Positions 1-64,000 of a DNA stretch of 64,000 nucleotides are shown here, piece by piece. How positions within the stretch are numbered: the first letter of the stretch is position 1; every line of letters begins with the position of its first letter. The notes under the pieces are model-generated. The model was not told where the DNA came from. It ran no database searches and worked only from the letters and a program-made list of their open reading frames with translations. Source of the DNA: Nitrospira sp. (GTDB lineage: Bacteria > Nitrospirota > Nitrospiria > Nitrospirales > Nitrospiraceae); contig JADYYH010000024.1 of assembly GCA_020853775.1 (NCBI GenBank), positions 1 to 64,000 of the forward strand, written 5' to 3'. The translations under genes were made by a program, and so were the position numbers.

Positions 1-125
1 CTGCGATTCAGACGTACATCACCACTCACAACCAAAATCCTCGCGTGTTCACCTGGACGGCGTCCGCGGAGAGCATTGTGGCCAAGGTCGCCAAATGTAA
101 AGAAGCGTTGGACGCACTACACTAG
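1..125 (+). CDS. IS630-type transposase, C-terminal fragment
   Basis: The frame beginning at base 3 is open from the window edge to a TAG at 123-125. It reads as the tail of an IS630-family DDE transposase: the run THNQNPRVFTWTASAESI followed by a lysine/cysteine-rich end CKEALDALH is the usual C-terminus of that family. Only about 40 codons are visible, so it cannot be judged whether the rest is intact. Its stop codon lies inside the CTAG where the neighbouring IS1182-type element begins, so the downstream element sits exactly at the end of this gene. The family call rests on the C-terminal motif only. Confidence 0.7.
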   Translation, partial: AIQTYITTHNQNPRVFTWTASAESIVAKVAKCKEALDALH

Positions 126-141
126 GAACCTGTCCGACATT
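126..141 (+). repeat. left terminal inverted repeat of IS1182-type element
   Basis: This repeat pairs with 1693-1708 at 15 of 16 positions. The single difference is A versus G at the third base. Confidence 0.85.
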
Positions 142-220
142 AGCTCCGGAAACCGCTTGCCTGCCCCCTCTGAGGCGTGTATAGGTGTAACTATCTAGCC
201 ATCAGAGAGGAGGCCCTGCG

Positions 221-1615
221 ATGACCACCCGCACCTTTCGCCCCTATGCTCCCGACGAGCTGTGGCTGCTGCCGCCCTCGCCGCACGAGTGGTTGCCGGA
301 GGACCACCTGGCCTATTTCCTGTCGGATCTCGTGGACGAGCTGGATCTGAGCCCGATCCTCACGACCTATGGCGGGGTGACCCGCGGGACTGTGCCCTAT
401 CACCCCGCGATGCGGGTGAAGGTGCGGCTGTAGGCGTACGCCGTGGGGATTCCAGCGTCGCGGCAGATTGCCTGGGAACTGGAAACGGATGTGGCGTTTC
501 GGGTCCTGGCGGCGAACCAGCGGCCGGATTTCCGGACGCTCAGCGACTTCCGCCAGCAGCATCTGACGGCGCTGACCGACCTGTTCGTGCAGGTCTTGAA
601 GCTCTGTCAGCGGGCGGGTGTCAAGCTGGGGCACATCGCTCTGGATGGCACCAAGATCAAGGCGAATGCCTCGAAGCCCAAGGCCATGAGCTATGGCCGG
701 ATGGTGCCGGCGGAGGCCCGGTTGCAGGCCGAGGTCGACGCGCTGCTGGAGCAGGCCGAGGCGGCCGAGGCGCGGGATGAGGCCACCTATGGTCCGGATC
801 GGCGCGGCGATGAGCTGCCAGCCGAGTTCGCACGGCGTGAGCAGCGGCTCGAGACGATTCGAGCGGCCAAGGCGGTGGTGGAGCAGGCGGCGCAGGACGC
901 CCAGCCGCCCAAGGAGCCCCGTCGCGGGCGGCCCCCGTCGCCTCCCCGCTCGGTCCCGCCCCCGAAGGCCCAACGCAACTTCACCGATCCGGAGAGCCGG
1001 ATCATGCCAGCCCCGGACGCCAAGGGGAGTGTCATCCAAGGGTACACCTGTCAGGTGGCGGTGGACGCCCACGCGCAGATCATCGTGGCGGCCGACGTCA
1101 CCGACGAGCCCAATGACAACCAGCAAGCCCCGCCGATGCTGACGGCGGTACTCGCCCAGACCGGGCAGGTGCCGCGGGTCGCCAGCCTGGACGCGGGCGA
1201 CTTCAGCGAAGCGACCGTCGATGCGATCGCGCCCCTGGGCTGTGAGCCGTTGCTGCCGCCGGATCGGCAGATGCAGGGGCAAGCGATGCCCGCCGCCCCG
1301 CACGGCCAGCCGCCGGCCGGTCTGTCGGTGGCCGGGCACATGCGACGCACCTTGCAGACCCAGCGGGGGCGACGGCTCTACGCCCGCCGCAAGGCGATCG
1401 TGGAGCCGGTGTTCGGGCAGATCAAACAGGGGCGCGGGTTCCGGCACTTCGTGTTGCGCGGGTTGCAGAAGGTCCGCGGGGAGTGGGCGCTCATCTGTAC
1501 CACCCACAATGTGCGCAAGCTCTGGACCGCCCGGCGCCGTCGACGCCGATGCTCCGGTGAGCGAGTGCGGTTGCTCTGCGGGAGTCGGAAGGCGAAGCAG
1601 AACGCCCAGGAGTAG
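221..1615 (+). pseudogene. IS1182-family transposase, interrupted by an in-frame amber codon
   Basis: The frame starts at ATG 221 after a good GAGGAGG ribosome site and runs to TAG 1613-1615, about 464 codons, a normal IS1182 length. The N-terminal DUF772-type region (residues 1-140) and the catalytic DDE-type region are present, with ALDGTKIKANASK, then LDAGDFSEA and RRKAIVEPVFGQIKQGRGFR towards the end. One TAG at 431-433 interrupts the frame between VKVRL and AYAVGIPASRQIA. Relatives usually have Tyr there (LLYAY), so a Tyr codon to TAG change explains it. Nothing else is broken, so the lesion is recent or is read through. No function is expected unless amber is suppressed. Confidence 0.85.
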
Positions 1616-1692
1616 GTGGAGGCCGGTGGCCTGATCAGTCTGCCGAAGAGCAAACACTGACTCAGCCATCACAATCATGGTCCTCTCAGTTC

Positions 1693-1708
1693 AATGTCGG
1701 ACAGGCTC
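1693..1708 (-). repeat. right terminal inverted repeat of IS1182-type element
   Basis: This is the partner of 126-141. CTAG follows at 1709-1712. Confidence 0.85.
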
Positions 1709-1869
1709 CTAGTCGATCATCAGAAGGCCCGTCCATCGGGTCGAGAGCCGACCCGATTCCCTCCCCCCAAAGCTGGATGGACGCATTTCTTTCGAATATC
1801 ATAGGCTCTGCACTCCAGCAGCGAAAGATGACGGACGACCCCATAAGACAAACCAATCGGAGGTGCACC

Positions 1870-2439
1870 ATGTGGCCAACACGACTTCTTCTCGCCACGC
1901 TCGTCGCGAGTTGCTTCCTCGCCCCCAGTGTGCAGGCGCTTGAGTCCTCCTCGGTCGAAATGTGGGAATGTCCCGGCCCTGAAGGAACGACGCTATATAC
2001 CAACAAGGAACGACCTGACTGCCAGCCGAAAGCTCTCAAGGCGCTCTCCGTCGTCCCCACGATGCCGGACACGGTCTTCCCGCCCTCTACCAACGGCTCA
2101 TCCCCTCGCCAGGCCCCAGCCGCGAAGGATTATTCGTACGATACCCCGATCGGCGCCCAGCGCAATTTAACGCAGATACCGGATTACGGGCGCGATTGGT
2201 ATGCAGGCAACACTGCGGGCGGATCGGTCCAAGGGGAAGTCTGCTCCATGTACATGGAGTGGATCCAATTGATTCAGAATAGTCGCGGGGGGGTCTTTTT
2301 CGGAACCGATCCATCGTATGGAGGCAACCCAACGGCTCGTAACTGGCACGCCCCCAGTTATTCATTTTACGATAACGCCCGGTATGTGACACTGTCACGG
2401 ATATTCGGCGCAGGCTTCATACCAATCGGCTGTCGCTAG
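1870..2439 (+). CDS. secreted hypothetical protein (DUF4124-like start)
   Basis: This is a protein of about 189 residues. The start at 1870 is chosen because GGAGGT lies 7 bases upstream and because it puts a clean signal peptide (MWPTRLLLATLVASCFLAPSVQA, cleavage near residue 23) at the N-terminus; the frame is open further upstream but without a signal. The first mature segment, with WECPGPEGTTLYTNKERPDCQ, resembles the DUF4124 pattern of a small periplasmic domain with two cysteines. The C-terminal half is rich in Tyr, Gly and Asn and is not recognised. It stands alone between the IS element and convergent scpB. The role is unknown. Confidence 0.7.
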   Translation: MWPTRLLLATLVASCFLAPSVQALESSSVEMWECPGPEGTTLYTNKERPDCQPKALKALSVVPTMPDTVFPPSTNGSSPRQAPAAKDYSYDTPIGAQRNLTQIPDYGRDWYAGNTAGGSVQGEVCSMYMEWIQLIQNSRGGVFFGTDPSYGGNPTARNWHAPSYSFYDNARYVTLSRIFGAGFIPIGCR

Positions 2440-2455
2440 TCGATCACGCTCAGCC

Positions 2456-2505
2456 AGGAGGCCTCCGGGCATACGCTCTTCCCAGGAGCATCCCGAAGGC
2501 CTTCT
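2456..2505. terminator. hairpin between convergent genes, probable bidirectional terminator
   Basis: A 14-bp near-perfect stem pairs 2456-2469 with 2492-2505 (core AGGCCT/AGGCCT; one wobble and one mismatch) around a 22-base loop. It lies between the stop of the secreted protein gene (plus) and the 3' end of scpB (minus). There is no strong T tract, so efficiency is uncertain. Confidence 0.45.
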
Positions 2506-2598
2506 GTGTTCAGGAATGTTGGAGAGGAAATTCAGAATAGTGCAGAAAGAAATGTCCGGCACTGAACGGAGCAGAACCCACGGGTGGTGATGCAGGAA

Positions 2599-3528
2599 TC
2601 AGGATTCTTCTGCCACCTCGGCTACCATCAGCTCGCTGTGGGTATCACTTTCAATCGTGGTTGTCTCCGGCAATAGCTCACCATCGCCATTCACCTCCGG
2701 GAGTGCGGCGGACTCGGCAAGTCCTTCAGCGTCGCTTTCAGTCAAGGCTTCAGCAGTTGTGGACAACGACTCCCCACCCACCTGCTCAGACTCGTCGATG
2801 GGCAACATCGCCTGCTCGGATTCGCCCAACTCTTTGAACTCCCGGAGCGGCGGCAGCTGCGACAAGTCGCGAAGACCGAAATGTTCGAGGAACACCTTGG
2901 TGGTTCCGTACATGATTGGACGCCCGGGCTCCTCTTTCCTGCCGACGATACGCACGAGTTTTCGCTCCAGTAACGTCCGGATCACCCCCGACGTTTCGAC
3001 CCCACGAATCTGCTCAACCTCCCCACGGACGATCGGCTGCTTGTAGGCAATAATCGCCAGGGATTCAAGCGCGGAGCGCGAGAGTTTTGATGGAGCCTTT
3101 ACCTTTTCCAGCCGCTTCAGCCAGGGGGCAAACTCGGCCTTGGTCACGATGCGGTAGCCTCCGGCCACTTCTGCTAACTGCAGTCCGCGGCCGTCTTGCT
3201 CGTAATCATGACTGAGGCTGGTCAGCGCCTGATCAACCTCTTGCTTGGTCACGGCTCCGAGCAACGCCAAAAACCTCGTCACAGGAATCGGCTCGGCCGT
3301 CACAAAGAGCAATGCCTCAAGAATCCCCTTCAAAGCTCGCAGGTCGGAGAGGGCAGGATCAGCGGCGGGCGCCGACATCTCGGTGACAGCAGACTCGTCG
3401 ACCGCTGCGTCCGCCTCGGGGCCAGCAGACAAGGCAACCGGCTCTTCAGCGACAACCGCCTCCGTCTCCTCAACCTCGGCTGACTGCTCGACGGCATCCT
3501 CCACGCTGAGACTCATAGGTTCTTCCAT
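2599..3528 (-). CDS. scpB: segregation and condensation protein B
   Basis: ScpB is the winged-helix kleisin partner of the SMC-ScpA complex that compacts and segregates the chromosome. The recognisable core runs from LRALKGILEALLFVTAEPIPV (about residue 65) through LSRSALESLAIIAYKQPIVRGEVEQIRG and ends with GRPIMYGTTKVFLEHFGL. At 309 residues it is about 100 longer than usual, because of acidic low-complexity tails at both ends (about residues 1-60 and 240-309). ATG 3528 is preceded by GGAGGAG at good spacing. It overlaps the scpA stop by 16 bases, so the two are one translationally coupled operon. Confidence 0.93.
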   Translation of the reverse strand: MEEPMSLSVEDAVEQSAEVEETEAVVAEEPVALSAGPEADAAVDESAVTEMSAPAADPALSDLRALKGILEALLFVTAEPIPVTRFLALLGAVTKQEVDQALTSLSHDYEQDGRGLQLAEVAGGYRIVTKAEFAPWLKRLEKVKAPSKLSRSALESLAIIAYKQPIVRGEVEQIRGVETSGVIRTLLERKLVRIVGRKEEPGRPIMYGTTKVFLEHFGLRDLSQLPPLREFKELGESEQAMLPIDESEQVGGESLSTTAEALTESDAEGLAESAALPEVNGDGELLPETTTIESDTHSELMVAEVAEES

Positions 3529-4292
3529 TCAGACTCCTCCACTAGATCCCCTTCCGCCACCGCCGTAAAGGCACGGGAGACAAGAATTGCCCCGAAGGTT
3601 TCGCTTTGAAACACACGCACAACCCTGATGCGAATCAGTTCGAGCAAGGCCAGAAAGGTCACAATCACGACGAGCCGATGACTCGACTCCTCGAACAACG
3701 CCGTGAACGCCATCGACTCATGCACCTCCAGCGCTTCGATAATGGCGCTCATGCGGGTGCGGACCGTGAGGTTATCCGGGATGATTTCGACGAGACGCTT
3801 TCCGGGGTGACGGGACAGAACGCCCTGTAATGCGTCGACCAGATCAAATAGAGAAATCTCGTCGAGGAGGCTCTCGTCTTTTGCAACTTCGATGGGGGGG
3901 CCCGGCTCGCGGCCAAACGTGTCTCGCCACAGACGTTCTTGATAATCCAGCTGGGAAGCCGCCTCCTTAAACTGCTTATATTCGAGCAGTCGCCGCACGA
4001 GCTCTTCACGGGGATCGGGGCCCTCTTCTTCATCCACGGCCACTTCATCTGATGGCAACAACATGCGCGACTTGATGTGCAGCAACGTGGCCGCCATCAC
4101 TAAGAATTCCCCCGCCACCGCGAGGTTCAACTCCTTCATCACCGACAAATAGTCCAGATACTGCTGAGCGATCAGCGCGATCGGAATATCGTAAATGTTG
4201 ATTTCGTTTTTTTTGATAAGATGCAACAGGAGATCGAGCGGGCCTTCAAAATTCTCGATCTTAACTTGGTAGGGCAGTTCAGGTTGGTCCAT
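3513..4292 (-). CDS. scpA: segregation and condensation protein A
   Basis: ScpA is the kleisin that bridges the SMC heads and binds ScpB. The hallmark N-terminal segment is present: YQVKIENFEGPLDLLLHLI, then NEINIYDIPIALIAQQYLDYL and AGEFLVMAATLLHIKSRMLLP. The C-terminal winged helix follows (VVIVTFLALLELIRIRVV). The length of 259 residues is normal. It is first in a two-gene minus-strand operon and its stop overlaps the scpB start by 16 bases. The 98-base gap upstream holds an AT-rich stretch that could carry its promoter. Confidence 0.95.
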   Translation of the reverse strand: MDQPELPYQVKIENFEGPLDLLLHLIKKNEINIYDIPIALIAQQYLDYLSVMKELNLAVAGEFLVMAATLLHIKSRMLLPSDEVAVDEEEGPDPREELVRRLLEYKQFKEAASQLDYQERLWRDTFGREPGPPIEVAKDESLLDEISLFDLVDALQGVLSRHPGKRLVEIIPDNLTVRTRMSAIIEALEVHESMAFTALFEESSHRLVVIVTFLALLELIRIRVVRVFQSETFGAILVSRAFTAVAEGDLVEESEWKNL

Positions 4293-4390
4293 CAGGTACC
4301 AGACGCTCCCTTGGACAAATTTTTAATCTTATACCAATTTATGGGGGGATGGGGCAAGGTTAAAACTATATGTTGGGGTCTCTGACGGCG

Positions 4391-5497
4391 CTACTTCGCT
4401 TTGAGGATGTAGAGCAGGATCCCCACTGCCGCAACAAACAGGCTGATCGTCACCACCTGAGAGAATGGGCCGGCCTCAGGCCCAGCGGGCACAGCCGAGA
4501 CCACCCGGGCCGTTCTCATCATAACCGGAGGGCGAGCGAACGTGGCCTTCGTCAAGTCGTCAGCCTCCTTGAACGACGCGTCAGAAAAATCGGCTTGAGA
4601 GTTGAACCGCGCGGAGGCAAACGTGACCGCTCGCTCAAATCGCGCAAACAGGAAAAACGCCTCCCGCTCGAATTGCGTCGCGGAGAAATCGCACTTGCCA
4701 CGACATTGGGCACCGGAAAATCCGGTGCCCATATGGAATGCCGTGCGAGCAAAATTTGCATCCTGCTCGAACACCACTTCCAAAAACTCAGTCAAGCCTG
4801 GAAAATCAGCGCCAGGAAAGATAGCCGGGCCGTTGAACATCGACCGATGAAATCTGGCATGTGGCCCGAAGCGGGTATCGGAAAACATGGCCCCCTGCGT
4901 GAAGCGGTCCTGTACAAAATAGCTCTCCTTCTCGAATCTGGCATTCGACCCGTCAACCACACCGAGAAAGACTGTCCGCGACAAGTCAACGAGGCCCTCA
5001 AAACTGCTCTGCACCAAGACCACGGGGCCGGTCATCAGCAAAAAGCCGCGCTTGAGACGATTCAGGATCTGCCCCTTTACGCGCGAATGCTTGATCACGA
5101 ACGGCCCGCGGATAACATGGACCTCTTCATCGTTGAGTCCCTCGAGCACTCGACGATCTTCCAGAGACAATCCCTGCACCGCCGCAACCTTCTGCGCCGG
5201 CAATTCGTCGAGCACCAGATCTCCTTGAATGACCACTCCCGCCAGGTCAATGCCCTTCCCGGCCGCCAAGGCCTGCATGAGATCTTTCGCTGGAATGGCA
5301 CGGGCCTCCCGCTCCGCCTCCGTGCAACTGCTGCTCAAGTGCAGCGTGAACACAGCGCTCGCCGTCTTTCCACCCGTCTCACTCGTACATTCGGCGAAGA
5401 GGAGAGCAGGGAATATGACGGTTCCCGTGAGAATTCCTAGCAGCCACAGCGGGACCCGATGCCATCGTGTAGGCCGATCCAGCTTGGTCAGGCGCAT
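4391..5497 (-). CDS. secreted/membrane pentapeptide-repeat protein
   Basis: This is a protein of about 368 residues with an N-terminal signal or membrane segment (WLLGILTGTVIFPALLFA). A Cys-containing spacer follows, then about 150 residues of pentapeptide-type repeats with Phe or Leu at the centre every five residues (FDGSNARF, FSDTRFGPHARFHRSMF, FARTAFHMGTGFSGAQ, FASARFNSQADFSDASF). These fold as a right-handed square helix. A C-terminal transmembrane segment (VVTISLFVAAVGILLYIL) ends in KAK. ATG 5497 is chosen over a TTG 16 codons upstream because a GGGAG lies about 10 bases before it and the signal then starts the protein. The repeats are likely anchored outside the inner membrane. The partner is unknown. 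Confidence 0.75.
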   Translation of the reverse strand: MRLTKLDRPTRWHRVPLWLLGILTGTVIFPALLFAECTSETGGKTASAVFTLHLSSSCTEAEREARAIPAKDLMQALAAGKGIDLAGVVIQGDLVLDELPAQKVAAVQGLSLEDRRVLEGLNDEEVHVIRGPFVIKHSRVKGQILNRLKRGFLLMTGPVVLVQSSFEGLVDLSRTVFLGVVDGSNARFEKESYFVQDRFTQGAMFSDTRFGPHARFHRSMFNGPAIFPGADFPGLTEFLEVVFEQDANFARTAFHMGTGFSGAQCRGKCDFSATQFEREAFFLFARFERAVTFASARFNSQADFSDASFKEADDLTKATFARPPVMMRTARVVSAVPAGPEAGPFSQVVTISLFVAAVGILLYILKAK

Positions 5498-5536
5498 TCT
5501 TTGTCCACTCCCGCAGGAGAAGAATCGAGTGAACAC

Positions 5537-5564
5537 TTTACACAATCCCGCGCTTTGCTAGACT
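5537..5564 (+). promoter_or_regulatory. sigma70-type promoter of the Lon-like gene
   Basis: TTTACA (5537-5542), a 16-base spacer and TAGACT (5559-5564). The predicted transcript start is only 1-3 bases before the ATG at 5574, which has no Shine-Dalgarno sequence, so the mRNA may be leaderless. Confidence 0.45.
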
Positions 5565-5573
5565 TGTTCTCAT

Positions 5574-6254
5574 ATGCCCGCCGCCATCCTCCAGACTCTC
5601 TACCGAACAGGTTCGCGCATCCTCTGGATTCTGCCCCTCTGTGCCTGCCTCTTCCTCACGCCACTGCGACCAGCTGCCGCAGAATCAGTCGTCGAAGTTC
5701 CCATGTTGGCTGCTATTCAGGCTAACAATCTGGGCGTCTTCGAAGTACTCCTGATGCGCTGGGATCATCAGCCGACGCCTTCTCCGGCCATGCTGCAGTG
5801 GCAAGGCGGGAACATCAAACCCGGACAGACCAACCTTGGATCTTTGGCCCTCGCCTTCCAATATGCTCTCGAACATACGTCGACTGTTGACCACACCGGA
5901 ACGGTCAGTGTGATCGGCATTGCCTATACGGCAACCGGCACCGACGGGCCGAGCGCCGGAGGCGTCATGACGGTGGGATTTGCCGCACTCCTCAAAGGGG
6001 ATCAGATCCGTCGCGGAATTGCCATGACCGGCACCATCTCCCCAAACGGCACGATCGGCCCGGTGGGAGGCATTCCTGACAAAATCCGTGCAGCAGCCCG
6101 CGAAGGATATCGCACCATCCTCATTCCGCAGGGTCAACGGGACGATCCGCACTGGAACCTGCCCCGCCTGGCCTTGGAGCTCAATGTAGACATCAAAGAG
6201 GTCTCCACCGTGGATGAGGCCTACCGTCTCATGACAGGGGGCACTCTCAATTAG
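5574..6254 (+). CDS. exported Lon-type (S16) protease domain protein
   Basis: This is a 226-residue protein with a signal or anchor (residues about 14-36, ending LRPAAA) followed by a lone Lon proteolytic domain with no ATPase. The catalytic pair is visible: Ser127 in TDGPSAGGVMTVG and Lys170 in GGIPDKIRAA. The spacing of 43 equals that of E. coli Lon (Ser679/Lys722). TGTISPNGTIGPVGGI is also the family signature. It probably cleaves peptides or proteins outside the cytoplasm without ATP. No Shine-Dalgarno is seen; a promoter lies immediately upstream. It stands alone between two minus-strand genes. Family confident, substrate unknown. Confidence 0.85.
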   Translation: MPAAILQTLYRTGSRILWILPLCACLFLTPLRPAAAESVVEVPMLAAIQANNLGVFEVLLMRWDHQPTPSPAMLQWQGGNIKPGQTNLGSLALAFQYALEHTSTVDHTGTVSVIGIAYTATGTDGPSAGGVMTVGFAALLKGDQIRRGIAMTGTISPNGTIGPVGGIPDKIRAAAREGYRTILIPQGQRDDPHWNLPRLALELNVDIKEVSTVDEAYRLMTGGTLN

Positions 6255-6281
6255 CGACTTGCGGATCGCACCGCGCGCTGA

Positions 6282-6797
6282 TTAGTGTTCCGCCCCTACC
6301 CCCTCGACAATCGCTTGGTATTCCTCATTGGAGAGACGGTGCATCCCAAGGCTGAGCCGCCGCGATAATTCGGATTGCTCCTCAATGCCAAGAACCCGCT
6401 GGAGCAGTATCTGACATTCGGGGGCGTTCCCCTCCCAGCGTCGAACCGGAGTGATTCGAACGAATCCATAGCGGGCCTCCGTCCGCAACTCATCTTTCAG
6501 CAGTTCGTCCAAGGCTTGAAAGGGCTGGACCGGCGAGACAATCGAAAATTCTGCGCGAATGCCTTCCTTTAACACGTAGACCAGGCCATGTGATTCCGGT
6601 GTCAGGAACTTCTGAAGATTGTCGCGAATCAAGGATGTGCACAGTCCCCAGATGCCCGCGCCCAGCTGCAGCTCGGCACTTTCCGGAGACGTTCGTTCGC
6701 GCAAAGCCCCGGCGATAAAAAGAAAGTGGCTCATGTGAGGGCTGAGCGATTCGAATTGGCGGGCGTCGCCGCGAGCCGCATCCAAGCGATCCGACAA
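6282..6797 (-). CDS. hypothetical protein, 5' end probably frameshifted
   Basis: The open frame has no ATG near its start, only a TTG at 6797 with no ribosome site; the first ATG is codon 22. Just upstream, in the next frame, ATG 6859 preceded by GAAGG starts MPDVMLFFDAPG. Inserting one base at about 6828-6832 joins this to SELASRLPVLSDRLDAARGD without a break, giving a protein of about 192 residues. The gene therefore looks frameshifted, either truly or by a base-calling error. The product is cytoplasmic and mixed alpha/beta; no family was recognised. It is convergent with the Lon-like gene. Confidence 0.55.
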   Translation of the reverse strand: MSDRLDAARGDARQFESLSPHMSHFLFIAGALRERTSPESAELQLGAGIWGLCTSLIRDNLQKFLTPESHGLVYVLKEGIRAEFSIVSPVQPFQALDELLKDELRTEARYGFVRITPVRRWEGNAPECQILLQRVLGIEEQSELSRRLSLGMHRLSNEEYQAIVEGVGAEH

Positions 6798-6859
6798 AAC
6801 CGGAAGGCGCGACGCGAGTTCACTCCAGGCGCATCGAAGAACAGCATGACATCAGGCAT
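6798..6859 (-). other. likely out-of-frame 5' end of the preceding hypothetical gene
   Basis: ATG at 6859 with GAAGG about 11 bases upstream encodes MPDVMLFFDAPG and then runs out of frame. One extra base restores a continuous reading frame into the gene at 6282-6797. Confidence 0.45.
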
Positions 6860-6945
6860 GTTCAGTGGGACCTTCACTGACGAGAAGCAACCAGGCACGC
6901 AGAGGCATCGAGCGGGATCACCCGGTACAGCTGCATCAACCGAGG

Positions 6946-7554
6946 TTAATTGTTCCGATACTCGTCTGCGTCGTCGAGCAGATCTTCAGACTTTTCAAGA
7001 TAATCGACGTCGTCGTCCTCATTGTCGAGTCCGAGTTCTTCTTCGATTTCCTCTTCCATTTCCTCTTCTGATACGTCATCGAGATCTTCAGCCATCTCCT
7101 CGTCATCATCCTCGAGGTCAAGCTGCGTCGGCTCAATCTCGACCTTCGAGGCCTTCTCAGATTCCGGCACGACAGATTTGACCGGCTTCGATTCCGGAAC
7201 GGCCGCAGGGGCTTCCGCAGGCATCTTCACCTTGGGTGAAGCGGGTTTGGTCTTGGGCTTGGATGCGGGTTTCGGCGCAGGTTTGGCGGCTTTCGGTGTC
7301 GCTTTCGCCTTGGAGGCACGCGAGGCTTTCGCCGGAGCCGGCTTGCCGGCACGCTTCCTGGCAGTCTTCTTCATCGGCTTCTTCGCCGTCGCCTTGGGTT
7401 GCGCCGCCTTCTTCGCCTTCACCGGCTTCTTGGCTGTTGCCGCTTTCTTGGCTTTCACGGCTTTCTTGGGCTTGCTCGCCTTTTTGGCCACACTCTTTTT
7501 CGGCCGCGCAGCTTTCACAGCAGAGCGTTTCTTGGTCACGATCTTCTTCGCCAT
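6946..7554 (-). CDS. histone H1-like Lys/Ala/Pro-rich protein with acidic tail
   Basis: This is a protein of about 202 residues. Residues 1-125 are repeats of KKA, AKK and KPK type (VAKKASKPKKAVKAKKAA, KTARKRAGKPAPAKASRAS), like eukaryotic H1 and bacterial HctA/AlgP tails that bind DNA without sequence specificity. Residues about 150-202 are strongly acidic (DLEDDDEEMAEDLDD, EEEMEEEIEEEL). The start at 7554 follows GAGGAGGACGTGGA. The basic part should bind nucleic acid; the acidic tail could shield it or bind a partner. Low-complexity genes like this vary in length between strains. It is flanked by non-coding DNA on both sides. Confidence 0.8.
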   Translation of the reverse strand: MAKKIVTKKRSAVKAARPKKSVAKKASKPKKAVKAKKAATAKKPVKAKKAAQPKATAKKPMKKTARKRAGKPAPAKASRASKAKATPKAAKPAPKPASKPKTKPASPKVKMPAEAPAAVPESKPVKSVVPESEKASKVEIEPTQLDLEDDDEEMAEDLDDVSEEEMEEEIEEELGLDNEDDDVDYLEKSEDLLDDADEYRNN

Positions 7555-7851
7555 TCCACGTCCTCCTCTCAGGTCTTCAACATGGCACGTCGGTGGTAAA
7601 GCGGCCTCCATCTAGCATGAACGAACAGGTTCTTGCAACCTCTCCCATTCACGCGAAACTGTGTCAGCATGCAACGAAAAGGCGCGCCCCAGGGACGTGG
7701 CGCTTTGCTCCCGCCACCTTCGATTCGCCTGCCACAGTCCCTTCTACGAATGCGGGACCAGTCTGCGAGCAACTTGCTGAATCCTTCCGCATCGCGCCTG
7801 TCTCTATAATGTATAATGAACAGATCGATATTCACTGGAGTCAGGATTCCC

Positions 7852-8226
7852 ATGAGCTGGCGCATTGTAGTTTTGAGTCTGACGATGGCGGCCCTAATGG
7901 CTTGGCCTTCCTCCGCAACCCCTTCGGCGGTCCATGTCCTCATGGATAGCGGATCCCCCTACTATGTACCCGCTGCCGCCACCGTGACTGCCGGCGGCGC
8001 CATTCGATGGGACAATCCCACTCCGACCCACCACACCGTCACGCATGACGGATGTTTTGAGGAAAGCGGACGTTGCGCCTTCGACTCCGGCGCCGTGGAG
8101 CCGGGTGGCACGTATACCATTCCCAGCCTGCCTCCAGGCCGGTACCCCTATCAATGCCGCATTCATCCCATTATGCGAGGGATCATCATCGTGACTGACT
8201 CTCCGCTCCTCCCGTCACAAACCTAG
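7852..8226 (+). CDS. periplasmic cupredoxin (plastocyanin/azurin-like)
   Basis: This is a protein of about 124 residues with a signal peptide (MSWRIVVLSLTMAALMAWPSSA) and a small type 1 copper domain. The copper ligands are visible: His in PTHHTVTHD, then Cys, His and Met in YQCRIHPIMRG near the end. It probably carries electrons in the periplasm. Start 7852 (TCAGGA upstream) is preferred over ATG 7816, because TATAAT at about 7806-7811 is a likely -10 box that would put the transcript start after 7816. It is a single gene divergent from the histone-like gene. Confidence 0.82.
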   Translation: MSWRIVVLSLTMAALMAWPSSATPSAVHVLMDSGSPYYVPAAATVTAGGAIRWDNPTPTHHTVTHDGCFEESGRCAFDSGAVEPGGTYTIPSLPPGRYPYQCRIHPIMRGIIIVTDSPLLPSQT

Positions 8227-8308
8227 ACACGATCCGCCAGGGTCCTTGCAGGTCGGCGTGAGCCTCGTGTAGGCTGCGGCTTCTTGTAATCTTGCACTTC
8301 CCGACACG

Positions 8309-9802
8309 ATGAAAGCTGCCGCAGCCATACAAGAACCGCTCAATCTGAGCGGCGAGACACTCAATCTGCTCGCCTGGCGTATCCCCGACCTGGTCGCCTA
8401 CCAGCATGCCTTTGACGAATGGTGGTTGGCGCCCCTCGATGACGATTTTCCACTCGTTCGCCTGAACGCAGTCGGCATCGAAATGCTCACCTCCATGAAC
8501 GGCCACATCACCGTCGGTGCACTCGTGGAGAAATACGGCCATAAGATCTGCGGGCCTGACGGTCAGCCAGGATCGTGGCATCTGGCACGCTGGTCGATCC
8601 CCAACTATTCACTCTGTTATTTCGGGACCGAACCGCCGGGAGGCCACCGACACAAGGCCAAATGGGATCTGCTGCTCCAACAAATACGTGAGAGCTGGTC
8701 CGGACAACAGGATTTCGAAGGCGAAGAGCACCTCGAAGATTTCCATGTTCACGAGCTCAAAGAGAGTGATCTGGAGGACGGCCACTTCGATCTCATTGAA
8801 ACGACCGTCTCGCACCTCTTCCGGGAGCCCTGTGAGGCCCTGGGGGGCACCACCTATGGACGCCTGCTCATGCGCCAGCTGCGCCGATTGGGCTGGTTCA
8901 AACCGAAACCCAAGGTGATCGTGGAAATCGGCGGCGGACTCGGCTATGTCGCCCGCGAACTCGGGCAAGAGCTGTTGCCCTTCGAAAAGCAGGGCATTCA
9001 GTATATTTCCTTGGACGTGACTCGCCCGTTCCTCCAACTACAGACCAAGCGCGCCAAGGCCGGGGGCTGGACCGGTACCGGCACTCATGCCAATGGGGAA
9101 TGGCTGCCGTTTCGGGACAACTCGGTCGACCTCATCATCGACAATGAGAACATGGCGGACATGACCCCCGTGAAGCTGAGCCGGAAAGAGCTCACCGAGG
9201 GGAACGGTGAAACGGCGCAACATCAGGAAGCGTTGGATTGGATCAGGCGGCTGCGGTTGCCACTCGAAAAAGATCTCCCAGAGGAAGTAATCTTCAATCT
9301 GGGGCCGATGCGATTTGTCGCCGAGGTCTGGCGAGTCCTTAAACCAGGAGGCCGGGCATTTCTCACAGAATTCGGGATCGAGGAGGGTTGGCCAGCAGCC
9401 GTCAAACTTCCACATCACACCGAGTACGAAGTGCAATATAGCCATTTGCGGCAAGCCGTGCGGTGGCTGGGCTTTCAGGAACGCTATCTGTCGCTGCCGC
9501 AATTTCTGCAGATCAAACCGGATACGAAGGTGCTCTGCACCGGCGCAGCCTATACGATTCAGCGCTTTTGCCAGGGACTTGGCCAACACTTTGCCGTGCG
9601 GGCGTACACCGAAAGCGAGCTCACCAAGACGTTAGGCGCTATCCTTCCGAAACTCCAAGGCTGCCACTACCACGATATTGCCGACCCTGCCTGGTTCGGC
9701 CTGATCGACTTCAAGGTTTTACTCCTCGAGAAGCCAGGCGGCATCCCTCAGGCGACCTTCACCGAACAAAAGAGCGGCCTGCGCTGGTATTCACAGCGGT
9801 AG
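8309..9802 (+). CDS. PqqD-like domain fused to SAM-dependent methyltransferase
   Basis: This is a 497-residue cytoplasmic protein. Residues about 40-75 (FPLVRLNAVGIEMLTSMNGHITV and what follows) resemble the PqqD winged-helix fold that presents peptide substrates in RiPP pathways. From about residue 190 a class I methyltransferase follows, with motif I VEIGGGLGYVA at 205-215, an acidic end to strand 2 (ISLDVT), DLIIDNENMADM, and VWRVLKPGGRAFLTEFG. The C-terminal 100 residues are specific to this protein. No Shine-Dalgarno is seen before ATG 8309. There is no precursor peptide or radical-SAM gene nearby, so the peptide link is inference. The substrate is unknown. Confidence 0.75.
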   Translation: MKAAAAIQEPLNLSGETLNLLAWRIPDLVAYQHAFDEWWLAPLDDDFPLVRLNAVGIEMLTSMNGHITVGALVEKYGHKICGPDGQPGSWHLARWSIPNYSLCYFGTEPPGGHRHKAKWDLLLQQIRESWSGQQDFEGEEHLEDFHVHELKESDLEDGHFDLIETTVSHLFREPCEALGGTTYGRLLMRQLRRLGWFKPKPKVIVEIGGGLGYVARELGQELLPFEKQGIQYISLDVTRPFLQLQTKRAKAGGWTGTGTHANGEWLPFRDNSVDLIIDNENMADMTPVKLSRKELTEGNGETAQHQEALDWIRRLRLPLEKDLPEEVIFNLGPMRFVAEVWRVLKPGGRAFLTEFGIEEGWPAAVKLPHHTEYEVQYSHLRQAVRWLGFQERYLSLPQFLQIKPDTKVLCTGAAYTIQRFCQGLGQHFAVRAYTESELTKTLGAILPKLQGCHYHDIADPAWFGLIDFKVLLLEKPGGIPQATFTEQKSGLRWYSQR

Positions 9803-9818
9803 CGACCTGCCCTGCAGA

Positions 9819-9955
9819 TCAATGGCCGTCAATGTCGGATACGTCTACGGACGCATCAGATTCAGGTGGATGAGGTCGCGCGCCTCCCCGTGCCCCCAAC
9901 CAGCCATCAAGAGTATCAAGGTCGTCGTCTTCAAGCAACCGGCTTTTAGGAGGAC
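9819..9955 (-). pseudogene. 3' part of a small membrane-protein gene split by an IS
   Basis: Read on the minus strand, this gives a PPKSR junction and then LLEDDDLDTLDGWLGARGG, ending SDIDGH with TGA at 9819-9821. The frame matches that of the 5' part at 12403-12615 once the IS and one copy of its 17-bp target duplication (CCGGCTTTTAGGAGGAC) are removed. The rebuilt protein would be about 111 residues. Confidence 0.85.
9939..9955. repeat. left copy of 17-bp target-site duplication
   Basis: CCGGCTTTTAGGAGGAC is repeated exactly at 12403-12419. The length fits the ISTde1-like subgroup of the IS1202 family (15-18 bp). Confidence 0.85.
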
Positions 9956-9961
9956 TGTAGA

Positions 9962-10011
9962 TAGCACATGATCTGTCCGCTTTTTGTAGCACATGAGTTG
10001 TCCGGTTTTTA
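9962..10011 (+). repeat. two tandem 25-bp end repeats of the IS1202-type element
   Basis: Copies lie at 9962-9986 (TAGCACATGATCTGTCCGCT and a T run) and 9987-10011 (TAGCACATGAGTTGTCCGGT and a T run). The inverted partner at the right end is 11316-11334. These are probably transposase binding sites. Confidence 0.8.
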
Positions 10012-10032
10012 TGGTGGGCCCCAGGAGGGCCC

Positions 10033-11298
10033 ATGATGAGCTGGACGACGGTGCGGCAGGAGGTGAGACTGATGCGATTTGAAGAATTGTATGAGCGGCG
10101 GCAGCGACGGGAGTTGACGATGGTGGAGGCGGCGGCGAGCCTCGGTGTCACGGAGCGGACGTTTCGCCGCTGGAATGGGCGCTATGAAGCCGAGGGGAGG
10201 GTCGGATTGCAGGATCGGCGCCTGGGCCGGGCATCCGCCCGCGCGGGACCGGTGGATGAAGCCCTGCGGATGGTGACACGCTATCAGACGCAGTACACGG
10301 GCTGGACCGTGAAGCACTTCCACGAGCACTGGCATGCGGAGCATGGCGGGACGCGGTCCTATACGTGGACGAAGAAGCTCGTGCAAACTGCCGGGCAGGT
10401 GGCCCGCGCGCCCCGGCGCGGCGCCCATCGGAAGAAGCGGCCCCGCAAACCGTTGCCCGGTATGATGCTGCATCAAGACGGGTCCACCCATACCTGGGTG
10501 CCGGGCTGCCAGTGGGATTTGATTGTGACGCTGGATGATGCGACCACGGAGCTCTATTCAGCCTTCTTCGTCGAGGAAGAGGGCACCATGAGTAGCTTCC
10601 AGGGGTTGCGGGAGGTCATTGAGCGGAAGGGCCTCTTCAGTTCCCTCTATACCGATCGGGCGTCGCATTATTGGTATACCGAGGCGGCGGCGAGCAAGGT
10701 CGATAAGCGCCGGCTCACGCAGGTGCACCGTGCCTTGCAGCAATTGGGGATCACCCTCATCCCAGCGTATTCGCCGGAAGCGCGGGGCCGTTCGGAGCGG
10801 GTCTTCCGGACCCTGCAAGATCGGTTGCCGAAAGAATTGGCCCTTGCGGGGATCACAGACATGGCGGCGGCGAATCAGTATCTCGTGGAGCGGTTTCTTC
10901 CCGCCTACAACCGCCGCTTTGCGGTGCCAGCCGCTGAAGCAGGCACTGCCTTTGTGCCCTGGATCGGGACCGGCCTCGCCGATCTGCTCTGTGTCCAAGA
11001 AGACCGCGTCGTCGCGAACGACAATACCGTGCGGTATCAGGGCCAGACGCTGCAGAGCCCCCAAGACCCGCACCGCTTCCATTAGGTGAAGGGCACGGTC
11101 CGGGTCCATGCCTATCCGGATGGCACCTTGGCCGTGTTCCATGGTCCCCGGTGCTTGACGCGGTACCATGGGAATGGTCAGTTGATGGAGCCCGACGCTG
11201 CCCCGCGATGCCGCACCGGCCTGACCCACCGATCGGATGTCTCGCCGATCGTCGATTCTAGGTCAACGGGGCGCGAAAGAATTTCAGCACGCAGATGA
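10033..11298 (+). pseudogene. IS1202/ISNCY-family transposase with in-frame amber codon
   Basis: From ATG 10033 the frame has an N-terminal helix-turn-helix (MVEAAASLGVTERTFRRWNGRY), a DDE integrase core (HQDGSTHTW, LIVTLDDATTELYSAFFVEEEGT, then RSERVFRTLQDRLPKEL) and the C-terminal beta domain. A TAG at 11083-11085 splits HRFH from VKGTVRVHAYPDGTLAVFHG. Relatives have an aromatic residue there, so a Tyr codon has probably become TAG. The frame continues to TGA 11296-11298. The catalytic core precedes the stop; only the conserved C-terminal domain (about 70 residues) would be lost. Confidence 0.85.
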
Positions 11299-11338
11299 AA
11301 TAGATAAGAGGAAAAGCCGGACAGATCATGTGCTCGCG

Positions 11339-12362
11339 GATTCAAGTAACCAGTGCATAAGTTCACCGACAGCGTGATGGAGTAACCTCTTGGCACACCA
11401 AGGGGTTACGAATGAGGACGTATCGTCGGATCACGTACGAAGATCGATGTCAGATGTACGCCTTGCGGAAGGCAGGCAAGACACAGGTCGAGATCGGCCG
11501 GGCACTGGGGTTTAGCCAAGGGACGGTTAGCCGGGAGCTTTCCCGGAACACGGGGCAGCGGGGGTATCGCTTTCAGCAAGCCCAGCGCAGGGCGCAGTCC
11601 CGACAGCAGCAGATCCGGCATCAGCCGCGCAAGCTGACGGGCCGTGTTCGTCGCACCATTGCCCGCAAGTTGCGGGCTGAACGCGGAATATCCCTCAGCC
11701 ACGAATGGATTTACCGGATGATCTGGGATAATAAGCGCGCCGGCGGCGACCTCTGGCGTTTCTTGCGGCGGCGTGGCAAGAAATACAACCGGCGTGGGGC
11801 GCAGCACGCGGGCCGCGGAGTGATTCCCCATCGGATCGACATCGCAGAACGTCCTGCGATCGTTGCCCGCAAGTCACGGCTCGGTGACTGGGAGGGCGAC
11901 ACCATCGTGGGCGCACAACACAAAGGGGCCCTGTTCACCCATGTCGAGCGCAAAAGCCTGTTCACCACCATCTCGAAACTGCCCCGCCCGACGGCCACGG
12001 CCGCTCACCGCGCCACTGTGCATCGGCTGAACCCGTTGCGCGACCACGTCCACACCATCACCTACGACAACGGCAAAGAGTTTGCCGGACACCGGAAAAC
12101 CGCCCATCTCCTGCGCGCCCAGGTCTTCTTTGCCACGCCCTATCACGCGTGGGAACGCGGCGTGAACGAGAACACGAATGGCCTCATCCGGGACTTCTTC
12201 CCCAAAGGCACGGACTTCACTACAATCCATCCGGCGACGGTGGCGAAGGTGGAGCGCCTGCTCAATCGGAGACCTCGCAAATCGCTCGGCTTTCAAACGC
12301 CCAACGAGGTCTTTCACACGCTGGCTAAACGGGGCTGATGTTATGCACTGGGAAGTTGAATC
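11339..12362 (+). mobile_element. IS30-family element inserted in the end of the IS1202-type element
   Basis: The element is bounded by 22-bp inverted repeats at 11339-11360 and 12341-12362, with 19 of 22 matching and a shared CCAGTGCATAA core. It is 1.02 kb, typical for IS30. It interrupts the right terminal array of the IS1202-type element, so it arrived later. The short target duplication cannot be fixed by eye. Confidence 0.85.
11412..12338 (+). CDS. IS30-family transposase
   Basis: This is a 308-residue protein with an N-terminal helix-turn-helix (RRITYEDRCQMYALRKAGKTQVEIGRALGFSQGTVSRELSRN) and an IS30-type DDE core: Asp in RLGDWEGDTIVG, Asp in TYDNGKEFAGH, and Glu in RGVNENTNGLIRDFFPKGTDF. 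It appears about 15 residues shorter than relatives between the two domains: the usual WSPEQIAG motif is missing just before RAERGISLSHEWIYRMI. An in-frame internal deletion is therefore likely and activity is doubtful. ATG 11412 lies 52 bases inside the left end. Confidence 0.88.
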   Translation: MRTYRRITYEDRCQMYALRKAGKTQVEIGRALGFSQGTVSRELSRNTGQRGYRFQQAQRRAQSRQQQIRHQPRKLTGRVRRTIARKLRAERGISLSHEWIYRMIWDNKRAGGDLWRFLRRRGKKYNRRGAQHAGRGVIPHRIDIAERPAIVARKSRLGDWEGDTIVGAQHKGALFTHVERKSLFTTISKLPRPTATAAHRATVHRLNPLRDHVHTITYDNGKEFAGHRKTAHLLRAQVFFATPYHAWERGVNENTNGLIRDFFPKGTDFTTIHPATVAKVERLLNRRPRKSLGFQTPNEVFHTLAKRG

Positions 12363-12402
12363 TGCGGCTACATAAACCGGACAAGTTAACTTGCTATCTA
12401 CA

Positions 12403-12419
12403 CCGGCTTTTAGGAGGAC
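12403..12419. repeat. right copy of 17-bp target-site duplication
   Basis: An exact repeat of 9939-9955. Confidence 0.85.
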
Positions 12420-12615
12420 GAGTTCGATCAGTCGTAGTATGCAGCACGAGGTGACATAAGCCAGCACCAAGGAATGGTACGAGCCAAATAACTATGACCT
12501 GGATATTTTTTTGAGCGCGACTATATTCCGATGCCCCCACTACTCTGACCGTCACGTAAACCTGGTAGCAGGCAATGCCGACTAGGAGAACCACGACGAG
12601 ATATTCAACCTTCAT
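12403..12615 (-). pseudogene. 5' part of a small membrane-protein gene split by an IS
   Basis: ATG at 12615 (GGAGGAGAACTC upstream) starts MKVEYLVVVLLVGIACYQVYV, followed by a second hydrophobic segment (NIQVIVIWLVPFLGAGLCHLVL) and RTRPPKSR, where the IS enters. The remaining reading frame is at 9819-9955. The intact protein would have two membrane helices and an acidic cytoplasmic tail. The function is unknown. As it stands it reads a few IS-encoded codons (CR) to a stop at 12394. Confidence 0.85.
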
Positions 12616-12638
12616 GAGTTCTCCTCCGACCGAAGCAA

Positions 12639-13598
12639 CTATCCCTGCCTCAACATATTTGCCAAGTGCAGGAGCACGCCCTCACGCAAGCCGAGATCGC
12701 TGACGAGAACGTTCGGCATGCCCAGCGTCTCCATCATCGTCCTGAGAATGATCGCACCGGCAACAATGACATCCTCTCGTCCTCGCTCCAGGCCTGGCAA
12801 TCCCTCCCGTTGTTGTTTCGATCGCCGAAGAAGCTGTGCTTCCAGACATGTTACCGCGTCGAGCGCCAGAACATAGTTGTGAATCCTGGCCGCTTCATAC
12901 GCGGCCAGCTGCTGGTCCATCGCGGCCAGCGCGGTAATGGTTCCCGCCGTGCCGACAAAGGTCAGTCCGGCCGGCAAGGGCATACCGGCAACGGCTGCTT
13001 CAGTCTCGGTTCGTATCCAATCACGCGCTTGCCGAAGTTCCTCGGCAGTAGGCGGGTCGCTGGGCAACAGGCGCTCGCTCAGACGCACCACACCGATATC
13101 CATGGATCGCACGATGAGCGGTTGGCCAGGTCGATCCAGAATACATTCCGTACTTCCACCGCCGATATCCGCCGCCAGCACGTCGGTGACACCTGCAGGG
13201 AGACCGGAGCGAATCCCGAGTGTGGTTCGTCGCGCTTCCTCCTCACCGGAGATGATCTCCACCTGCAAACCGGCTTCACGCGCGACCAAGTCTACGAATG
13301 TTTGACGGTTCCCGGCATCGCGCACCGCACTCGTGGCAACCACTGCCGTCGCCTCCACCCGGTACGTATCAATGATCTGGTGCCATTCTTTGAGGGTCGC
13401 CACCACACGCGCCATGGCATCGGCTCGTAACAGACGATCTCGATCAACTCCTTGGCCGAGTCGAAGGATTCGTCGATCGGATTGCAGTTTGGTGATATGC
13501 CCCAATCGAGTGACTTCAGCAATCTCCAAGCGGCAAGTCAGGGTCCCGATATCGATTCCGGCGAAGATTCGTGGAGGAGCCGTCGATGCGCCAGCCAT
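12639..13598 (-). CDS. ppx: Ppx/GppA-family phosphatase (exopolyphosphatase)
   Basis: This is a 319-residue protein with the sugar-kinase/HSP70/actin fold of Ppx/GppA. It releases phosphate from polyphosphate or hydrolyses pppGpp. Motifs are present: FAGIDIGTLTCRLEIAEV at the start, VVATSAVRDAGNRQTF, the catalytic region EIISGEEEARRT, and ADIGGGSTECIL. The length matches the short single-module form, so the HD-like C-terminal domain of long Ppx proteins is absent. It is followed 8 bases upstream by a small coiled-coil gene and then recG, probably one minus-strand unit. Ppx versus GppA cannot be separated by reading. Confidence 0.88.
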   Translation of the reverse strand: MAGASTAPPRIFAGIDIGTLTCRLEIAEVTRLGHITKLQSDRRILRLGQGVDRDRLLRADAMARVVATLKEWHQIIDTYRVEATAVVATSAVRDAGNRQTFVDLVAREAGLQVEIISGEEEARRTTLGIRSGLPAGVTDVLAADIGGGSTECILDRPGQPLIVRSMDIGVVRLSERLLPSDPPTAEELRQARDWIRTETEAAVAGMPLPAGLTFVGTAGTITALAAMDQQLAAYEAARIHNYVLALDAVTCLEAQLLRRSKQQREGLPGLERGREDVIVAGAIILRTMMETLGMPNVLVSDLGLREGVLLHLANMLRQG

Positions 13599-13606
13599 GA
13601 AATCTC

Positions 13607-13933
13607 TCAGGCCTCTTCTACCGTGATGTCATTCATTTCCAGTAACAGTTTCGTCCGTTCATCCTGCAGCGTCTGCACCTGTTTCATCATACGTGCGATT
13701 TCGGGATCGACCACAATTCGATCCGGCACTTCGCCCCGATCGTGCAATTCGATCGTGCGTTCACCGATGTCCGCATGAAGATCGTCCAACTGTTGCTCCA
13801 CCTTTCGTAACTCCAATCGATACCGAAGCAACTCGCCCTCTTCCAAGGCCCTGGTGGCGGCCTGAGCGGTACCGTGCCGTAATGTCACCCATCCGGCGCG
13901 AAGATCGTGACTCAACCGTTGCAGCATTCCCAT
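13607..13933 (-). CDS. small coiled-coil hypothetical protein
   Basis: This is a 108-residue hydrophilic protein that is almost wholly helical. Heptad-like stretches at about 25-60 (EGELLRYRLELRKVEQQLDDLHADIGERTIEL) and 75-105 (DPEIARMMKQVQTLQDERTKLLLEM) suggest a coiled coil. There is no signal peptide. It sits between recG (upstream, 35 bases) and ppx (downstream, 8 bases) on the same strand, so it is probably cotranscribed. The function is unknown. Confidence 0.7.
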   Translation of the reverse strand: MGMLQRLSHDLRAGWVTLRHGTAQAATRALEEGELLRYRLELRKVEQQLDDLHADIGERTIELHDRGEVPDRIVVDPEIARMMKQVQTLQDERTKLLLEMNDITVEEA

Positions 13934-13968
13934 CGATCACCTCTCCGTCTTGGGCAGGTACCGTTGAG

Positions 13969-16509
13969 CTAACTGACGTCGCCCAACGACAGTTTGCCAT
14001 TCCAACGACGACACATGGCCGCCTTGACCGCCTGATGCTGGGGCAGCGCCAAACCCGGGTCCTGGGTCACCATCGCGAGCGCCTCCTGTCTCGCCAGCTC
14101 CAACAGTTGCGCGTCACGCACCAGATTGGCCGCCCGAAATTCCGGCAGCCCCCATTGACGCAGTCCCAACAACTCGCCGGGCCCCCTGATGCGAAGGTCT
14201 TCCTCGGCAATGACAAACCCGTCATGTGATTGCACCAGCGCGGCCAAACGTTGCTGGGCATTGGAGGCATTGGCCTCGGGCTTTCCCTCGGCACTGACTT
14301 TTGGCCGCGACTCTCGCGGAAAATAGGATGCCATGAGAATGCACAAGGATTGATGTGCGCCTCGTCCGACTCGTCCGCGCAATTGATGGAGCTGGGCCAG
14401 CCCGAATCGTTCGGCATGTTCGATGACCATGATGGTGGCATTGGGCACGTCCACTCCCACTTCAATGACGGTCGTCGCCACGAGCATCTGAATCGTCCCG
14501 GCCTTGAAGGCTGCCATCGTACGCTCTTTTTCCGCCGACGGCATCTTCCCGTGCAGCAGCCCGATCTGTGCCTGGGGAAAGACCTCGCGCTGCAACTGTT
14601 CGGCTCCCTGTGTTGCCGCCTTGAGATCAATCTTCTCAGACTCCTCGACCAGCGGATAGACGATATACACCTGCCGTCCGGCTTTCAGCTCATCACCCAC
14701 GAGCCGCCAGGTCTTCTGGCGCTGACCTTCCGAATAGAGCAGGGTCCGCACCGGCTTGCGGCCCGGCGGCAACATATCGATGACCGAGACGTCCAAATCG
14801 CCATACACGGTCATGGCCAGGGTGCGTGGAATCGGCGTGGCCGTCATGACCAGTACATCCGGTCGGTATCCTTTGTCGAACAACGTCTTTCGTTGCAGCA
14901 CACCAAACTTATGTTGTTCGTCCACCACCACCAAACCAAGTTGGGCAAATGTGACCTGCTTTTGGATCAGCGCATGTGTGCCGATCGCCACCTGCGCTTC
15001 CCCCGAGGCCAACTGCGCCAGGACAGCCTGACGATCCTTGGCCTTGCCACCGCTCGTGAGCAGCACTGCCTTCAAACCGACCGCGTCCAGGAGAGGCCTG
15101 AGATTCAGATAGTGCTGTTCGGCCAGGATTTCGGTAGGGGCCATCAGCGCCGTTTGACAACCGGAGCCACAGGCCATCACCAGCGCATGCAACGCCACCA
15201 CCGTTTTTCCCGACCCCACGTCCCCCTGCACCAGACGGTTCATGGGTCGCGAGGTCGCCATATCGGCTTGAATTTCCCGCCATACCCGTTCCTGCGCAGC
15301 TGTGAGGGCGAACGGCAGTATCTGCGACAGGTGCTTCAGTTGCGGCACATGAGGACTGAATCGAAACGGCTTGTCTTCTTGCTTCACCTGCTGTTGCCTC
15401 AGCACCATGGCCGTCTGGAGCAGAAACAACTCCTCGAAAGCCAATCGGCGATGGGCGGCGGTCACTCCGCGGTCCAGGGCAGCCAAATCTGTTTGGGGCA
15501 GCGGGAAATGCACCTGCTGAATGGCTTCGCCAATCGGCGGCAGCCGATGGCGGGCGCGAATGGACAGCGGCAGGGCTTCTTCCATCTCCGCACCGTGTCC
15601 GGCCAGCAAGCCCTGCATCACCATACGCATCTGGCACGAGGTCCAACCCTTCGTCTCATGGTAGATCGGGACGATTCGTCCGACGTGGAGCAATTCGTCA
15701 TCCTGCCCGCTCAGCACTTCAAATTGCGCCGGCTCCAACCGAAGATCCATCCATCCACGCCGACCGGCAACCACACGGCCGGCCATCATGACGCGTGTGC
15801 CTTCCTTCAGCACCTCTTCGAGATAGGGTTGGTTAAAAAACACCGCGTGCACCGTTCCGGTTGCGTCCTGAACGGCGACGTCAAGAATCGACAATCGGCG
15901 GGAACGAGCACGCGTCGCTTCCGTTCGAGTGATCACGCCACAGATGCATGCCGTAGTCCCCAAGACCAGCTTCGCGATCGGCGTGATGTTCGATCGATCC
16001 TCATACCGCCAGGGCAAAGTCCACAGCGCCTCTTCGATCGTCTGGATGCCGAGACGCTTCAGGAGCAGCGCGCGTTTCGGGCCAACACCTTTGGCGAACT
16101 GAATCGGTGCATCTAAAGGAGGCCGTTCGGGATTGTTGCCGGTAGGGCTGTACACCGGTTCCCTTACCTTCAAGGTCCTACCAGGCGCATGAATCACCGG
16201 GGGCCCCTCTTGGAGGCGGCGAAGGAGTTGGAGCGCCTGCATCAATCGATGCTGCTGTTCGGCTGGGGTGAGGCCGGCATGAAAATCGACAAACAGATTG
16301 CGTAGGGAGAGTAGGTCCACCTCAAGCGCGCGAGGGTGGAGGCGCGCGCCGAGTTCGCCGATCACCTGTTCCGACACAAAACGGTCGAGATTTTTGACGG
16401 TCGAGAGGTGGGCACAGGCATCACGGCAAGCGAACTCAATGGGTCTCGCCACTCGTTGCAGGAATGCTCGGAAAGACTCATGGGGATCAGAAGAATCAGG
16501 ACGTGGCAT
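13969..16509 (-). CDS. recG: ATP-dependent DNA helicase RecG
   Basis: RecG remodels stalled replication forks and branch-migrates Holliday junctions. Visible parts are an N-terminal extension (about 150 residues), the wedge/OB domain (FAKGVGPKRALLLKRLGI then ATGTVHAVFFNQPYLEEVL), Walker A QGDVGSGKTVVA, DEQHKFGVLQR (motif II with Lys where Arg is usual), MTATPIPRTLAMTVYGDLDVS, and the helicase C domain ending QLRGRVGRG and the TRG region IRGPGELLGLRQWG. ATG 16509 (MPRPDSS) is preferred because the 27 codons upstream of it do not look like protein; the alternative start is 16590. It is divergent from the TPR protease gene. Confidence 0.93.
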   Translation of the reverse strand: MPRPDSSDPHESFRAFLQRVARPIEFACRDACAHLSTVKNLDRFVSEQVIGELGARLHPRALEVDLLSLRNLFVDFHAGLTPAEQQHRLMQALQLLRRLQEGPPVIHAPGRTLKVREPVYSPTGNNPERPPLDAPIQFAKGVGPKRALLLKRLGIQTIEEALWTLPWRYEDRSNITPIAKLVLGTTACICGVITRTEATRARSRRLSILDVAVQDATGTVHAVFFNQPYLEEVLKEGTRVMMAGRVVAGRRGWMDLRLEPAQFEVLSGQDDELLHVGRIVPIYHETKGWTSCQMRMVMQGLLAGHGAEMEEALPLSIRARHRLPPIGEAIQQVHFPLPQTDLAALDRGVTAAHRRLAFEELFLLQTAMVLRQQQVKQEDKPFRFSPHVPQLKHLSQILPFALTAAQERVWREIQADMATSRPMNRLVQGDVGSGKTVVALHALVMACGSGCQTALMAPTEILAEQHYLNLRPLLDAVGLKAVLLTSGGKAKDRQAVLAQLASGEAQVAIGTHALIQKQVTFAQLGLVVVDEQHKFGVLQRKTLFDKGYRPDVLVMTATPIPRTLAMTVYGDLDVSVIDMLPPGRKPVRTLLYSEGQRQKTWRLVGDELKAGRQVYIVYPLVEESEKIDLKAATQGAEQLQREVFPQAQIGLLHGKMPSAEKERTMAAFKAGTIQMLVATTVIEVGVDVPNATIMVIEHAERFGLAQLHQLRGRVGRGAHQSLCILMASYFPRESRPKVSAEGKPEANASNAQQRLAALVQSHDGFVIAEEDLRIRGPGELLGLRQWGLPEFRAANLVRDAQLLELARQEALAMVTQDPGLALPQHQAVKAAMCRRWNGKLSLGDVS

Positions 16510-16672
16510 CCTGGGCGGGATCGTACCATAGGCTGTCTGCCTGCTCAATGAAGGACCAGCATGAAGAACACCCCGTCTCATGGCCGCCATACGCCGGCTT
16601 TTGCGACTTTCCTTGGTCGTCCGCCACCTCGATGCTAGAGTAACTTCGTGTAGGACTCACGGAAGGACACCT

Positions 16673-18112
16673 ATGTATCGACGGAATATCAAGCATATCC
16701 TCGGGCCGTTAGCTATTCTGATTGCCATCTTCATCTTTTACCAGTCATGGCTCAAGCCGCACTATTTCCACGAGGTGCCTGCTCCCCCACCGCAAGTCAT
16801 TGCTGAAGAGGTCTCCGGCTCCAAAGGTCCTGTGGCGCCGCCGCAACAAGCTGTCGCTCCGGAAATGAAACGATCCAGAACCATTGATCCGGTCAGCATT
16901 CCTGTTGCTCGGCACTCCGAACTGCTTGGCGCGATTCACGATGAACTTGAGAAACACAATATTGCGTTGGCACAAACAAAACTCGAAGAACTCCCCTCGT
17001 CGATTCTGTCTGAATCGGCCACCAAACGCCACGTCGCCATCTTGTGGAATAACCTCGGCATTCTTCAAGAAAATGCCGGTGGGACTGAAATTTCCGTCAA
17101 AGCGTTTAAGAAAGCGGTGATGCTTGATCCGCAAAACCCGGTGGCCCACCTTAATCTTGCCCATGCGTACTGGGGCCTGCGTGATCCGGCTCTGACCGAA
17201 GATTTCCTGCGAAAGGTGCTGACCCTCTCTCCGGATGAGCCGTTCCCGCACGTGGCGCTGGCGGATCTCCTCCAGGAAAAAGATCGCCTCACGGAAGCGG
17301 CAAAACATCTCGCCCAGGCCATGGATCGAATCAAAAAGGATCCGGGTCTGCAGTCATATGTGAAAGTCGTGACTGCCAAGGTGCATCGCGCGGAAAAAAC
17401 GGAAGAGAAGTTTTCCACACGTAACAGCGTCCACTTCACGGTGAAATACGACGGCAGCGAGGATCCGGAGACCTGGACGATCGTGTTGGACATTCTTGAA
17501 GCGGCGTATCGAGAAATCGGCCAGAAGTTCAATTTTTATCCGTCCAAACCGATGATGGTCGTGCTGCACACCAAAACTCAGTTTCAAGGCTCCACCGGAA
17601 GCCCCGTGTGGGCAGACGGCTTGTTCGACCCTGTGCTGGGACGGATCCAAATCCCTAGTCAAGGCGCGACGACGGATCGGGCCTGGTTGACGCGCGTCCT
17701 CCGGCATGAATTTGTTCATGCGCTGATTCATGAAGAGCTGGGAGCCAGCGGCGGAGCAATACCCACCTGGCTCAATGAAGGGCTGGCTATGCAGCTAGCC
17801 GATGATTCCTGGCAGGAGGTCGCAAACATGCCTCCAGGGGAACATACCCTGATTCCCCTGTCGGCTCTCGAGGAGAGTTGGGAAAGTTTACCGGCCGAAA
17901 AGGTAGGCGCCGCATACCTGGAAGCGAGCGCGGCTACCCACTACCTTATCGACCGATTCGGCATGCACAAGGTCCATGAACTGCTTCTTCACCTGAAGGC
18001 CAGACAGACGATCGCTGCCGCAATGCAAGACCGCCTCCTGCTCTCCTACGATCATTTCCAGCAACAGTGGGTGGAGAGCTTGGGCACTACCTTATCCGCA
18101 CCGAAATCGTAA
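16673..18112 (+). CDS. membrane-anchored TPR and peptidase-MA (gluzincin-like) protein
   Basis: This is a 479-residue protein. One N-terminal membrane helix (HILGPLAILIAIFIFYQSWL) anchors it with the bulk in the periplasm. Tetratricopeptide-like helices occupy about 90-240 (NNLGILQENAGGTEISVKAFKKAVMLDP is one). The C-terminal zinc protease-like domain has HEFVH at 345-349 and Glu369 in WLNEGLAMQ, the HExxH plus distal Glu arrangement of the MA clan. Start 16673 follows GGAAGG. It is monocistronic and convergent with the next gene. The family is a peptidase MA-like protein; the substrate is unknown. Confidence 0.82.
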   Translation: MYRRNIKHILGPLAILIAIFIFYQSWLKPHYFHEVPAPPPQVIAEEVSGSKGPVAPPQQAVAPEMKRSRTIDPVSIPVARHSELLGAIHDELEKHNIALAQTKLEELPSSILSESATKRHVAILWNNLGILQENAGGTEISVKAFKKAVMLDPQNPVAHLNLAHAYWGLRDPALTEDFLRKVLTLSPDEPFPHVALADLLQEKDRLTEAAKHLAQAMDRIKKDPGLQSYVKVVTAKVHRAEKTEEKFSTRNSVHFTVKYDGSEDPETWTIVLDILEAAYREIGQKFNFYPSKPMMVVLHTKTQFQGSTGSPVWADGLFDPVLGRIQIPSQGATTDRAWLTRVLRHEFVHALIHEELGASGGAIPTWLNEGLAMQLADDSWQEVANMPPGEHTLIPLSALEESWESLPAEKVGAAYLEASAATHYLIDRFGMHKVHELLLHLKARQTIAAAMQDRLLLSYDHFQQQWVESLGTTLSAPKS

Positions 18113-18115
18113 CCA

Positions 18116-19069
18116 TCAGCGCAGCGCCGCTTTATAGATGGTGCTGCCCTCCGCAGAGCCCGGATGCCAGAATGGAATCGCCTGAGGGTAGGCATTCGTC
18201 TCCGGTTGGGAATCAAGCTCCTCTATCCGATCGAGTTCCTCGAACGAATCCTCCCACACCAATATTCCAGATGTGCGATCGTAGGTCCGCACGACCAAAT
18301 CAAAGATGTGTCCGATGGTATCATTGACGGGTTTTACCGAGCATCTCTTGCACGACACTCCCGCACTGCCCGGTCGTTTTCGACTTCCCGGAATAAATTG
18401 ATCCTGCCAAACAAGTGCTCCGGTAATAGGGTTGACCGCTCGCACAGAGAATAACGATTGGAATGTTTGAGGAGCGCGATCTGCGGCAGGCACTGCCAAA
18501 GAAGATTTCGGAACAATGGTTGCCGTCACCTTGCTCGTCCCCTCTTCGCTCACTTTGAGCAAGTTCAATTGCCCTTCCCAGAGGAACCTTCCCGTTTCCG
18601 CGTCATACACTCTCAATATAAACCTAGTCTTTCCCTGAGTGTCGGTACCTATTCCTCCGGCGAAAATGCGTCCCCTGTTCCCGTCACTCTCGGCGGCACC
18701 CTCTTCCTTCACATTCACGTCGAATGAATCCTCTGAAAGAATGGCCCCTGTCGGAACATCATACGTTCGAACCGTGATGAGCGACGATCCCGCGGCTTGA
18801 AAACCAAATCCCGCCGCCAGCACCGGCGAATGGTCGGCGAGCCTTTGTACCGCTGGCTCAGCGAGCGTCCCGCGTCTATTTCCGCTTGCCATAACATCAT
18901 ATGGTGCCGCCCAACCAAAACCCGGCATACAACTCACCGCCACCATCAGCCACCACATCAGGAGTACCGATTGGCGGATGACACCAGAGCAGGGCTGGAT
19001 ACATGTTGCAGACCAACGTGGCCCTGCAAGCCGATGTTGGACTGGGTCAGGATATCTGTGAAGGGTCAC
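18116..19069 (-). CDS. exported hypothetical protein with repeated RTYD..G.LVWED motifs
   Basis: This is a 317-residue protein. GTG 19069 is chosen because AGGGAGG precedes it at ideal spacing. A hydrophobic segment at about 33-54 (SVLLMWWLMVAVSCMPGFGWAA) follows a long N-terminal region and should act as a signal. The mature part has at least four copies of a beta unit of the form TVRTYDVPTGAILSEDSF, ILRVYDAETGRFLWEGQL, AVNPITGALVWQDQF and VVRTYDRTSGILVWEDSF, suggesting a beta-propeller or stacked beta repeats. The function is not recognised. Convergent with the TPR protease gene, 3 bases apart. Confidence 0.65.
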   Translation of the reverse strand: MTLHRYPDPVQHRLAGPRWSATCIQPCSGVIRQSVLLMWWLMVAVSCMPGFGWAAPYDVMASGNRRGTLAEPAVQRLADHSPVLAAGFGFQAAGSSLITVRTYDVPTGAILSEDSFDVNVKEEGAAESDGNRGRIFAGGIGTDTQGKTRFILRVYDAETGRFLWEGQLNLLKVSEEGTSKVTATIVPKSSLAVPAADRAPQTFQSLFSVRAVNPITGALVWQDQFIPGSRKRPGSAGVSCKRCSVKPVNDTIGHIFDLVVRTYDRTSGILVWEDSFEELDRIEELDSQPETNAYPQAIPFWHPGSAEGSTIYKAALR

Positions 19070-19229
19070 GTGTGCCTCCCTGATGGAGGCGGATTTTCAC
19101 GTGAATAGGGATCTACGGTAAATGACTCAACGGACGGGTTGTCCCCCTCAAAGGGTGGGACGGGCAAGGAGTGCCGATTATCATCCTTGATGATAGCGTC
19201 GCACCAAGCGATGCCAGAAATTATGTAGC

Positions 19230-19258
19230 TTGCGACAGACCTACGTCACGGTTATAGT
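19230..19258 (+). promoter_or_regulatory. sigma70-type promoter, probably leaderless
   Basis: TTGCGA (19230-19235), a 17-base spacer and TATAGT (19253-19258). ATG 19265 begins 6 bases after the -10 box, where transcription should start. Confidence 0.5.
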
Positions 19259-19264
19259 GCCGCT

Positions 19265-19681
19265 ATGCACCAGGCGCGTCCAGTCGTCGTCCTTTTGATC
19301 GTCCTGATGGTCCTTGAGGGTGTCCTCTTTGGAATTGAATCCGGCTCGCCACTCTCTACCATCAAAGACGGCATCTTATTAGGATTTCTATTCGTATTGC
19401 CCGCGCTGCTGCTCGGGTGTCTGGTCGTGATCCGTCAACCCTGGGCCGTGATGGGGGCAGTCATTTACAGCACCATCGCCCTCGCCCTTGACCTCGCAAC
19501 GATCGTTCAGGAAGCCAGCCAAGCCTCCCCGCGCGTGATCGTCCTGGTTCTTGTCTTGGGAAGCAGCCTGGTTAATTTCCTGATTATGGTCATGGGAGGA
19601 CGAGGCCTGCTCACCTTTCAGCCGGACGAACGGCCTCCAGGAAGCCGCCATTCCAACTACCAGTTCCCTTCGTCATCGTAA
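19265..19681 (+). CDS. small integral membrane protein
   Basis: This is a 138-residue protein with four predicted membrane helices: VVVLLIVLMVLEGVLFGI, ILLGFLFVLPALLLGCLVVI, AVMGAVIYSTIALALDLATIV and VIVLVLVLGSSLVNFLIMVM. A short polar tail follows. No family was recognised. The promoter lies so close to the ATG that translation may start on a leaderless mRNA; no Shine-Dalgarno is present. It is a single gene with non-coding DNA on both sides. Confidence 0.65.
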   Translation: MHQARPVVVLLIVLMVLEGVLFGIESGSPLSTIKDGILLGFLFVLPALLLGCLVVIRQPWAVMGAVIYSTIALALDLATIVQEASQASPRVIVLVLVLGSSLVNFLIMVMGGRGLLTFQPDERPPGSRHSNYQFPSSS

Positions 19682-19980
19682 CCGGCATGCTCCCCACTAC
19701 CCCGCATCTGGAACTCCTTATCCGGTGGAAAGCCGCGCTCGGGTTAAGTCCCCACATGACCAGATTTGATAAACGAGTCCGGGCTCGCAGGGTACCCTCG
19801 TAATCTGCGCCAGCTTACGAGAGAATCTTCCTCGGGATTCTCACAGCGCTGAAGAGAGTCCGCCCGAACGCGCTTAGGATCACGCCAGGCGCTCAAGGCA
19901 ACTTAGGCGAGATGGCACGAAATACCGCCTGCAATGGAAGAGGGAAAATGAGGATTTGGTATTCTTAGCGTAGACGCAAA
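19682..19980. other. non-coding stretch
   Basis: No convincing reading frame. The only structure seen is a short perfect 7-bp stem, GAGAATC..GATTCTC, near 19820-19842. It separates a plus-strand gene from the 3' end of a minus-strand cluster and may hold terminators for both. Confidence 0.4.
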
Positions 19981-20412
19981 TTACGTCTTGAAAAGATTCT
20001 GACACCAACGAACGGCCGCAAGAACCTCCTCGTAACGTTCAAGATCCACCGCCTTGAGGAAGGTGATGGCGACATATTCGTCATTCATGTCCGTCTGCTC
20101 AGCAAACCCCGCCTTCAGAAGCGCAGGGCGTTTTCTTGACACCGCAGGGCCTAGGAAGTACTTGGCCTGTTTGGCGACTTCATCGGTTCCCAAATCCTCG
20201 GTCGTTCCGTCGCACATCAAACTTTTCACATCGTCCATCGAAATCCCGTGCTGACAGAGGAATTGGCCATCAGACCTCAGCTCCAAAATCCAGCCATCAT
20301 CGCCTAAATCAAGGACAAGGGCTCCGCCCGGCTCTAGTTCATAGAATTGAGGGATATTGGCGCGTAACTTCGCACGAGCCGTCTCCCAGGCTGGCAGAGC
20401 CACCGTACTCAT
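19981..20412 (-). CDS. hypothetical protein
   Basis: This is a 143-residue soluble protein, mixed alpha/beta, without signal or membrane segment. No family was recognised. A segment at 28-50 (GGALVLDLGDDGWILELRSDG) looks like paired beta strands, and the C-terminal part (ERYEEVLAAVRWCQNLF) is helical. ATG 20412 overlaps the stop of the upstream TPR gene by 4 bases, so the two are translationally coupled and probably act together. Confidence 0.6.
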   Translation of the reverse strand: MSTVALPAWETARAKLRANIPQFYELEPGGALVLDLGDDGWILELRSDGQFLCQHGISMDDVKSLMCDGTTEDLGTDEVAKQAKYFLGPAVSRKRPALLKAGFAEQTDMNDEYVAITFLKAVDLERYEEVLAAVRWCQNLFKT

Positions 20413-21233
20413 GCGCGCGACCGCCGGGGTTGAGGAGTGGGATCTTCAGCATCCAGGCGGGCACGAAGACGCTCAAGCCTTGCGATGTTTTCGGTCAATT
20501 TCGGAAGGGCATATTTACGATCCATCCGCACGACTTGCTCCAGCAATTCAACAGCAACCTGCAACTGTCCCAGATCTTCATAACACTGAGCCAAGACGTA
20601 CCGCGCGCCGCCGGCTCGTAGTTCGTCCCGACTTCGTTCAGCAATGGATTGGCTTGTTTGGCAACAGGCAATCGCGTCTTCGTATCGCTTTTGGATCGCG
20701 AAGGCCCGCCCCATCATCCGCCAGGCATCGGCGACGCCGCCTTGATTGTTGAGGCGACGCATCAGGACCAGCGACTGCTCATAATATCGCAGTGCGTCAT
20801 CGCACTGTCCGGTTTCCCGAGCAACCAAGCCGAGATCGGAAAACAGCACGGCCTTCCCGAGTTCATCATGCACGCGAGTCATAATATCGAGTGCTTCGAG
20901 ATAATAGGCCCTGGCACGCTCCCACTCACCGGCGTCCGCGCGGAGATTTCCCAAATTGGCCAATGTCGTCCCAATGCCTCTGTCGTCGCCCAACACCTTT
21001 TGCAATTCCAGCACTTCTTGATAGTAGCTCTGCGCCGATTCGCGGCGCCCACTGACCGCGCAAATATTGCCAAGATTTCCCAAGGTGGCACTCAGAGCCC
21101 GGTGGTCACCCGTCAAACGATCACACTCCAACGCTTTGGCGTAACAGGCATAGGCATCCGTGTAATGCCCCCGAGCAAAATGCTCGTTACCCTGACGATT
21201 CAGTTCTTCAGACAGTCCGTTTCGAAGCGCCAT
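20409..21233 (-). CDS. tetratricopeptide-repeat protein
   Basis: This is a 274-residue soluble protein built almost entirely of TPR units of about 40 residues: NEHFARGHYTDAYACYAKALE, then SATLGNLGNICAVSGRRESAQSYYQEVLE, TTLANLGNLRADAGEWERARAYYLEALD, FSDLGLVARETGQCDDALRYYEQSL and AWRMMGRAFAIQKRYEDAIACCQ. It should be a protein-binding scaffold. It overlaps the following hypothetical gene by 4 bases and lies 6 bases from the MBL-fold gene upstream, so all are one operon. Confidence 0.8.
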   Translation of the reverse strand: MALRNGLSEELNRQGNEHFARGHYTDAYACYAKALECDRLTGDHRALSATLGNLGNICAVSGRRESAQSYYQEVLELQKVLGDDRGIGTTLANLGNLRADAGEWERARAYYLEALDIMTRVHDELGKAVLFSDLGLVARETGQCDDALRYYEQSLVLMRRLNNQGGVADAWRMMGRAFAIQKRYEDAIACCQTSQSIAERSRDELRAGGARYVLAQCYEDLGQLQVAVELLEQVVRMDRKYALPKLTENIARLERLRARLDAEDPTPQPRRSRA

Positions 21234-21239
21234 GATCCT

Positions 21240-21836
21240 TCATGCCTGGAGCGCATGCTCCACCGCCTGCTTGGCTCCAAAGATAATGCTAGCCCCATCA
21301 CCCACAAGAATCGAGTCGAAGTGATATTTCAACAACCGACGAAGCCCTTCCTTGGCCTTCGCGATATCCCCATATCGATCTGCAGGCAAGAAACTTAAGG
21401 CCCCCGTTGGTTTTCCAATCAAGGCGTCCCCGACTATGAGCACACCTTTTCCCTGCTGAATATAGAGGGCGGACTCGCCTGAAGACTTCTGATCCTTCAG
21501 CTGAATCGCCCAGATACCACCAGGCAAAAGCTCGCCGTCTTTATAGGTCTTCGTAGGCTTCACATCCATCTGTGACGCATCGGCCTCAGGCACCTGTAAT
21601 TGGCAACGAAATTCCGCCTGATAGGCGGCCGCCTCACGGATATGGTCACGATTCGTCACAATAATGTAATCGAGCGCCCCTTGGCGTCGGATATGAGTAC
21701 TGGCCTCCGCCGTCATGGGAGGAGGATCGATGACGATCTTGTGTTCGCCCACCGTCAGAAAGAATCCATTAAAATCAAGCTGCTTTTCGTCCGAGAACCA
21801 GGACCATTGCCAGATGCCGGGGAGTAACTGTTTCAC
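21240..21836 (-). CDS. metallo-beta-lactamase-fold protein with degenerate metal motif
   Basis: This is a 198-residue protein with the beginning of an MBL fold (LLPGIWQWSWFSDEKQLDFNGFFL then HKIVIDPPPMTAE). Where active hydrolases carry HxHxDH it has VTNRDHIREA, so only the Asp-His of the motif remains. Later pieces (GVLIVGDALIG, SILVGDGASI) correspond to the usual GD and GH metal-site loops, here with Asp retained. It may bind one metal or be non-catalytic. It is in a tight minus-strand cluster with the TPR gene. Confidence 0.65.
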   Translation of the reverse strand: MKQLLPGIWQWSWFSDEKQLDFNGFFLTVGEHKIVIDPPPMTAEASTHIRRQGALDYIIVTNRDHIREAAAYQAEFRCQLQVPEADASQMDVKPTKTYKDGELLPGGIWAIQLKDQKSSGESALYIQQGKGVLIVGDALIGKPTGALSFLPADRYGDIAKAKEGLRRLLKYHFDSILVGDGASIIFGAKQAVEHALQA

Positions 21837-21859
21837 GCGTTTCGCCTCATCTACAGGTG

Positions 21860-22099
21860 TTACAACGTTGAAACCGCGTCCTGCAGGGTTTTCGTCACCT
21901 TCGTGCGGATACCGGCTTCCGTCGGAAGATCAATGATATCGTCCTCGGACACGGTGATGAACTTACGATTCGCACCTTTGGTGAGAGAGATTAGGAACAT
22001 GCTGTTGGTGGGCTTCGTCGGAATCACGACCTCCACGCCTTGGTCAATGCCTTTGACTACTTCCAGGAACTTCAGTTTGCCCTCTTCCCATTCGTCCAT
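21860..22099 (-). CDS. small hypothetical protein
   Basis: This is a 79-residue acidic soluble protein (MDEWEEGKLKFLEVVKGIDQG). No signal, no cysteines, no recognised family. The start at 22099 is preceded by GGAAGAGG. It lies 23 bases upstream of the MBL-fold gene and 18 bases downstream of the thioredoxin-like gene, all on the minus strand. The even spacing and sense of the frame support a real gene. Confidence 0.6.
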   Translation of the reverse strand: MDEWEEGKLKFLEVVKGIDQGVEVVIPTKPTNSMFLISLTKGANRKFITVSEDDIIDLPTEAGIRTKVTKTLQDAVSTL

Positions 22100-22117
22100 G
22101 GATCCTCTTCCTCCCCG

Positions 22118-22660
22118 CTACATGGGACCTGATCCGGCAGCCGCGGAAGCCAATAATTTCTCGACCTCCTGAATAATGGCCTCGGTACCGGCCAGTTCCA
22201 TATTGCCGACCCGCTGCCATCTGATCACGCCACGCTGATCAATCACATACACGTTGGGAATAAATTTTCCACCGCCATAGAGTTTGTCCGTCACCTTATT
22301 CGGATCGAGGAGATACGGATAGGTAACTTTTACGGGGAACGCGCTCAGGAACTCCCCCACGTCCCGCTTCGAGTTGCCCGATGAATTAATACCGACCACG
22401 GCGACATTCTTCCCGGCCAGCACTTCATGAACCTTTTGCAGATTTGTTCCCTGTATCATGCAGGGATCGCAAATGTGGAACAGGCCTAAGACAACGACCT
22501 TTCCCTTTAACTGCTCAAGCGAAACGGCGTCTCCGGTGATCGACGTGAGTGAAAAAGCAGGTGCCGGCTCTCCCACCTTAAAGAATCCCGCAGCCATGGC
22601 AACATGGGCCGCCCAGAGGGGAAACAGTAGCAATGCAGTTACGATGAGGACTCGTTTCAT
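22118..22660 (-). CDS. exported thioredoxin-like protein (TlpA/ResA type)
   Basis: This is a protein of about 180 residues. ATG 22660 follows AAGGAGG and opens a signal peptide (MKRVLIVTALLLFPLWAAHVAMA). The AhpC/TSA-TlpA fold follows: FKVGEPAPAFSLTSITGDAVSLEQLKG, then the redox pair Cys64 and Cys67 in HICDPCMIQ, and FIPNVYVIDQRGVIRW carrying the cis-proline region. It probably keeps exported cysteines (for instance in c-type cytochromes) reduced or acts as a periplasmic peroxidase. It is the first gene of the minus-strand cluster. Confidence 0.83.
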   Translation of the reverse strand: MKRVLIVTALLLFPLWAAHVAMAAGFFKVGEPAPAFSLTSITGDAVSLEQLKGKVVVLGLFHICDPCMIQGTNLQKVHEVLAGKNVAVVGINSSGNSKRDVGEFLSAFPVKVTYPYLLDPNKVTDKLYGGGKFIPNVYVIDQRGVIRWQRVGNMELAGTEAIIQEVEKLLASAAAGSGPM

Positions 22661-22849
22661 CAGCGCCTCCTTCCGCAGGGCCAGCCAGCGGGAAAAGCCC
22701 ATGCCTTCCGCCGCTGATTCACAGCATACTCCCTCATGCATGACCATGCTGGCATCCTAGCACGCGATTTTTTTCAGGAGCAACCACTTAGGAAGGAAGA
22801 ACTATAGGCGAACAAGACAGCTACCTCTCCGAGGAATGAGTGCCCTGCC

Positions 22850-24142
22850 TCAAGAACTCTGCAACCAGCCCATAACCATGTGCCGCACGCGAACAGGCAC
22901 GATTCTTTTAGGTACGACCCGCAGAAGCGGCTTCATGCATGCCGACCATATCTGAAGTTGTCTCTGGAACCGAAACCATGGCAGCGGACGGTATATCACC
23001 TCTGCCTCCGATCGGCAGAGAATGACATTGAATTTCCATCGTTCCCATGAAGAGTCTTTAATCATGACACACAACGCATCAGCACAGTCTTCATCAATGC
23101 CTTGGTCCTGATGTTTCAGTAGCTGTTGTGGCATTCTTCGTACAAGCACGGATATGTCGGCATCCGCCTCGATCTCATGACTCACCGTACGAGGCAGCAC
23201 AATATCGAAGAGATTCTGCGCCATAGCTAGACCGAGAAGGACCATCCTTCTATATCCCCATTCGCTTGCCTGATACAGCACTCGACTCCAATCTAGCGCT
23301 GGTTTTCGACGCACGAGTTCAGCGATATCGCACACCCATTTCAACTGTTTCCAAGCATGGATCGTTCCATGCACACACAGAATAATTAACAAGTCCTCGG
23401 GACAGGGACCCATCACCGGCTTCGCCGGCAAACCAACCGGCTTCAGTCGACCCCACAGCGCACCACGATCAAGGCGGAAGGCGGAGTGGTAACCGGCGAG
23501 GCCCCATTGCAGGTTAACCGTGACCATTCCGTTTTTTTTCAGAAAAACGTGATTAACCTCACGAGCTTCAGTCTCAGCATCAATATCAGCCTTGGCAGGT
23601 TGATATCCGTGCGACCAAAGGACTTTTCTGGCTTGATGAATAGCTCCCTGTTCAACGATCAGCTCAATGTCTTCGCACTCGCACATACTGAGATCGCCAT
23701 ACGCAATCTGGGCTAGCGTAATACCGCGGAAAGGAATGGCCGTGACGCCCTTTGAGGCAAGCGCGTCAAGCAACGCCACAAGTTCTTTGGCAAGCACAGT
23801 GTTCATCAGGGTCGTAGATTGATTTTGCCGACGGTAGGCTTCATGAATAGACGACGGGACCGCCGCAGGACAGATGGCGGCAAGGTTTCGATAGACTAGC
23901 GGGGCGACTCCATGGGCCTTCGACATTTGCCACACCAGGTCCCAGTTGATCCCGTCGCACACCAGATCCGCGATTTCAACTCGAACAAACTCACTGATAG
24001 CAGTTCGTGCGCAGAGGACGAGCAACCGGCCCTCTGCACTCATCGCGGAGATTCCTGGACGTGGCGCCCTCTGCTTGCGAAAGGCCTCTACACGGCGTGA
24101 TGGTTTCCATCGAGCGAACGTAGAACTTGTCTGCTGTCCCAC
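22850..24142 (-). CDS. putative nucleotidyltransferase (NTP_transf_5 family)
   Basis: This is a 430-residue protein of the uncharacterised nucleotidyltransferase family NTP_transf_5. These proteins often sit in polysaccharide or asparagine-synthetase loci. Supporting segments are WDLVWQMSKAHGVAPLVYRNL, LVALLDALASKGVTAIPFRGITLAQIAYGDLSMCECEDIELIVE (the position of the catalytic acidic pair; here CEDIEL), and EDLLIILCVHGTIHAWKQLKWVCDIAELVRR, the family's conserved helical motif. ATG 24142 follows a GGGGAGAGG. Single gene. The reaction is unknown. Confidence 0.75.
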   Translation of the reverse strand: MGQQTSSTFARWKPSRRVEAFRKQRAPRPGISAMSAEGRLLVLCARTAISEFVRVEIADLVCDGINWDLVWQMSKAHGVAPLVYRNLAAICPAAVPSSIHEAYRRQNQSTTLMNTVLAKELVALLDALASKGVTAIPFRGITLAQIAYGDLSMCECEDIELIVEQGAIHQARKVLWSHGYQPAKADIDAETEAREVNHVFLKKNGMVTVNLQWGLAGYHSAFRLDRGALWGRLKPVGLPAKPVMGPCPEDLLIILCVHGTIHAWKQLKWVCDIAELVRRKPALDWSRVLYQASEWGYRRMVLLGLAMAQNLFDIVLPRTVSHEIEADADISVLVRRMPQQLLKHQDQGIDEDCADALCVMIKDSSWERWKFNVILCRSEAEVIYRPLPWFRFQRQLQIWSACMKPLLRVVPKRIVPVRVRHMVMGWLQSS

Positions 24143-24619
24143 GAAATGCCTCTCCCCTGCTTAACGTTTCTCTCTAAGAGTGATGCCCTAACCACAGGCA
24201 GTCCGCGACGTGCGCGGCGCAGCCGATTAACGCATCAACGCGTTTAAGGATTGGGTGTTCAATCAAACCTGATTATGGAATCTATCGCGCCCAAACAGAA
24301 TAGAACCGTCGGTAGCGCACCTGGCAACGGTAGCCGCAGCAGGGTTGCTTCTCTATTCCCAGGGAGGTTAGTTAAGCATCTCTTTCGAGGGGCAACGCCG
24401 AGCTTTGATGGCAACCCGATCGAGAGGAGAGCAATCAAACTCTCTATGCATCGCTGACAAGACGAAGAATTTCGTACCGACCCTCCGGCGTTCGCGTACT
24501 CGAGGAGGTTTGGGAACACAACGCCTATTGAGGAGAAGGAGGATTCTGGGGCGGATGTCAGGATCGCGAAGGCTTGCCGGGGAGACAGGCAACGGTAGGG
24601 CGCGGAACGAGTTTTAAGG
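24143..24619. other. 477-base stretch without a convincing gene
   Basis: The minus-strand open frame crossing it has a composition unlike its neighbours and would overlap the end of purF. No tRNA-like fold and no riboswitch was recognised. It must hold the promoter of the minus-strand nucleotidyltransferase gene and the purF terminator, but neither is obvious. Confidence 0.4.
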
Positions 24620-26050
24620 TTAGGCCGGAGGCTCGAAGAGCCCGAGTTGAAGTTCTTCTGCTCGAGTAAAAGAAATGGGGTACCGCTCGGTAAAGCAGGC
24701 ATTGCAATATTGGCCCGGTGTACCGGGCGCAGCCTTGACCATGCCTTCGAGACTCAAATAGGCGAGACTATCAGCAGTAATATATTTTCGAATTTCGTCG
24801 GTGGTATGACTGGAGGCAATCAGTTCCTTCTTCGTCGGCGTATCAATGCCGTAGAAGCACGGCGACACGATCGGAGGAGAGCTGATCCGCATATGCACTT
24901 CTTTGGCGCCGGCATGACGCAGCATTTTGACAATTTTTCGACTCGTCGTCCCGCGCACCAACGAGTCATCAACGACGACGACACGCTTTCCTGCGAGCAC
25001 TTCGGGAACCGCATTGAGTTTGACTTTGACTCCGAAGTGGCGAATCGATTGCTCCGGTTCGATGAACGTCCTGCCCACATAGTGATTCCGAATGAGCCCA
25101 CTCTCAAACGGAACCCCAGAGCCTTCGGAATATCCTAGCGCTGCCGGCACCCCGGAATCCGGCACGGGAATCACGATATCCGCGTCCACGCCGGATTCCT
25201 GCGCTAATTGTCGGCCAAAGGCTTTTCGGATCGAATAAACCGCGCTCCCGCCAAAAATACGACTGTCGGGACGCGCAAAATACACATATTCGAACACGCA
25301 CATGGCCGGCTGCGTCGGCGCGAAGGGCTTATAACTCGTCACACCCCGATGATCCAGGACGACCAACTCTCCCGGTTCAATTTCCCGCACATATTCCGCG
25401 TCGAGCAAATCGAACGCACAGCTTTCCGATGCAACAATCCAGGCATCGCGAAAACGTCCCAGACAGAGCGGACGGAATCCATGCGGATCGCGAGCCGCAA
25501 TGACTCCCTGATCGGTCATGAGCACCACGGAAAATGCGCCACGAACCTGAGTAAGCGAATCAATCACCCGGTCAAGCAGCGTATCCGCCCGCGAATGGGC
25601 AATCAGGTGGATGATAACTTCGGTATCGGATGTCGATTGAAAAATGGCGCCATACGCTTCCAATTCGCTGCGAAGCATGGTGGCATTGATGAGGTTTCCA
25701 TTGTGCGCCACCGCCAAGTTTCCGAAGGCAAAGTTGACGCTCAGAGGCTGCACATTCTTCAGGCCGGCGCCGCCCGCGGTGGAATAACGGTTGTGTCCGA
25801 TGGCCATGGCACCGGGGAGTCGTGCCAACGCCTGTTGCGAGAAAATATCGGCAACATGGCCCTGGCCCTTCTCGACATAAAACTGCTCACCATCGTTGGA
25901 GACAATGCCGGAGGCTTCCTGCCCGCGGTGTTGGAGCGCATAGAGACCAAGATAGGCGAGATTGGCAGCTTCTTTGTGCCCGTAAATACCGAAGACGGCA
26001 CATTCGTCGTGGAATCGGTCAGAAGACATGAGCGGTAATTCTTTGGCCAT
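24620..26050 (-). CDS. purF: amidophosphoribosyltransferase
   Basis: PurF commits PRPP to purine synthesis using glutamine amide nitrogen. The glutaminase domain starts with the nucleophile Cys17 in [11 protein letters not shown] after a short propeptide. [12 protein letters not shown] and [11 protein letters not shown] follow. The phosphoribosyltransferase domain has the PRPP loop [20 protein letters not shown]. The C-terminal Cys-containing segments ([22 protein letters not shown]) are those that bind a 4Fe-4S cluster in the Bacillus-type enzyme. It is last in the purine operon, 12 bases after purL. Confidence 0.96.
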
Positions 26051-26062
26051 GACGTCTCTGTT

Positions 26063-28309
26063 TTAGTCCTGACCGAGCGCCCTGGGTATCGCCGAGGCCC
26101 AACGTTCATGAACGTTAGGCACCTCGAGATCGATCGTGCACCCCGCGACACGCTGATCTCCGTCTACTCGAATCATCAACCGGCTTCCTCCGACGACGCC
26201 GATGCGTGACGCGGGCACGCCGGCATTCCTGGCGGCATTTAACACGCTGTCCGCCTGGTCCTGCTCCACCGATAGCAGGATGCGCGACTGGCTTTCACCG
26301 AAGAGCAACGCATCGCGCCGCAAACCATCAAGCGGCAATTGTACCACAGCGCCGATCTGCCCATCGGGACCCGAAACGCAACACTCGGCCAGGGCTACGG
26401 CTAAACCACCATCGGAGCAGTCGTGTGCCGATTGAACCAACCCCTCTCGGATGAGTCGAATCGTACAGGCCTGCACCGCCCGTTCCTCTTCGAGATTCAG
26501 CAACGGCGGCGAGCCCTGTTCGCGATGATGGACGATCTTGAGATACTCGGTTCCACCAAGATCCTCCTTGGTTCGGCCGAGCAAAATGATGACGTCGCCG
26601 GCTTGTTTAAACCACTGCGTGGCCGTGTGATCGGCCTCCTCGATCAATCCCACCATCCCGATCATGGGCGTCGGGTAGATCGACAGGTCGTTCGTCTCGT
26701 TGTACAAACTGACATTCCCGCTGACGATGGGCACGCTCAACGCCTCACAGGCATCTTTCAGCCCTTCGATGGCCAGCACGAACTGCCACATGACTTCCGG
26801 GCGCTGCGGATTACCGAAATTGAGGCAATCGGTAACACCGATCGGTTCTGCCCCAGAACAGGCAAGATTGCGTGCACATTCCGCAATGGCAATCTTGGCG
26901 CCTTCATAGGGATTCAACAAACAATACCGTCCATTACAATCAACCGACAGGGCCAGGGCCTTGTTGGTGCCTTTCACGCGCAGCACGGCCGCATCCGATC
27001 CCGGACGCACCATCGTATTCGTCCGCACCATGTGATCGTATTGCTCATAGACCCAGCGTTTACTGGCAATCGTCGGTGAACCCAACAGCTCGAGCAGGGC
27101 TGCATTCGCGTCCTTCACATCCGGCAACGCGTCATAGTTCAAAGACTGCAACATCTCTTGATAGGCCGGTGGCGAGCTGGGTCGATCATATCGCGGGCCA
27201 TCATCGGCCAAGGCCTTGGCGGGAATCTCCGCCACGATCTGGCCGTTCTCTTTCAACACAACCTTGCCGGTATCCGTCACACGCCCGATCACCGCCACAT
27301 CCAAATCCCATTTGCGGCAAATGTTGATCACTTCGTCCTCACGGCCGGCTTTTGCGACCATCAACATGCGTTCCTGTGATTCTGACAGCATGATTTCATA
27401 GGGCGTCATCCCCGGCTCGCGGCGCGGCACATCCGCCAACTCCAGCTCCACACCGGTGCCTTCCCGTGACGCCATTTCGCAAGCCGAACTCGTCAAACCC
27501 GCCGCACCCATGTCTTGAATGCCAACCAGGCAATCGCCGGCCATCAATTCCAAACAAGCCTCGAGCAGAAGTTTTTCCGTGAACGGATCACCGACCTGGA
27601 CCGTGGGTCGCTTTTGAGCCGCTTCCTCATCGAACGAATCGGAGGCCATCGTCGCACCGTGAATCCCGTCCCGTCCGGTCTTTGAACCGAAATAGATCAC
27701 CGGATTGCCGACGCCGGCCGCCTTGCCCAGAAAAATCTTGTCCTTCCTAGCAATACCGACGCAAAACACATTGACGAGCGGATTGAGCGCGTAGATGTCA
27801 TTGAAGACGATCTCGCCGCCGACCGTCGGCACTCCCATACAATTGCCATAACCGGCGATGCCCGACACAACGCCCTTCAGCAGATGGCGGGTATTCGCAT
27901 TGTCGAGATCGCCGAATCGCAGCGAGTTCAACAGAGCGATCGGCCTGGCGCCCATCGTGAAAATATCACGAAGAATGCCGCCAACTCCGGTTGCCGCGCC
28001 CTGGTAGGGTTCGATGAAGGACGGATGGTTGTGAGACTCCATCTTGAAGACCGCGCACAAGCCGTCTCCGATATCGACGGCTCCGGCGTTTTCGCCCGGC
28101 CCTTGGACGACGCGCGGACCGGTCGTCGGTAATTTTTTCAAATGGATGCGAGAGCTCTTGTAGGAGCAATGTTCACTCCACATGGCCGAGAACATGCCCA
28201 GTTCGGTCCAGTTGGGCTCCCGTCCAAGAATCTCCAGAATCTTCTTGTATTCATCCTCGCTCAGCTTGTGCTGCTCAAGGATGGCTTGGGTAATGACCAG
28301 TGATTTCAT
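26063..28309 (-). CDS. purL: phosphoribosylformylglycinamidine synthase subunit PurL
   Basis: This is the small-type PurL (about 748 residues), the ATP-dependent synthetase that works with PurQ and PurS. Motifs are [26 protein letters not shown] near the start, [42 protein letters not shown] and [19 protein letters not shown] 28309 is chosen; an in-frame GTG at 28318 is three codons earlier. It is separated from purQ by 67 bases and from purF by 12. Confidence 0.96.
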
Positions 28310-28376
28310 GTGTTGCACATTCTCTATCGTGGATGAGGATCGACGGATCCGGCGCCCCTGTGAGCTCGCCCCGCCT

Positions 28377-29099
<723 letters not shown>

Positions 29100-29216
29100 T
29101 TCACTCACCCTCTTTTCGGCACGATGTCAGAATGTAACCCTCGGACAAGCACTCGACGAACATCTGCTGAGGTCGCGCATGCACGAGACCAAACCAAGTC
29201 CTGCCATGTCACAAGG

Positions 29217-29456
29217 TCACTGCAAGTCGTACCGGTATTCTTCAATAACCGTATTCGCGAGCAACTTTTCACACATCTGCTTCACTTGCGCCTCAGCCTT
29301 CGTGCGATCCGTCTCGGTCAGGTCCACTTCCATGTACTTGCCCACCCGCACATTCGCCGCATTCTTGAACCCCAGCGAATCCAAGGCATGCTCGATCGCT
29401 TTCCCCTGGGGATCCAGAATCCCCTGCTTCAACGTGACATGAATTTTGGCTTTCAT
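29217..29456 (-). CDS. purS: phosphoribosylformylglycinamidine synthase subunit PurS
   Basis: This is a 79-residue small subunit that joins PurL and PurQ. Typical segments are MKAKIHVTLKQGILDPQGKA, then HALDSLGFKNAANVRVGKYMEVDL and CEKLLANTVIEEYRYDL at the end. ATG 29456 follows AGGAAAG. It overlaps the preceding small membrane-protein gene by 4 bases. The upstream frame is open for 38 more codons but does not look like PurS. Confidence 0.94.
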   Translation of the reverse strand: MKAKIHVTLKQGILDPQGKAIEHALDSLGFKNAANVRVGKYMEVDLTETDRTKAEAQVKQMCEKLLANTVIEEYRYDLQ

Positions 29457-29683
29457 TGTGTCTTTCCTGCTTGCTGCAGTGCTTGCATACTGTTCTTCAC
29501 ATACCTGCGAATCCAGAAAATGACGCCCACGGTTCCAAGCCCCGCCAACGATAACAAGATGAACGCCCACCGCCAGGGCGACTCTTCAAGATGGTAGGCC
29601 ATCAGCGCGACCGTGGCAGCCCACACCAAGATCGCCAGCGCCAAGCCATAGTTCAGAAACAGCTGCGACAACCGGTTCATCAT
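29453..29683 (-). CDS. small two-helix membrane protein in the purine operon
   Basis: This is a 76-residue protein with two membrane helices (LNYGLALAILVWAATVALMAY and WAFILLSLAGLGTVGVIFWI) and a short basic cytoplasmic tail (RRYVKNSMQALQQAGKTQ). Its stop overlaps the purS start by 4 bases, so it is translationally coupled inside the purine operon. No family was recognised and no known purine role exists for such a protein. Confidence 0.7.
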   Translation of the reverse strand: MMNRLSQLFLNYGLALAILVWAATVALMAYHLEESPWRWAFILLSLAGLGTVGVIFWIRRYVKNSMQALQQAGKTQ

Positions 29684-29720
29684 TCCCTACCCCACCACTG
29701 CAATTCCAGCGAGGTTGCCG

Positions 29721-29817
29721 AGGGGGAGCGTGAGGCGGACGGCTCAAGCGCGCGTCCAACGAAGGCCTTCCGAGACCGCGCGTTGCGCGAGCAAAGCCGT
29801 CTGCCTCGCCTTCCCCT
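29721..29817. repeat. REP-like long hairpin in the purine operon
   Basis: The outer arms 29721-29743 and 29796-29817 are imperfect inverted repeats (GGCGGACGGC against GCCGTCTGCC). The inner part contains GCGCG..CGCGC and a central GAAGGCCTTC palindrome. The 44-base core 29749-29792 recurs at 45720-45763 in the other orientation with 38 of 44 bases identical. It lies between purC and the small membrane-protein gene and may stall transcription or protect the 3' end of the upstream mRNA. Confidence 0.65.
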
Positions 29818-30529
29818 AACCGCACACCCTTTTCAGCACTTCCTGATAGGCCTCTTCGATCTTGCCCAAGTCCTTCCGAAACCGGTCCTTGTCCATCGAC
29901 TCTTTTGTGGTCTGGTCCCAGAACCGGCAGGTGTCGGGAGAAATCTCGTCGGCAAGAATGAGTCGATTGTGAAAGACGCCGAATTCCAGTTTGAAATCCA
30001 CCAACAGCATACGTCGCTGTTTAAAGAAGGGTAACAAGACCGCATTGATTTTGTGGCCCAGGTCACGCATCTCCCGTAACACTGCCGGTGTGGCGACGTT
30101 CAACAAGCGCAGATGATCGTCGTTCACCAGCGGGTCACCCAACGCATCATCTTTGTAGTAAAATTCGATGAGGGCCGGGTCAATGATCGCGCCTTCCGTG
30201 AGCCCCAACCGCTTGGCCAAACTGCCCGCGACGACGTTCCTGACCACGACTTCCACCGGCACAATGGTCACCTTCTTGGTGAGCATCTCGCGGTCGCTGA
30301 GGCGTTGTATGAAGTGAGTTGGTATCCCCTGCTGCTCGAGGAGTGTGAACAGCCGCTCCGACACCTTATTATTGACTACCCCCTTGTCGGCGATGGTCCC
30401 GCGCTTTTGCGCATTGAAGGCGGTGGCGTCGTCCTTGAAATACTGCAACACCTGATCCGGCCGTTCGGTCGTGAAAATCTTCTTCGCCTTGCCCTCGTAT
30501 AACATCGTGCCTGCCGGCTCGCCAGTCAT
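29816..30529 (-). CDS. purC: phosphoribosylaminoimidazole-succinocarboxamide synthase
   Basis: SAICAR synthetase joins aspartate to CAIR using ATP. Motifs are MLYEGKAKKIFTT near the start, FKDDATAFNAQKRGTI, VVRNVVAGSLAKRLGL, FYYKDDALGDPLVNDDH and LVDFKLEFGV then DEISPDTCRFWD. About 237 residues, normal for bacteria. ATG 30529 (MTGEPAGT) is chosen because GGAGGATTGAGG stands directly before it. It lies 14 bases after cld and before a REP-like hairpin. Confidence 0.96.
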   Translation of the reverse strand: MTGEPAGTMLYEGKAKKIFTTERPDQVLQYFKDDATAFNAQKRGTIADKGVVNNKVSERLFTLLEQQGIPTHFIQRLSDREMLTKKVTIVPVEVVVRNVVAGSLAKRLGLTEGAIIDPALIEFYYKDDALGDPLVNDDHLRLLNVATPAVLREMRDLGHKINAVLLPFFKQRRMLLVDFKLEFGVFHNRLILADEISPDTCRFWDQTTKESMDKDRFRKDLGKIEEAYQEVLKRVCG

Positions 30530-30543
30530 CCTCAATCCTCCCA

Positions 30544-31341
30544 CTACCGTGCGAACAATTCCAGAATGTCGTCCAGCGGTCTGATCGTTCCCAGCAAGGT
30601 GGGGTGCCAAAACCGCCGGTCATGACGGTATTCTTTTACCTGTTCAAGGGCGCGGATCAAACCGTGGAAGTCATCCAGCTTGTCCGTCTCGAAATAGGTG
30701 ATGAAGTCAAAGTCGTCCAGGCCGCTGGAATGATACAGTTTGCGTTTCACGGTCGTGATGTACGGCAACGCCGCCTGGGTGTGCTCCTGCATGAGTGTTG
30801 TGCGGGTATCCTGATCAAGGGCCCACCACTCCGCATCTTTTCTGATCGGAATGACGATCGCATAAGACTTCGTCCCGGCCTCAGGCGTCGACGACTGCAA
30901 TGCGTGCTTCATCGGCTCGGAAAATCCGGGCGCGTAAACCGCCGGCTTGGTCAATCCATGCAAGTAACTCGTCGCCACGAGATGGCGCCCCAAACGGGTA
31001 CCCAACAAGGAGGTCAGAAACTGCTGCGTATCAGATAGGGCCTGGGCGTGGACGCGGAACATCAAGTCGGCATGGTCCGAGAGTCCGCGGAGCAAATACG
31101 ACTCGATGACGATCTTCTGCGAGAACTGTTCGATGAGCCCCTTCACCTCGGACACGGCGATAACCCGTGCTTCACCAGTGAGATCCCACCAGTCATGATC
31201 CATTTGAAAGGCGGCAAACGTGCCGTACACACCGGGTTGGGTCAGCAGCGCCTCCCGATCAGTCGCCAGGGCCGGTGACACAGCCGCTCCGAACAGCAGG
31301 GCAACCGTCAGCACCATTCGCATCAGTGACGCTGCCATCAT
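30544..31341 (-). CDS. cld: chlorite dismutase, periplasmic (Nitrospira type)
   Basis: This haem b enzyme splits chlorite into chloride and O2. The 265-residue protein begins with a signal peptide (about 1-26, LTVALLFGAAVSPALA). Residues matching the characterised Nitrospira defluvii enzyme are all present at a constant offset of 27: Lys168, Trp172 and Trp173 in RKDAEWWALD, the proximal haem ligand His187 in MQEHTQAALPY, and the distal Arg200 in TTVKRKLYHSSG. It is the long clade 1 form. Its ATG overlaps the purB stop (ATGA), so it is translated with the purine genes, an unexpected setting. Activity is inferred from residue conservation. Confidence 0.95.
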   Translation of the reverse strand: MMAASLMRMVLTVALLFGAAVSPALATDREALLTQPGVYGTFAAFQMDHDWWDLTGEARVIAVSEVKGLIEQFSQKIVIESYLLRGLSDHADLMFRVHAQALSDTQQFLTSLLGTRLGRHLVATSYLHGLTKPAVYAPGFSEPMKHALQSSTPEAGTKSYAIVIPIRKDAEWWALDQDTRTTLMQEHTQAALPYITTVKRKLYHSSGLDDFDFITYFETDKLDDFHGLIRALEQVKEYRHDRRFWHPTLLGTIRPLDDILELFAR

Positions 31342-32672
31342 CTACGCCTCTTTCGGCCTCGCGTCGTCGGGATCGCACGAGCGCCGAAGACCCGTCGGAA
31401 CACCTGGTCGAGATGCCGCAGATAATACATGGGATCGAAACAGGCCGTGATCTCACCCGGCTTCAAATGAGTCGTGATGAACGGATCCCGAGTGACGAGT
31501 TCCTGAAATTCGACCCCGCCTTTCCATGCCGTCATGGCATTGCGCTGGACCGCTTCATAGGACTCCTTGCGCTGGGCGCCCTTATCGATCAAGGCGAGCA
31601 GGAGCCGCTGCGAGTAGACCAAGCCTCCGGTTAAATCCAAATTCCGCTGCATGCGCTCGGGGTACACCACCAGATTTTTAACCAAGTCCGTCACACGAGC
31701 CAGCATATAATCGACCAGGATGGTGCTATCAGGCATGATCACTCGCTCGACTGAGGAGTGGCTGATATCCCGTTCATGCCACAGAGCGACATTTTCCATC
31801 GCCGCCAGACTGTTGCTGCGCACGAGGCGCGCGAGACCGCACAGGTTTTCCGAGGCAATCGGGTTGCGCTTATGCGGCATGGCCGAGGAACCCTTCTGTC
31901 CCTCGGAAAAGTATTCTTCCGCCTCCAGCACTTCCGTCCGTTGCAGATGGCGGATTTCTGTGGCGATTTTTTCAATGGTGGCCGCTAGCAATGCTAAGGC
32001 GGATGCATAGGCCGCATGCCGATCGCGTTGCACAATCTGATTCGAGACGGGATCCGAGGCCAGCCCCATCTTGGCACAGACATATTCTTCGATTTCCGGC
32101 CCCTGATGGGCGAACGTCCCCATCGCGCCGGAGAGTTTGCCGACGGCAATGTCCTTTCTGGCCGCCTGAAGCCGAGTCCGGTGCCGGCACGCCTCTTCGT
32201 ACCAGATGGCGAGTTTGAACCCGAAGGAGACCGGCTCGCCATGAATCCCATGCGAACGCCCGACCATCACCGTATGGCGATGTTCCAGCGCGCGTTTTCT
32301 CAGGACGGCGATCAACTCATCGAGGTCTTCGAGGATCAGATCGAGCGCCTCCGTCATTTGCACCGCCAGCGACGTATCGACGATGTCCGACGAGGTGAGC
32401 CCCATGTGGAGAAAGCGATGCTCGGGCCCGACGGAGGCCATGAGTGATTCCAGAAAAGCGATCACATCGTGTTTGGTCACCTTTTCAATTTCGGCGATAC
32501 GCGCCACATCGATCTTCGCTTTTTTGCGGATCTTGGCGCTCGTGCCACGCGGGATCTGTCCGGCCCGCTCAAATGCCGCGCACGCCTGCAACTCAACTTC
32601 CAACCAAATCTCATACTTGTGTGTGAGGTCCCAGATCGCGTTCATGCGCGGCCGGGTATATCGCTCAATCAT
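31338..32672 (-). CDS. purB: adenylosuccinate lyase
   Basis: PurB cleaves SAICAR and adenylosuccinate, releasing fumarate. Family motifs are MIERYTRPRMNAIWDLTHKYEIWLEVE, HRFLHMGLTSSDIVDTSLAVQM, VGRSHGIHGEPVSFGFK and the fumarase-superfamily signature GSSAMPHKRNPIASENL. About 444 residues. ATG 32672 is taken because GAGGAAGAG immediately precedes it; 20 upstream codons are open but unlike PurB. It is the first gene of the purine operon and overlaps cld by 4 bases. Confidence 0.96.
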   Translation of the reverse strand: MIERYTRPRMNAIWDLTHKYEIWLEVELQACAAFERAGQIPRGTSAKIRKKAKIDVARIAEIEKVTKHDVIAFLESLMASVGPEHRFLHMGLTSSDIVDTSLAVQMTEALDLILEDLDELIAVLRKRALEHRHTVMVGRSHGIHGEPVSFGFKLAIWYEEACRHRTRLQAARKDIAVGKLSGAMGTFAHQGPEIEEYVCAKMGLASDPVSNQIVQRDRHAAYASALALLAATIEKIATEIRHLQRTEVLEAEEYFSEGQKGSSAMPHKRNPIASENLCGLARLVRSNSLAAMENVALWHERDISHSSVERVIMPDSTILVDYMLARVTDLVKNLVVYPERMQRNLDLTGGLVYSQRLLLALIDKGAQRKESYEAVQRNAMTAWKGGVEFQELVTRDPFITTHLKPGEITACFDPMYYLRHLDQVFRRVFGARAIPTTRGRKRRR

Positions 32673-32827
32673 CTCTTCCTCGTTGTGCGTCGCTCGTGAA
32701 GCGTCATCCAGGGAAACAGAGCGTATGGCCAATGGCGTATAGTACGGATGAGAATTGCCATGGTTTCGTCCTTCGGTTTCTGCTACAGGCAGTCTGCCAT
32801 CAGCTATAAGCCATCAGCCATATGCTC

Positions 32828-33280
32828 CTATTCTGCGCCGACCACCGGCAATTCCGGGTACGCGCGTTTCCGTTCCAACCGGCTGTCCGACCCGAGCACC
32901 TTGTCGAGAATACCGTTCACAAACTTGGAGGCCTCTTCATCGCCGAAACTCTTCGCCAGCTCGATCGCCTCATTCAGCGTGACCTTCGCCGGGACCTCGG
33001 GCGCATAGAGCAGTTCAAAACAGCCCATGCGAAGGATATTCCGGTCGATGATCGGCATACGGCCCACCTTCCAATTGGTGGCATGGGTGCCGATCAACGC
33101 ATCGAGTTCCTTCTTATGTTCTCGCACCCCGGTGACGAGGCGTTCGGCGAACACCCGCAATTCTTCGGTCAGCGGATATTGCATCCAAAAATCGTCCAGC
33201 CACGGACCGGCCTGGCCATGAATGTCGTATTGAAAGAGAATCTGTACCGCCCGTTCGCGGGCTTGGTGTCGAGAGGCCAT
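32828..33280 (-). CDS. nusB: transcription antitermination protein NusB
   Basis: NusB binds boxA RNA with NusE (S10) in rRNA antitermination complexes. The 150-residue protein begins [20 protein letters not shown], typical of the family, and has [44 protein letters not shown]. The frame is open 50 codons upstream but that part overlaps ribH. It is the last gene of ribBA-ribH-nusB, a common arrangement in bacteria. Confidence 0.95.
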
Positions 33281-33293
33281 AAGACAGCGCTGG

Positions 33294-33833
33294 TCAGCGT
33301 TTCGACCTCGCGGCCGATCGTCCGGCGTTTCGCGGGGAAGGGGCAGGGGGCATCTCCTCGCTTCCCTCTTTCTTGAGTTGGCGCATGACATTGACCATTT
33401 CAATAGCCGTTTTCGCGGCATCGGCGCCACGATTCAGTTTGGCCGGGTCGGCACGTTCATTCGCCTGCGCGACCGTATCGGTCGTGAGCACTCCGAAAAC
33501 CACGGGCAGATTCGATTCCATCGAGGCTTGCAGGATACCCCGGGTGACCTCGGTGCTGATGTATTCAAAATGGGGCGTGTCGCCGCGAATCACGGCACCG
33601 AGACAAATCACCGCATCAAACCGCCCGGATCGAGCGAGCTGTCGAGCCACCAACGGGATTTCAAATGCTCCCGGCACCCGGACGACTTCGATCGCGTCGT
33701 CCACCACCCCAGCCTCGCTCAAGGCCTTCACACACTCGGTCAACAACCGGCTGGTTACGAACTTATTGAACTTGCTCGCGACGATGCCAAAAGTCAGGCC
33801 CGTCGCGTCTTGGGAGCCTTTGCGAAGCTTCAT
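33294..33833 (-). CDS. ribH: 6,7-dimethyl-8-ribityllumazine synthase
   Basis: RibH condenses the pyrimidine and the butanone phosphate made by RibBA into lumazine. Motifs are [59 protein letters not shown] and [20 protein letters not shown]. The C-terminal 25 residues ([24 protein letters not shown]) form a basic tail not usual in the family. ATG 33833 is chosen over TTG 33848. Confidence 0.95.
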
Positions 33834-33980
33834 GGAGTGCCACACCAATTCACACGTGTCATGGATTGCGCGTGCGCCGAAGAAAGAGGGGGATCATACC
33901 TGGAAACGCCCTCAAATGGCTACACGTTTCAGGCGCCTCTTCCGACCCGCACGCGAAGGAGCTGTGGCCCGCCAGGCACG

Positions 33981-35189
33981 TCAGACTTTTTTCAACAGGT
34001 GGCCGAGCTTGGCCTTTTTGGTGCGGAGATATTTTTCGTTATCGGCGCGTGGAGCGATTTCGATCGGCACGCGTTCGACCACCTTCAGCCCATACCCTTC
34101 GATCCCGACAATCTTCCGCGGATTGTTGGTGATCAGGCGGATCTTATGCAGCCCGAGCTGCACGAGGATCTGCGCGCCGACGCCATAATCCCGCAGATCC
34201 GCCTTGAAGCCGAGTTGAAGATTGGCTTCGACCGTATCGCTGCCGGAATCCTGGAGGCCATACGCCCGAATCTTGTTCAGCAGGCCGATTCCCCGCCCCT
34301 CCTGATTCAGATAGAGCAACACCCCGCGGCCATCCTTCTGAATAATCTCCATGGCCCGGTGGAGTTGCTCGCGGCAATCGCAGCGCAGCGAGCCCAGGAC
34401 ATCCGCCGTCAAACAGCCGGAATGGACCCGAACGAGCATGGGTGTCTGGGCATCAACCTGCCCTTTCACCAAGGCAATATGAGTCGCTCCATCGATGTCG
34501 TTCTCGAAGGCAATCGCCTCGAAATCACCGAAGGTTGTGGGCAAAAACGCGCTCGCCGCCCGTCGCACAAAGGTCTCGCGATGCATCCGGTACTCGATCA
34601 AGGCTTTGATCGTCACCATTTTCAATTTGTGCCGTTTGGCAAACTTGGTCAACTCGGCCACGCGCGCCATCGTCCCGTCTTCATTCATGATCTCGCAAAT
34701 GACTCCGGCGGGATAGAGGCCGGCTAATCGCGCCAGGTCCACCGATCCTTCGGTCTGGCCCGCGCGCCGGAGCACACCGCCCACTTGCGCCTTTAGAGGG
34801 AAAATATGACCGGGGCGAGCGAGATCGGCCGGAGAACAGCCTGGATCGATGGCGACATGAATCGTCGTCGCGCGATCGGCTGCAGAAATGCCCGTCGTGA
34901 TGCCTTTGCGAGCATCGACCGACACCGTGAAGGCGGTGCCGAAGGTGGCGGTATTTTCCGCGGCCTGCGGCGCCAACTGCAATTCCTCCACCCGCTCCGG
35001 CGTCAGGGCCAGGCAGATCAACCCGCGCGCATGCTTGGCCATGAAGTTGACCGCCTGAGGCGTGACCTTGCTGGCCGCCATCACGAGATCACCTTCGTTC
35101 TCGCGATCTTCATCATCGACGAGGATGACGAACTTGCCCTTCTTGATGTCCCGGATGGCTTCTTCGATCGAATTAAACGGTGTCGCCAT
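33981..35189 (-). CDS. ribBA: bifunctional DHBP synthase / GTP cyclohydrolase II
   Basis: This is a 402-residue fusion giving both precursors of riboflavin. Residues 1-200 are RibB ([53 protein letters not shown]). Residues 205-402 are RibA with the zinc triad Cys259, Cys270 and Cys272 in [16 protein letters not shown] and [12 protein letters not shown]. It starts the ribBA-ribH-nusB group. There is no FMN riboswitch in the 63 bases upstream. Confidence 0.96.
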
Positions 35190-35252
35190 AGTCCCTCAAT
35201 TGTTCAGACCGGCCTGCGTGGGTGCCCAGCTAACTCTTTTCAACCAGACCTG

Positions 35253-36494
35253 TCAACGGGAAAAACCTTCCACATTCTGGGCCGGTGCGACCGCCCGGGG
35301 CCTCCAGCGCAGCGCGGAGCTCACCGTCATCGCCGCGGCGACGCTCACCAGCGCCAAGCCAAAAAATCCCGGCACAAACGTCCCCGTCCCTTCCCGCAAT
35401 AATCCAAACCCGATCGGCACCACAAATCCACCGATTCCGCCTGCGGCCCCCACCAGGCCTGAGGCCAGCCCGATATCCTCAGGAAACCACTCAGAGACGA
35501 TCTGGAAGATCACGCCGTTGCCGAACCCCATGACCGCAATCGTCACCATCAGCAAGCTTGCCAGCCAGGGCAAGGCGGGCAGCGAGGCCGCTACTGCCGT
35601 AACGAGAGCGAGCACCATAAACGCACCCGCCAAGACCGGAAGGCCTCCCCAGCGATCCGCCACATACCCGCCCACCGGGCGAATCAGGCTACCGGTCAAT
35701 CCGCAGAACGCGGCAATGGCCCCACCAACAATCGAGTCGCTCCCGTAGTGGTCATGCAACAGCACCGGCAGAAAACTCGTCAGGCCGACAAATCCGCCGA
35801 ACGTAATGGCATACACGAGGCAGAGCCAATAGACGGACGGCACTTGCACCATTCCCCAGGCCTGCTGCCACCAGGCGCCTCCTGCGGCGGATCGAACAGG
35901 CGGTTCTTCCCGCACCACCCGGGCGAACAGACCGATGGCTAACACAATTGGAACGGCCATGATCCCGCAGGCCCCGTGCCATCCCACCTGTCCCTCCCAT
36001 CGCGGCGCCAGCAAGAGGACCAACACCGTTCCGATATTGCCGGACGCGACTAACCCCAACACCAGGCCTTGATGGGCGGCAGGATAGGCTCGACTGGCCA
36101 CCGGCATGGCCACCGCAAAACTTGCCCCCCCGGCACCCAGGAGCAATGCGATGGCGAGCAGCTCTCCGTATTGTGTCCCGCTGACCGCCGCCCAGAGGAC
36201 CGCGATCAGTTGCAGCCCCAATACCCACAGACCGGTGCGTTTGGCGCCATACCAATCACAGGCCCATCCGGTCACAATCCGCATCAGCGCACCACTCAGG
36301 AGCGGGAGCGCGACCACCATACTCTGTTGCGTCGCCGTCAGATGGAGGTCCGCGCCGATCGACACCGCCAACGCCCCAAAGAGCACCCACACCATAAAGC
36401 TCACGGTGAGATGCAGCCAGGCGCCTGCCAGGGTCGGCCAGTGCCCGCTACGCAAGGCCGTTCCCAATGTTCGGACATTCATGAGCGAGTTCAT
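35253..36494 (-). CDS. narK: NarK-type nitrate/nitrite transporter (MFS, NNP family)
   Basis: This is a 413-residue protein with 12 membrane helices. Both NNP signatures are present: GAGGASFAVAMPVASRAYPAAHQGL in the first half and GFGNGVIFQIVSEWFPEDIGLASGLVGAAGGIGGF in the second. The family exchanges nitrate and nitrite across the inner membrane; in a nitrite oxidiser this could import nitrite for assimilation or export nitrate. A promoter lies at 36548-36577. It is divergent from rpoH. Substrate direction is inferred. Confidence 0.88.
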   Translation of the reverse strand: MNSLMNVRTLGTALRSGHWPTLAGAWLHLTVSFMVWVLFGALAVSIGADLHLTATQQSMVVALPLLSGALMRIVTGWACDWYGAKRTGLWVLGLQLIAVLWAAVSGTQYGELLAIALLLGAGGASFAVAMPVASRAYPAAHQGLVLGLVASGNIGTVLVLLLAPRWEGQVGWHGACGIMAVPIVLAIGLFARVVREEPPVRSAAGGAWWQQAWGMVQVPSVYWLCLVYAITFGGFVGLTSFLPVLLHDHYGSDSIVGGAIAAFCGLTGSLIRPVGGYVADRWGGLPVLAGAFMVLALVTAVAASLPALPWLASLLMVTIAVMGFGNGVIFQIVSEWFPEDIGLASGLVGAAGGIGGFVVPIGFGLLREGTGTFVPGFFGLALVSVAAAMTVSSALRWRPRAVAPAQNVEGFSR

Positions 36495-36547
36495 TGCGCG
36501 CTGCCAGGCCTCGTGCGAGTCGATTGGTCCTTCTATCGTCCCAACGC

Positions 36548-36577
36548 ACTATACGAGGCGCGATTTCAGAGACGCAA
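36548..36577 (-). promoter_or_regulatory. sigma70-type promoter of narK
   Basis: On the minus strand: TTGCGT (36577-36572), an 18-base spacer and TATAGT (36553-36548). It faces the narK start at 36494. Confidence 0.45.
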
Positions 36578-36608
36578 GAGACGCCCGAGCGCATCCTCAG
36601 CCGACTCA

Positions 36609-36639
36609 TTGTTACGCGACACTCGACATCTGGTATAGT
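36609..36639 (+). promoter_or_regulatory. possible promoter of the rpoH-like gene
   Basis: TTGTTA (36609-36614), a 19-base spacer and TATAGT (36634-36639), 30 bases before ATG 36670. The spacer is long, so this is a weak call. Confidence 0.35.
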
Positions 36640-36669
36640 CAGCACCTGTATCTCACGGGTTCATCGCGC

Positions 36670-37695
36670 ATGACACAACGTAAGCCAACGCACCATTCCG
36701 AGTCCGATTCAGAGGCGGACCTTGACGAAAACGAGCATCTTGAACCGGAGGCCCTGGAGCCGACGGACGAGGAGGTCACAGAAGAACATGAGGCGGCCGA
36801 ACGCCAACCGTCGAAGGAGCCGCAGTCCGCTCCGTTGAGCACCTCCCTGGTCCCCGTCACGACCCTGCAACAATATCTGACGGAAATTCGCCGCTACCCC
36901 TACCTCAGCAAGGAAGAAGAGTTACGCCTGTTCGAGGAGTATCAGCTGCGCGGAAGCCGGGATGCGGCGATGAAACTCATTCTGGCCAATCTGCGAGTCT
37001 CCGTCTCCATCGCCTCCGAATACCTGCACACGGGCGCCGACCATATGGACCTGATCCAGGAAGGCAACGTCGGGCTGCTCCAGGCCATCAAGAAGTTCGA
37101 TCCGACGAAAAACGTGCGTTTTTATGCCTATGCGGCCTGGTGGTCCAGAGCGTACATCCTCCGCTACCTGCTGAATACGTATCGCCTGATCAAAGTAGGC
37201 ACCACGCAGGATCAGCGCAAGCTGTTCTACAATCTGAAGAAGGAGAAGGCCAAGCTCGAGCGCGAAGGGTTCGCGCCCGACAGCAAGCTGCTGGCTGATC
37301 GCCTGAATGTGCGCGAACGCGATGTCATCGAAATGGATCAGCGACTGGGCAATTGGGAATTGTCGCTGGATCAGCCCATCGGCCAGGAAAACGACGGGAC
37401 GCTAATGGACGTCCTGTCTGCACATGAACAGCCGGCGGACGAGAAACTCGCCGACACGCAGCTCAAGGCGCTCTTCCGGCGCAAGCTGGCCGAGTTTACG
37501 AAAACGCTCGATGAGCGCGAGGAAGACATTCTCCGCAACCGCATTCTCTCGGAAACCCCGTTGACCCTCGAAGACATGGGCGCGAAGTATGGCATCACCA
37601 AGGAACGCACCAGGCAATTGGAGGCGCGCATCATCAAACGACTTCGTGATTTCATCAAAAAGGATGTGAAGGACTTTGACCGCCTCCGGATGTAA
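36670..37695 (+). CDS. rpoH: RNA polymerase sigma factor, RpoH (sigma-32) type
   Basis: This is a protein of about 341 residues. After a 65-residue acidic N-terminal tail (EADLDENEHLEPEALEPTDEEVTEEH) it has region 1.2/2 (YLTEIRRYPYLSKEEELRLFEEY, ANLRVSVSIASEYLHTGADHMDLIQEGNVGLLQAIKKFDPTKNVRFYAYAAWWSRAYILRYLLN), the RpoH box QRKLFYNLKKEK, and region 4 (LEDMGAKYGITKERTRQLEARIIKRL). The RpoH box argues for a heat-shock sigma factor and groESL lies just downstream. The acidic extension is unusual. ATG 36670 has no clear Shine-Dalgarno. Confidence 0.88.
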   Translation: MTQRKPTHHSESDSEADLDENEHLEPEALEPTDEEVTEEHEAAERQPSKEPQSAPLSTSLVPVTTLQQYLTEIRRYPYLSKEEELRLFEEYQLRGSRDAAMKLILANLRVSVSIASEYLHTGADHMDLIQEGNVGLLQAIKKFDPTKNVRFYAYAAWWSRAYILRYLLNTYRLIKVGTTQDQRKLFYNLKKEKAKLEREGFAPDSKLLADRLNVRERDVIEMDQRLGNWELSLDQPIGQENDGTLMDVLSAHEQPADEKLADTQLKALFRRKLAEFTKTLDEREEDILRNRILSETPLTLEDMGAKYGITKERTRQLEARIIKRLRDFIKKDVKDFDRLRM

Positions 37696-39232
37696 GGCCG
37701 GATCCGGCATCAGAATCGTCCTCACCATCCTGATGCTTACGACCCTCCTCGAAGGCGCATGCGCCCTGCCCTCTCAGGCCGCTTCCCCCATCACCACGGA
37801 AAATGCCAGGCTCGGCCAATCAAGCTGGGTGTTGACCGATCCCGCCGATCATGAAGTCGAGGGGTATGCCTCGGCCACCAGCATTCAACGCGGCGAGCCG
37901 CTTCGCCTGTACATTCACAGCATCGATCCAAGGGTGACGGTCGATATCTACCGCATGGGGTGGTATGGCGGGGCAGGGGCTCGATTGGTGCGGGGAGGCA
38001 TCACCCTGCCGGGCATTCGACAACCCATGCCGACTCCCGATCCCGCGACCGGCCTCATCGAGTGCCACTGGCAGGTGTCGTATACACTCACCACCACGAA
38101 TGAGCCGTATGAATGGCTGAGTGGGGTCTATCTGGCCAAGCTGACCGCCTCAGCGAGCGGCAAACAGAGCTATATCATCTTCGTGGTGAGGGAGGATGAT
38201 CGGCCATCGGATGTTCTCTTCCAATCGAGCGTCACTACCTTTCAGGCCTACAACAATTGGGGCGGTAAATCGACGTATCCGTCCAACAGTCGGGATGAGC
38301 AGTGGGCACGAAAGGTCTCCTTCAACCGTCCCTATGCCCGGAGCCAACATCCCCAGGGCGGAAGCGGCACCGGGGCGGGCGAGTTTCTGACCGCCATGTC
38401 GATTCATCCGACCCGTACCCTCTCCACTGCCGGGTGGGAATACAACATGGTGCGGTGGCTGGAGCGGAATGGATACGATGTGACCTACAGCACCGATATC
38501 GATACCCATACACAGGCGGAATTCTGGAGGGGACACAGGGCTTGGCTGTCGGTGGGGCATGACGAGTATTGGTCGGCTGAGATGCGACGCCATGTTGAGG
38601 CGGCTCGAGACCACGGCGTCGGTCTGGGGTTTTTTTCCGCCAATACCTGCTACTGGCAGATCAGACTGGACCCCAGCCCCGTCACCGGCGAGCCGAACCG
38701 GACCATGGTGAGCTATAAAGAAGTGGCGCTTCAGGAGGATCCCTTCGCCCTGGATGGCGAGGCATCGAACGATCAGCTGATTACCGTCCAATGGCGCGAA
38801 TCCCCGGTGCAACGACCGGAACATGCGCTGCTGGGCGTCATGTACGGCACCGTCCCGATCGATGGAGACATCCTCATCACGCAGCCCGAGCATCCGCTGT
38901 TTGATGGGGTCGAGCTGCCGCCCGACCATCGCCTTCCCGGCCTGTTGGGGTACGAAATCGACCAGAGGTTTCCCGACGGACCGGCCGACGTAACCATCCT
39001 GGCGCATTCCCCCTACCCAAGGGACGGGCAGGTGATCCATGGCGACATGACCCTGTACCAGGCCCCCAGCGGCGCGTCTGTGTTCGCCGCCGGGACAATT
39101 CAATGGAGCTGGGGCCTGGATGACTACAATGCGCCGACCTTACGAACCGCCCGCTCCAGCCAGGCCGCGCAAGGAATTACCGGCAACGTATTGAGATTGC
39201 TCGCCTCACGTCCTTCCAGCCCGCTTCCTTAG
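37676..39232 (+). CDS. exported N,N-dimethylformamidase beta-subunit-like protein
   Basis: This is a 518-residue protein with an export signal (IRIVLTILMLTTLLEGACA). The mature part matches the C-terminal domain of DMFase large subunits, recognised by VDIYRMGWYGGAGARLV, FQAYNNWGGKSTY, VRWLERNGYDVTYSTDIDTH, WLSVGHDEYWSAEMRRHVEAARDHGVGLGFFSANTCYWQIR. In DMFase this domain forms the catalytic site; here it stands alone and outside the cytoplasm, so the real substrate is unknown. A TTG at 37676 overlapping the end of rpoH, with AAGGA before it, is the best start. Confidence 0.75.
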   Translation: MTASGCKAGSGIRIVLTILMLTTLLEGACALPSQAASPITTENARLGQSSWVLTDPADHEVEGYASATSIQRGEPLRLYIHSIDPRVTVDIYRMGWYGGAGARLVRGGITLPGIRQPMPTPDPATGLIECHWQVSYTLTTTNEPYEWLSGVYLAKLTASASGKQSYIIFVVREDDRPSDVLFQSSVTTFQAYNNWGGKSTYPSNSRDEQWARKVSFNRPYARSQHPQGGSGTGAGEFLTAMSIHPTRTLSTAGWEYNMVRWLERNGYDVTYSTDIDTHTQAEFWRGHRAWLSVGHDEYWSAEMRRHVEAARDHGVGLGFFSANTCYWQIRLDPSPVTGEPNRTMVSYKEVALQEDPFALDGEASNDQLITVQWRESPVQRPEHALLGVMYGTVPIDGDILITQPEHPLFDGVELPPDHRLPGLLGYEIDQRFPDGPADVTILAHSPYPRDGQVIHGDMTLYQAPSGASVFAAGTIQWSWGLDDYNAPTLRTARSSQAAQGITGNVLRLLASRPSSPLP

Positions 39233-39545
39233 CAACACCGGGCGGCGCCTCCACCACCTCGGACTCCCCGCGCTGGTAACCCACGACCATGCCTTTCACG
39301 AACCCGTCGCGAGCAGATCCGGAGAAATAATTGTAGAATCAACAACTTGCGCGGAACTTTCTCATTGCATCTCGCGGAAGAATAATTTTATAGTCCATCC
39401 ATTGACTTCCCTCGTCATAGCGCTATCTATGACTCGAGTTTTCTGCAGGTCGCCCTTGCAGTAACACGTCAGAGCTGAATTTCCAGCTTTCACACAACTG
39501 TACATCAGGGCCTCGACGCTCATTAATCTAGAAGGAGGATTGGGT
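39233..39545. other. intergenic region upstream of groES
   Basis: 313 bases without a gene. It holds the groES promoter (39402-39429) and AT-rich DNA. No CIRCE inverted repeat (TTAGCACTC-N9-GAGTGCTAA) is present, so HrcA control is not supported. Confidence 0.6.
39402..39429 (+). promoter_or_regulatory. sigma70-type promoter of groESL
   Basis: TTGACT (39402-39407), a 16-base spacer and TATCTA (39424-39429). The leader is about 110 bases, ending in GAAGGAGG before groES. Confidence 0.55.
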
Positions 39546-39848
39546 ATGGCTACGGAATCGAAAGAGAAGAAGTCCACCGCTGCGAAGAATTTCCAGCCGC
39601 TCGGTGACCGCTTGTTCGTCACCTACACCGAGGAAATGGAACGAACCTCCGGCGGAATTTATGTTCCTGACTCTGCCAAGGAAAAGCCGCAGCGGGGCAT
39701 CGTGCAAGCCATCGGCAAGAAAGTCGAGAACATCAAGGTCGGCGATCAGGTGTTGTTCGACAAGTATTCCGGCAGCAAGCTGCGGATCGAAGACGAAGAG
39801 TGCCTCATTCTGAAGGAAGAGGACATCCTGGGCATTTTCACCCACTAA
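39546..39848 (+). CDS. groES: co-chaperonin GroES
   Basis: This 10-kDa chaperonin lid is about 100 residues long. FQPLGDRLFVTYTEEMERTSGGIYVPDSAKEKPQRGIVQAIGKK contains the mobile loop with the GroEL-binding region; DQVLFDKYSGSKLRIEDEECLILKEEDILGIF is the usual C-terminal part. The N-terminus has about 14 extra residues (MATESKEKKSTAAK). ATG 39546 follows GAAGGAGG. groEL begins 49 bases downstream. Confidence 0.97.
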   Translation: MATESKEKKSTAAKNFQPLGDRLFVTYTEEMERTSGGIYVPDSAKEKPQRGIVQAIGKKVENIKVGDQVLFDKYSGSKLRIEDEECLILKEEDILGIFTH

Positions 39849-39885
39849 TTCCACGCACCCGACTAACGATTATCCAGACGATTAA

Positions 39886-43349
<3,464 letters not shown>

Positions 43350-43418
43350 GGCGCCGCATTATACTGGCGCAATTCTTCCGGTACAACGAGAGCGCCTTCG
43401 GGTATACTTCATCGCATC

Positions 43419-45695
43419 ATGCTGCAGGCGACCGCCAATCGCGAATCGATGCTGGCCACCCTCACACCGCTCTGCCGTGGTGTGGAATCCGACATCGTCC
43501 ACGACTTCGTCTCACGGATGGACCAGGACTATTTCGCGGTCTTTCCCCCTGCCTCAATTGCTACGCATGTCGCGCTCGCCGCCCAGCTCACCCCGGATCA
43601 TCCGTGCGAAGTCCGGTTTGCCAAAATTGACCGTGAGCGCTGGACGATTACGATCGTGGCCTACGACTATTTTTCGGAGTTCGCCACGATCTGCGGGCTC
43701 CTGTCGGCCTTCGGGCTGAACATCGAAGAAGGTCGCATCTTCACCTCCGCAGAAAGTGAACCGCCACGGATAGCACGCAGGGGCATGTCCTACGGACAAC
43801 ATCCCAGACCACAGAGTCGCCCCGGCCTCACGAGAAAAAAGATTGTCGATGTCTTCACGGTGAGTCTGGCAGGCAAACAATCGTTCACCGCCGCAGACCA
43901 GAAACGTCTCACGGAACAGCTCTCGCGCATGATCCTGCTGCTGGACGACAACCAGTTCGACGAAGCTCGGCAACAGGTCAACCGCCAACTGGTCGAACAT
44001 CTCGGCAAACGCCGCAGTTCCTTCAGCGGCTTGCTCCATACCGTGCATATCACGTTCGACAACAGCCAGTCGGCGACCGACACGATCATGGACATCCGGT
44101 CGGACGACACACCGGCCTTTCTGTATGCCTTCGCCAACGCGCTCGCAATGCGCAACGTCTATATCAGCAAGGCCCAGTTTGCCATCGAAGAGGGCAAACT
44201 GCACGACCGCTTCTACGTCCGGAACCGCTTCGGCCAGAAGCTGCTCGATCCGGTCGATCAGGAACAACTCCGCCTCACCGCTGTACTCATCAAGCAGTTC
44301 ACGCATGCCCTCACCTGGGCGCCAGATCCGGCCAAGGCCCTGGAGTCCTTCGATCAGTTCCTCGATCTCGTGCTCGAAGGATCGCGCCAGGCAGGAAGAA
44401 AACAGGCATGGGACTTTGTCAACGACAAGAAGACCTTCCCGCTCCTGGCACGTCTTCTGGGCGCCAGCGATTTTTTGTGGGAAGACTTTCTCCGCCGGCA
44501 ACACGTCAACCTGTTACCCCTACTGAAAGACTACCGCGATGCCCCGCTGATTAAGCCGCAAGCCTCGCTGCGCAAGGAGTTGAATCGTGTCATGGCGAAG
44601 GCGAAGACCGACGAAGCGCGCAAGGAGGCGCTCAACCGGTTCAAGGATCAGGAACTGTTCCGCATCGACATGAAACACATCGTCGAACCGGGAACCAGCC
44701 TCCCCGACTTCTCGCTTGCCATTTCGGAGTTGGCCGAGGTGATCGTGGAGCGTAGCCTGATCGATTGCCAGGCAAAGCTCACCAAGCTCTACGGCGCCCC
44801 TCGACTAGCGAATAAGAAACCCTGCCCGTTCGCCGTCCTCGGCGCGGGAAAATTCGGCGGGAGGGAAATGGGCTACGCCTCCGACATCGAGGTGCTGTTC
44901 GTCTACGGCGGCCCCGGACACACAAGCGGCAAGCAGGGCATGGAGAACAGTGAATACTTCGAGCGCCTCGCACAGGAATTTCTGCAGTGGATCGAGGCCA
45001 AGCAGGAAGGCATTTTCCACATCGACGTCCGGCTACGACCCCACGGCGGCAAGGGCTCCCTCGCAAACGCCTTCGACGAGGTCTGCACGTATTACAGTGC
45101 CGACGGCTTAGCGGCCCCATTTGAGCGGCAGGCCTTGATCAAGCTGCGACATATTGCGGGTGACGCATCCCTGGGCAAGAAGGTGGAGGCCCATCGCGAC
45201 AGCTTCGTGTACAGCGGCGCCCCCTGGGATTTGGCGACGGCGCTCGATCTGCGTCGGCAGCAAGTGAAACAACTGGTCGAGCTGGGGCAGATCAACCTCA
45301 AACACAGCCACGGTGGTATCGTCACACTGGAATATGCCATTCAATATCTCCAGGTTATGCACGGCCATCGCTACCCGAGCTTGCGCACTCCCAACACACT
45401 GCGTGCCCTGGCCGCGCTCATCGACGCGGGTCTCATCCCCCGTGCCACCGGCGAGAACTTGCGCAAGTCCTACCTCTTCATCCGCATGTTGATCGACGGC
45501 CTGCGCATGGTACGGGGCAACACCAAGGACCTCGTCATCCCACCACCGGAGTCCGACGAATTCATCTTCCTCGCCCGCCGCGTCGGGTACCAGACGGAAG
45601 ATTGGCAAGCCGGTGCCAAACACCTGCGATCGGACATCGAACAGCATATGAAACAGAATCGAGAGTTCTTCGAGAAGATGTTCGGGAAGGTGTGA
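43419..45695 (+). CDS. ACT-domain protein fused to a GlnE-type adenylyltransferase domain
   Basis: This is a 758-residue protein. Two ACT-like segments come first (about 75-115, WTITIVAYDYFSEFATICGLLSAFGLNI; and about 205-270, TVHITFDNSQSATDTIMDI on to IEEGKLHDRFYVRN), as found at the C-terminus of GlnD. A GlnE-type nucleotidyltransferase follows with LGAGKFGGREMGYASDIEVLFVYGG (Asp489, Glu491), closest to the AT-C motif GYGSDLDLVF, then IDVRLRPHGGKGSLANAF. A helical region ends the protein. TATACT at 43403-43408 lies 10 bases before the ATG, which has no Shine-Dalgarno. It may adenylylate GlnA while sensing glutamine directly. Confidence 0.8.
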   Translation: MLQATANRESMLATLTPLCRGVESDIVHDFVSRMDQDYFAVFPPASIATHVALAAQLTPDHPCEVRFAKIDRERWTITIVAYDYFSEFATICGLLSAFGLNIEEGRIFTSAESEPPRIARRGMSYGQHPRPQSRPGLTRKKIVDVFTVSLAGKQSFTAADQKRLTEQLSRMILLLDDNQFDEARQQVNRQLVEHLGKRRSSFSGLLHTVHITFDNSQSATDTIMDIRSDDTPAFLYAFANALAMRNVYISKAQFAIEEGKLHDRFYVRNRFGQKLLDPVDQEQLRLTAVLIKQFTHALTWAPDPAKALESFDQFLDLVLEGSRQAGRKQAWDFVNDKKTFPLLARLLGASDFLWEDFLRRQHVNLLPLLKDYRDAPLIKPQASLRKELNRVMAKAKTDEARKEALNRFKDQELFRIDMKHIVEPGTSLPDFSLAISELAEVIVERSLIDCQAKLTKLYGAPRLANKKPCPFAVLGAGKFGGREMGYASDIEVLFVYGGPGHTSGKQGMENSEYFERLAQEFLQWIEAKQEGIFHIDVRLRPHGGKGSLANAFDEVCTYYSADGLAAPFERQALIKLRHIAGDASLGKKVEAHRDSFVYSGAPWDLATALDLRRQQVKQLVELGQINLKHSHGGIVTLEYAIQYLQVMHGHRYPSLRTPNTLRALAALIDAGLIPRATGENLRKSYLFIRMLIDGLRMVRGNTKDLVIPPPESDEFIFLARRVGYQTEDWQAGAKHLRSDIEQHMKQNREFFEKMFGKV

Positions 45696-45719
45696 GGAAG
45701 GGAGACTGATGCTCCCCCC

Positions 45720-45763
45720 TGCTCGCACAACGCGCGGCCTCAGAAGGCCCTCGTTTGATGCGC
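45720..45763. repeat. second copy of the REP-like core
   Basis: 38 of 44 bases match the reverse complement of 29749-29792. The centre forms a GGCCT-CAGA-AGGCC hairpin, 25 bases after the stop of the ACT-GlnE-like gene, where it may also act as a terminator. Confidence 0.65.
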
Positions 45764-45937
45764 ACACCAGGGAAGTACTCAGACACCCTCCCGTGAATAA
45801 GAAACCGAGCGAGCTCGGGCGGAACATTACACCTTTAGGGTAAAAAACCCCGCCCTCATAGGAAAAGCTACCCCCACACCACGCTTCATCATTGGATGCC
45901 CGAATGCCTAGTCACTGCCGTCTCGCCAGGAGTTACC

Positions 45938-47335
45938 ATGCGACCAACCCGAAATTTGTCACGATTCTGTATCTATACCATCGTCGATTCGAAGGCCTTA
46001 GACGATATAGCGGCGACCGGCGGTGCAGCACGGCTAACTGAGAAGAAGCCGTGGGCGACGGCGGAAAAACTGTTGGAGGAAGCACGGAAGGACGGGCAGT
46101 GGATGCCCATTATTTTTGCTGCCGCAGAACGTATCGACGATCTCCTTTATTATGCCGAACTTCTGACAATTGACCCACGCCACAACTCCACCACTTATTC
46201 CTTTACTGGACTCACACAACTAGACGGCAGCTTCCCTCTAAGCTCGCTGACGCTCAAATCGTCCGGGAAAACCATCCACGACAATTTTACAAGGCCCTAC
46301 GCAATTTGTCGCACGCCGGCCTTTCTCAAAAAACAATCTGCAAACGGGCCTGGTCCGTCAAGCCGCAAGCAGTCAGACATCGACAGACACTCGCCAGAAG
46401 ATGCAGCGGCGGTCTTGAATAGGCTCATTCCGCGCCAGCCACTTCAGCAATTAGTGTTACGAGAATTTGCAACGTCCATTCGCCATCTGCCCGCAGACAA
46501 AGAGCGGGTGCAGTGGGCAGTAACAATGCAACCAACTTTGGTCCGTCTTAACATAGGCCGTATCGAGGCCTTTACAATTTTCAAAGACAGGGTGAGGGTA
46601 CTCATCTCTGAGTCTAAAATGGATCAGGCATTGCGAGATGGGATATACACATTCGAGCAATTCCCATATAAAGCGATCCCCGGGGCCTTGAGCATTGATG
46701 TGCCGCACGAACCATTCCCCAACCTTGTGGGAAACCTGAGAGGGCCTCATATGACATTTATAGAACAGGCGCTCGCTGAAAACCGCAATACAAGCTACGC
46801 AAAATCACATTCAGCCGGTTTGATACGGCATATCAAAGAACGATTCCCCGTCACCTCGCTTAAAGTTGAGGAGTCGATTCACCCCTCCGACCAGGAGGGC
46901 GAGGACGACGAAATCAGAACGATTCGGGAGCGAACGGACATCGGGCCCACGGAGAAACAGCAACTGATCCAATCTCGACGCGGGCAAGGTGTGTTCAAAT
47001 CCAATGTACAATGCTACGAGAAGGCTTGCCGAGTAACTGGCATCTCAGAGCTTAGCCACTTACGAGCAAGCCACATGAAGCCGTGGAAACAGTGTACTGA
47101 TCCAGAAAGAATATGCGGTCATAACGGGCTTCTGCCCGCCCCACATATTGATCATTTATTTGATGGCGGGTGGATTTCCTTCTCAAATGATGGCGCACTA
47201 CTCATTTCACGCTCTCTGAGCCCAGACATCCTAGTAGCCTGGCGCATTTCAGAGCAGCTCAATGTTGGTGATGCGTTCAGTCCAGAACAATCAAAGTTTT
47301 TGGCCTATCACAGAACCCACGTATTCAAGGGGTAA
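45938..47335 (+). CDS. HNH endonuclease (HNH_2-type C-terminal domain)
   Basis: This is a 465-residue protein. Its last 130 residues match the HNH_2 domain of stand-alone restriction-like nucleases: RRGQGVFKSNVQCYEKACRVTGISELSHLRASHMKPWKQCTD, then RICGHNGLLPAPHIDHLFDGGWISFSNDGALLIS, giving the His/Asn/His set (ASHMKPW, NGLL, HIDHLFD). The N-terminal 330 residues are not recognised and may sense the target. ATG 45938 follows CCAGGAG. The DNA is visibly less GC-rich than its neighbours and the gene sits beside a toxin-antitoxin pair, suggesting transfer and a defence role. Confidence 0.8.
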   Translation: MRPTRNLSRFCIYTIVDSKALDDIAATGGAARLTEKKPWATAEKLLEEARKDGQWMPIIFAAAERIDDLLYYAELLTIDPRHNSTTYSFTGLTQLDGSFPLSSLTLKSSGKTIHDNFTRPYAICRTPAFLKKQSANGPGPSSRKQSDIDRHSPEDAAAVLNRLIPRQPLQQLVLREFATSIRHLPADKERVQWAVTMQPTLVRLNIGRIEAFTIFKDRVRVLISESKMDQALRDGIYTFEQFPYKAIPGALSIDVPHEPFPNLVGNLRGPHMTFIEQALAENRNTSYAKSHSAGLIRHIKERFPVTSLKVEESIHPSDQEGEDDEIRTIRERTDIGPTEKQQLIQSRRGQGVFKSNVQCYEKACRVTGISELSHLRASHMKPWKQCTDPERICGHNGLLPAPHIDHLFDGGWISFSNDGALLISRSLSPDILVAWRISEQLNVGDAFSPEQSKFLAYHRTHVFKG

Positions 47336-47540
47336 CCGGGCAGACCGAAGGTGATTGGCGAGGAGTCTTTTCTTATCTGAAGATTGGAGGAATACCGATC
47401 ACTTTTTACATCATCATCTGCGACATTCAAGTGCACCCCCCCACAGCCTACACGACCAAGGCCCCCAGTCTATTTGACAACCTCACGACTTCGACGATAT
47501 TCTGAAGACCAGAATTCTAGTCTCTTGCACGAGGTCCACG

Positions 47541-47837
47541 ATGGCAAAAATACTGTCGCTGTCAGAGGTCAAAACGCATCTACCCGAACTGGTGGCCGGG
47601 GTACAGGAGCGCGAGGAGGAAGTCATCGTCACAAAGAATGGGCGTCCCGCTGCCATTCTCATGAATATCGATGAATATACCCGCCTCAAAGAAACCGTGG
47701 ATGTGTTGAGCGATCCCGGACTCATGAGCCAAATTGCCGAAAGCCAGGCCTATTACAAAACCAAACGCACAGGGCTCTCATTTGAGGACGTGTTTGGAGA
47801 GCCCCTCACGCCAGTCAAGAAGCGGCGCACGGCTTGA
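47541..47837 (+). CDS. Phd/YefM-family antitoxin
   Basis: This is a 98-residue protein. LSLSEVKTHLPELVAGVQEREEEVIVTKNGRPAAILMNIDEYTRLKET is the Phd/YefM DNA-binding fold. The C-terminal third (YYKTKRTGLSFEDVFGEPL) should wrap the toxin. It usually represses its own operon. The stop overlaps the toxin start by 4 bases. Confidence 0.9.
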   Translation: MAKILSLSEVKTHLPELVAGVQEREEEVIVTKNGRPAAILMNIDEYTRLKETVDVLSDPGLMSQIAESQAYYKTKRTGLSFEDVFGEPLTPVKKRRTA

Positions 47838-48127
47838 CCCCCTTCCGCCCGGACATTCCGCCGCATGTGGCCGAGGTGATTCGAGAGCTCCATCCTGATC
47901 TCAAACAACTGATCAAGGCAGCCATTCGAGCCATATCGGTCGATCCTGAGTGCGGAGGCCCGCTCCAGCGAGAACTGGAGGGGTTACGAAAGTATCGCGT
48001 TCGTCGCTTTCGTATTGTTTATACTATTGCACCGAAAAGACGAGTCATTCGTCTGATGGCCGTCGGCCACCGTCGTTCTGTCTATGAAGATCTGACCGAG
48101 CGGCTCCGACGGAAGCCACACGGATAA
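47834..48127 (+). CDS. RelE/ParE-family toxin
   Basis: This is a 97-residue basic protein. The TTG start at 47834 overlaps the antitoxin TGA by 4 bases. The segments HVAEVIRELHPDLKQLIKAAIRAIS, LEGLRKYRVRRFRIVYTIAP and RVIRLMAVGHRRSVYEDLTERL are those of the RelE/ParE fold. RelE members cut mRNA on the ribosome and ParE members poison gyrase; which applies here cannot be told. Confidence 0.87.
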   Translation: MTPFRPDIPPHVAEVIRELHPDLKQLIKAAIRAISVDPECGGPLQRELEGLRKYRVRRFRIVYTIAPKRRVIRLMAVGHRRSVYEDLTERLRRKPHG

Positions 48128-48263
48128 CGTCTCGTCCGATACTCCCCCCACGTTCCAGAGGCACCCTCATCGTGTTTGTCTTGTGCCAGCGTCGCGCATC
48201 GCCTCGCGTCGAGATTCGGCCAAACCGTGGTACAGTGAACATTGCGGAAGAGGGAGGGACACC

Positions 48264-48692
48264 ATGTTGATGCGACTGTTGGCAAGGATGCTGTTGGGCG
48301 TGGTTCTGGCTTCGTGCGGGCAAGGCGACGGCGGAGCCGGCTCCGGCATCAAGCCGGCGGGAGAATGGGCCCAGATCGGCGAGACGGACAACTATACCTA
48401 TTACGCTGATTACGCCAGCATCAAAAAAGCGGATGAAACGGTCGTCATGCTGGACCTGTTCGACTACAAAATCGCACAGAGCGAAGGGGGAGGAGCCCCA
48501 GCCCTGTCGAAGGCGACTGAGCGCGAATACGACTACCAGAACAAGAAGAGCCAACCACTCAAGTCGAGCTGGTATTCCGGGCAGATGAGAGCCGGAACCG
48601 TCGTGCGCTCCACCGGCACCTCGAATCAATGGTCATCCGCTGCTCAAGGGACTGCAACCGGAGGGCTATTGAAGGCTGCCTGCGGCACCTAG
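48264..48692 (+). CDS. lipoprotein, surface-adhesin-E-like
   Basis: This is a 142-residue protein. ATG 48264 follows GGGAGGGACACC. A short signal ends in VVLASC, a lipobox with Cys18. The mature part (WAQIGETDNYTYYADYASIKKADETVVMLDLFDYKIAQ then ALSKATEREYDYQNKKSQPL) follows the pattern of the Surface-adhesin protein E family of small exported proteins, including the EYD motif, here with Tyr where a Cys is common. Probably outer-membrane or periplasmic. The role is unknown. Confidence 0.72.
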   Translation: MLMRLLARMLLGVVLASCGQGDGGAGSGIKPAGEWAQIGETDNYTYYADYASIKKADETVVMLDLFDYKIAQSEGGGAPALSKATEREYDYQNKKSQPLKSSWYSGQMRAGTVVRSTGTSNQWSSAAQGTATGGLLKAACGT

Positions 48693-48764
48693 CCAAACAG
48701 CCGAAACACACCATCCGGGCTGTTTACTCACGTCGGCGGGCAAGACGTTTCTAGCCGCCTACGG

Positions 48765-49943
48765 CTATTCTACGCAGGAGACATACGCCTTGGGGCAGGC
48801 CGCATCAAGCCCCCCGGCGGAGTTCCCCTGGAGCGGGAGCTGCTGCATCTGTTCCAGCACCTGCTGGAAATGGCCCGGCGCGCGCGTCCAGAACAGGTAG
48901 TTCGCCCGAAGCCGGTCGCGACCGAACGCGAGTAGTTCGGCGACGGTCGGCACCCGCCCCTTCCCGTCATGCCTGGTGTTATCGTAGTTCGCCTGCATAA
49001 TCGACGGCGTCAGCGGAATCAGGCCCGACATCTGCGGGTAATAGAAGTACACCCCCTTGGGCCTGTTCGGGTGGTCGAAGTTCAACCCCGGATCATCCAG
49101 AAAAATATCCGGCCCACCCAGCCCGGTGCCGATCATCCGCATATGGTCGACAAATCCGGCCAGGATCTCGCGTGGGTAATTCACGAATTGATAGGTCAAG
49201 GTATTGGGAAAGACTGCCCGCATCTGCCGCTGCACATCCAGCAAATTATCGTAGTACTTGTCGGTGTCGTGGCTCGACACCATCTCAATCGGCTGCCCCA
49301 TTGCGGTCTCCGGTAGGCCGATGCCTTCGAAGTGCACGTGGCCGTTGAAACGTTTGCCCAACTCAGCCACCAGCGCCACCAGTCGATCATGTACACCCGA
49401 GTTCCACAGCTTGAGGTTGTGCCCGCGGGGAGCACTCTGCCCAAACGTGCTGAAGGGAAAGGCGCCGCCTTCGTAGACTTCCGTGCGCATATAGGTCGGC
49501 ACCGGCAGGATTTGCGGATTGAAAGACTTCAATTCCAGGAGAATGATCAAATGTTTGTTCAACGGCGCGAGTTCCGTGAGGACCTTTTCAATTCCTTTAA
49601 AATCGTAGCGACCCTCCTCCGGTTCCAGCTCCGGCCATGTAAAGCGTACCTGTAGGCCTCGTAACGCGGGCGTCGCCTTTAACTCGGCATACACCTGCGC
49701 CATGATGCTTGGATTCGTTCGCATAAATGTCATCGGCGCATAATAGTGGCCTGGGTGCCACTTCACCACGCCCGGGGTCGTCGGCACTTCGGCTGCGTTC
49801 CCCGCGTCCACCCCAACCCACGCCCAGGGAAGGCATACAGGAGCGAGGAGGATCAAACTGAGTAGCAGCGGCAGCGGTTTATGACCGGTAGAGACAGGCA
49901 CAGCGCCTGTACGTAAAGGCACTCGATTCGCTGGGCCGTGCAT
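48765..49943 (-). CDS. exported TIM-barrel (glycoside-hydrolase-like) protein
   Basis: This is a protein of about 392 residues. ATG 49943 follows AAAGGAG and leads into a long signal (LPLLLSLILLAPVCLPWAWV). The mature domain has a (beta/alpha)8 feel: GLQVRFTWPELEPEEGRYDFKGIEKVLTELAPLNKHLIILLELKSF, then GHVHFEGIGLPETAMG, with Glu after the fourth strand as in clan A glycoside hydrolases (family 42-like). DIFLDDPGLNFDHPNRPKGVYFYYP and RANYLFWTRAPGHFQQVL follow. The substrate is unknown. It stands alone. Confidence 0.65.
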   Translation of the reverse strand: MHGPANRVPLRTGAVPVSTGHKPLPLLLSLILLAPVCLPWAWVGVDAGNAAEVPTTPGVVKWHPGHYYAPMTFMRTNPSIMAQVYAELKATPALRGLQVRFTWPELEPEEGRYDFKGIEKVLTELAPLNKHLIILLELKSFNPQILPVPTYMRTEVYEGGAFPFSTFGQSAPRGHNLKLWNSGVHDRLVALVAELGKRFNGHVHFEGIGLPETAMGQPIEMVSSHDTDKYYDNLLDVQRQMRAVFPNTLTYQFVNYPREILAGFVDHMRMIGTGLGGPDIFLDDPGLNFDHPNRPKGVYFYYPQMSGLIPLTPSIMQANYDNTRHDGKGRVPTVAELLAFGRDRLRANYLFWTRAPGHFQQVLEQMQQLPLQGNSAGGLDAACPKAYVSCVE

Positions 49944-50263
49944 ACGGCTCCTTTCCAAGCAGGTGGACTGCGACTGTGGGACCGCGATGGTTCTCACGGA
50001 AGACGCCATGCTAGCACGAGCGGGTCCCGCCATACTGTCCTGTGCGGTTCCGTCCTGATGTCGTGGAGGCGATGAGGAACATTGGCCCCCTCTTCTCAAT
50101 TGCCGAGTGAGGCCGGCAGTCGAAATGAATAGGTAGCCCCGGGGGCAGGGAATGGTGGGAATCTCAGGAAGGTCGGCAAACGGTGGTCATGGCGAATCTG
50201 TTCGAGCACGGAGCAAACCGGCGGCGCAACAGCGCCGCCGGTTCGAACAAGAAAGCCTCGCGC
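49944..50263. other. 320-base intergenic stretch
   Basis: It separates two minus-strand genes. It contains a terminator-like hairpin at 50218-50241 and must carry the promoter of the TIM-barrel gene; no clear -35/-10 pair was picked out. No gene is supported. Confidence 0.45.
50218..50241 (-). terminator. hairpin terminator after the CBS-domain gene
   Basis: A perfect 10-bp stem CCGGCGGCGC/GCGCCGCCGG with loop of four, 23 bases beyond the stop of the CBS gene. On the minus strand only TTTG follows, so the U tract is weak. Confidence 0.6.
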
Positions 50264-51040
50264 TTACAACTCCAACATTTTTTGATAGGCTCGTAGTAGG
50301 TCGCCGACCGACAACACACCGACGATCGTGCCGTCTTCTGTCACCGGCAGGTGCCGGATGCCTTCTTTTTTCATCAATCGCAACGCTTCTTTGATCGGCT
50401 CACTATCCTCAATCGTCACTACCGCCTTGCTCATACAGGACATGACGGTGGTGCTGTTCGGATCTAACCCTTTGGCGACGGCCTTCCGGCTCAAATCCGT
50501 ATCGGTGATGATGCCCAGATAACGCGACCCATCATCCACAAGAAGGGACCCGATACGCCACTTCTGCAGCAACCGGCCCGCCTCTTTGATCGAGGCGCTT
50601 TTGTGCACACTCCTGACCTCAGACGACATGAATTCGGCCACGGTGCGGCCATCGATCCGCTCTCCGAGCGTACGCCGCCAATCGCGGCCGACCCTGGCGC
50701 TACGCTTGAGTTCGAGCTGGGCGAGGCAACTCTCCAGGACCTGTTTGCGCTGATGCAGGCTCTCACGTTCGAGATTATGCGTCCCCGCCTCCTGTGCCTC
50801 CTCCGGAAGAATCGCTGCCTCACCAAGCTTGGCATACTGATACGCTTCGAGTTCCTCCGAGGCTCCGCCAAACACCTCGCTCAGCAGTTCCTCGGCCTGC
50901 TCGTCAAACGCATCCAGCGACACATTGCCCTTCCGTCTCGACAAAAACGTCTGAAAGGTCGCCAACGTCCCACGGATCTCTTCGATATGCCGACTGAGCA
51001 CATCAGCCGGCTCCTGGCTCGTCTTCACTTTCTTGGCCAT
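50264..51040 (-). CDS. tandem CBS-domain protein with helical N-terminus
   Basis: This is a 258-residue cytoplasmic protein. Residues 1-125 are helical and charged. Two CBS domains follow: VAEFMSSEVRSVHKSASIKEAGRLLQKWRIGSLLVDDGSRYLGIITDTDLSRKAV and the second with VMSCMSKAVVTIEDSEPIKEALRLMKKEGIRHLPVTEDGTIVGVLSVGDLLRAY. CBS pairs bind adenine nucleotides and signal energy state. It lies 62 bases downstream of nirA on the same strand, so it may be cotranscribed with nitrite reductase. Its target is unknown. Confidence 0.85.
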   Translation of the reverse strand: MAKKVKTSQEPADVLSRHIEEIRGTLATFQTFLSRRKGNVSLDAFDEQAEELLSEVFGGASEELEAYQYAKLGEAAILPEEAQEAGTHNLERESLHQRKQVLESCLAQLELKRSARVGRDWRRTLGERIDGRTVAEFMSSEVRSVHKSASIKEAGRLLQKWRIGSLLVDDGSRYLGIITDTDLSRKAVAKGLDPNSTTVMSCMSKAVVTIEDSEPIKEALRLMKKEGIRHLPVTEDGTIVGVLSVGDLLRAYQKMLEL

Positions 51041-51102
51041 ACCGCCTCCTTGTTGAGGCCAGGAGAATAACGCAAGTCCGATGTCGGCTCAAGCCTCACA
51101 TC

Positions 51103-52707
51103 TCATGTCGAGAACGGTTGCGGCGTGAGGCCTGGCACGATGGCGGCCATCCTGACGTCGGACGACGCCTTAGCCGCGCCCGCGGCTTTCGGGGCGGCCT
51201 TTCCACGCACACGATGCATTTTCTCTCGCGTATGGTAGGGCATGAGGTTCTCGAGGACTGCCGGCAGCTTGTCGCAAGGCACATCCTCCATGATCTTGGT
51301 GGCCAGCTTCGGATCCGGCCCCGACCGGCCGCCGACAAAAATATCGACGGCATCGACGACCTTTCCCCCGACTCTCGCCTTCTTGCCAAGCAGCCCGACA
51401 TCCGCGACGAGATGATTGCCACATCCAGCCGGGCACCCGGACCAGTGCAACGTGATGGGCTTCAGCCCCTCCCCCAGCTTGTGTTCTAAAACTTGGGCCG
51501 TTTCAACGGCCCGACGTTTCGTTTCAATGACGGCCAGGTTGCAATAGTCACTCCCGACACAACTGACAAGCCCCTTGTAGAGCGGTGACGGATTGTAGGC
51601 AAATTGTTTCACGAGCGGCTCCTCCGCCAATTCACCCACCACACGGTCGCTGATGTGAGGAATCACAAAGGCTTGAGCCGGCGAAAGCCGCACTTCACCC
51701 GTCCCATAGCGATCCGCCAGCGCCGCAATGTTGCGCAAATCAGCGGCTTTGATCCGTCCCACCAAGATCTTCAGGCCGATATAGTTCAAGCCGCGTTGCT
51801 TTTGTCGAAAAATGCCGATGTGGTCGCGCTCACCCGCCGCCCGAGCATCGACTCCCGCCGACGGCAACGCACGGCCCATGCGCACCTCCACTTCATGCCG
51901 CAACCGGGCCTCGCCCCAGGCTTCGACGAGAAATGCGAGCCGTGCTTGCGCGCGATTCTCGCGCAGACCATGGTCACGGTAGATGTGCAACAGCGTTCGG
52001 CACACCTCGAAAGCTTCCGCCGGATTTACAAACATGTCCAACGAACTGGCGATGCGATAGCCACCGGAGCCCAGCTTGCCTCCGACCAAGACGTTGTAGC
52101 CGAAATATTTGTCGTGCCCTAAATCATGATGGGCAGGCACCAGCGCGATATCTTGCGTCTCCGTGTGGAGGCAGTTATCCGTGCAGCCGGTCACGGCGAT
52201 GTTGCACTTTCGCGGCAAATTCGTATAGGCAGGATTCCCCAACACTTCGTGGTTGATCGCGCGCACGATCTCTGTCCCGTCGAGCAACTCATTGGGATTC
52301 AGACCCGCTACCGGACAGGTCATGACATTACGCACGCTGTCCATGCCGGTTTGCATCGATGTGAGCCCGACCTCCCCCAGTTTTGCGAAGACCGTGGGCA
52401 CGTGGGCGATCGTCAAGTGGCGCAGTTGCACTTGTTGCCGGGTGGTCACATCGATCACGCCATTGCCATAGGCTGCCGCAATATCCGCCAGCGCTTGGAG
52501 CTGGACTGATGTCGTTTGGCCGCCCGGCATCCGCACTCGCAACATGAAAAAACCCGGCGTGGGATTCCGTAAAAACAGTCCGTACCATTTCAGCCGTTGA
52601 ATATCGTCTTCCGGAATGGACTCCCACCCTGCTTCCGCATAGTGCGCAAGAAGGTCGCGCACCGACAATCCATCTCGCTCGGACTTGATCGCTTCAATCT
52701 TGTTCAT
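51103..52707 (-). CDS. nirA: assimilatory ferredoxin-type nitrite reductase
   Basis: This is a 534-residue sirohaem/4Fe-4S enzyme that reduces nitrite to ammonium. The cluster and sirohaem cysteines are Cys383, Cys389 (VSCVGSDYCNLAVIETK) and Cys425, Cys429 (SGCPAGCGNH). The N-terminal half has GFFMLRVRMPGG, VIDVTTRQQVQLRHL and NVMTCPVAGLNPNELLD; KCNIAVTGCTDNCLHTETQDIALV is also typical. The C-terminal 40 residues (Ala/Lys/Arg-rich) are an extension. ATG 52707 overlaps the upstream winged-helix gene by 4 bases. Nitrite rather than sulfite is inferred from the nirC-cynS neighbours. Confidence 0.9.
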   Translation of the reverse strand: MNKIEAIKSERDGLSVRDLLAHYAEAGWESIPEDDIQRLKWYGLFLRNPTPGFFMLRVRMPGGQTTSVQLQALADIAAAYGNGVIDVTTRQQVQLRHLTIAHVPTVFAKLGEVGLTSMQTGMDSVRNVMTCPVAGLNPNELLDGTEIVRAINHEVLGNPAYTNLPRKCNIAVTGCTDNCLHTETQDIALVPAHHDLGHDKYFGYNVLVGGKLGSGGYRIASSLDMFVNPAEAFEVCRTLLHIYRDHGLRENRAQARLAFLVEAWGEARLRHEVEVRMGRALPSAGVDARAAGERDHIGIFRQKQRGLNYIGLKILVGRIKAADLRNIAALADRYGTGEVRLSPAQAFVIPHISDRVVGELAEEPLVKQFAYNPSPLYKGLVSCVGSDYCNLAVIETKRRAVETAQVLEHKLGEGLKPITLHWSGCPAGCGNHLVADVGLLGKKARVGGKVVDAVDIFVGGRSGPDPKLATKIMEDVPCDKLPAVLENLMPYHTREKMHRVRGKAAPKAAGAAKASSDVRMAAIVPGLTPQPFST

Positions 52708-52901
52708 CTCGTGCTCCCCAGTGCGACGGAATAGTCCAGGCCAGATTTTCTCAACACCACCGCGCCCTCCCGACTCAATCGATCGACCACCAGCAACACC
52801 TGTGACGCGCTCAAACCGGAGAGGGCCATCAATTCCTCGAATGATTGGGGCGCCTGCCGCCTGAGCAGCGTCAGCACTGCGGTTTCTTCATTCGTCTTCA
52901 T
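52704..52901 (-). CDS. small winged-helix-like protein upstream of nirA
   Basis: This is a 65-residue protein. ATG 52901 follows GGGAGG. The sequence ETAVLTLLRRQAPQSFEELMALSGLSASQVLLVVDRLSREGAVVLRKSGLDYSVAL is one compact winged helix (HTH plus a two-strand wing), like a minimal MarR/DprA-type domain. It overlaps nirA by 4 bases and follows cynS by 52 bases, so it belongs to the nitrogen operon. It may bind DNA or a partner protein; the function is not known. Confidence 0.75.
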   Translation of the reverse strand: MKTNEETAVLTLLRRQAPQSFEELMALSGLSASQVLLVVDRLSREGAVVLRKSGLDYSVALGSTR

Positions 52902-52953
52902 GGTGTCCTCCCTTCGTCTGAGCGCCGTCTCAGCCGCACCCAAGGTTTATCGA

Positions 52954-53394
52954 TTAGAACGTTTTGTATTCCAGCCATTTGCCGTTCAGCGTAATCTTGC
53001 AGCGGGCTTCACCCTGAGAGCCGGTCACTTTTTCCATGTCCAGAGTAAAATCGATGGCGCTCATGATCCCGTCGCCGAACATTTCATTCGCCATCTCCCG
53101 CAGGGAATCCCCATAGACACCGATGACTTCCATCAGTCGGTACTTGAACGGGTCCGTCAGATTCGGAAAATCCGCCCGGACAGGAAACGCGCTCAAGGCT
53201 GCCACCTGTTCGTTGTTTAGCCCCAACAACTTCCCGACCTTCGCGGCATCCGCCGGGAGCAGGCGATGGTTCCCGTTCAAGGCCGCCGCCACGAACGTCG
53301 GATTCTTCCCGACCTTCTTGGCCACCTCGGCAATGGTCACTTTCTTCTTCAACCGTTGCGCCTTGATCGCCTTCCGCATCGATTCCTTCTCCAT
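52954..53394 (-). CDS. cynS: cyanate hydratase (cyanase)
   Basis: Cyanase turns cyanate and bicarbonate into ammonium and CO2. The 146-residue protein has the N-terminal helical DNA-binding-like domain (VTIAEVAKKVGKNPTFVAAALNGNHRLLPADAAKVGKLLGLN) and the C-terminal active-site domain. The catalytic residues Arg86, Glu89 and Ser112 (YRLMEVIGVYGDSL, GDGIMSAIDF) match E. coli Arg96, Glu99 and Ser122 at a constant offset of 10. ATG 53394 follows AGGAGG; the open frame further upstream overlaps nirC and is not used. It supplies ammonium to the same pathway as NirA. Confidence 0.95.
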   Translation of the reverse strand: MEKESMRKAIKAQRLKKKVTIAEVAKKVGKNPTFVAAALNGNHRLLPADAAKVGKLLGLNNEQVAALSAFPVRADFPNLTDPFKYRLMEVIGVYGDSLREMANEMFGDGIMSAIDFTLDMEKVTGSQGEARCKITLNGKWLEYKTF

Positions 53395-53447
53395 TCGCTC
53401 CTCCTGTGAATGATCCGCCCTTAATGACGAGCCCTTGCCACTCTGCC

Positions 53448-54278
53448 TCACGATCCTGCCACCACCGATGTGGCCGGTTGCGACACTGGAACTCTCGGAG
53501 CTTCTACCACCCAATAGGGACTCACCATCCAGTACAGCCCACCGACAAACAATCCTCCGCCCACCAGGTTCCCCAGCACGACAAACAGCTGGTTGTACCA
53601 AAACGCCGCCCAGGTCACGGCCGCCTCATGCGGCAGAAACAGTGCCATACCCAACAAGGATTGATTCGCGATGCTGTGTTCGAACCCCGTGCCGATGAAG
53701 GCAAACAGGCACCAAAAGATTAGCAGAATCTTCGCGGTATCATTGGTCGTCCGCCCGGTCATCCACACAGCCAGACAGATCAGCCAATTGCAAAGAATCC
53801 CCCGCACGAACAACTCCCAGGCCGGAAGAGACATTTTCGCCGCCGCCGCTTTCTCGATCAGCTCCATGGCCGGGCCGTTCGCAAACACACCTGACTGGAC
53901 GATCAACCAGGCCAGCGCCAACGACCCGGCCAGATTTCCGATCCACGACCACGCATTGAGCTGAATGACTTGCGTCCAGGACAGACTTCTGGAAAGGCCC
54001 CCGACGGCGCCGATCAAATTGTTGCCGGTGAACAACTCGGACCCCGCAAAAATCACCAGCGTCAGCGCAATACCGAACGAGACTCCCATGACGAGTTTCA
54101 CGACCGGCGATCCGGCCGCCGCCAACGGACCGCCGACACTGAAGATCAATGCTATGCCAAAACCGAGATAGATGCCGGCTAAAGCCGACAAGATAAAATA
54201 CCCACCCGGCGCGTGCTCCAAAAACGACCACTTTCTTGCCGCCATGACTGCGATCCGCTCGTGATCCGCTGTGTGCAT
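53448..54278 (-). CDS. nirC: formate/nitrite channel family protein (NirC-type)
   Basis: This is a 276-residue protein with six membrane helices of the FNT family, pentameric channels for formate, nitrite or related anions. Motifs are LSALAGIYLGFGIALIFSV, LFTGNNLIGAVGGLSRSLSW (the family's N-terminal signature), LFVRGILCNWLICLAVWMTG and FIGTGFEHSIANQSLLGMA, which contains the conserved pore His. Its place before cynS and nirA argues for nitrite. ATG 54278 follows GGGAGAG. Upstream lies an ANTAR-type leader with two terminators and a promoter at 54540-54568. Confidence 0.88.
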   Translation of the reverse strand: MHTADHERIAVMAARKWSFLEHAPGGYFILSALAGIYLGFGIALIFSVGGPLAAAGSPVVKLVMGVSFGIALTLVIFAGSELFTGNNLIGAVGGLSRSLSWTQVIQLNAWSWIGNLAGSLALAWLIVQSGVFANGPAMELIEKAAAAKMSLPAWELFVRGILCNWLICLAVWMTGRTTNDTAKILLIFWCLFAFIGTGFEHSIANQSLLGMALFLPHEAAVTWAAFWYNQLFVVLGNLVGGGLFVGGLYWMVSPYWVVEAPRVPVSQPATSVVAGS

Positions 54279-54317
54279 GAGGCTCTCCCTTCGGTAGTCC
54301 ATCAGCCAGTGCAACTC

Positions 54318-54366
54318 AAAAAAAGACGTCCTCATCCCCGCAGGGGGATGAGGACGTCTTTGTCCT
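54318..54366 (-). promoter_or_regulatory. second leader attenuator of nirC: AAAGAC hexaloop hairpin overlapping a terminator
   Basis: On the minus strand the hairpin AGGAC-AAAGAC-GTCCT (54366-54351) shares its 3' arm with a perfect 15-bp terminator stem (54358-54344 with 54339-54325, loop CTGC), followed by seven T (54324-54318). The two folds exclude each other. The hexaloop has A1 and G4 as in ANTAR targets. The hairpin GCCGAC-GCTGAA-GTCGGC, about 45 bases upstream, could be its partner. Confidence 0.65.
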
Positions 54367-54429
54367 GCTCAACGAGGGCATGATTCCCTCGCCGATTATG
54401 ATGGGCCGACTTCAGCGTCGGCAGAAACG

Positions 54430-54468
54430 AAAAAGGCGTCCGCCACTCTTGAAAGAATGACGGACGCC
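54430..54468 (-). terminator. first intrinsic terminator in the nirC leader
   Basis: Minus strand: GGCGTCCGTCA, a 12-base loop, TGGCGGACGCC, then TTTTT. It overlaps the hexaloop hairpin at 54460-54477. It can also serve as attenuator for nirC and, if transcripts run through, as terminator for glnA. Confidence 0.8.
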
Positions 54469-54520
54469 ATTGTCCGTGTACCGTATGTGGTGCAGGTTCG
54501 AGATCAGGCGTCGTTGCCTG
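54460..54520 (-). promoter_or_regulatory. dual-hexaloop ANTAR-type RNA element in the nirC leader
   Basis: Stem-loop 1 is CAGGC-AACGAC-GCCTG (54520-54505). Stem-loop 2 is ACGGAC-AATGGC-GTCCGT (54477-54460). Both loops have six bases with A first and G fourth, the pattern recognised by ANTAR antiterminators (NasR, NasT, EutV). Stem-loop 2 overlaps the terminator at 54430-54468, so protein binding would allow read-through into nirC-cynS-nirA. The 27-base linker is longer than in the classical motif. Confidence 0.72.
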
Positions 54521-54539
54521 CTCTCACCCACGCACAGCA

Positions 54540-54568
54540 TGTATACCATCGCCCCCCGGATTCGTCAA
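54540..54568 (-). promoter_or_regulatory. sigma70-type promoter of nirC-cynS-nirA
   Basis: Minus strand: TTGACG (54568-54563), a 17-base spacer and TATACA (54545-54540). The transcript would start about 54533, just before the first hexaloop hairpin. Confidence 0.65.
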
Positions 54569-54593
54569 GCGCTCTCGACGAGGAGGCGGCAGC

Positions 54594-56003
54594 CTACACG
54601 TCATAATACAGAAAAAACTCATACGGATGCGGCCGCAACCGCATGGTATCGACTTCCTTGGTCCGCTTGTACCCGATCCAGGCCTCGATGAGGTCCTCGC
54701 TGAATACTCCACCCTTGAGGAGGAACTGATGGTCCTTCTCCAGGTGGTTGAGCGCCTCGTCCAAGCTGCCCGGCATGGTGCGAATCTTGGCCGCTTCCTT
54801 GGCTTCGAGATCGTACAGATCCTTTTCCGCCGGCTCTCCCGGATTGATCTTATTCTCGATACCGTCCAGGCCCGCCATCAGCATAGCCGCAAAGGCCAGG
54901 TACGGGTTGGCGGCAGGATCCGGGAAGCGGACTTCAATCCGCTTCGCTTTCGGGCTCGGGGAGTACATCGGAATACGAATACCGGCCGACCGGTTGCGGC
55001 TCGAATAGGCCAGCAAGACCGGCGCTTCAAAGCCCGGGGTCAACCGCTTGTACGAGTTGGTCGACGGGTTGGTGAATGCCGCCAACGCGGGTGCATGCTT
55101 CAGAATGCCGCCGATGTAATGCAGGCACATCTGCGACACGCCGGCATATTCCTTCCCGGCAAACAGCGGCTTGCCGTCCTTCCAAATGCTCTGGTGGGTA
55201 TGCATACCCGATCCGTTGTCGCCGAAAATCGGCTTGGGCATGAAAGTCACTGTCTTCCCATGGCGACGCGCGACGTTCTTGACGATGTATTTGAACATCA
55301 TCATTTTGTCTGCCGTCCGTAACAGGCTGTCGAAGCGAATGTCGATTTCCGCCTGGCCCGCCGTCGCCACTTCGTGATGATGCTTTTCAGTGGCGATGCC
55401 TGCCTTTTCCATCTCGAGAATCATTTCGGTGCGGATATCCTGCTGCGTATCTGTCGGTGCCACTGGGAAGTAACCTTCCTTGTGGCGAATCTTTCCACCG
55501 AGATTGACCCCCTCCTGCCCCATATTCCACACGCCCTCATCGGAATCGATGTGGTAGTAGGCGCTGTGGTTCGTCTGATCGTAGCGGGCATGGTCGAAAA
55601 TGAAGAATTCGGCTTCCGGCCCCCAGTACGAGGTGTCGCCGATCTTGGTGCTCTGGAGATATTTTTCCGCCTTTTGGGCAATGAACCGCGGATCGCGGTC
55701 ATACATTTCGCGCGTGATCGGATCGACCACATTGCCGATCAGGCTCAGTGTGGGCACGGAGCAAAAGGGATCCATGCAGGCGGTTGCCGGGTCCGGCACG
55801 AGCAGCATGTCGCTGTTGTTGATCGCCCTCCAGCCGCGAATCGACGACCCGTCGAGCCCGGATCCGTCCTTGAAGAGGCCCTCGGTCAGCTCACTGACAG
55901 GAATCGTAAAATGCTGCCAGGTGCCGATCAGGTCGACAAACTTCATGTCCACGACCTGGACCTTATTCTTCTTTGCAAAATCTAACACTTCACGAACGTT
56001 CAT
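54594..56003 (-). CDS. glnA: glutamine synthetase, type I
   Basis: GlnA makes glutamine from glutamate, ammonium and ATP. The 469-residue protein has [43 protein letters not shown], the metal-site segments ([24 protein letters not shown]), [24 protein letters not shown] and [11 protein letters not shown]. The adenylylation Tyr is present in [12 protein letters not shown], so it is a type I-beta enzyme under GlnE-type control, consistent with the split GlnE-like pair at 41.5-45.7 kb. It is last in glnB-glnD-glnA, 49 bases after glnD. Confidence 0.97.
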
Positions 56004-56052
56004 CCCCTCCTCCTTTCAACCGCCGATAAAAGAACCACCCACACGCTGTCGT

Positions 56053-58734
56053 TTATGCCGCATGAGCTCCGAGAAACAGTTCAATTTCGTTGAGAATCGA
56101 CGCCCGGATCGTTTCGAGGCGACCAGCGTCTTCCACTTTCTTCCCGTCCATCCCCGTCACGTAAAACACGTCGGCCACTTGATCAAGCCGGGTGGAAATC
56201 CGGGACGCATGCACCGACAAACCCAACTGAAAAATGGCGTTCGTGATAATGTACAGCAATCCTTGCCGATCATCCGCAAAAACATCAAGAATCGTAAACC
56301 GGTCGGAGGTCTCATTGTCGATGCGCACCTCGGATGGTTGCCGGTGAGCGGGCAATGACCGGCCCATGTTCAACCGTGCCCCGCGCCGCATCACCGAATC
56401 GATGGACTGACGGCCGGTCAACACCTCCGTAATCATCGCCCCGATCGACTCGCATCGTTCCGCCGGCGGAGCGCCGTGATAATCGGGATCGGCGACCTGG
56501 AAGGTATCGACGACCACGCCGTCTTTTCTGGTGACGATCTGCGCGTCCAGAATCTGCAATCCACCCGCCGCCATCACCCCCGCAATTTTCGAAAACAATC
56601 CCGGGATCAGATCGTTATGCGCAATCACGGCATATTCACAGGTCCCCAATGGCGCGTTGAATTCCGTCTCCACGACCACGCCGCCATCCAGCAGGCGTCG
56701 AATGGCGCCCAGGTGATCGGCAATACGCCGCGGACTCGTACCGTACGCATAGCGCAGGGGAAACTGTTCGAGCTCCGAGCGGATCCAGGCCCTGTCGGCA
56801 GGGAAATTACGATTCCCCTGCGACTGTCCCGCCACATCATCCGCGATGCGCGCCAGCCGTTGCGGCTCATCGGCCGTCTCCCGCTCGCCCGATACTTCCT
56901 GCATGGCTCGCAGGTACAGTTCAACCAGGAGCGACTCTTTCCATTTCGTCAGTACATCGGGGCCCACGGCCGCGATGTCGGCCGCGGTCAGGGCCAGCAA
57001 CTTGCGCAACACTTCCGGCGTGCCGACTTCCCTCGCGAACGGCAACAACACTTTTTCATCATAGGGATCGCGCCGGAAGGCCGTGTGAGCCATCAACAGA
57101 TGCCGATGGACCAGCATGACGAGGGTGCGCGTGTCCGGTTCATCGAAGCCGAGACGCGCCGCCATTTCTTCCGCCAACCGCTTCCCGACTTCACTATGAT
57201 CTTCCTCGTGGCCCTTCCCCAGGTCATGAAGGAGGAGCGCCAGGTGCAGCAGATCCTTGCGCTTGATCTCTCGATACACCTCGCCGAGGACACCCGTATG
57301 GTCGGCCAGGGTTTCGGCTTTCGCCACCGCGAGTAAGCTATGCTCGTCGACCGTGTACTTGTGGTACTGGTTAAATTGCATCAGTCCGCGGACGCGTGAG
57401 AAGGCCGGCACGAGTTTCTCTAGCAGATGCGCCCGATGCATGGCTTCCAACGTTCGCGCCGTGCCGGGTCCCGCGAGAATCGAGAGGAAGGTTCGGCCGG
57501 CCTCCGGCGTATGGAACTGTTCGATGGACAGCGTTTCCGCATGCCGGTGAATGTCTTCCAGGAGAGAGGGATCGATGCTCAGCTGCCGGGATCGAGCCAC
57601 ATTGAACAGCGTGAGTAGCAACGTCGGCTGCACCAGGACTTGTGAACGCAACTCAACAGGGACGGTCAGCGCCTCACCATCGATCACGAAATATTGTTGA
57701 ATGCGCGGAGACGGGAGCCATCGAACGAGCCGTTTCCACAAGGAGCGGCGGCGGCACCGTTCCACAAATCGCATCAAGGCGACGTGCAGCCCCATCGTAT
57801 GCCGATAGTATTGCTGCATGAATTGTTCAACGGCGAGCAAATGCGGACGATCGGTGAAACCGAGATGTTTCGCCAACCAGACCTGTTCGTCGAAGGTGAG
57901 AATTTCCTGCGCCATGCCGGCTCGAATATGGAGAAACGAACGGACGCGCAAGAGAAACTCTCTGGCTTCCTTGATCGAGCGATAGTCTGCTTGGGATAGA
58001 ATCCCTCGGTCTGACAGTTCGCGAATGGTGGGCGCCTGAAATCGCGCGGATCCAATCCATTGCAGAAGATGCAAATCGCGCAGACCACCCTTGCTTTTCT
58101 TGACGTTCGGCTCAAGCAGGTAGACCGTCTCGCCGAACTTCTGGTACTCGCGCTGCCGTTCCGCCACCTTCTGTTCGAGATACCCGTCGAAGCCGCTCGA
58201 CACCACTTTGCGCACATAACGCGCGTGGAATTGCTGAAAGAGTTCGGGGCTGCCCGCCAGAAACCGGGCCTCCATCATAGACGTGCGAACGGTCAGATCA
58301 GCCATACCCAAATCGATACAGTCTTGAATGGTGCGCACGCTATGACCGACCTGAAACCCGATATCCCAGAGCGGATGCAGCACCTGCTTCACCAGCTCAG
58401 GGATTACCTTGGCCGCATCCTGATGAAAGAGGAACATCAGATCGATATCGGAGTGCGGCGCCAATTCCCGCCGGCCGTAGCCTCCGATCGCCACCAGGCA
58501 ACAATGCTGGAACCCCGCAGTCGTGAGCGCCTCGCCGCCTGTTCGAGCCGCCATCCGGTACCGGCCGACAATGAGTCCGTCGACCAGATCCGTCGTGGCC
58601 GTCACTACCTCATCACCCGAGGCGCCGGCCAGCAACCGCTCCTGAATCGCGTGGCGCTGTTCAGCCAGCAGCTGGGACACCACAAGAGGAGCCTCGTGCA
58701 CCATATGAGAGTCTGCGTCCAAGGCTTGCGACAT
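56053..58734 (-). CDS. glnD: [protein-PII] uridylyltransferase/uridylyl-removing enzyme
   Basis: GlnD senses glutamine and adds or removes UMP on PII. The 893-residue protein has the nucleotidyltransferase motif GGYGRRELAPHSDIDLMFLF, a central helical region, an HD phosphohydrolase domain (LLHDLGKGHEEDHSEVGKRLAEEM), and two C-terminal ACT domains (YAVIAHNDLIPGLFSKIAGVMAAGGLQILDAQI and FTILDVFADDRQGLLYIITNAIFQLGLSVHASRIST). It begins 2 bases after glnB. Confidence 0.95.
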   Translation of the reverse strand: MSQALDADSHMVHEAPLVVSQLLAEQRHAIQERLLAGASGDEVVTATTDLVDGLIVGRYRMAARTGGEALTTAGFQHCCLVAIGGYGRRELAPHSDIDLMFLFHQDAAKVIPELVKQVLHPLWDIGFQVGHSVRTIQDCIDLGMADLTVRTSMMEARFLAGSPELFQQFHARYVRKVVSSGFDGYLEQKVAERQREYQKFGETVYLLEPNVKKSKGGLRDLHLLQWIGSARFQAPTIRELSDRGILSQADYRSIKEAREFLLRVRSFLHIRAGMAQEILTFDEQVWLAKHLGFTDRPHLLAVEQFMQQYYRHTMGLHVALMRFVERCRRRSLWKRLVRWLPSPRIQQYFVIDGEALTVPVELRSQVLVQPTLLLTLFNVARSRQLSIDPSLLEDIHRHAETLSIEQFHTPEAGRTFLSILAGPGTARTLEAMHRAHLLEKLVPAFSRVRGLMQFNQYHKYTVDEHSLLAVAKAETLADHTGVLGEVYREIKRKDLLHLALLLHDLGKGHEEDHSEVGKRLAEEMAARLGFDEPDTRTLVMLVHRHLLMAHTAFRRDPYDEKVLLPFAREVGTPEVLRKLLALTAADIAAVGPDVLTKWKESLLVELYLRAMQEVSGERETADEPQRLARIADDVAGQSQGNRNFPADRAWIRSELEQFPLRYAYGTSPRRIADHLGAIRRLLDGGVVVETEFNAPLGTCEYAVIAHNDLIPGLFSKIAGVMAAGGLQILDAQIVTRKDGVVVDTFQVADPDYHGAPPAERCESIGAMITEVLTGRQSIDSVMRRGARLNMGRSLPAHRQPSEVRIDNETSDRFTILDVFADDRQGLLYIITNAIFQLGLSVHASRISTRLDQVADVFYVTGMDGKKVEDAGRLETIRASILNEIELFLGAHAA

Positions 58735-58736
58735 AC

Positions 58737-59117
<381 letters not shown>

Positions 59118-59177
59118 TCAGCTAAAAGAAAAACTCCGAGCAACATGCTGAAGGCTGACTGCTGATCGCCTTCTGAC

Positions 59178-60506
59178 TCATGAGTACGCACGTTCGTTAT
59201 GTTGACTCAAATCCAGACCGGTCGCTTCCTCTTCGGGCGAGACCCGCAGTCCCGTCATCGCATCGACGAATTTGAGGATGGCAAAGGTACCGACCAACGA
59301 GAAGACCGTCGTGACCACCACGACCAGGAGTTGGACGCCGAACAAACCGGGATTACCGAAGAAGAGCCCATCGGCGCCTCCGGGATTGACGACCTTGCTG
59401 GCGCAGAGCCCCGTCGCCAGCACTCCGATCACCCCCCCGACTCCGTGGATTCCCACGACGTCAAGCGAGTCATCATAGCCGAATCGCCCTTTCCAGACAA
59501 TCGCCGCGTAGCAGGACATGCCGGCCACCAGGCCGATGAGGATGGCCCACAGGGGGCTGATATATCCCGCCGCAGGCGTCACCGTCGCCAGGCCGGCCAC
59601 CGCGCCGCTGGCCACGCCCAGTACCGTCGGTTTCCCGCGATGCATCCATTCCGAGCCGCACCAGGAAATGGCCCCCATGCAGGCGGCCGCATGGGTCGCC
59701 AGAATGGCCGACACCGCCACGCCGTTCGCCCCGAGCGCGCTTCCCCCGTTGAACCCGAACCACCCGAACCACAAAAATCCGGTCCCGAGCAGGGTCATCG
59801 GCAAATTGTGGGGCGCCATATAATCCGTGCCATAGCCCCGACGCTTGCCCAGCACAATCGCGCAGATCAATGCCGACGCGCCGGAGCTGATGTGAATCAC
59901 CGCGCCGCCGGCAAAATCTAACGCGCCCAGCTGAGCCAACCATCCGCCGCCCCAAATCCAATGCGCCAACGGCACATAGACGAGCACCGACCACATGGCG
60001 GCGAACAACACGACCGACGTGAACCGTTTGCGCTCAGCAAAAGCGCCGGTGATCAGCGCCGGCGCAATGGCGGCAAACATTAATTGGAACAACACAAAGG
60101 CTTGGTGAGGGATCGTCGGAGCGTAGACCGCGTGCGGCTGGCTCCCCACTCCACTGAGGCCGATCCAGTCCAGCCCTCCGATCACCCCGCCTTTATCCGG
60201 TCCGAACGCGAGGCTATAGCCGAACAGAATCCATAACAGGCTGACCACGCTGAGGATCATGATGCTCTGCATGATCGTCCCCAGCACATTCTTGGTGCGC
60301 ACGAGCCCTCCATAAAACAGGGCAAGACCCGGCATCAGCATGGCCAGCACGAACGCCGACGAAACCAGAACCCATGCCGTATCGCCGCTATCGGCTTTGA
60401 GCGGCGCATTCTCCGCCCAGGCGTGCTCAGCCCCGAATCCCACTGTCCAGGTGAGTATCCCTGTCAGACTCACGATGAACGTTTTCCACTGTGCCGATGC
60501 CTTCAC
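59178..60506 (-). CDS. amtB: ammonium transporter
   Basis: This is a 442-residue protein with a cleavable-type N-terminus and 11 membrane helices. Features are WVLVSSAFVLAMLMPGLALFYGGLVRTKNVLGT, the first pore His in DFAGGAVIHISSGASAL and the second in DVVGIHGVGGVIG. The C-terminal tail (GLRVSPEEEATGLDLSQHNE) is the PII-binding type. The start is a GTG with AGGAGG before it. A strong hairpin (60531-60579) sits between the upstream porin stop and this start. Confidence 0.96.
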   Translation of the reverse strand: MKASAQWKTFIVSLTGILTWTVGFGAEHAWAENAPLKADSGDTAWVLVSSAFVLAMLMPGLALFYGGLVRTKNVLGTIMQSIMILSVVSLLWILFGYSLAFGPDKGGVIGGLDWIGLSGVGSQPHAVYAPTIPHQAFVLFQLMFAAIAPALITGAFAERKRFTSVVLFAAMWSVLVYVPLAHWIWGGGWLAQLGALDFAGGAVIHISSGASALICAIVLGKRRGYGTDYMAPHNLPMTLLGTGFLWFGWFGFNGGSALGANGVAVSAILATHAAACMGAISWCGSEWMHRGKPTVLGVASGAVAGLATVTPAAGYISPLWAILIGLVAGMSCYAAIVWKGRFGYDDSLDVVGIHGVGGVIGVLATGLCASKVVNPGGADGLFFGNPGLFGVQLLVVVVTTVFSLVGTFAILKFVDAMTGLRVSPEEEATGLDLSQHNERAYS

Positions 60507-60530
60507 GCTGTCCTCCTTCGGCTACGCTGC

Positions 60531-60579
60531 CTGCCAAGAGGCCTCCTCCTTCACCGTGCTCAGGAGGAGGCCCAGGCAG
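60531..60579 (-). other. strong hairpin in the porin-amtB intergenic region
   Basis: An 11-bp perfect stem (60540-60550 with 60562-60572) is extended by CTGCC/GGCAG (60531-60535 with 60575-60579). It begins 4 bases after the porin stop and ends 24 bases before the amtB start. There is no U tract. It probably acts as an RNA-processing or stability element. Confidence 0.6.
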
Positions 60580-60583
60580 AAAC

Positions 60584-61462
60584 TTAAAACGTCTTCGTGA
60601 ACTTCAGCTTATAAAAATCCTGATTGTCTGTCAGATCTTTCCCTGCCGTGAACCGGAAGGCCATGTTCCCCGGCAACTTCATTTCGACGTACGGGCCGAT
60701 CCAACGATAATAATCCTGAGCCGCTCCCGGCGCGCTGCTGTCACGCGTCGTCAACAAGTGCTCATAATGAGCACCCAGAGACCACATGCTGTTCATACGC
60801 ACACCGGCGCTCACCCAATAGTGTAGGAAGTCCCAGGTTCCCCGGCCGCCGGTCTGACTGGTCCCCAGGCAATTCGTATCCACCAACCCGCTACAGCCCG
60901 TCGCCCCTCCGCCACCGCTGCCGCCCTCGCTGCGGATCGCCTTGTAGTAGCCCAGGTAGAACTCGCCTTCGAAACGATTGTCGATGTAGTTCGCGATGAT
61001 GTTCGGCACCGCGCCTTCAAAGGCCGTCGTGCGCTCATTGACGCTACCGCCGCCGTTTGGAAAAAACCCGCCGCGGGACGACAACAAGCTGCCATGCACA
61101 AACCCGATCATCGGCGTGACGGATAGGCGTTTTTCCAGGAACGTGAAATTGAGTCCCACGTCCGTTTCCAGCCAGGGCGCGTTATCGTGCACACCTATGC
61201 CATTGATCATGGTCCAATAGGTGAAGTTAAAGGCAAGTGCGACGTTATCGGTCAGACCGTAGGTGCCGTAAATGGATGGATTGAATCCGAAAAAACTGTC
61301 GGCCTGCATCGCCATCGTCACCGACACGGGGTGCTTGGTGGTGTCCATCAAGTCGTCTGTCGTCGCAGCCTGCGCCTCGACCAGCGCGCCTCCTCCACCG
61401 CCTGCCATCAATGCGAACCCCAACACCCATGCCCGTGCCTTTCGCCCTACCAAGATATTCAT
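60584..61462 (-). CDS. outer-membrane beta-barrel protein (DUF6733-like)
   Basis: This is a 292-residue protein. ATG 61462 follows TTTGGAGGCG and opens a signal peptide ending VEAQA. The rest alternates polar and hydrophobic residues with many aromatic belts (YGTYGLTDNVALAFNFTYWT, FEGEFYLGYYKAI, WIGPYVEMKLPGNMAFRFTAG) and ends in a terminal Phe (KLKFTKTF), the usual insertion signal of outer-membrane barrels. Next to amtB it may admit ammonium or other small solutes. A dual-hexaloop RNA element lies in its leader. Confidence 0.75.
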   Translation of the reverse strand: MNILVGRKARAWVLGFALMAGGGGGALVEAQAATTDDLMDTTKHPVSVTMAMQADSFFGFNPSIYGTYGLTDNVALAFNFTYWTMINGIGVHDNAPWLETDVGLNFTFLEKRLSVTPMIGFVHGSLLSSRGGFFPNGGGSVNERTTAFEGAVPNIIANYIDNRFEGEFYLGYYKAIRSEGGSGGGGATGCSGLVDTNCLGTSQTGGRGTWDFLHYWVSAGVRMNSMWSLGAHYEHLLTTRDSSAPGAAQDYYRWIGPYVEMKLPGNMAFRFTAGKDLTDNQDFYKLKFTKTF

Positions 61463-61540
61463 GACGCCTCCAAAGAGAGAAGAAGTAAAAGTGCCCGCAC
61501 CAAAAACCGTCATGCCCGACGATCTCTGAGCCCCGTCTCT

Positions 61541-61583
61541 CTGGCGCCATTGCCAGTGTTGCTGACCGACGTCGTTGTCGGTC
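61541..61583 (-). promoter_or_regulatory. dual-hexaloop ANTAR-type RNA element upstream of the porin-amtB genes
   Basis: Minus strand: stem-loop 1 GACCGAC-AACGAC-GTCGGTC (61583-61564), linker of 7 bases (61563-61557), stem-loop 2 CTGGC-AATGGC-GCCAG (61556-61541). Both hexaloops are identical to those in the nirC leader while the stems differ but remain complementary. Downstream, a weak CGTC/GACG hairpin followed by TTTTT (to about 61502) could be the terminator. The porin start is about 80 bases further on. Confidence 0.72.
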
Positions 61584-61597
61584 GGAATACGCGCTGC

Positions 61598-63367
61598 CTA
61601 CCGATACCCGTTGGTGATCGGCATCCGCCGATCCTTGCCGAATGCCCGATGCGTAATCTTGATGCCGAGCGGCGCTTGCCTGCGTTTGTACTCGCTGCGA
61701 TCCACCATCACCATGACGCGCGCCACCGTGTCCCGATCGAAACCCATGGCCACAATGTCTTCGAGGGCGCGATCCTCCTCGACATAGGCCTTCAAAATGG
61801 GATCCAACACCGAATAGGGCGGCAAACTGTCTTCATCTTTTTGATCGGGGCGCAATTCTGCCGTCGGAGGCCGTTCCAGCACGCGTTTGGGAATCACCGG
61901 CTCCGGGCCACTGAGATTTCGCAGATGCGACAGTTCATACACCATCGTCTTGGGTACGTCTTTGATCACCGCAAAGCCGCCGGCCATGTCGCCATATAAC
62001 GTGGCGTAGCCGACGCTCATTTCGCTCTTGTTCCCGGTGGTCAACACCAAGTGCCCGAATTTGTTGGAATAGGCCATGAGCAGATTGCCCCTGATTCTGG
62101 CCTGCAAATTCTCTTCGGTCGTGTCGGGGCGATGTCCCGCGAATGGCTTGGACAGCGCCCGGAGAAAACTCTTGAAGGTCGGCGTAATCGAAAGGGTATC
62201 GACCTGGATGCGCAGGCGCCGCGCCAGATCGACAACATCCTCGCGACTGACCCGCGAGGTATAGGGCGAGGGCATGAACACCCCGAGGACATTGTCCGCG
62301 CCGACCCCATCCACCGCAATGGCCGCCGTGATGGCCGAGTCGATGCCGCCGCTCAATCCAATGACGACCCGCTTAAACCCGTTCTTTCGGACATAATCGC
62401 GCACCCCCAGCACCAGCGCGCGATAGGCCTCCTCCAGCCGATCCAACGGGGATTCCATGGCCGGAACCAGGATCGACGAGGACTTCCTCGCCGGCACCCG
62501 CACCGCAACACGATCCACCAGCGCGGCCACACGCGGCGGCAAGGGCCTAGTGCGCCGCTCCCCCTGGCGGGCTCGGCCCACCGCCGCCACATCGAGATCG
62601 GCAATCAGCAGATCCTGCTCAAAGGACTTGCCCCGCGCCACCACGTCGCCGGTCTGATCCACGATCACACTGCAGCCGTCGAAGACCAGCTCATCCTGCC
62701 CACCCACCATGTTGGTATAGGTGACCAGCACGCGATTTTCGCGCGCGCGGGTGGCCAGCACCTGTTCGCGCAGGCGGCTCTTGCCGACATGGAACGGCGA
62801 GGCGTTGATGTTGACGATCACCTCGGCTCCGGCCGCAGCCTGCGCGCGTGTCGGCCCTTCGGGAAACCAGATGTCCTCGCAAATATTCACACCGATGGTC
62901 GTGCCATTCAGCACCAGCAGCGGCAAGCGCGTCCCAGGACAGAAATAGCGGCTCTCATCAAACACGCCATAATTCGGCAAGAGCCGCTTGCAGTAGTTGG
63001 CGACCAGCCGTCGCTCACACAGCACGGCTGCCGCATTGTAGAGATCATGCCGACCGGCCGGCGAGAAGGCTGAGGGCTCCGGCACGCCGGCACCGGCTGC
63101 CTCGCGTGCGACATACCCCACCACCACCACGATCCCTTGCGCCTCCGCCGCCACCGCTTTCAACGCTCGCTGCGTGTCTTCGATGAAGCGGGGCTTGAAC
63201 AACAGATCCTCCGGCGGGTACCCGGTGATGGCCAATTCGGGGAACGCCACAATGTCCGCTTTCACGCGGCGCGCATCCTTGATCCAGGCCTTGATCAGCG
63301 CCGTGTTGCCGACGATGTCGCCGACCGTCGGATTGATCTGGGCCATGGCGACTCGCAAAAACCGCAT
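61598..63367 (-). CDS. nadE: glutamine-dependent NAD synthetase
   Basis: This is a 589-residue two-domain enzyme. The N-terminal nitrilase-type glutaminase has Glu44 (VAFPELAITGYPPEDL), Lys in ANYCKRLLPNYGVFDE and the nucleophile Cys in GVNICEDIWF. The C-terminal synthetase has the PP-loop IGLSGGIDSAITA, then LVLTTGNKSEMSVGYATLYGDMAGGF. It amidates nicotinate-adenine dinucleotide using glutamine, a link to the nitrogen genes downstream. An attenuator-like leader lies upstream (63520-63575). Confidence 0.95.
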   Translation of the reverse strand: MRFLRVAMAQINPTVGDIVGNTALIKAWIKDARRVKADIVAFPELAITGYPPEDLLFKPRFIEDTQRALKAVAAEAQGIVVVVGYVAREAAGAGVPEPSAFSPAGRHDLYNAAAVLCERRLVANYCKRLLPNYGVFDESRYFCPGTRLPLLVLNGTTIGVNICEDIWFPEGPTRAQAAAGAEVIVNINASPFHVGKSRLREQVLATRARENRVLVTYTNMVGGQDELVFDGCSVIVDQTGDVVARGKSFEQDLLIADLDVAAVGRARQGERRTRPLPPRVAALVDRVAVRVPARKSSSILVPAMESPLDRLEEAYRALVLGVRDYVRKNGFKRVVIGLSGGIDSAITAAIAVDGVGADNVLGVFMPSPYTSRVSREDVVDLARRLRIQVDTLSITPTFKSFLRALSKPFAGHRPDTTEENLQARIRGNLLMAYSNKFGHLVLTTGNKSEMSVGYATLYGDMAGGFAVIKDVPKTMVYELSHLRNLSGPEPVIPKRVLERPPTAELRPDQKDEDSLPPYSVLDPILKAYVEEDRALEDIVAMGFDRDTVARVMVMVDRSEYKRRQAPLGIKITHRAFGKDRRMPITNGYR

Positions 63368-63390
63368 CAGAGGGTTTTCCCAGCAATCGC

Positions 63391-63513
63391 AGCATGCTCA
63401 AATCGGTCATTCAACGAGGCCGCAAGGAGCTCAGACGCCGAGGCGTACTGTGAGCCGTACGTCGAGGTGGATGAGCGACTGAGAACGAAGTTGAGGGCCG
63501 ATTTCAGCATGCT
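63391..63513. repeat. 123-bp MITE/REP-like element
   Basis: It is bounded by 16-bp inverted repeats, AGCATGCTCAAATCGG (63391-63406) and CCGATTTCAGCATGCT (63498-63513), 15 of 16 matching. The centre forms a GTAC..GTAC hairpin. It lies between the nadE leader terminator and the nadE start. I recall similar intergenic repeats in Nitrospira genomes, but no second copy is in this window. Confidence 0.6.
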
Positions 63514-63519
63514 GTTAAT

Positions 63520-63575
63520 AAAAAAAAAGTCCTCGGACCCACCAACCTCGGTGGACCAGAGGACGTCGTTGTCCT
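63520..63575 (-). promoter_or_regulatory. attenuator upstream of nadE: AACGAC hexaloop overlapping a terminator
   Basis: Minus strand: hairpin AGGAC-AACGAC-GTCCT (63575-63560) shares its 3' arm with a long imperfect terminator stem (63564-63529; GTCCTC..GAGGAC outside, CCACC/GGTGG inside) followed by nine T (63528-63520). The hexaloop has A1 and G4. The layout copies the second attenuator of the nirC leader. A possible partner hairpin (AACGG..CCGTT) lies just upstream. Confidence 0.65.
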
Positions 63576-63635
63576 GCGCCATCTCTATAACGGATAGCCT
63601 CCTGAGACTCCGTTGTCCCTGGAAAAGCTGGCGAT

Positions 63636-63665
63636 GATATAGCACCAGCCCGAATCGACTGTCAA
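63636..63665 (-). promoter_or_regulatory. sigma70-type promoter of the nadE leader
   Basis: Minus strand: TTGACA (63665-63660), an 18-base spacer and an extended -10, TGC then TATATC (63641-63636). It is the strongest promoter match seen in the window. Confidence 0.65.
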
Positions 63666-63735
63666 CGGCTACGAGAGCGTCTTTTCTGAAATCCTCCCAT
63701 GGCCAGGACAGCGGTCTATGTTACAATCCCGCCCC

Positions 63736-64000
63736 ATGCGCCAGACACCTCAACCGATAATGTCGCCGGCAGGACCAGGCCGGCCTCTTTGGAAGACCTG
63801 GCTGATCATCCTCCCCTGCTGGTTCCTCCTCGCGTGCAACGCCATGTCCCCGCTCACTCCCATCGGGGAGGGGCCGTTAGGGACGGTCGCGCTCGAACGC
63901 CTGGCCAGCCGGGGCACCACGGCCAGATACGGCAGTCCGCAGAGCGCGTTTCAGGCATCCCATCCGGCCACCGTGTCGGCATCAGTGGTCTCACGTCTCC
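63736..64000 (+). CDS. lipoprotein, N-terminal part (runs off the window)
   Basis: ATG 63736 opens a signal peptide (WKTWLIILPCWFLLACN) with a lipobox LLAC; the lipid-carrying Cys is about residue 36. The visible mature part is Ser/Thr/Pro-rich and unrecognised. There is no Shine-Dalgarno; TACAAT at 63722-63727 lies 8 bases before the ATG, so the mRNA may be leaderless. The gene is cut by the window end. Confidence 0.6.
   Translation, partial: MRQTPQPIMSPAGPGRPLWKTWLIILPCWFLLACNAMSPLTPIGEGPLGTVALERLASRGTTARYGSPQSAFQASHPATVSASVVSRL

Follow-up and report, generated by a model that had tools for sequence, protein, structure and literature searches.

Insertion sequences (IS) of the IS1202 family are characterized by TGT/ACA ends, by inner copies of the terminal repeats, and by a glutamine seven residues past the catalytic glutamate (PMC10132070). 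In the sections of that survey drawn on here, ISTde1 is listed with a 17-bp target duplication, and no target was found for the long-duplication group to which it belongs, of which the survey had few independent examples (PMC10132070). The ISAjo2 (ISAba32) group of the same family, as described there, makes duplications of only 3-5 bp and inserts at dif-like XerC/XerD sites rather than promoters (PMC10132070). Promoters are the target of TnGBS, ISLre2, and ISKra4-group elements, which carry Mutator-like transposases and, according to the parts of the report used here, enter the DNA ahead of sigmaA promoters, mostly in one orientation, the distance to the -35 box being 15-17 bp in TnGBS and its relatives (PMC3942029). 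Within the portion of the open-access literature covered, no target for long-duplication IS1202 elements was in print, and a 2023 paper in Plasmid on an IS1202 subclass may say more. That paper is said to divide the family into three subgroups, among them ISTde1 with duplications of 15-18 bp. The locus described here brings together a split gene, a nested IS30-family element, targets resembling sigma70-type promoters, and a proposed guidance of insertion by RNA polymerase, an account that we consider likely as a whole.

The stretch of DNA analyzed, hereafter the window, is 64,000 nucleotides of a contig from Nitrospira sp. It holds an insert (9956-12402) that is bounded by an exact 17-bp direct repeat, CCGGCTTTTAGGAGGAC, with its left copy at 9939-9955 and its right copy at 12403-12419. 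The insert ends, TGTAGATAGC (from 9956) and GCTATCTACA (to 12402), lie directly inside the duplications. An 18th base (A) also matches, but since the IS ends pair as TGTAG...CTACA, it is better assigned to the IS as its final base. The insert consists of two elements, one within the other, a point absent from the original prediction. The left 1379 bp of the outer element (9956-11334, plus strand) share 80% identity with an uninterrupted copy in genome G014. Its 33-bp right end (12370-12402, plus strand), placed by end alignment, was severed by the inner element, and positions 12366-12402 match the corresponding end in G014 at 97% identity. Without the inner element and one GCT, the outer IS measures 1412 bp, within the 1.3-1.75 kb of the IS1202 family and equal to or within 1 bp of its relatives (1411-1412 bp). 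Its ends are TGT and ACA, and a short way inside each lies a further, partial copy of the terminal repeat, the subterminal repeat of the left part being at 9987-10010.

The transposase of the outer element (10033-11085, plus strand) matches NF033594, the NCBIfam model for ISNCY_2, with 319.8 bits (E 2.5e-95; cut-off 250), which upholds the predicted assignment to the IS1202 family. E255 and Q262, the catalytic glutamate and the seventh residue after it, are invariant in four transposases. At 350 aa the protein falls short of the 394-507 aa of the family because of an early stop: the transposases of three relatives in the genus (two of them orthologous copies) have 420 aa, so that the window's stops 70 codons earlier, and the frame past the stop (11086-11301, plus strand) is still open and still similar to the relatives. 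We read the element as a damaged IS1202-family member and not as one of another family, judging from these sequence features. The exact 17-bp duplication, predicted to be long for an IS, exceeds the 15 bp that delimits the long-duplication group. The element resembles ISTde1 and ISCARN53/62/63 in transposase family, TGT...ACA ends, subterminal end repeat, length (~1.4 kb), position of the glutamine, and the 16-17 bp duplications found here, whereas the duplications of two other group members, IS1202 and ISSeq2, are 27-28 bp long; it differs from the group as described in the survey sections used in the early stop and split right end of the window copy and in the promoter-like target that its relatives share (PMC10132070). 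Family scans of the transposase gave ISNCY_2/IS481-type and rve/HTH matches, with no Mutator-type match among those listed, and a search of solved structures with the transposase profile found none. Elsewhere in the same genome, two distant transposase-family matches fell below cut-off (39.7 and 20.9 bits).

The inner element (11335-12366, plus strand; 1032 bp) has the ends CGCGGATTCAA and TTGAATCTGCG and is flanked by a 3-bp duplication, GCT, at 11332-11334 and 12367-12369. It encodes a 308-aa transposase (11412-12338, plus strand) that matches the IS30-family model NF033563 with 251.3 bits (cut-off 80). IS30-family duplications are 2-3 bp long; in both transposase family and short duplication the element is like that family, with no notable difference, and two related pieces at other places in this genome have their ends at the identical base or no more than one base away. 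The IS1202-family element entered a small membrane-protein gene directly after ppx, making the 17-bp duplication, and the IS30-family element struck it afterwards. The insertion can no longer be called simple, as it had been from the first inspection, given the nested element and the transposase stop 70 codons early. Its being fairly recent holds in a relative sense: the two duplication copies remain identical, yet enough time has passed for a second element and a stop to arrive. Unrelated pieces joined during assembly would be another source of such a structure, and the assembly has 121 contigs with unknown read support; however, both nested elements have exact duplications, their ends match those of relatives, and the interrupted frame heals exactly, which leaves an artefact scarcely credible.

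That frame lies on the minus strand. When the flanks are joined, 12615-12403 and 9955-9819 form a single open frame ending in TGA, as predicted, while the two other frames are full of stops; its computed length is 110 aa and not the ~111 residues first given. The 5' part (12403-12615) encodes residues 1-71 with both hydrophobic segments and includes one duplication copy, and the 3' part (9819-9955) encodes the acidic tail, with TGA at 9821-9819, and includes the other. The two hydrophobic segments (approximately residues 1-28 and 34-61) reach 19-residue mean hydropathies of 2.0 and 2.4, and the last 39 residues contain 11 D/E against 2 K/R, in keeping with the two membrane helices and acidic tail that had been proposed. 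Upstream in the same direction, a Ppx/GppA phosphatase gene (12639-13598, minus strand; PF02541, E 8.5e-66) ends 23 bp before the start of the split gene, and a convergent methyltransferase-like gene (8309-9802, plus strand; PF08241, E 4.8e-10) ends 16 bp from its stop. The protein has no Pfam match above cut-off (best DUF4538, E 0.12), no NCBIfam match, only weak PHROGs matches, and no plasmid match, and two of its relatives have no Pfam match either. A single-sequence AlphaFold model of the protein from the Nitrospira genome G008 was poor (mean pLDDT 50) and was left unused. With low confidence, we guess at an accessory protein of the inner membrane that is produced together with Ppx.

The search for an uninterrupted protein, suggested with the original prediction, succeeded in G008. 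Its protein is 67% identical to the joined protein over residues 1-109, ungapped over the junction and encoded at the same locus, which bears out the claim of one gene split by an IS. It was the sole match, in one piece, among 28 other genomes of the genus, and none of these carries two separate genes in its place, the finding that would have refuted the prediction. Homologues occur in 5 of 175 genomes of the family, the window's included, so the gene looks dispensable. Since distant relatives follow ppx immediately in G265 and G425, we argue from gene order that this place is old. At four-fold sites, the window and G008 differ at 13 of 41 positions in the small gene compared with 216 of 366 in two neighbouring genes (p 0.0013), and GC3 is 0.44-0.47, lower than the neighbours' 0.61-0.71. 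Simple inheritance in both lineages is doubtful in view of these deviations, which suggest lateral exchange. It could also be held that the fragments are two real genes, or that the small frame is no gene at all: conservation is weaker in the tail (nonsynonymous difference 26%; nonsynonymous/synonymous ratio 0.45) and the gene is missing from most relatives searched. We regard this as very improbable, because the G008 relative runs ungapped over the junction, the ratio over the whole frame is 0.38, and the distant relatives keep their place after ppx. A candidate homologue in G041 (E 5.6e-4) was rejected, its matched frame being part of a longer ORF of another look, and weak matches (E up to 0.01) in G050, G276, G068, and G218 were set aside. 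G068 does encode a small protein that resembles it, with 26% identity. In itself, the breakage of a gene missing from most relatives searched is an ordinary event.

To characterize the target, we compared 33 distinct duplication-flanked copies of this kind of IS from ~23 genomes of the Nitrospirota, the window included (43 rows minus 10 duplicates). The genome G268 carries seven copies of an intact relative, their transposases identical. The duplications measured 15 bp at one site, 16 bp at 16, and 17 bp at 16. CAA, that is, TTG read outward, adjoined the left duplication in 27 of the 33 sites (background 1.7%), compared with 3 of 33 for a right-hand TTG, one site carrying it on both sides, which rules out a symmetric motif. 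Measured from the TTG, TANNNT occurred at a spacing of 17 in 18 of 32 sites, 18 in 5, and 19 in 2, every other offset scanned giving 0 or 1; at 16-18 bp it was present in 23 of 32. Scored against the sigma70 consensus, which is assumed to hold for Nitrospirota, the left duplication edge had a mean of 7.94 out of 12 in 31 sites, compared with 3.84 (sd 0.40) for the remaining 41 offsets, and none of 5000 shuffles reached the score sum; the right edge averaged 4.32 against the same 3.84. This test left out L110, whose left flank is 88% like that of L088, and L080, whose flank is short. Both boxes were present on the left in 20 of 33 sites and on the right in 2 of 33, which are flipped copies. The copy closest to the window's within the genus (L060) has a promoter on neither side. 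At 18 further left junctions, drawn from loci where the IS ends or duplication went unrecognized, 10 had TTG at 16 or 17 bp from the end of the IS and 9 had a suitably spaced TANNNT; TTG was missing in 8, among them L134 with a probably misplaced end, and the comparison was not blind, these junctions having been seen before the test was designed. These results suggest, from sequence comparison, that elements of this IS1202 kind land just upstream of promoters.

The geometry in the relatives is fixed: next to the left IS end comes a single copy of the duplication (16-17 bp), then the -35 box and, after a spacer of 16-18 bp, the -10 box. The distance between IS and -35 box is thus exactly that of the duplication. 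Because of this geometry, the core promoter is left intact, with the IS ~52 bp upstream of the inferred transcription start; the transposase gene points away from the targeted promoter. We propose that the transposase locates its target through contact with promoter-bound RNA polymerase holoenzyme, with one strand cut at the upstream border of the -35 box and the opposite strand 16-17 bp farther from the promoter. Insertion ~15-17 bp upstream of a -35 box is shared with TnGBS, ISLre2, and the ISKra4 group, as far as the report sections used describe them, but these belong to another transposase superfamily, and the promoter-facing end is the right one in TnGBS and ISLre2, either one in the ISKra4 group, and the left one here (PMC3942029). 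Promoter targeting is thus already known from unrelated elements, and the present case is a variant of it in the IS1202 family.

Another explanation is that the transposase alone reads a fixed motif, TTG[AC]C beside the cut and TA...T further out, the likeness to promoters being a by-product with no role for polymerase. TTG is the strongest signal, and seven of the 27 sites with a left TTG have no TANNNT at 16-18 bp, six with enough flank to judge (L072, L088, L110, L127, L133, L145) and L080 with too little. Moreover, the transposase has N-terminal HTH domains of its own, and its match to sigma70 region 4 is weak, below cut-off in two relatives (E 0.016 and 0.031). Against this, the -10 part floats 16-18 bp from the -35 part. 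Certain bases matter most in -10 boxes, and these are the ones kept. Three sites (L087, L113, L121) combine a good -10 with a poor -35 box, and sites seldom fall inside long ORFs: 3 of 25 lie within an ORF of at least 150 aa, compared with 2346 of 5045 control positions. We therefore consider a fixed motif unlikely. Counting against promoters as the target, only 13 of all 33 sites (three of the 33 have shorter flanks) are followed in the promoter direction by an ORF of at least 80 aa starting within 330 bp.

The site in the window shows the same promoter-like arrangement, if weakly. A -35-like hexamer, TTGCTT (9933-9938, minus strand), directly adjoins the left duplication copy, and a -10-like hexamer, TACTCT (9910-9915, minus strand), follows after 17 bp. 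The pair has 6 of 12 consensus matches, a score that 7.4% of window positions equal or exceed, and the site is among the weaker of the 33 and lies inside a gene. The IS may have taken a weak promoter-like sequence within the small gene, which would then have been broken as collateral damage. Near-random insertion, with the promoter-like match a product of chance, would reduce the event to ordinary gene disruption. Insertions into dispensable genes are common and the window boxes are weak, yet both boxes are correctly placed at just 32 of 127,920 window positions, and chance falls far short of explaining the enrichment across the 33 sites and the 18 additional junctions. We judge random insertion improbable; the enrichment speaks against it for the group, and the single window site may be chance.

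Polymerase-guided insertion would give a concrete, testable answer to a question open in print, the target of long-duplication IS1202 elements. If it is true, promoter targeting by bacterial DDE transposases has had a further origin in addition to that in the Mutator-like elements, the rarity of such elements inside long genes is explained, and the places where they may rewire regulation become predictable. As in the ISAjo2 group, in the survey sections used, a single copy of the duplication separates the left end from the target (in that group the XerC site), the orientation is fixed, and the target is one bound by a host protein (PMC10132070). A wider rule is plausible, though in our estimate just short of an even chance: long-duplication transposases would dock on RNA polymerase holoenzyme and their short-duplication cousins on XerC, and throughout the family the left end would be separated by the length of one duplication from a host protein bound to the DNA, the footprint of which sets that length. 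Both halves of the family would then come under one rule of IS end, one duplication, and host-protein site. Outside the Nitrospirota, where IS ends were picked by eye, two of three plasmid copies fit the promoter geometry and one, from Methylosinus, does not. The Desulfolutivibrio copy has TTGACA at 16 bp with a weak -10 box, and the Mesorhizobium copy has TTGTCA-N17-TATATG ahead of an annotated antitoxin gene.

An insert of 2447 bp at 9956-12402, flanked on either side by an exact 17-bp duplication, was located in the window, whose parent genome (genus Nitrospira) is 4.25 Mb in 121 contigs. It lies between a methyltransferase-like gene (8309-9802, plus strand) and a Ppx/GppA phosphatase gene (ppx; 13598-12639, minus strand). 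When the flanks were joined with one duplication copy, a single minus-strand frame of 110 aa resulted (12615-12403 plus 9955-9819), whose product has two hydrophobic stretches and a tail rich in acidic residues; the original prediction that a split small membrane-protein gene can be rebuilt across the duplication was correct in its facts. Disruption of a gene by an IS is an event ordinary in kind. Traced to the insertion sites of relatives, it leads to an apparently unreported target preference.

The insert consists of two elements, an IS30-family IS within an IS1202-family IS. The inner element (11335-12366, 1032 bp) has a GCT duplication and an IS30-family transposase (11412-12338; NF033563). 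The outer element (1412 bp without the inner one) has the ends TGTAGATAGC and GCTATCTACA plus an internal repeat of the terminal sequence, and its transposase (10033-11085; NF033594) is of the IS1202 family; an uninterrupted 1411-bp copy in a relative, G014, is 80% identical to the element. Transposases of 420 aa are encoded by three other genus copies (that of G014 and an orthologous pair in G006 and G026), while that of the window stops after 350 aa, the downstream frame still being similar to the relatives. Because of this early stop, and because the inner IS has detached the last 33 bp at the right end, the outer IS would be unable to move by itself. No second copy was found in its own genome, where all other family matches were distant and fell short of the cut-off; assemblies lose repeats. 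The orthologous copy in G006 and G026 (L061 and L062) is older; its ends have changed and it lacks a clean duplication, yet TTGCTG-N17-TAGAAT still lies 16 bp from the IS end. The one-contig genome G268 holds seven IS copies (L072, L100, L120-L124) whose transposase proteins are identical, probably reflecting a recent burst.

To check whether a 17-bp duplication is normal, we gathered IS copies across Nitrospirota. Those with recognisable ends and a duplication filled 43 rows, which represent 33 distinct sites, in 23 genomes by our own count; the duplication was 17 bp at 16 sites, 16 bp at 16, and 15 bp at one. Directly outside the left duplication, CAA occurred in 27/33 sites vs 1.7% elsewhere in the flanks, preceded most often by T or G and, before that, G. 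In the same site table, a further signal was seen as A at position -29, T at position -25, and A at position -24, and the opposite strand of the left flank reads TTGNNN, 17 bp, TANNNT. Judged by its sequence, this motif resembles a sigma70-type promoter that is directed away from the IS and abuts the duplication with its -35 box.

Spacing and strength of the two boxes were then scored. TANNNT followed at a spacing of 17 in 18/32 left flanks, of 18 in 5, and of 19 in 2, and all other scanned offsets gave 0 or 1 per 32-33 flanks. At the left duplication edge (31 sites), agreement with TTGACA plus TATAAT averaged 7.94/12, compared with 3.84 (sd 0.40) over the other 41 offsets and 5.2-5.3 one base from the edge; none of 5000 shuffles reached the observed score sum (31 sites). 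At the right edge the mean was 4.32 vs 3.84 (31 sites). Both boxes together were present in 20/33 left flanks, 2/33 right flanks, and 32 of 127,920 window positions. Two loci have the promoter-like boxes on the right side (L076, TTGACG-N18-TAGACT; L120, TTGACC-N17-TAGAGT), and there the IS is flipped relative to them. A further 18 left junctions without a recognised duplication had not been used in motif discovery, although they had been printed before the test was set up. In 10 of these, the IS end and TTG were 16 or 17 bp apart (three distances were permitted, each with a 1.7% background); TTG was missing in 8, and a fitting TANNNT was found in 9. Three plasmid copies from other phyla were compared as well, with left IS ends picked by eye. 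In the distant Mesorhizobium copy (L147, 2099-2422), TTGTCA-N17-TATATG lies 17 bp beyond the IS end and precedes the annotated antitoxin gene of a Phd/YefM-VapC toxin-antitoxin pair. The Desulfolutivibrio copy shows TTGACA at a distance of 16 bp, followed by a weak -10, and the Methylosinus copy has neither box at the left IS end. Among the 25 sites flanked by 500 bp or more on each side, 3 fell inside an ORF of at least 150 aa vs 2346/5045 control positions taken from all site flanks, a rough ORF count made without gene prediction. On these sequence comparisons, a promoter-like target preference in the Nitrospirota copies is well supported statistically.

Several sites speak against such a target. 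TANNNT at 16-18 bp was missing in 7/27 left TTG sites (L072, L088, L110, L127, L133, L145, and L080, where the flank is too short), and L060, from the window's own genus, lacks the promoter on both sides. The window's own site, TTGCTT-N17-TACTCT (minus strand, 9938-9910), has 6/12 consensus matches and falls inside the small gene; scores as high occur at 7.4% of positions, although the exact box pair is much rarer. Reading onward from the promoter-like boxes, an ORF of at least 80 aa began within 330 bp at only 13/33 sites.

No earlier report of a promoter-type target for long-duplication IS1202 elements was found in the open-access literature searched. For that group, the family survey states that no conserved target was found and that independent examples were lacking (PMC10132070). 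The survey also describes, for the ISAjo2 group, one 5-bp duplication between IS and XerC site and proposes contact with bound XerC; the order IS end, duplication copy, target site is shared, the target being the -35 box here and the XerC site there (PMC10132070). TnGBS and its relatives insert at sigmaA promoters, 15-17 bp upstream of the -35 box, a distance similar to that in our copies; ISKra4-group elements share this preference, and contact with the RNA polymerase initiation complex was proposed (PMC3942029). TnGBS and ISKra4-group transposases belong to another superfamily than that of IS1202. The simplest reading is that long-duplication IS1202 transposases would also meet RNA polymerase at promoters.

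The uninterrupted protein, sought in relatives, was present in G008 of the same genus as an ungapped homologue (67-68% identity, ~109 residues) between the same two neighbours; the sole other match among 100 genomes (the window's own and 99 relatives, 28 in the genus), in G041, was set aside as weak. Each neighbour was also searched in the 29 genus genomes, with gaps computed by hand. Both lay on one contig in 22 besides the window and on separate contigs in 4, and the methyltransferase match was absent in 2. Of the 22, G008 has the small gene, 16 have at most 183 bp between the neighbour matches, and 5 have 0.8-3.5 kb of other DNA without a convincing trace of it. This variable spot (L066-L070, from G020, G001, G007, G017, and G004) seems, by eye, to hold other ORFs, an IS3-like transposase pair, and toxin-antitoxin-like genes. 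A profile search of the wider family found the homologue in 5/175 genomes, directly after ppx in four (window, G008, G265, and G425). From this distribution among the genus and family genomes searched, we infer that the small gene is old at its place and readily lost. In the fifth, G428 (L154, 1441-2520), the match begins at residue 36, the first ~35 residues being absent, which is possibly a second, independent break by another element; the homologue ends beside an ORF that looks by eye like a zinc-ribbon transposase.

Between window and G008, the nonsynonymous/synonymous ratio of the small gene was 0.38 (residues 1-71, 0.32; tail, 0.45) and those of its neighbours 0.012 and 0.035, rough values with synonymous sites near saturation; the gene is under weak constraint relative to them. 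Since four-fold sites differed less than in the neighbours (13/41 vs 216/366, p 0.0013) and GC3 was lower, some lateral exchange of the small gene is likely. Elsewhere in the window, a 226-aa ORF (5574-6254) has a C-terminal half resembling, by eye, a Lon-type S16 protease domain. The methyltransferase-like protein was matched in 27/29 genus genomes, with 91-98% identity across the 26 others, and has a ratio of 0.012 vs G008; for a gene that lacks specific annotation, this conservation is unusually strong.

Follow-up and report, generated by a model that had tools for sequence, protein, structure and literature searches.

Two terminator units between glnA and nirC

Why should the leader of a nitrite transporter gene carry two intrinsic terminators in a row, each overlapped by a small hexaloop hairpin? 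The question is raised by the minus strand between glnA and nirC (positions 54568-54318) in the window analysed here, i.e. a stretch of 64,000 nt from Nitrospira sp. GCA_020853775.1 (contig JADYYH010000024.1, positions 1-64,000, forward strand; coordinates beyond it are given with the contig prefix C24). An earlier note on this DNA had placed a promoter, hairpins and terminators there, and had read them as ANTAR-type antitermination control. All these elements were located at those places on the minus strand: a conserved promoter, then two terminator units. The promoter (TTGACG-17-TATACA, 54540-54568; -35 at 54568-54563, -10 at 54545-54540) had been called good; its sequence and spacing are as described, and it is nearly constant across orthologous leaders; its -10, however, is just 4/6 by consensus, and falls below the threshold of a simple promoter scanner. 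This -10 reads as an extended -10, TGGTATAC.

Downstream, also on the minus strand, lie nirC, of the formate/nitrite transporter family (53448-54278, PF01226), the cyanase gene cynS (52954-53397, start approximate; TIGR00673 above cut-off), and a nirA-type ferredoxin nitrite reductase gene (51103-52707, PF01077/PF03460), whose best NCBIfam match, ferredoxin--nitrite reductase, reached 551 bits, slightly below the 594 cut-off. The nirC open reading frame is open from 54335, with a likely start at ATG 54278 after AGGGAGAG, and relatives align from residue ~18-19. Two nirC orthologues from other genomes contain one in-frame stop each within the matched stretch (G009:C1:3089210-3090091, TGA; G016:C18:40266-41138, TAA). 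Directly upstream of the leader is glnA (54594-56003, minus strand, stop at 54594; PF00120/PF03951), and a terminator scan found no other terminator between its stop and the leader.

Unit 1 begins with a hairpin P1, CAGGC-AACGAC-GCCTG (54505-54520), which is prolonged by an outer stem of the GGGTG../..CACCC type. It is followed by a hairpin P2, ACGGAC-AATGGC-GTCCGT (54460-54477), whose loop and 3' arm double as the 5' arm of the first terminator (54430-54468; stem 54468-54435, 15 pairs then T5), identified by fold, conservation and terminator scan. Both hexaloops have A at position 1 and G at position 4 (A1/G4). As drawn, the linker from P1 to P2 measures 27 nt, a length that pairing of the outer P1 stem would reduce; the range used for published ANTAR RNAs is 2-25 nt (PMC8164766). 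Judged by its sequence, unit 1 is a textbook ANTAR dual hairpin, with a linker that, as drawn, slightly exceeds this range, and the earlier description of it (paired A1/G4 hexaloops, the second over a U5 terminator) was borne out.

Unit 2 is similar in plan, its P2 hairpin and its terminator both being perfect. Its terminator (54318-54361; stem 54361-54322, 18 pairs and a T run; again from fold, conservation and terminator scan) is overlapped by the hairpin P2', AGGAC-AAAGAC-GTCCT (54351-54366), with an A1/G4 hexaloop. Upstream, alignment and folds reveal a P1-like hairpin, P1', GCCGAC-GCTGAA-GTCGGC (54405-54422), and single-sequence folds place an intervening hairpin between P1' and P2' (about 54369-54395).

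The 241-nt leader has a fold energy of -129 kcal/mol (z = -10.9 relative to shuffles). We then scanned the window for A1/G4 hexaloop hairpins overlapping a terminator and having a second A1/G4 hexaloop hairpin upstream. Three matches were obtained, against 0.05 per shuffled window, and conservation shows two of them to be real: unit 1 (54471), and a newly found element at 63570, hereafter named leader B. Unit 2 was recovered as P2 and terminator only. The third match (46391, minus strand), in which both the terminator under the hexaloop hairpin and the hairpin upstream are weak, is absent from the matches of the covariance model R1 described below, and is probably due to chance.

Conservation of the leader and the case of unit 2

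To follow the leader in relatives, 24 leaders were gathered by nirC orthology, and hence not selected for hairpins: 23 from the same genus (this one included), and one from another genus of the family. The two stacked terminators announced by the earlier note are both present, and their tandem arrangement is kept across all 24. No leader departs from A1/G4 in P1, P2 or P2' (24/24). In the consensus structure, double-sided changes were found at 12 pairs, where shuffles gave 3.0 and slid controls 8 at most; 98.0% of cells were paired, versus 34-51%. The helices of unit 1 P1 covary, including its outer stem (helix 1), and P1' was helix 4 of the covariation test. In alignment A1, P1 had been selected for a stem and G4, which biases the covariation seen there; the fair test is that on alignment A2.

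The loop of P1' departs from the rule. The hairpin itself is conserved, and G4 is present in 22/23 leaders (one leader lacks it), but 21/23 have G at position 1 and the other two have A, so that unit 2 fails a strict A1/G4 rule for the P1 hexaloop. The intervening hairpin occurs in nearly all leaders with variable sequence; it was rejected as the true P1 of unit 2, having no conserved hexaloop. The earlier note was thus right on the P2' hexaloop over its terminator, and had omitted both P1' and the intervening hairpin. In the tandem leaders of four other genomes (G004, G028, G029 and G034), a hexaloop hairpin with A or G at position 1 (R1) and with G4 precedes P2', with mostly different stem sequences, and G1 in P1 is also found in otherwise typical elements elsewhere. 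On paper, unit 2 thus resembles an ANTAR unit whose P1' violates the strict A1 criterion. In two leaders, L135 (G029) and L157 (G028), the hexaloop hairpin adjoins P2' and an extra hairpin comes first, so that the order looks reversed.

Related leaders in the same genome

Leader B, on the minus strand, has a promoter-like sequence TTGACA-18-TATATC (63636-63665), and the scan gave P1 GGGAC-AACGGA-GTCTC (63604-63619), P2 AGGAC-AACGAC-GTCCT (63560-63575) and a terminator followed by T8 (63521-63564). It precedes a series of minus-strand genes that ends at the nirC leader: the glutamine-dependent NAD synthetase gene nadE (61598-63367, PF02540 and PF00795), a gene for a DUF6733 protein (60584-61513), the ammonium transporter gene amtB (59178-60506, PF00909), the P-II gene glnK/glnB (58737-59075, PF00543), glnD (56053-58734, PF08335) and glnA. 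Leader A lies outside the window (C24:77793-77855, minus strand; P1 CAGGAC-AACGAC-GTCCTG, P2 GAGGAC-AATGAC-GTCCTT, terminator, T6), upstream of a porin-like gene, urtA (PF13433), urtB, more ABC genes, then ureC and accessory genes. As in unit 1, where A1/G4 holds in 24/24 leaders, both hairpins of leaders A and B have A1/G4 hexaloops according to the scan, and in all three P2 overlaps an intrinsic terminator. Two lipoprotein-like genes of 310 and 314 aa, similar in layout, lie on the opposite strand, one upstream of leader B and one upstream of leader A (window 63718 to C24:64650, and C24:77983-78927, both plus strand). One relative (G001) has an additional ANTAR-like element, with G1 in its P1 loop, and behind it a lipoprotein-like gene of 307 aa. 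The lipoprotein-like genes beside leaders A and B may belong to the same regulon.

Genome-wide statements rest on pattern and covariance model searches. R1 is a covariance model of the dual hairpin. Its four best matches in the 4.25-Mb genome were leader A, leader B (55.3 bits) and nirC units 1 and 2, all on C24 and within 24 kb downstream of an ANTAR gene, the next match having E = 1.1. Unit 1 and leaders A and B were in the training set of R1, so that their E-values are not independent; the informative points are the lack of other matches and the recovery of unit 2 (21.7 bits). Independently of R1, the pattern GGACAANGRCGTCC had five matches in the genome, all in these leaders, compared to one for a reversed control pattern. 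The nirC leader, taken for an ANTAR leader in the earlier note, is thus one of three leaders, comprising four units, a point that had been missed.

No Rfam family reached its gathering score in the nirC leader. With a permissive threshold, the only meaningful match was P11 (RF00625, a Pseudomonas sRNA), which aligned to both units with 22.8 and 20.0 bits, versus a gathering cut-off of 70 bits. P2 of P11, GGACAAAGGCGUCC, is almost identical to GGACAAAGACGUCC / GGACAAUGGCGUCC of the nirC leader. The nirBD leader of Pseudomonas, NalA, is presumably this same RF00625 P11 RNA. A plasmid search with the unit 1 sequence gave no match.

A single GAF-GAF-ANTAR protein

The genome, listed as 100% complete, encodes exactly one ANTAR-domain protein (447 aa; PF03861, E 6e-19, 70 bits). 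Its gene (C24:78956-80299, minus strand, outside the window) is on the same contig and strand as the nirC leader, ~25 kb upstream of it, and leaders A and B sit between the two, on the same strand. The earlier note had made its ANTAR reading depend on such a protein, and on hexaloop hairpins being conserved upstream of nirC in relatives. The protein exists and the hairpins are conserved in all 24 leaders, with compensatory changes, which supports that reading. Its link to NasR and NasT has to be abandoned: the sole ANTAR protein contains neither a NIT nor a receiver domain, and has two GAF domains instead. This domain make-up rules out NasR (NIT-ANTAR) and NasT (receiver-ANTAR) as the regulator, so that control by nitrate or nitrite does not follow.

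Residues R340 and K347 of NasR are essential for RNA binding (PMC7496416), and their counterparts in the GAF-GAF-ANTAR protein are R and K in 29/29 relatives. At the position of NasR K345, R or Q is found, and NasR K345R acts like wild type. At NasR W362 the protein has F, as is usual outside NIT proteins. At R366 and N373 it has Q and R, like the putative antiterminator 1s8n, which we take to be Rv1626.

For the first GAF domain, the nearest solved structures are the GAF protein 3e0y and the PtsP GAF domains 3ci6/3trc, the NifA-like NLH1 being more distant. This likeness to PtsP and NifA-like domains is a hint of nitrogen-status sensing, not a proof. A structure model confirms the architecture (GAF, helix, GAF, long helix, three-helix part), but does not reveal the ligand, as its pTM is just 0.48 and the folds that match it best are those of tandem GAF proteins of a generic kind. 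A search for an NtrC orthologue returned many NtrC-family proteins, none of them over a cut-off that was itself reached by just one of 14 control genomes.

Distribution of the elements in relatives

Elements were found with R1 in 45 of 61 relatives. In a draw across the phylum, 26 of 148 genomes had elements, and 25 of the 26 belonged to the same order. Of the 44 Nitrospirales genomes with both an ANTAR gene and an element, 37 have an element on the strand of that gene and 0.09-6.4 kb downstream of it; one genome where the two are 1 Mb apart is excluded from the 37. In several genomes, e.g. G016 and G026, the ANTAR gene is directly followed by leader B. In the genomes of family f4, the ANTAR gene, nirC and the element are all absent together.

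The genes behind the elements vary, and where checked they were nitrogen genes only. Elements precede amtB in three genomes (G020, G004 and G057), porin-urtA in four (G056 by Pfam; G038, G058 and G034 by likeness) and nadE in one (G060, by Pfam). In two others, G014 (L211) and G029 (L212), a tandem leader precedes nrt-like ABC transporter genes, for an NMT1-type substrate-binding protein and a permease, rather than nirC. In these two cases, it seems that the switch stays while the transporter changes.

A probable tandem antitermination switch and its alternatives

Taken from its sequence features, the nirC leader is very probably a tandem ANTAR-type antitermination switch, with one protein serving leaders A, B and nirC. 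RNA polymerase would initiate close to 54540. Unless the ANTAR protein is active, P2 and P2' would each be absorbed into their terminator, and transcription would stop at ~54430 or ~54318. An active GAF-GAF-ANTAR dimer would bind the P1/P2 hexaloop pair and keep P2 as a small hairpin; the terminator would be blocked and nirC-cynS-nirA read. We infer ANTAR binding and the ON direction of the switch by analogy, EutV, NasR and NasT being models for the holding of P1/P2 by an ANTAR dimer (PMC7496416, PMC12830290, PMC3369931). As no other terminator stands between glnA and nirC, transcripts from leader B would also have to pass both units to reach nirC.

By acting on leader A (porin-urtABCDE-ure) and leader B (nadE-amtB-glnK-glnD-glnA) as well, the same protein would be a general nitrogen-acquisition regulator. 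The broad range of targets (urea, ammonium, nadE, nitrite) argues against a nitrate- or nitrite-only signal, and this one-protein regulon probably answers to general nitrogen status, through the GAF domains. As a switch of this kind also precedes urea and ammonium genes, one ANTAR protein probably controls most nitrogen uptake of the cell. A wider proposal, on which we are evenly divided, is that in Nitrospirales a single GAF-GAF-ANTAR protein serves as general nitrogen regulator by antitermination at both stacked and serial terminators, all along an island of nitrogen genes (for urea, ammonium, glutamine, cyanate and nitrite), sensing nitrogen status (e.g. 2-oxoglutarate or glutamine) by GAF domains related to PtsP and NifA-like ones, and replacing an NtrC-type activator at these promoters. 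When nitrite was the only nitrogen source of N. moscoviensis, published RNA-seq showed most of its nitrogen locus to be strongly transcribed and its urea genes moderately so (PMC6606698), which is compatible with the regulon reading and does not test it.

The hairpins might have no regulatory role, and simply insulate glnA from nirC as two strong terminators in a row. Both units are indeed strong intrinsic terminators, ~160-280 bases from the glnA stop, where no other terminator is present; but insulation has no need of a promoter, a conserved P1 or invariant hexaloops, and P1 keeps A1/G4 in 24/24 leaders. As the complete P1, P2 and terminator unit also repeats before nadE and the urea operon, near the ANTAR gene, we hold this explanation to be highly improbable. 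Hardly less unlikely is a switch of the NasR/NasT type, by which nitrate or nitrite would be sensed and nitrite assimilation alone controlled. The genes downstream, nirC-cynS-nirA, would suit it, P2 is similar to the Pseudomonas P11 RNA, and in that genus NalA, the leader RNA of nirBD, is a target that NasT opens (PMC12830290). Against this stand the two GAF domains of the sole ANTAR protein, with neither NIT nor receiver, and the presence of the same element before urea and ammonium/glutamine genes.

A more serious competitor, although we still doubt it, leaves the ANTAR switch to unit 1 alone, unit 2 being a plain terminator or the site of another factor, and the likeness of P2' a relic of duplication. 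The G1 of the P1' loop in 21/23 leaders, the one leader without G4 and the score of just 21.7 bits for unit 2 speak for it. On the other side, P2' has kept A1/G4 in 24/24 leaders, other lineages have R1/G4 hexaloop hairpins on quite different stems before P2', and otherwise typical elements elsewhere use G1 in P1 too; we prefer the tandem switch.

Comparison with known ANTAR systems

Several known systems resemble the proposed tandem switch in part. NasR acts on the nasF leader of Klebsiella oxytoca, and shares with the present case a one-component ANTAR protein, A1/G4 hexaloops, the terminator overlap and a role in nitrite assimilation; unlike here, nitrate is sensed by a NIT domain and one operon is served. 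NasT, with NalA in the Pseudomonas nirBD leader, also exerts ANTAR antitermination on a nitrite-assimilation operon, but it is of receiver type, held by NasS and released by nitrate/nitrite, with a sigma-54/NtrC promoter (PMC12830290), whereas in Nitrospira we find GAF-GAF-ANTAR, sigma-70-like promoters, tandem units and a wider regulon. EutV/EutW (eut, Enterococcus faecalis) has the dual hairpin, a P2 common to the terminator and several sites per ANTAR protein; according to PMC3369931, it differs by its phosphorylated receiver, its response to ethanolamine, a linker of 5-12 nt and sites that lie between genes and are not stacked. The same paper reports predicted ANTAR regulons for nitrogenase in Pelobacter carbinolicus and glutamate synthase in Desulfotomaculum reducens, which cover several nitrogen operons, as here, in other phyla and with other gene sets; its passages on them mention neither stacked units in one leader nor a GAF-GAF regulator.

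ANTAR antitermination of nitrogen genes, predicted multi-operon regulons included, is thus already known (PMC3369931). What appears new is the link between a GAF-GAF-ANTAR protein and its targets, together with the stacking of two units in a single leader. As for the nitrogen gene cluster itself, it has been described in Nitrospira as a conserved locus (PMC12342949, PMC6606698). The passages that describe it do not mention RNA control, and 'antitermin' occurs in neither paper. No report of such control was found in the open-licence literature, to which the search was restricted, so that this absence is weak evidence.

In 2012, no GAF-ANTAR protein had a characterised RNA target, according to PMC3369931, and the present leaders, if correctly interpreted, would provide a natural one. 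The stacking of antitermination units in one leader would then make the off-state tighter, or graded. Nitrospira are of key importance among nitrite oxidisers, and the complete ammonia oxidisers belong to them too; for their switching among ammonium, urea, cyanate and nitrite the analysis offers one candidate regulator and exact RNA sites. The prediction is open to test in a described strain, Ca. Nitrospira defluvii, in which the same tandem nirC leader is present.
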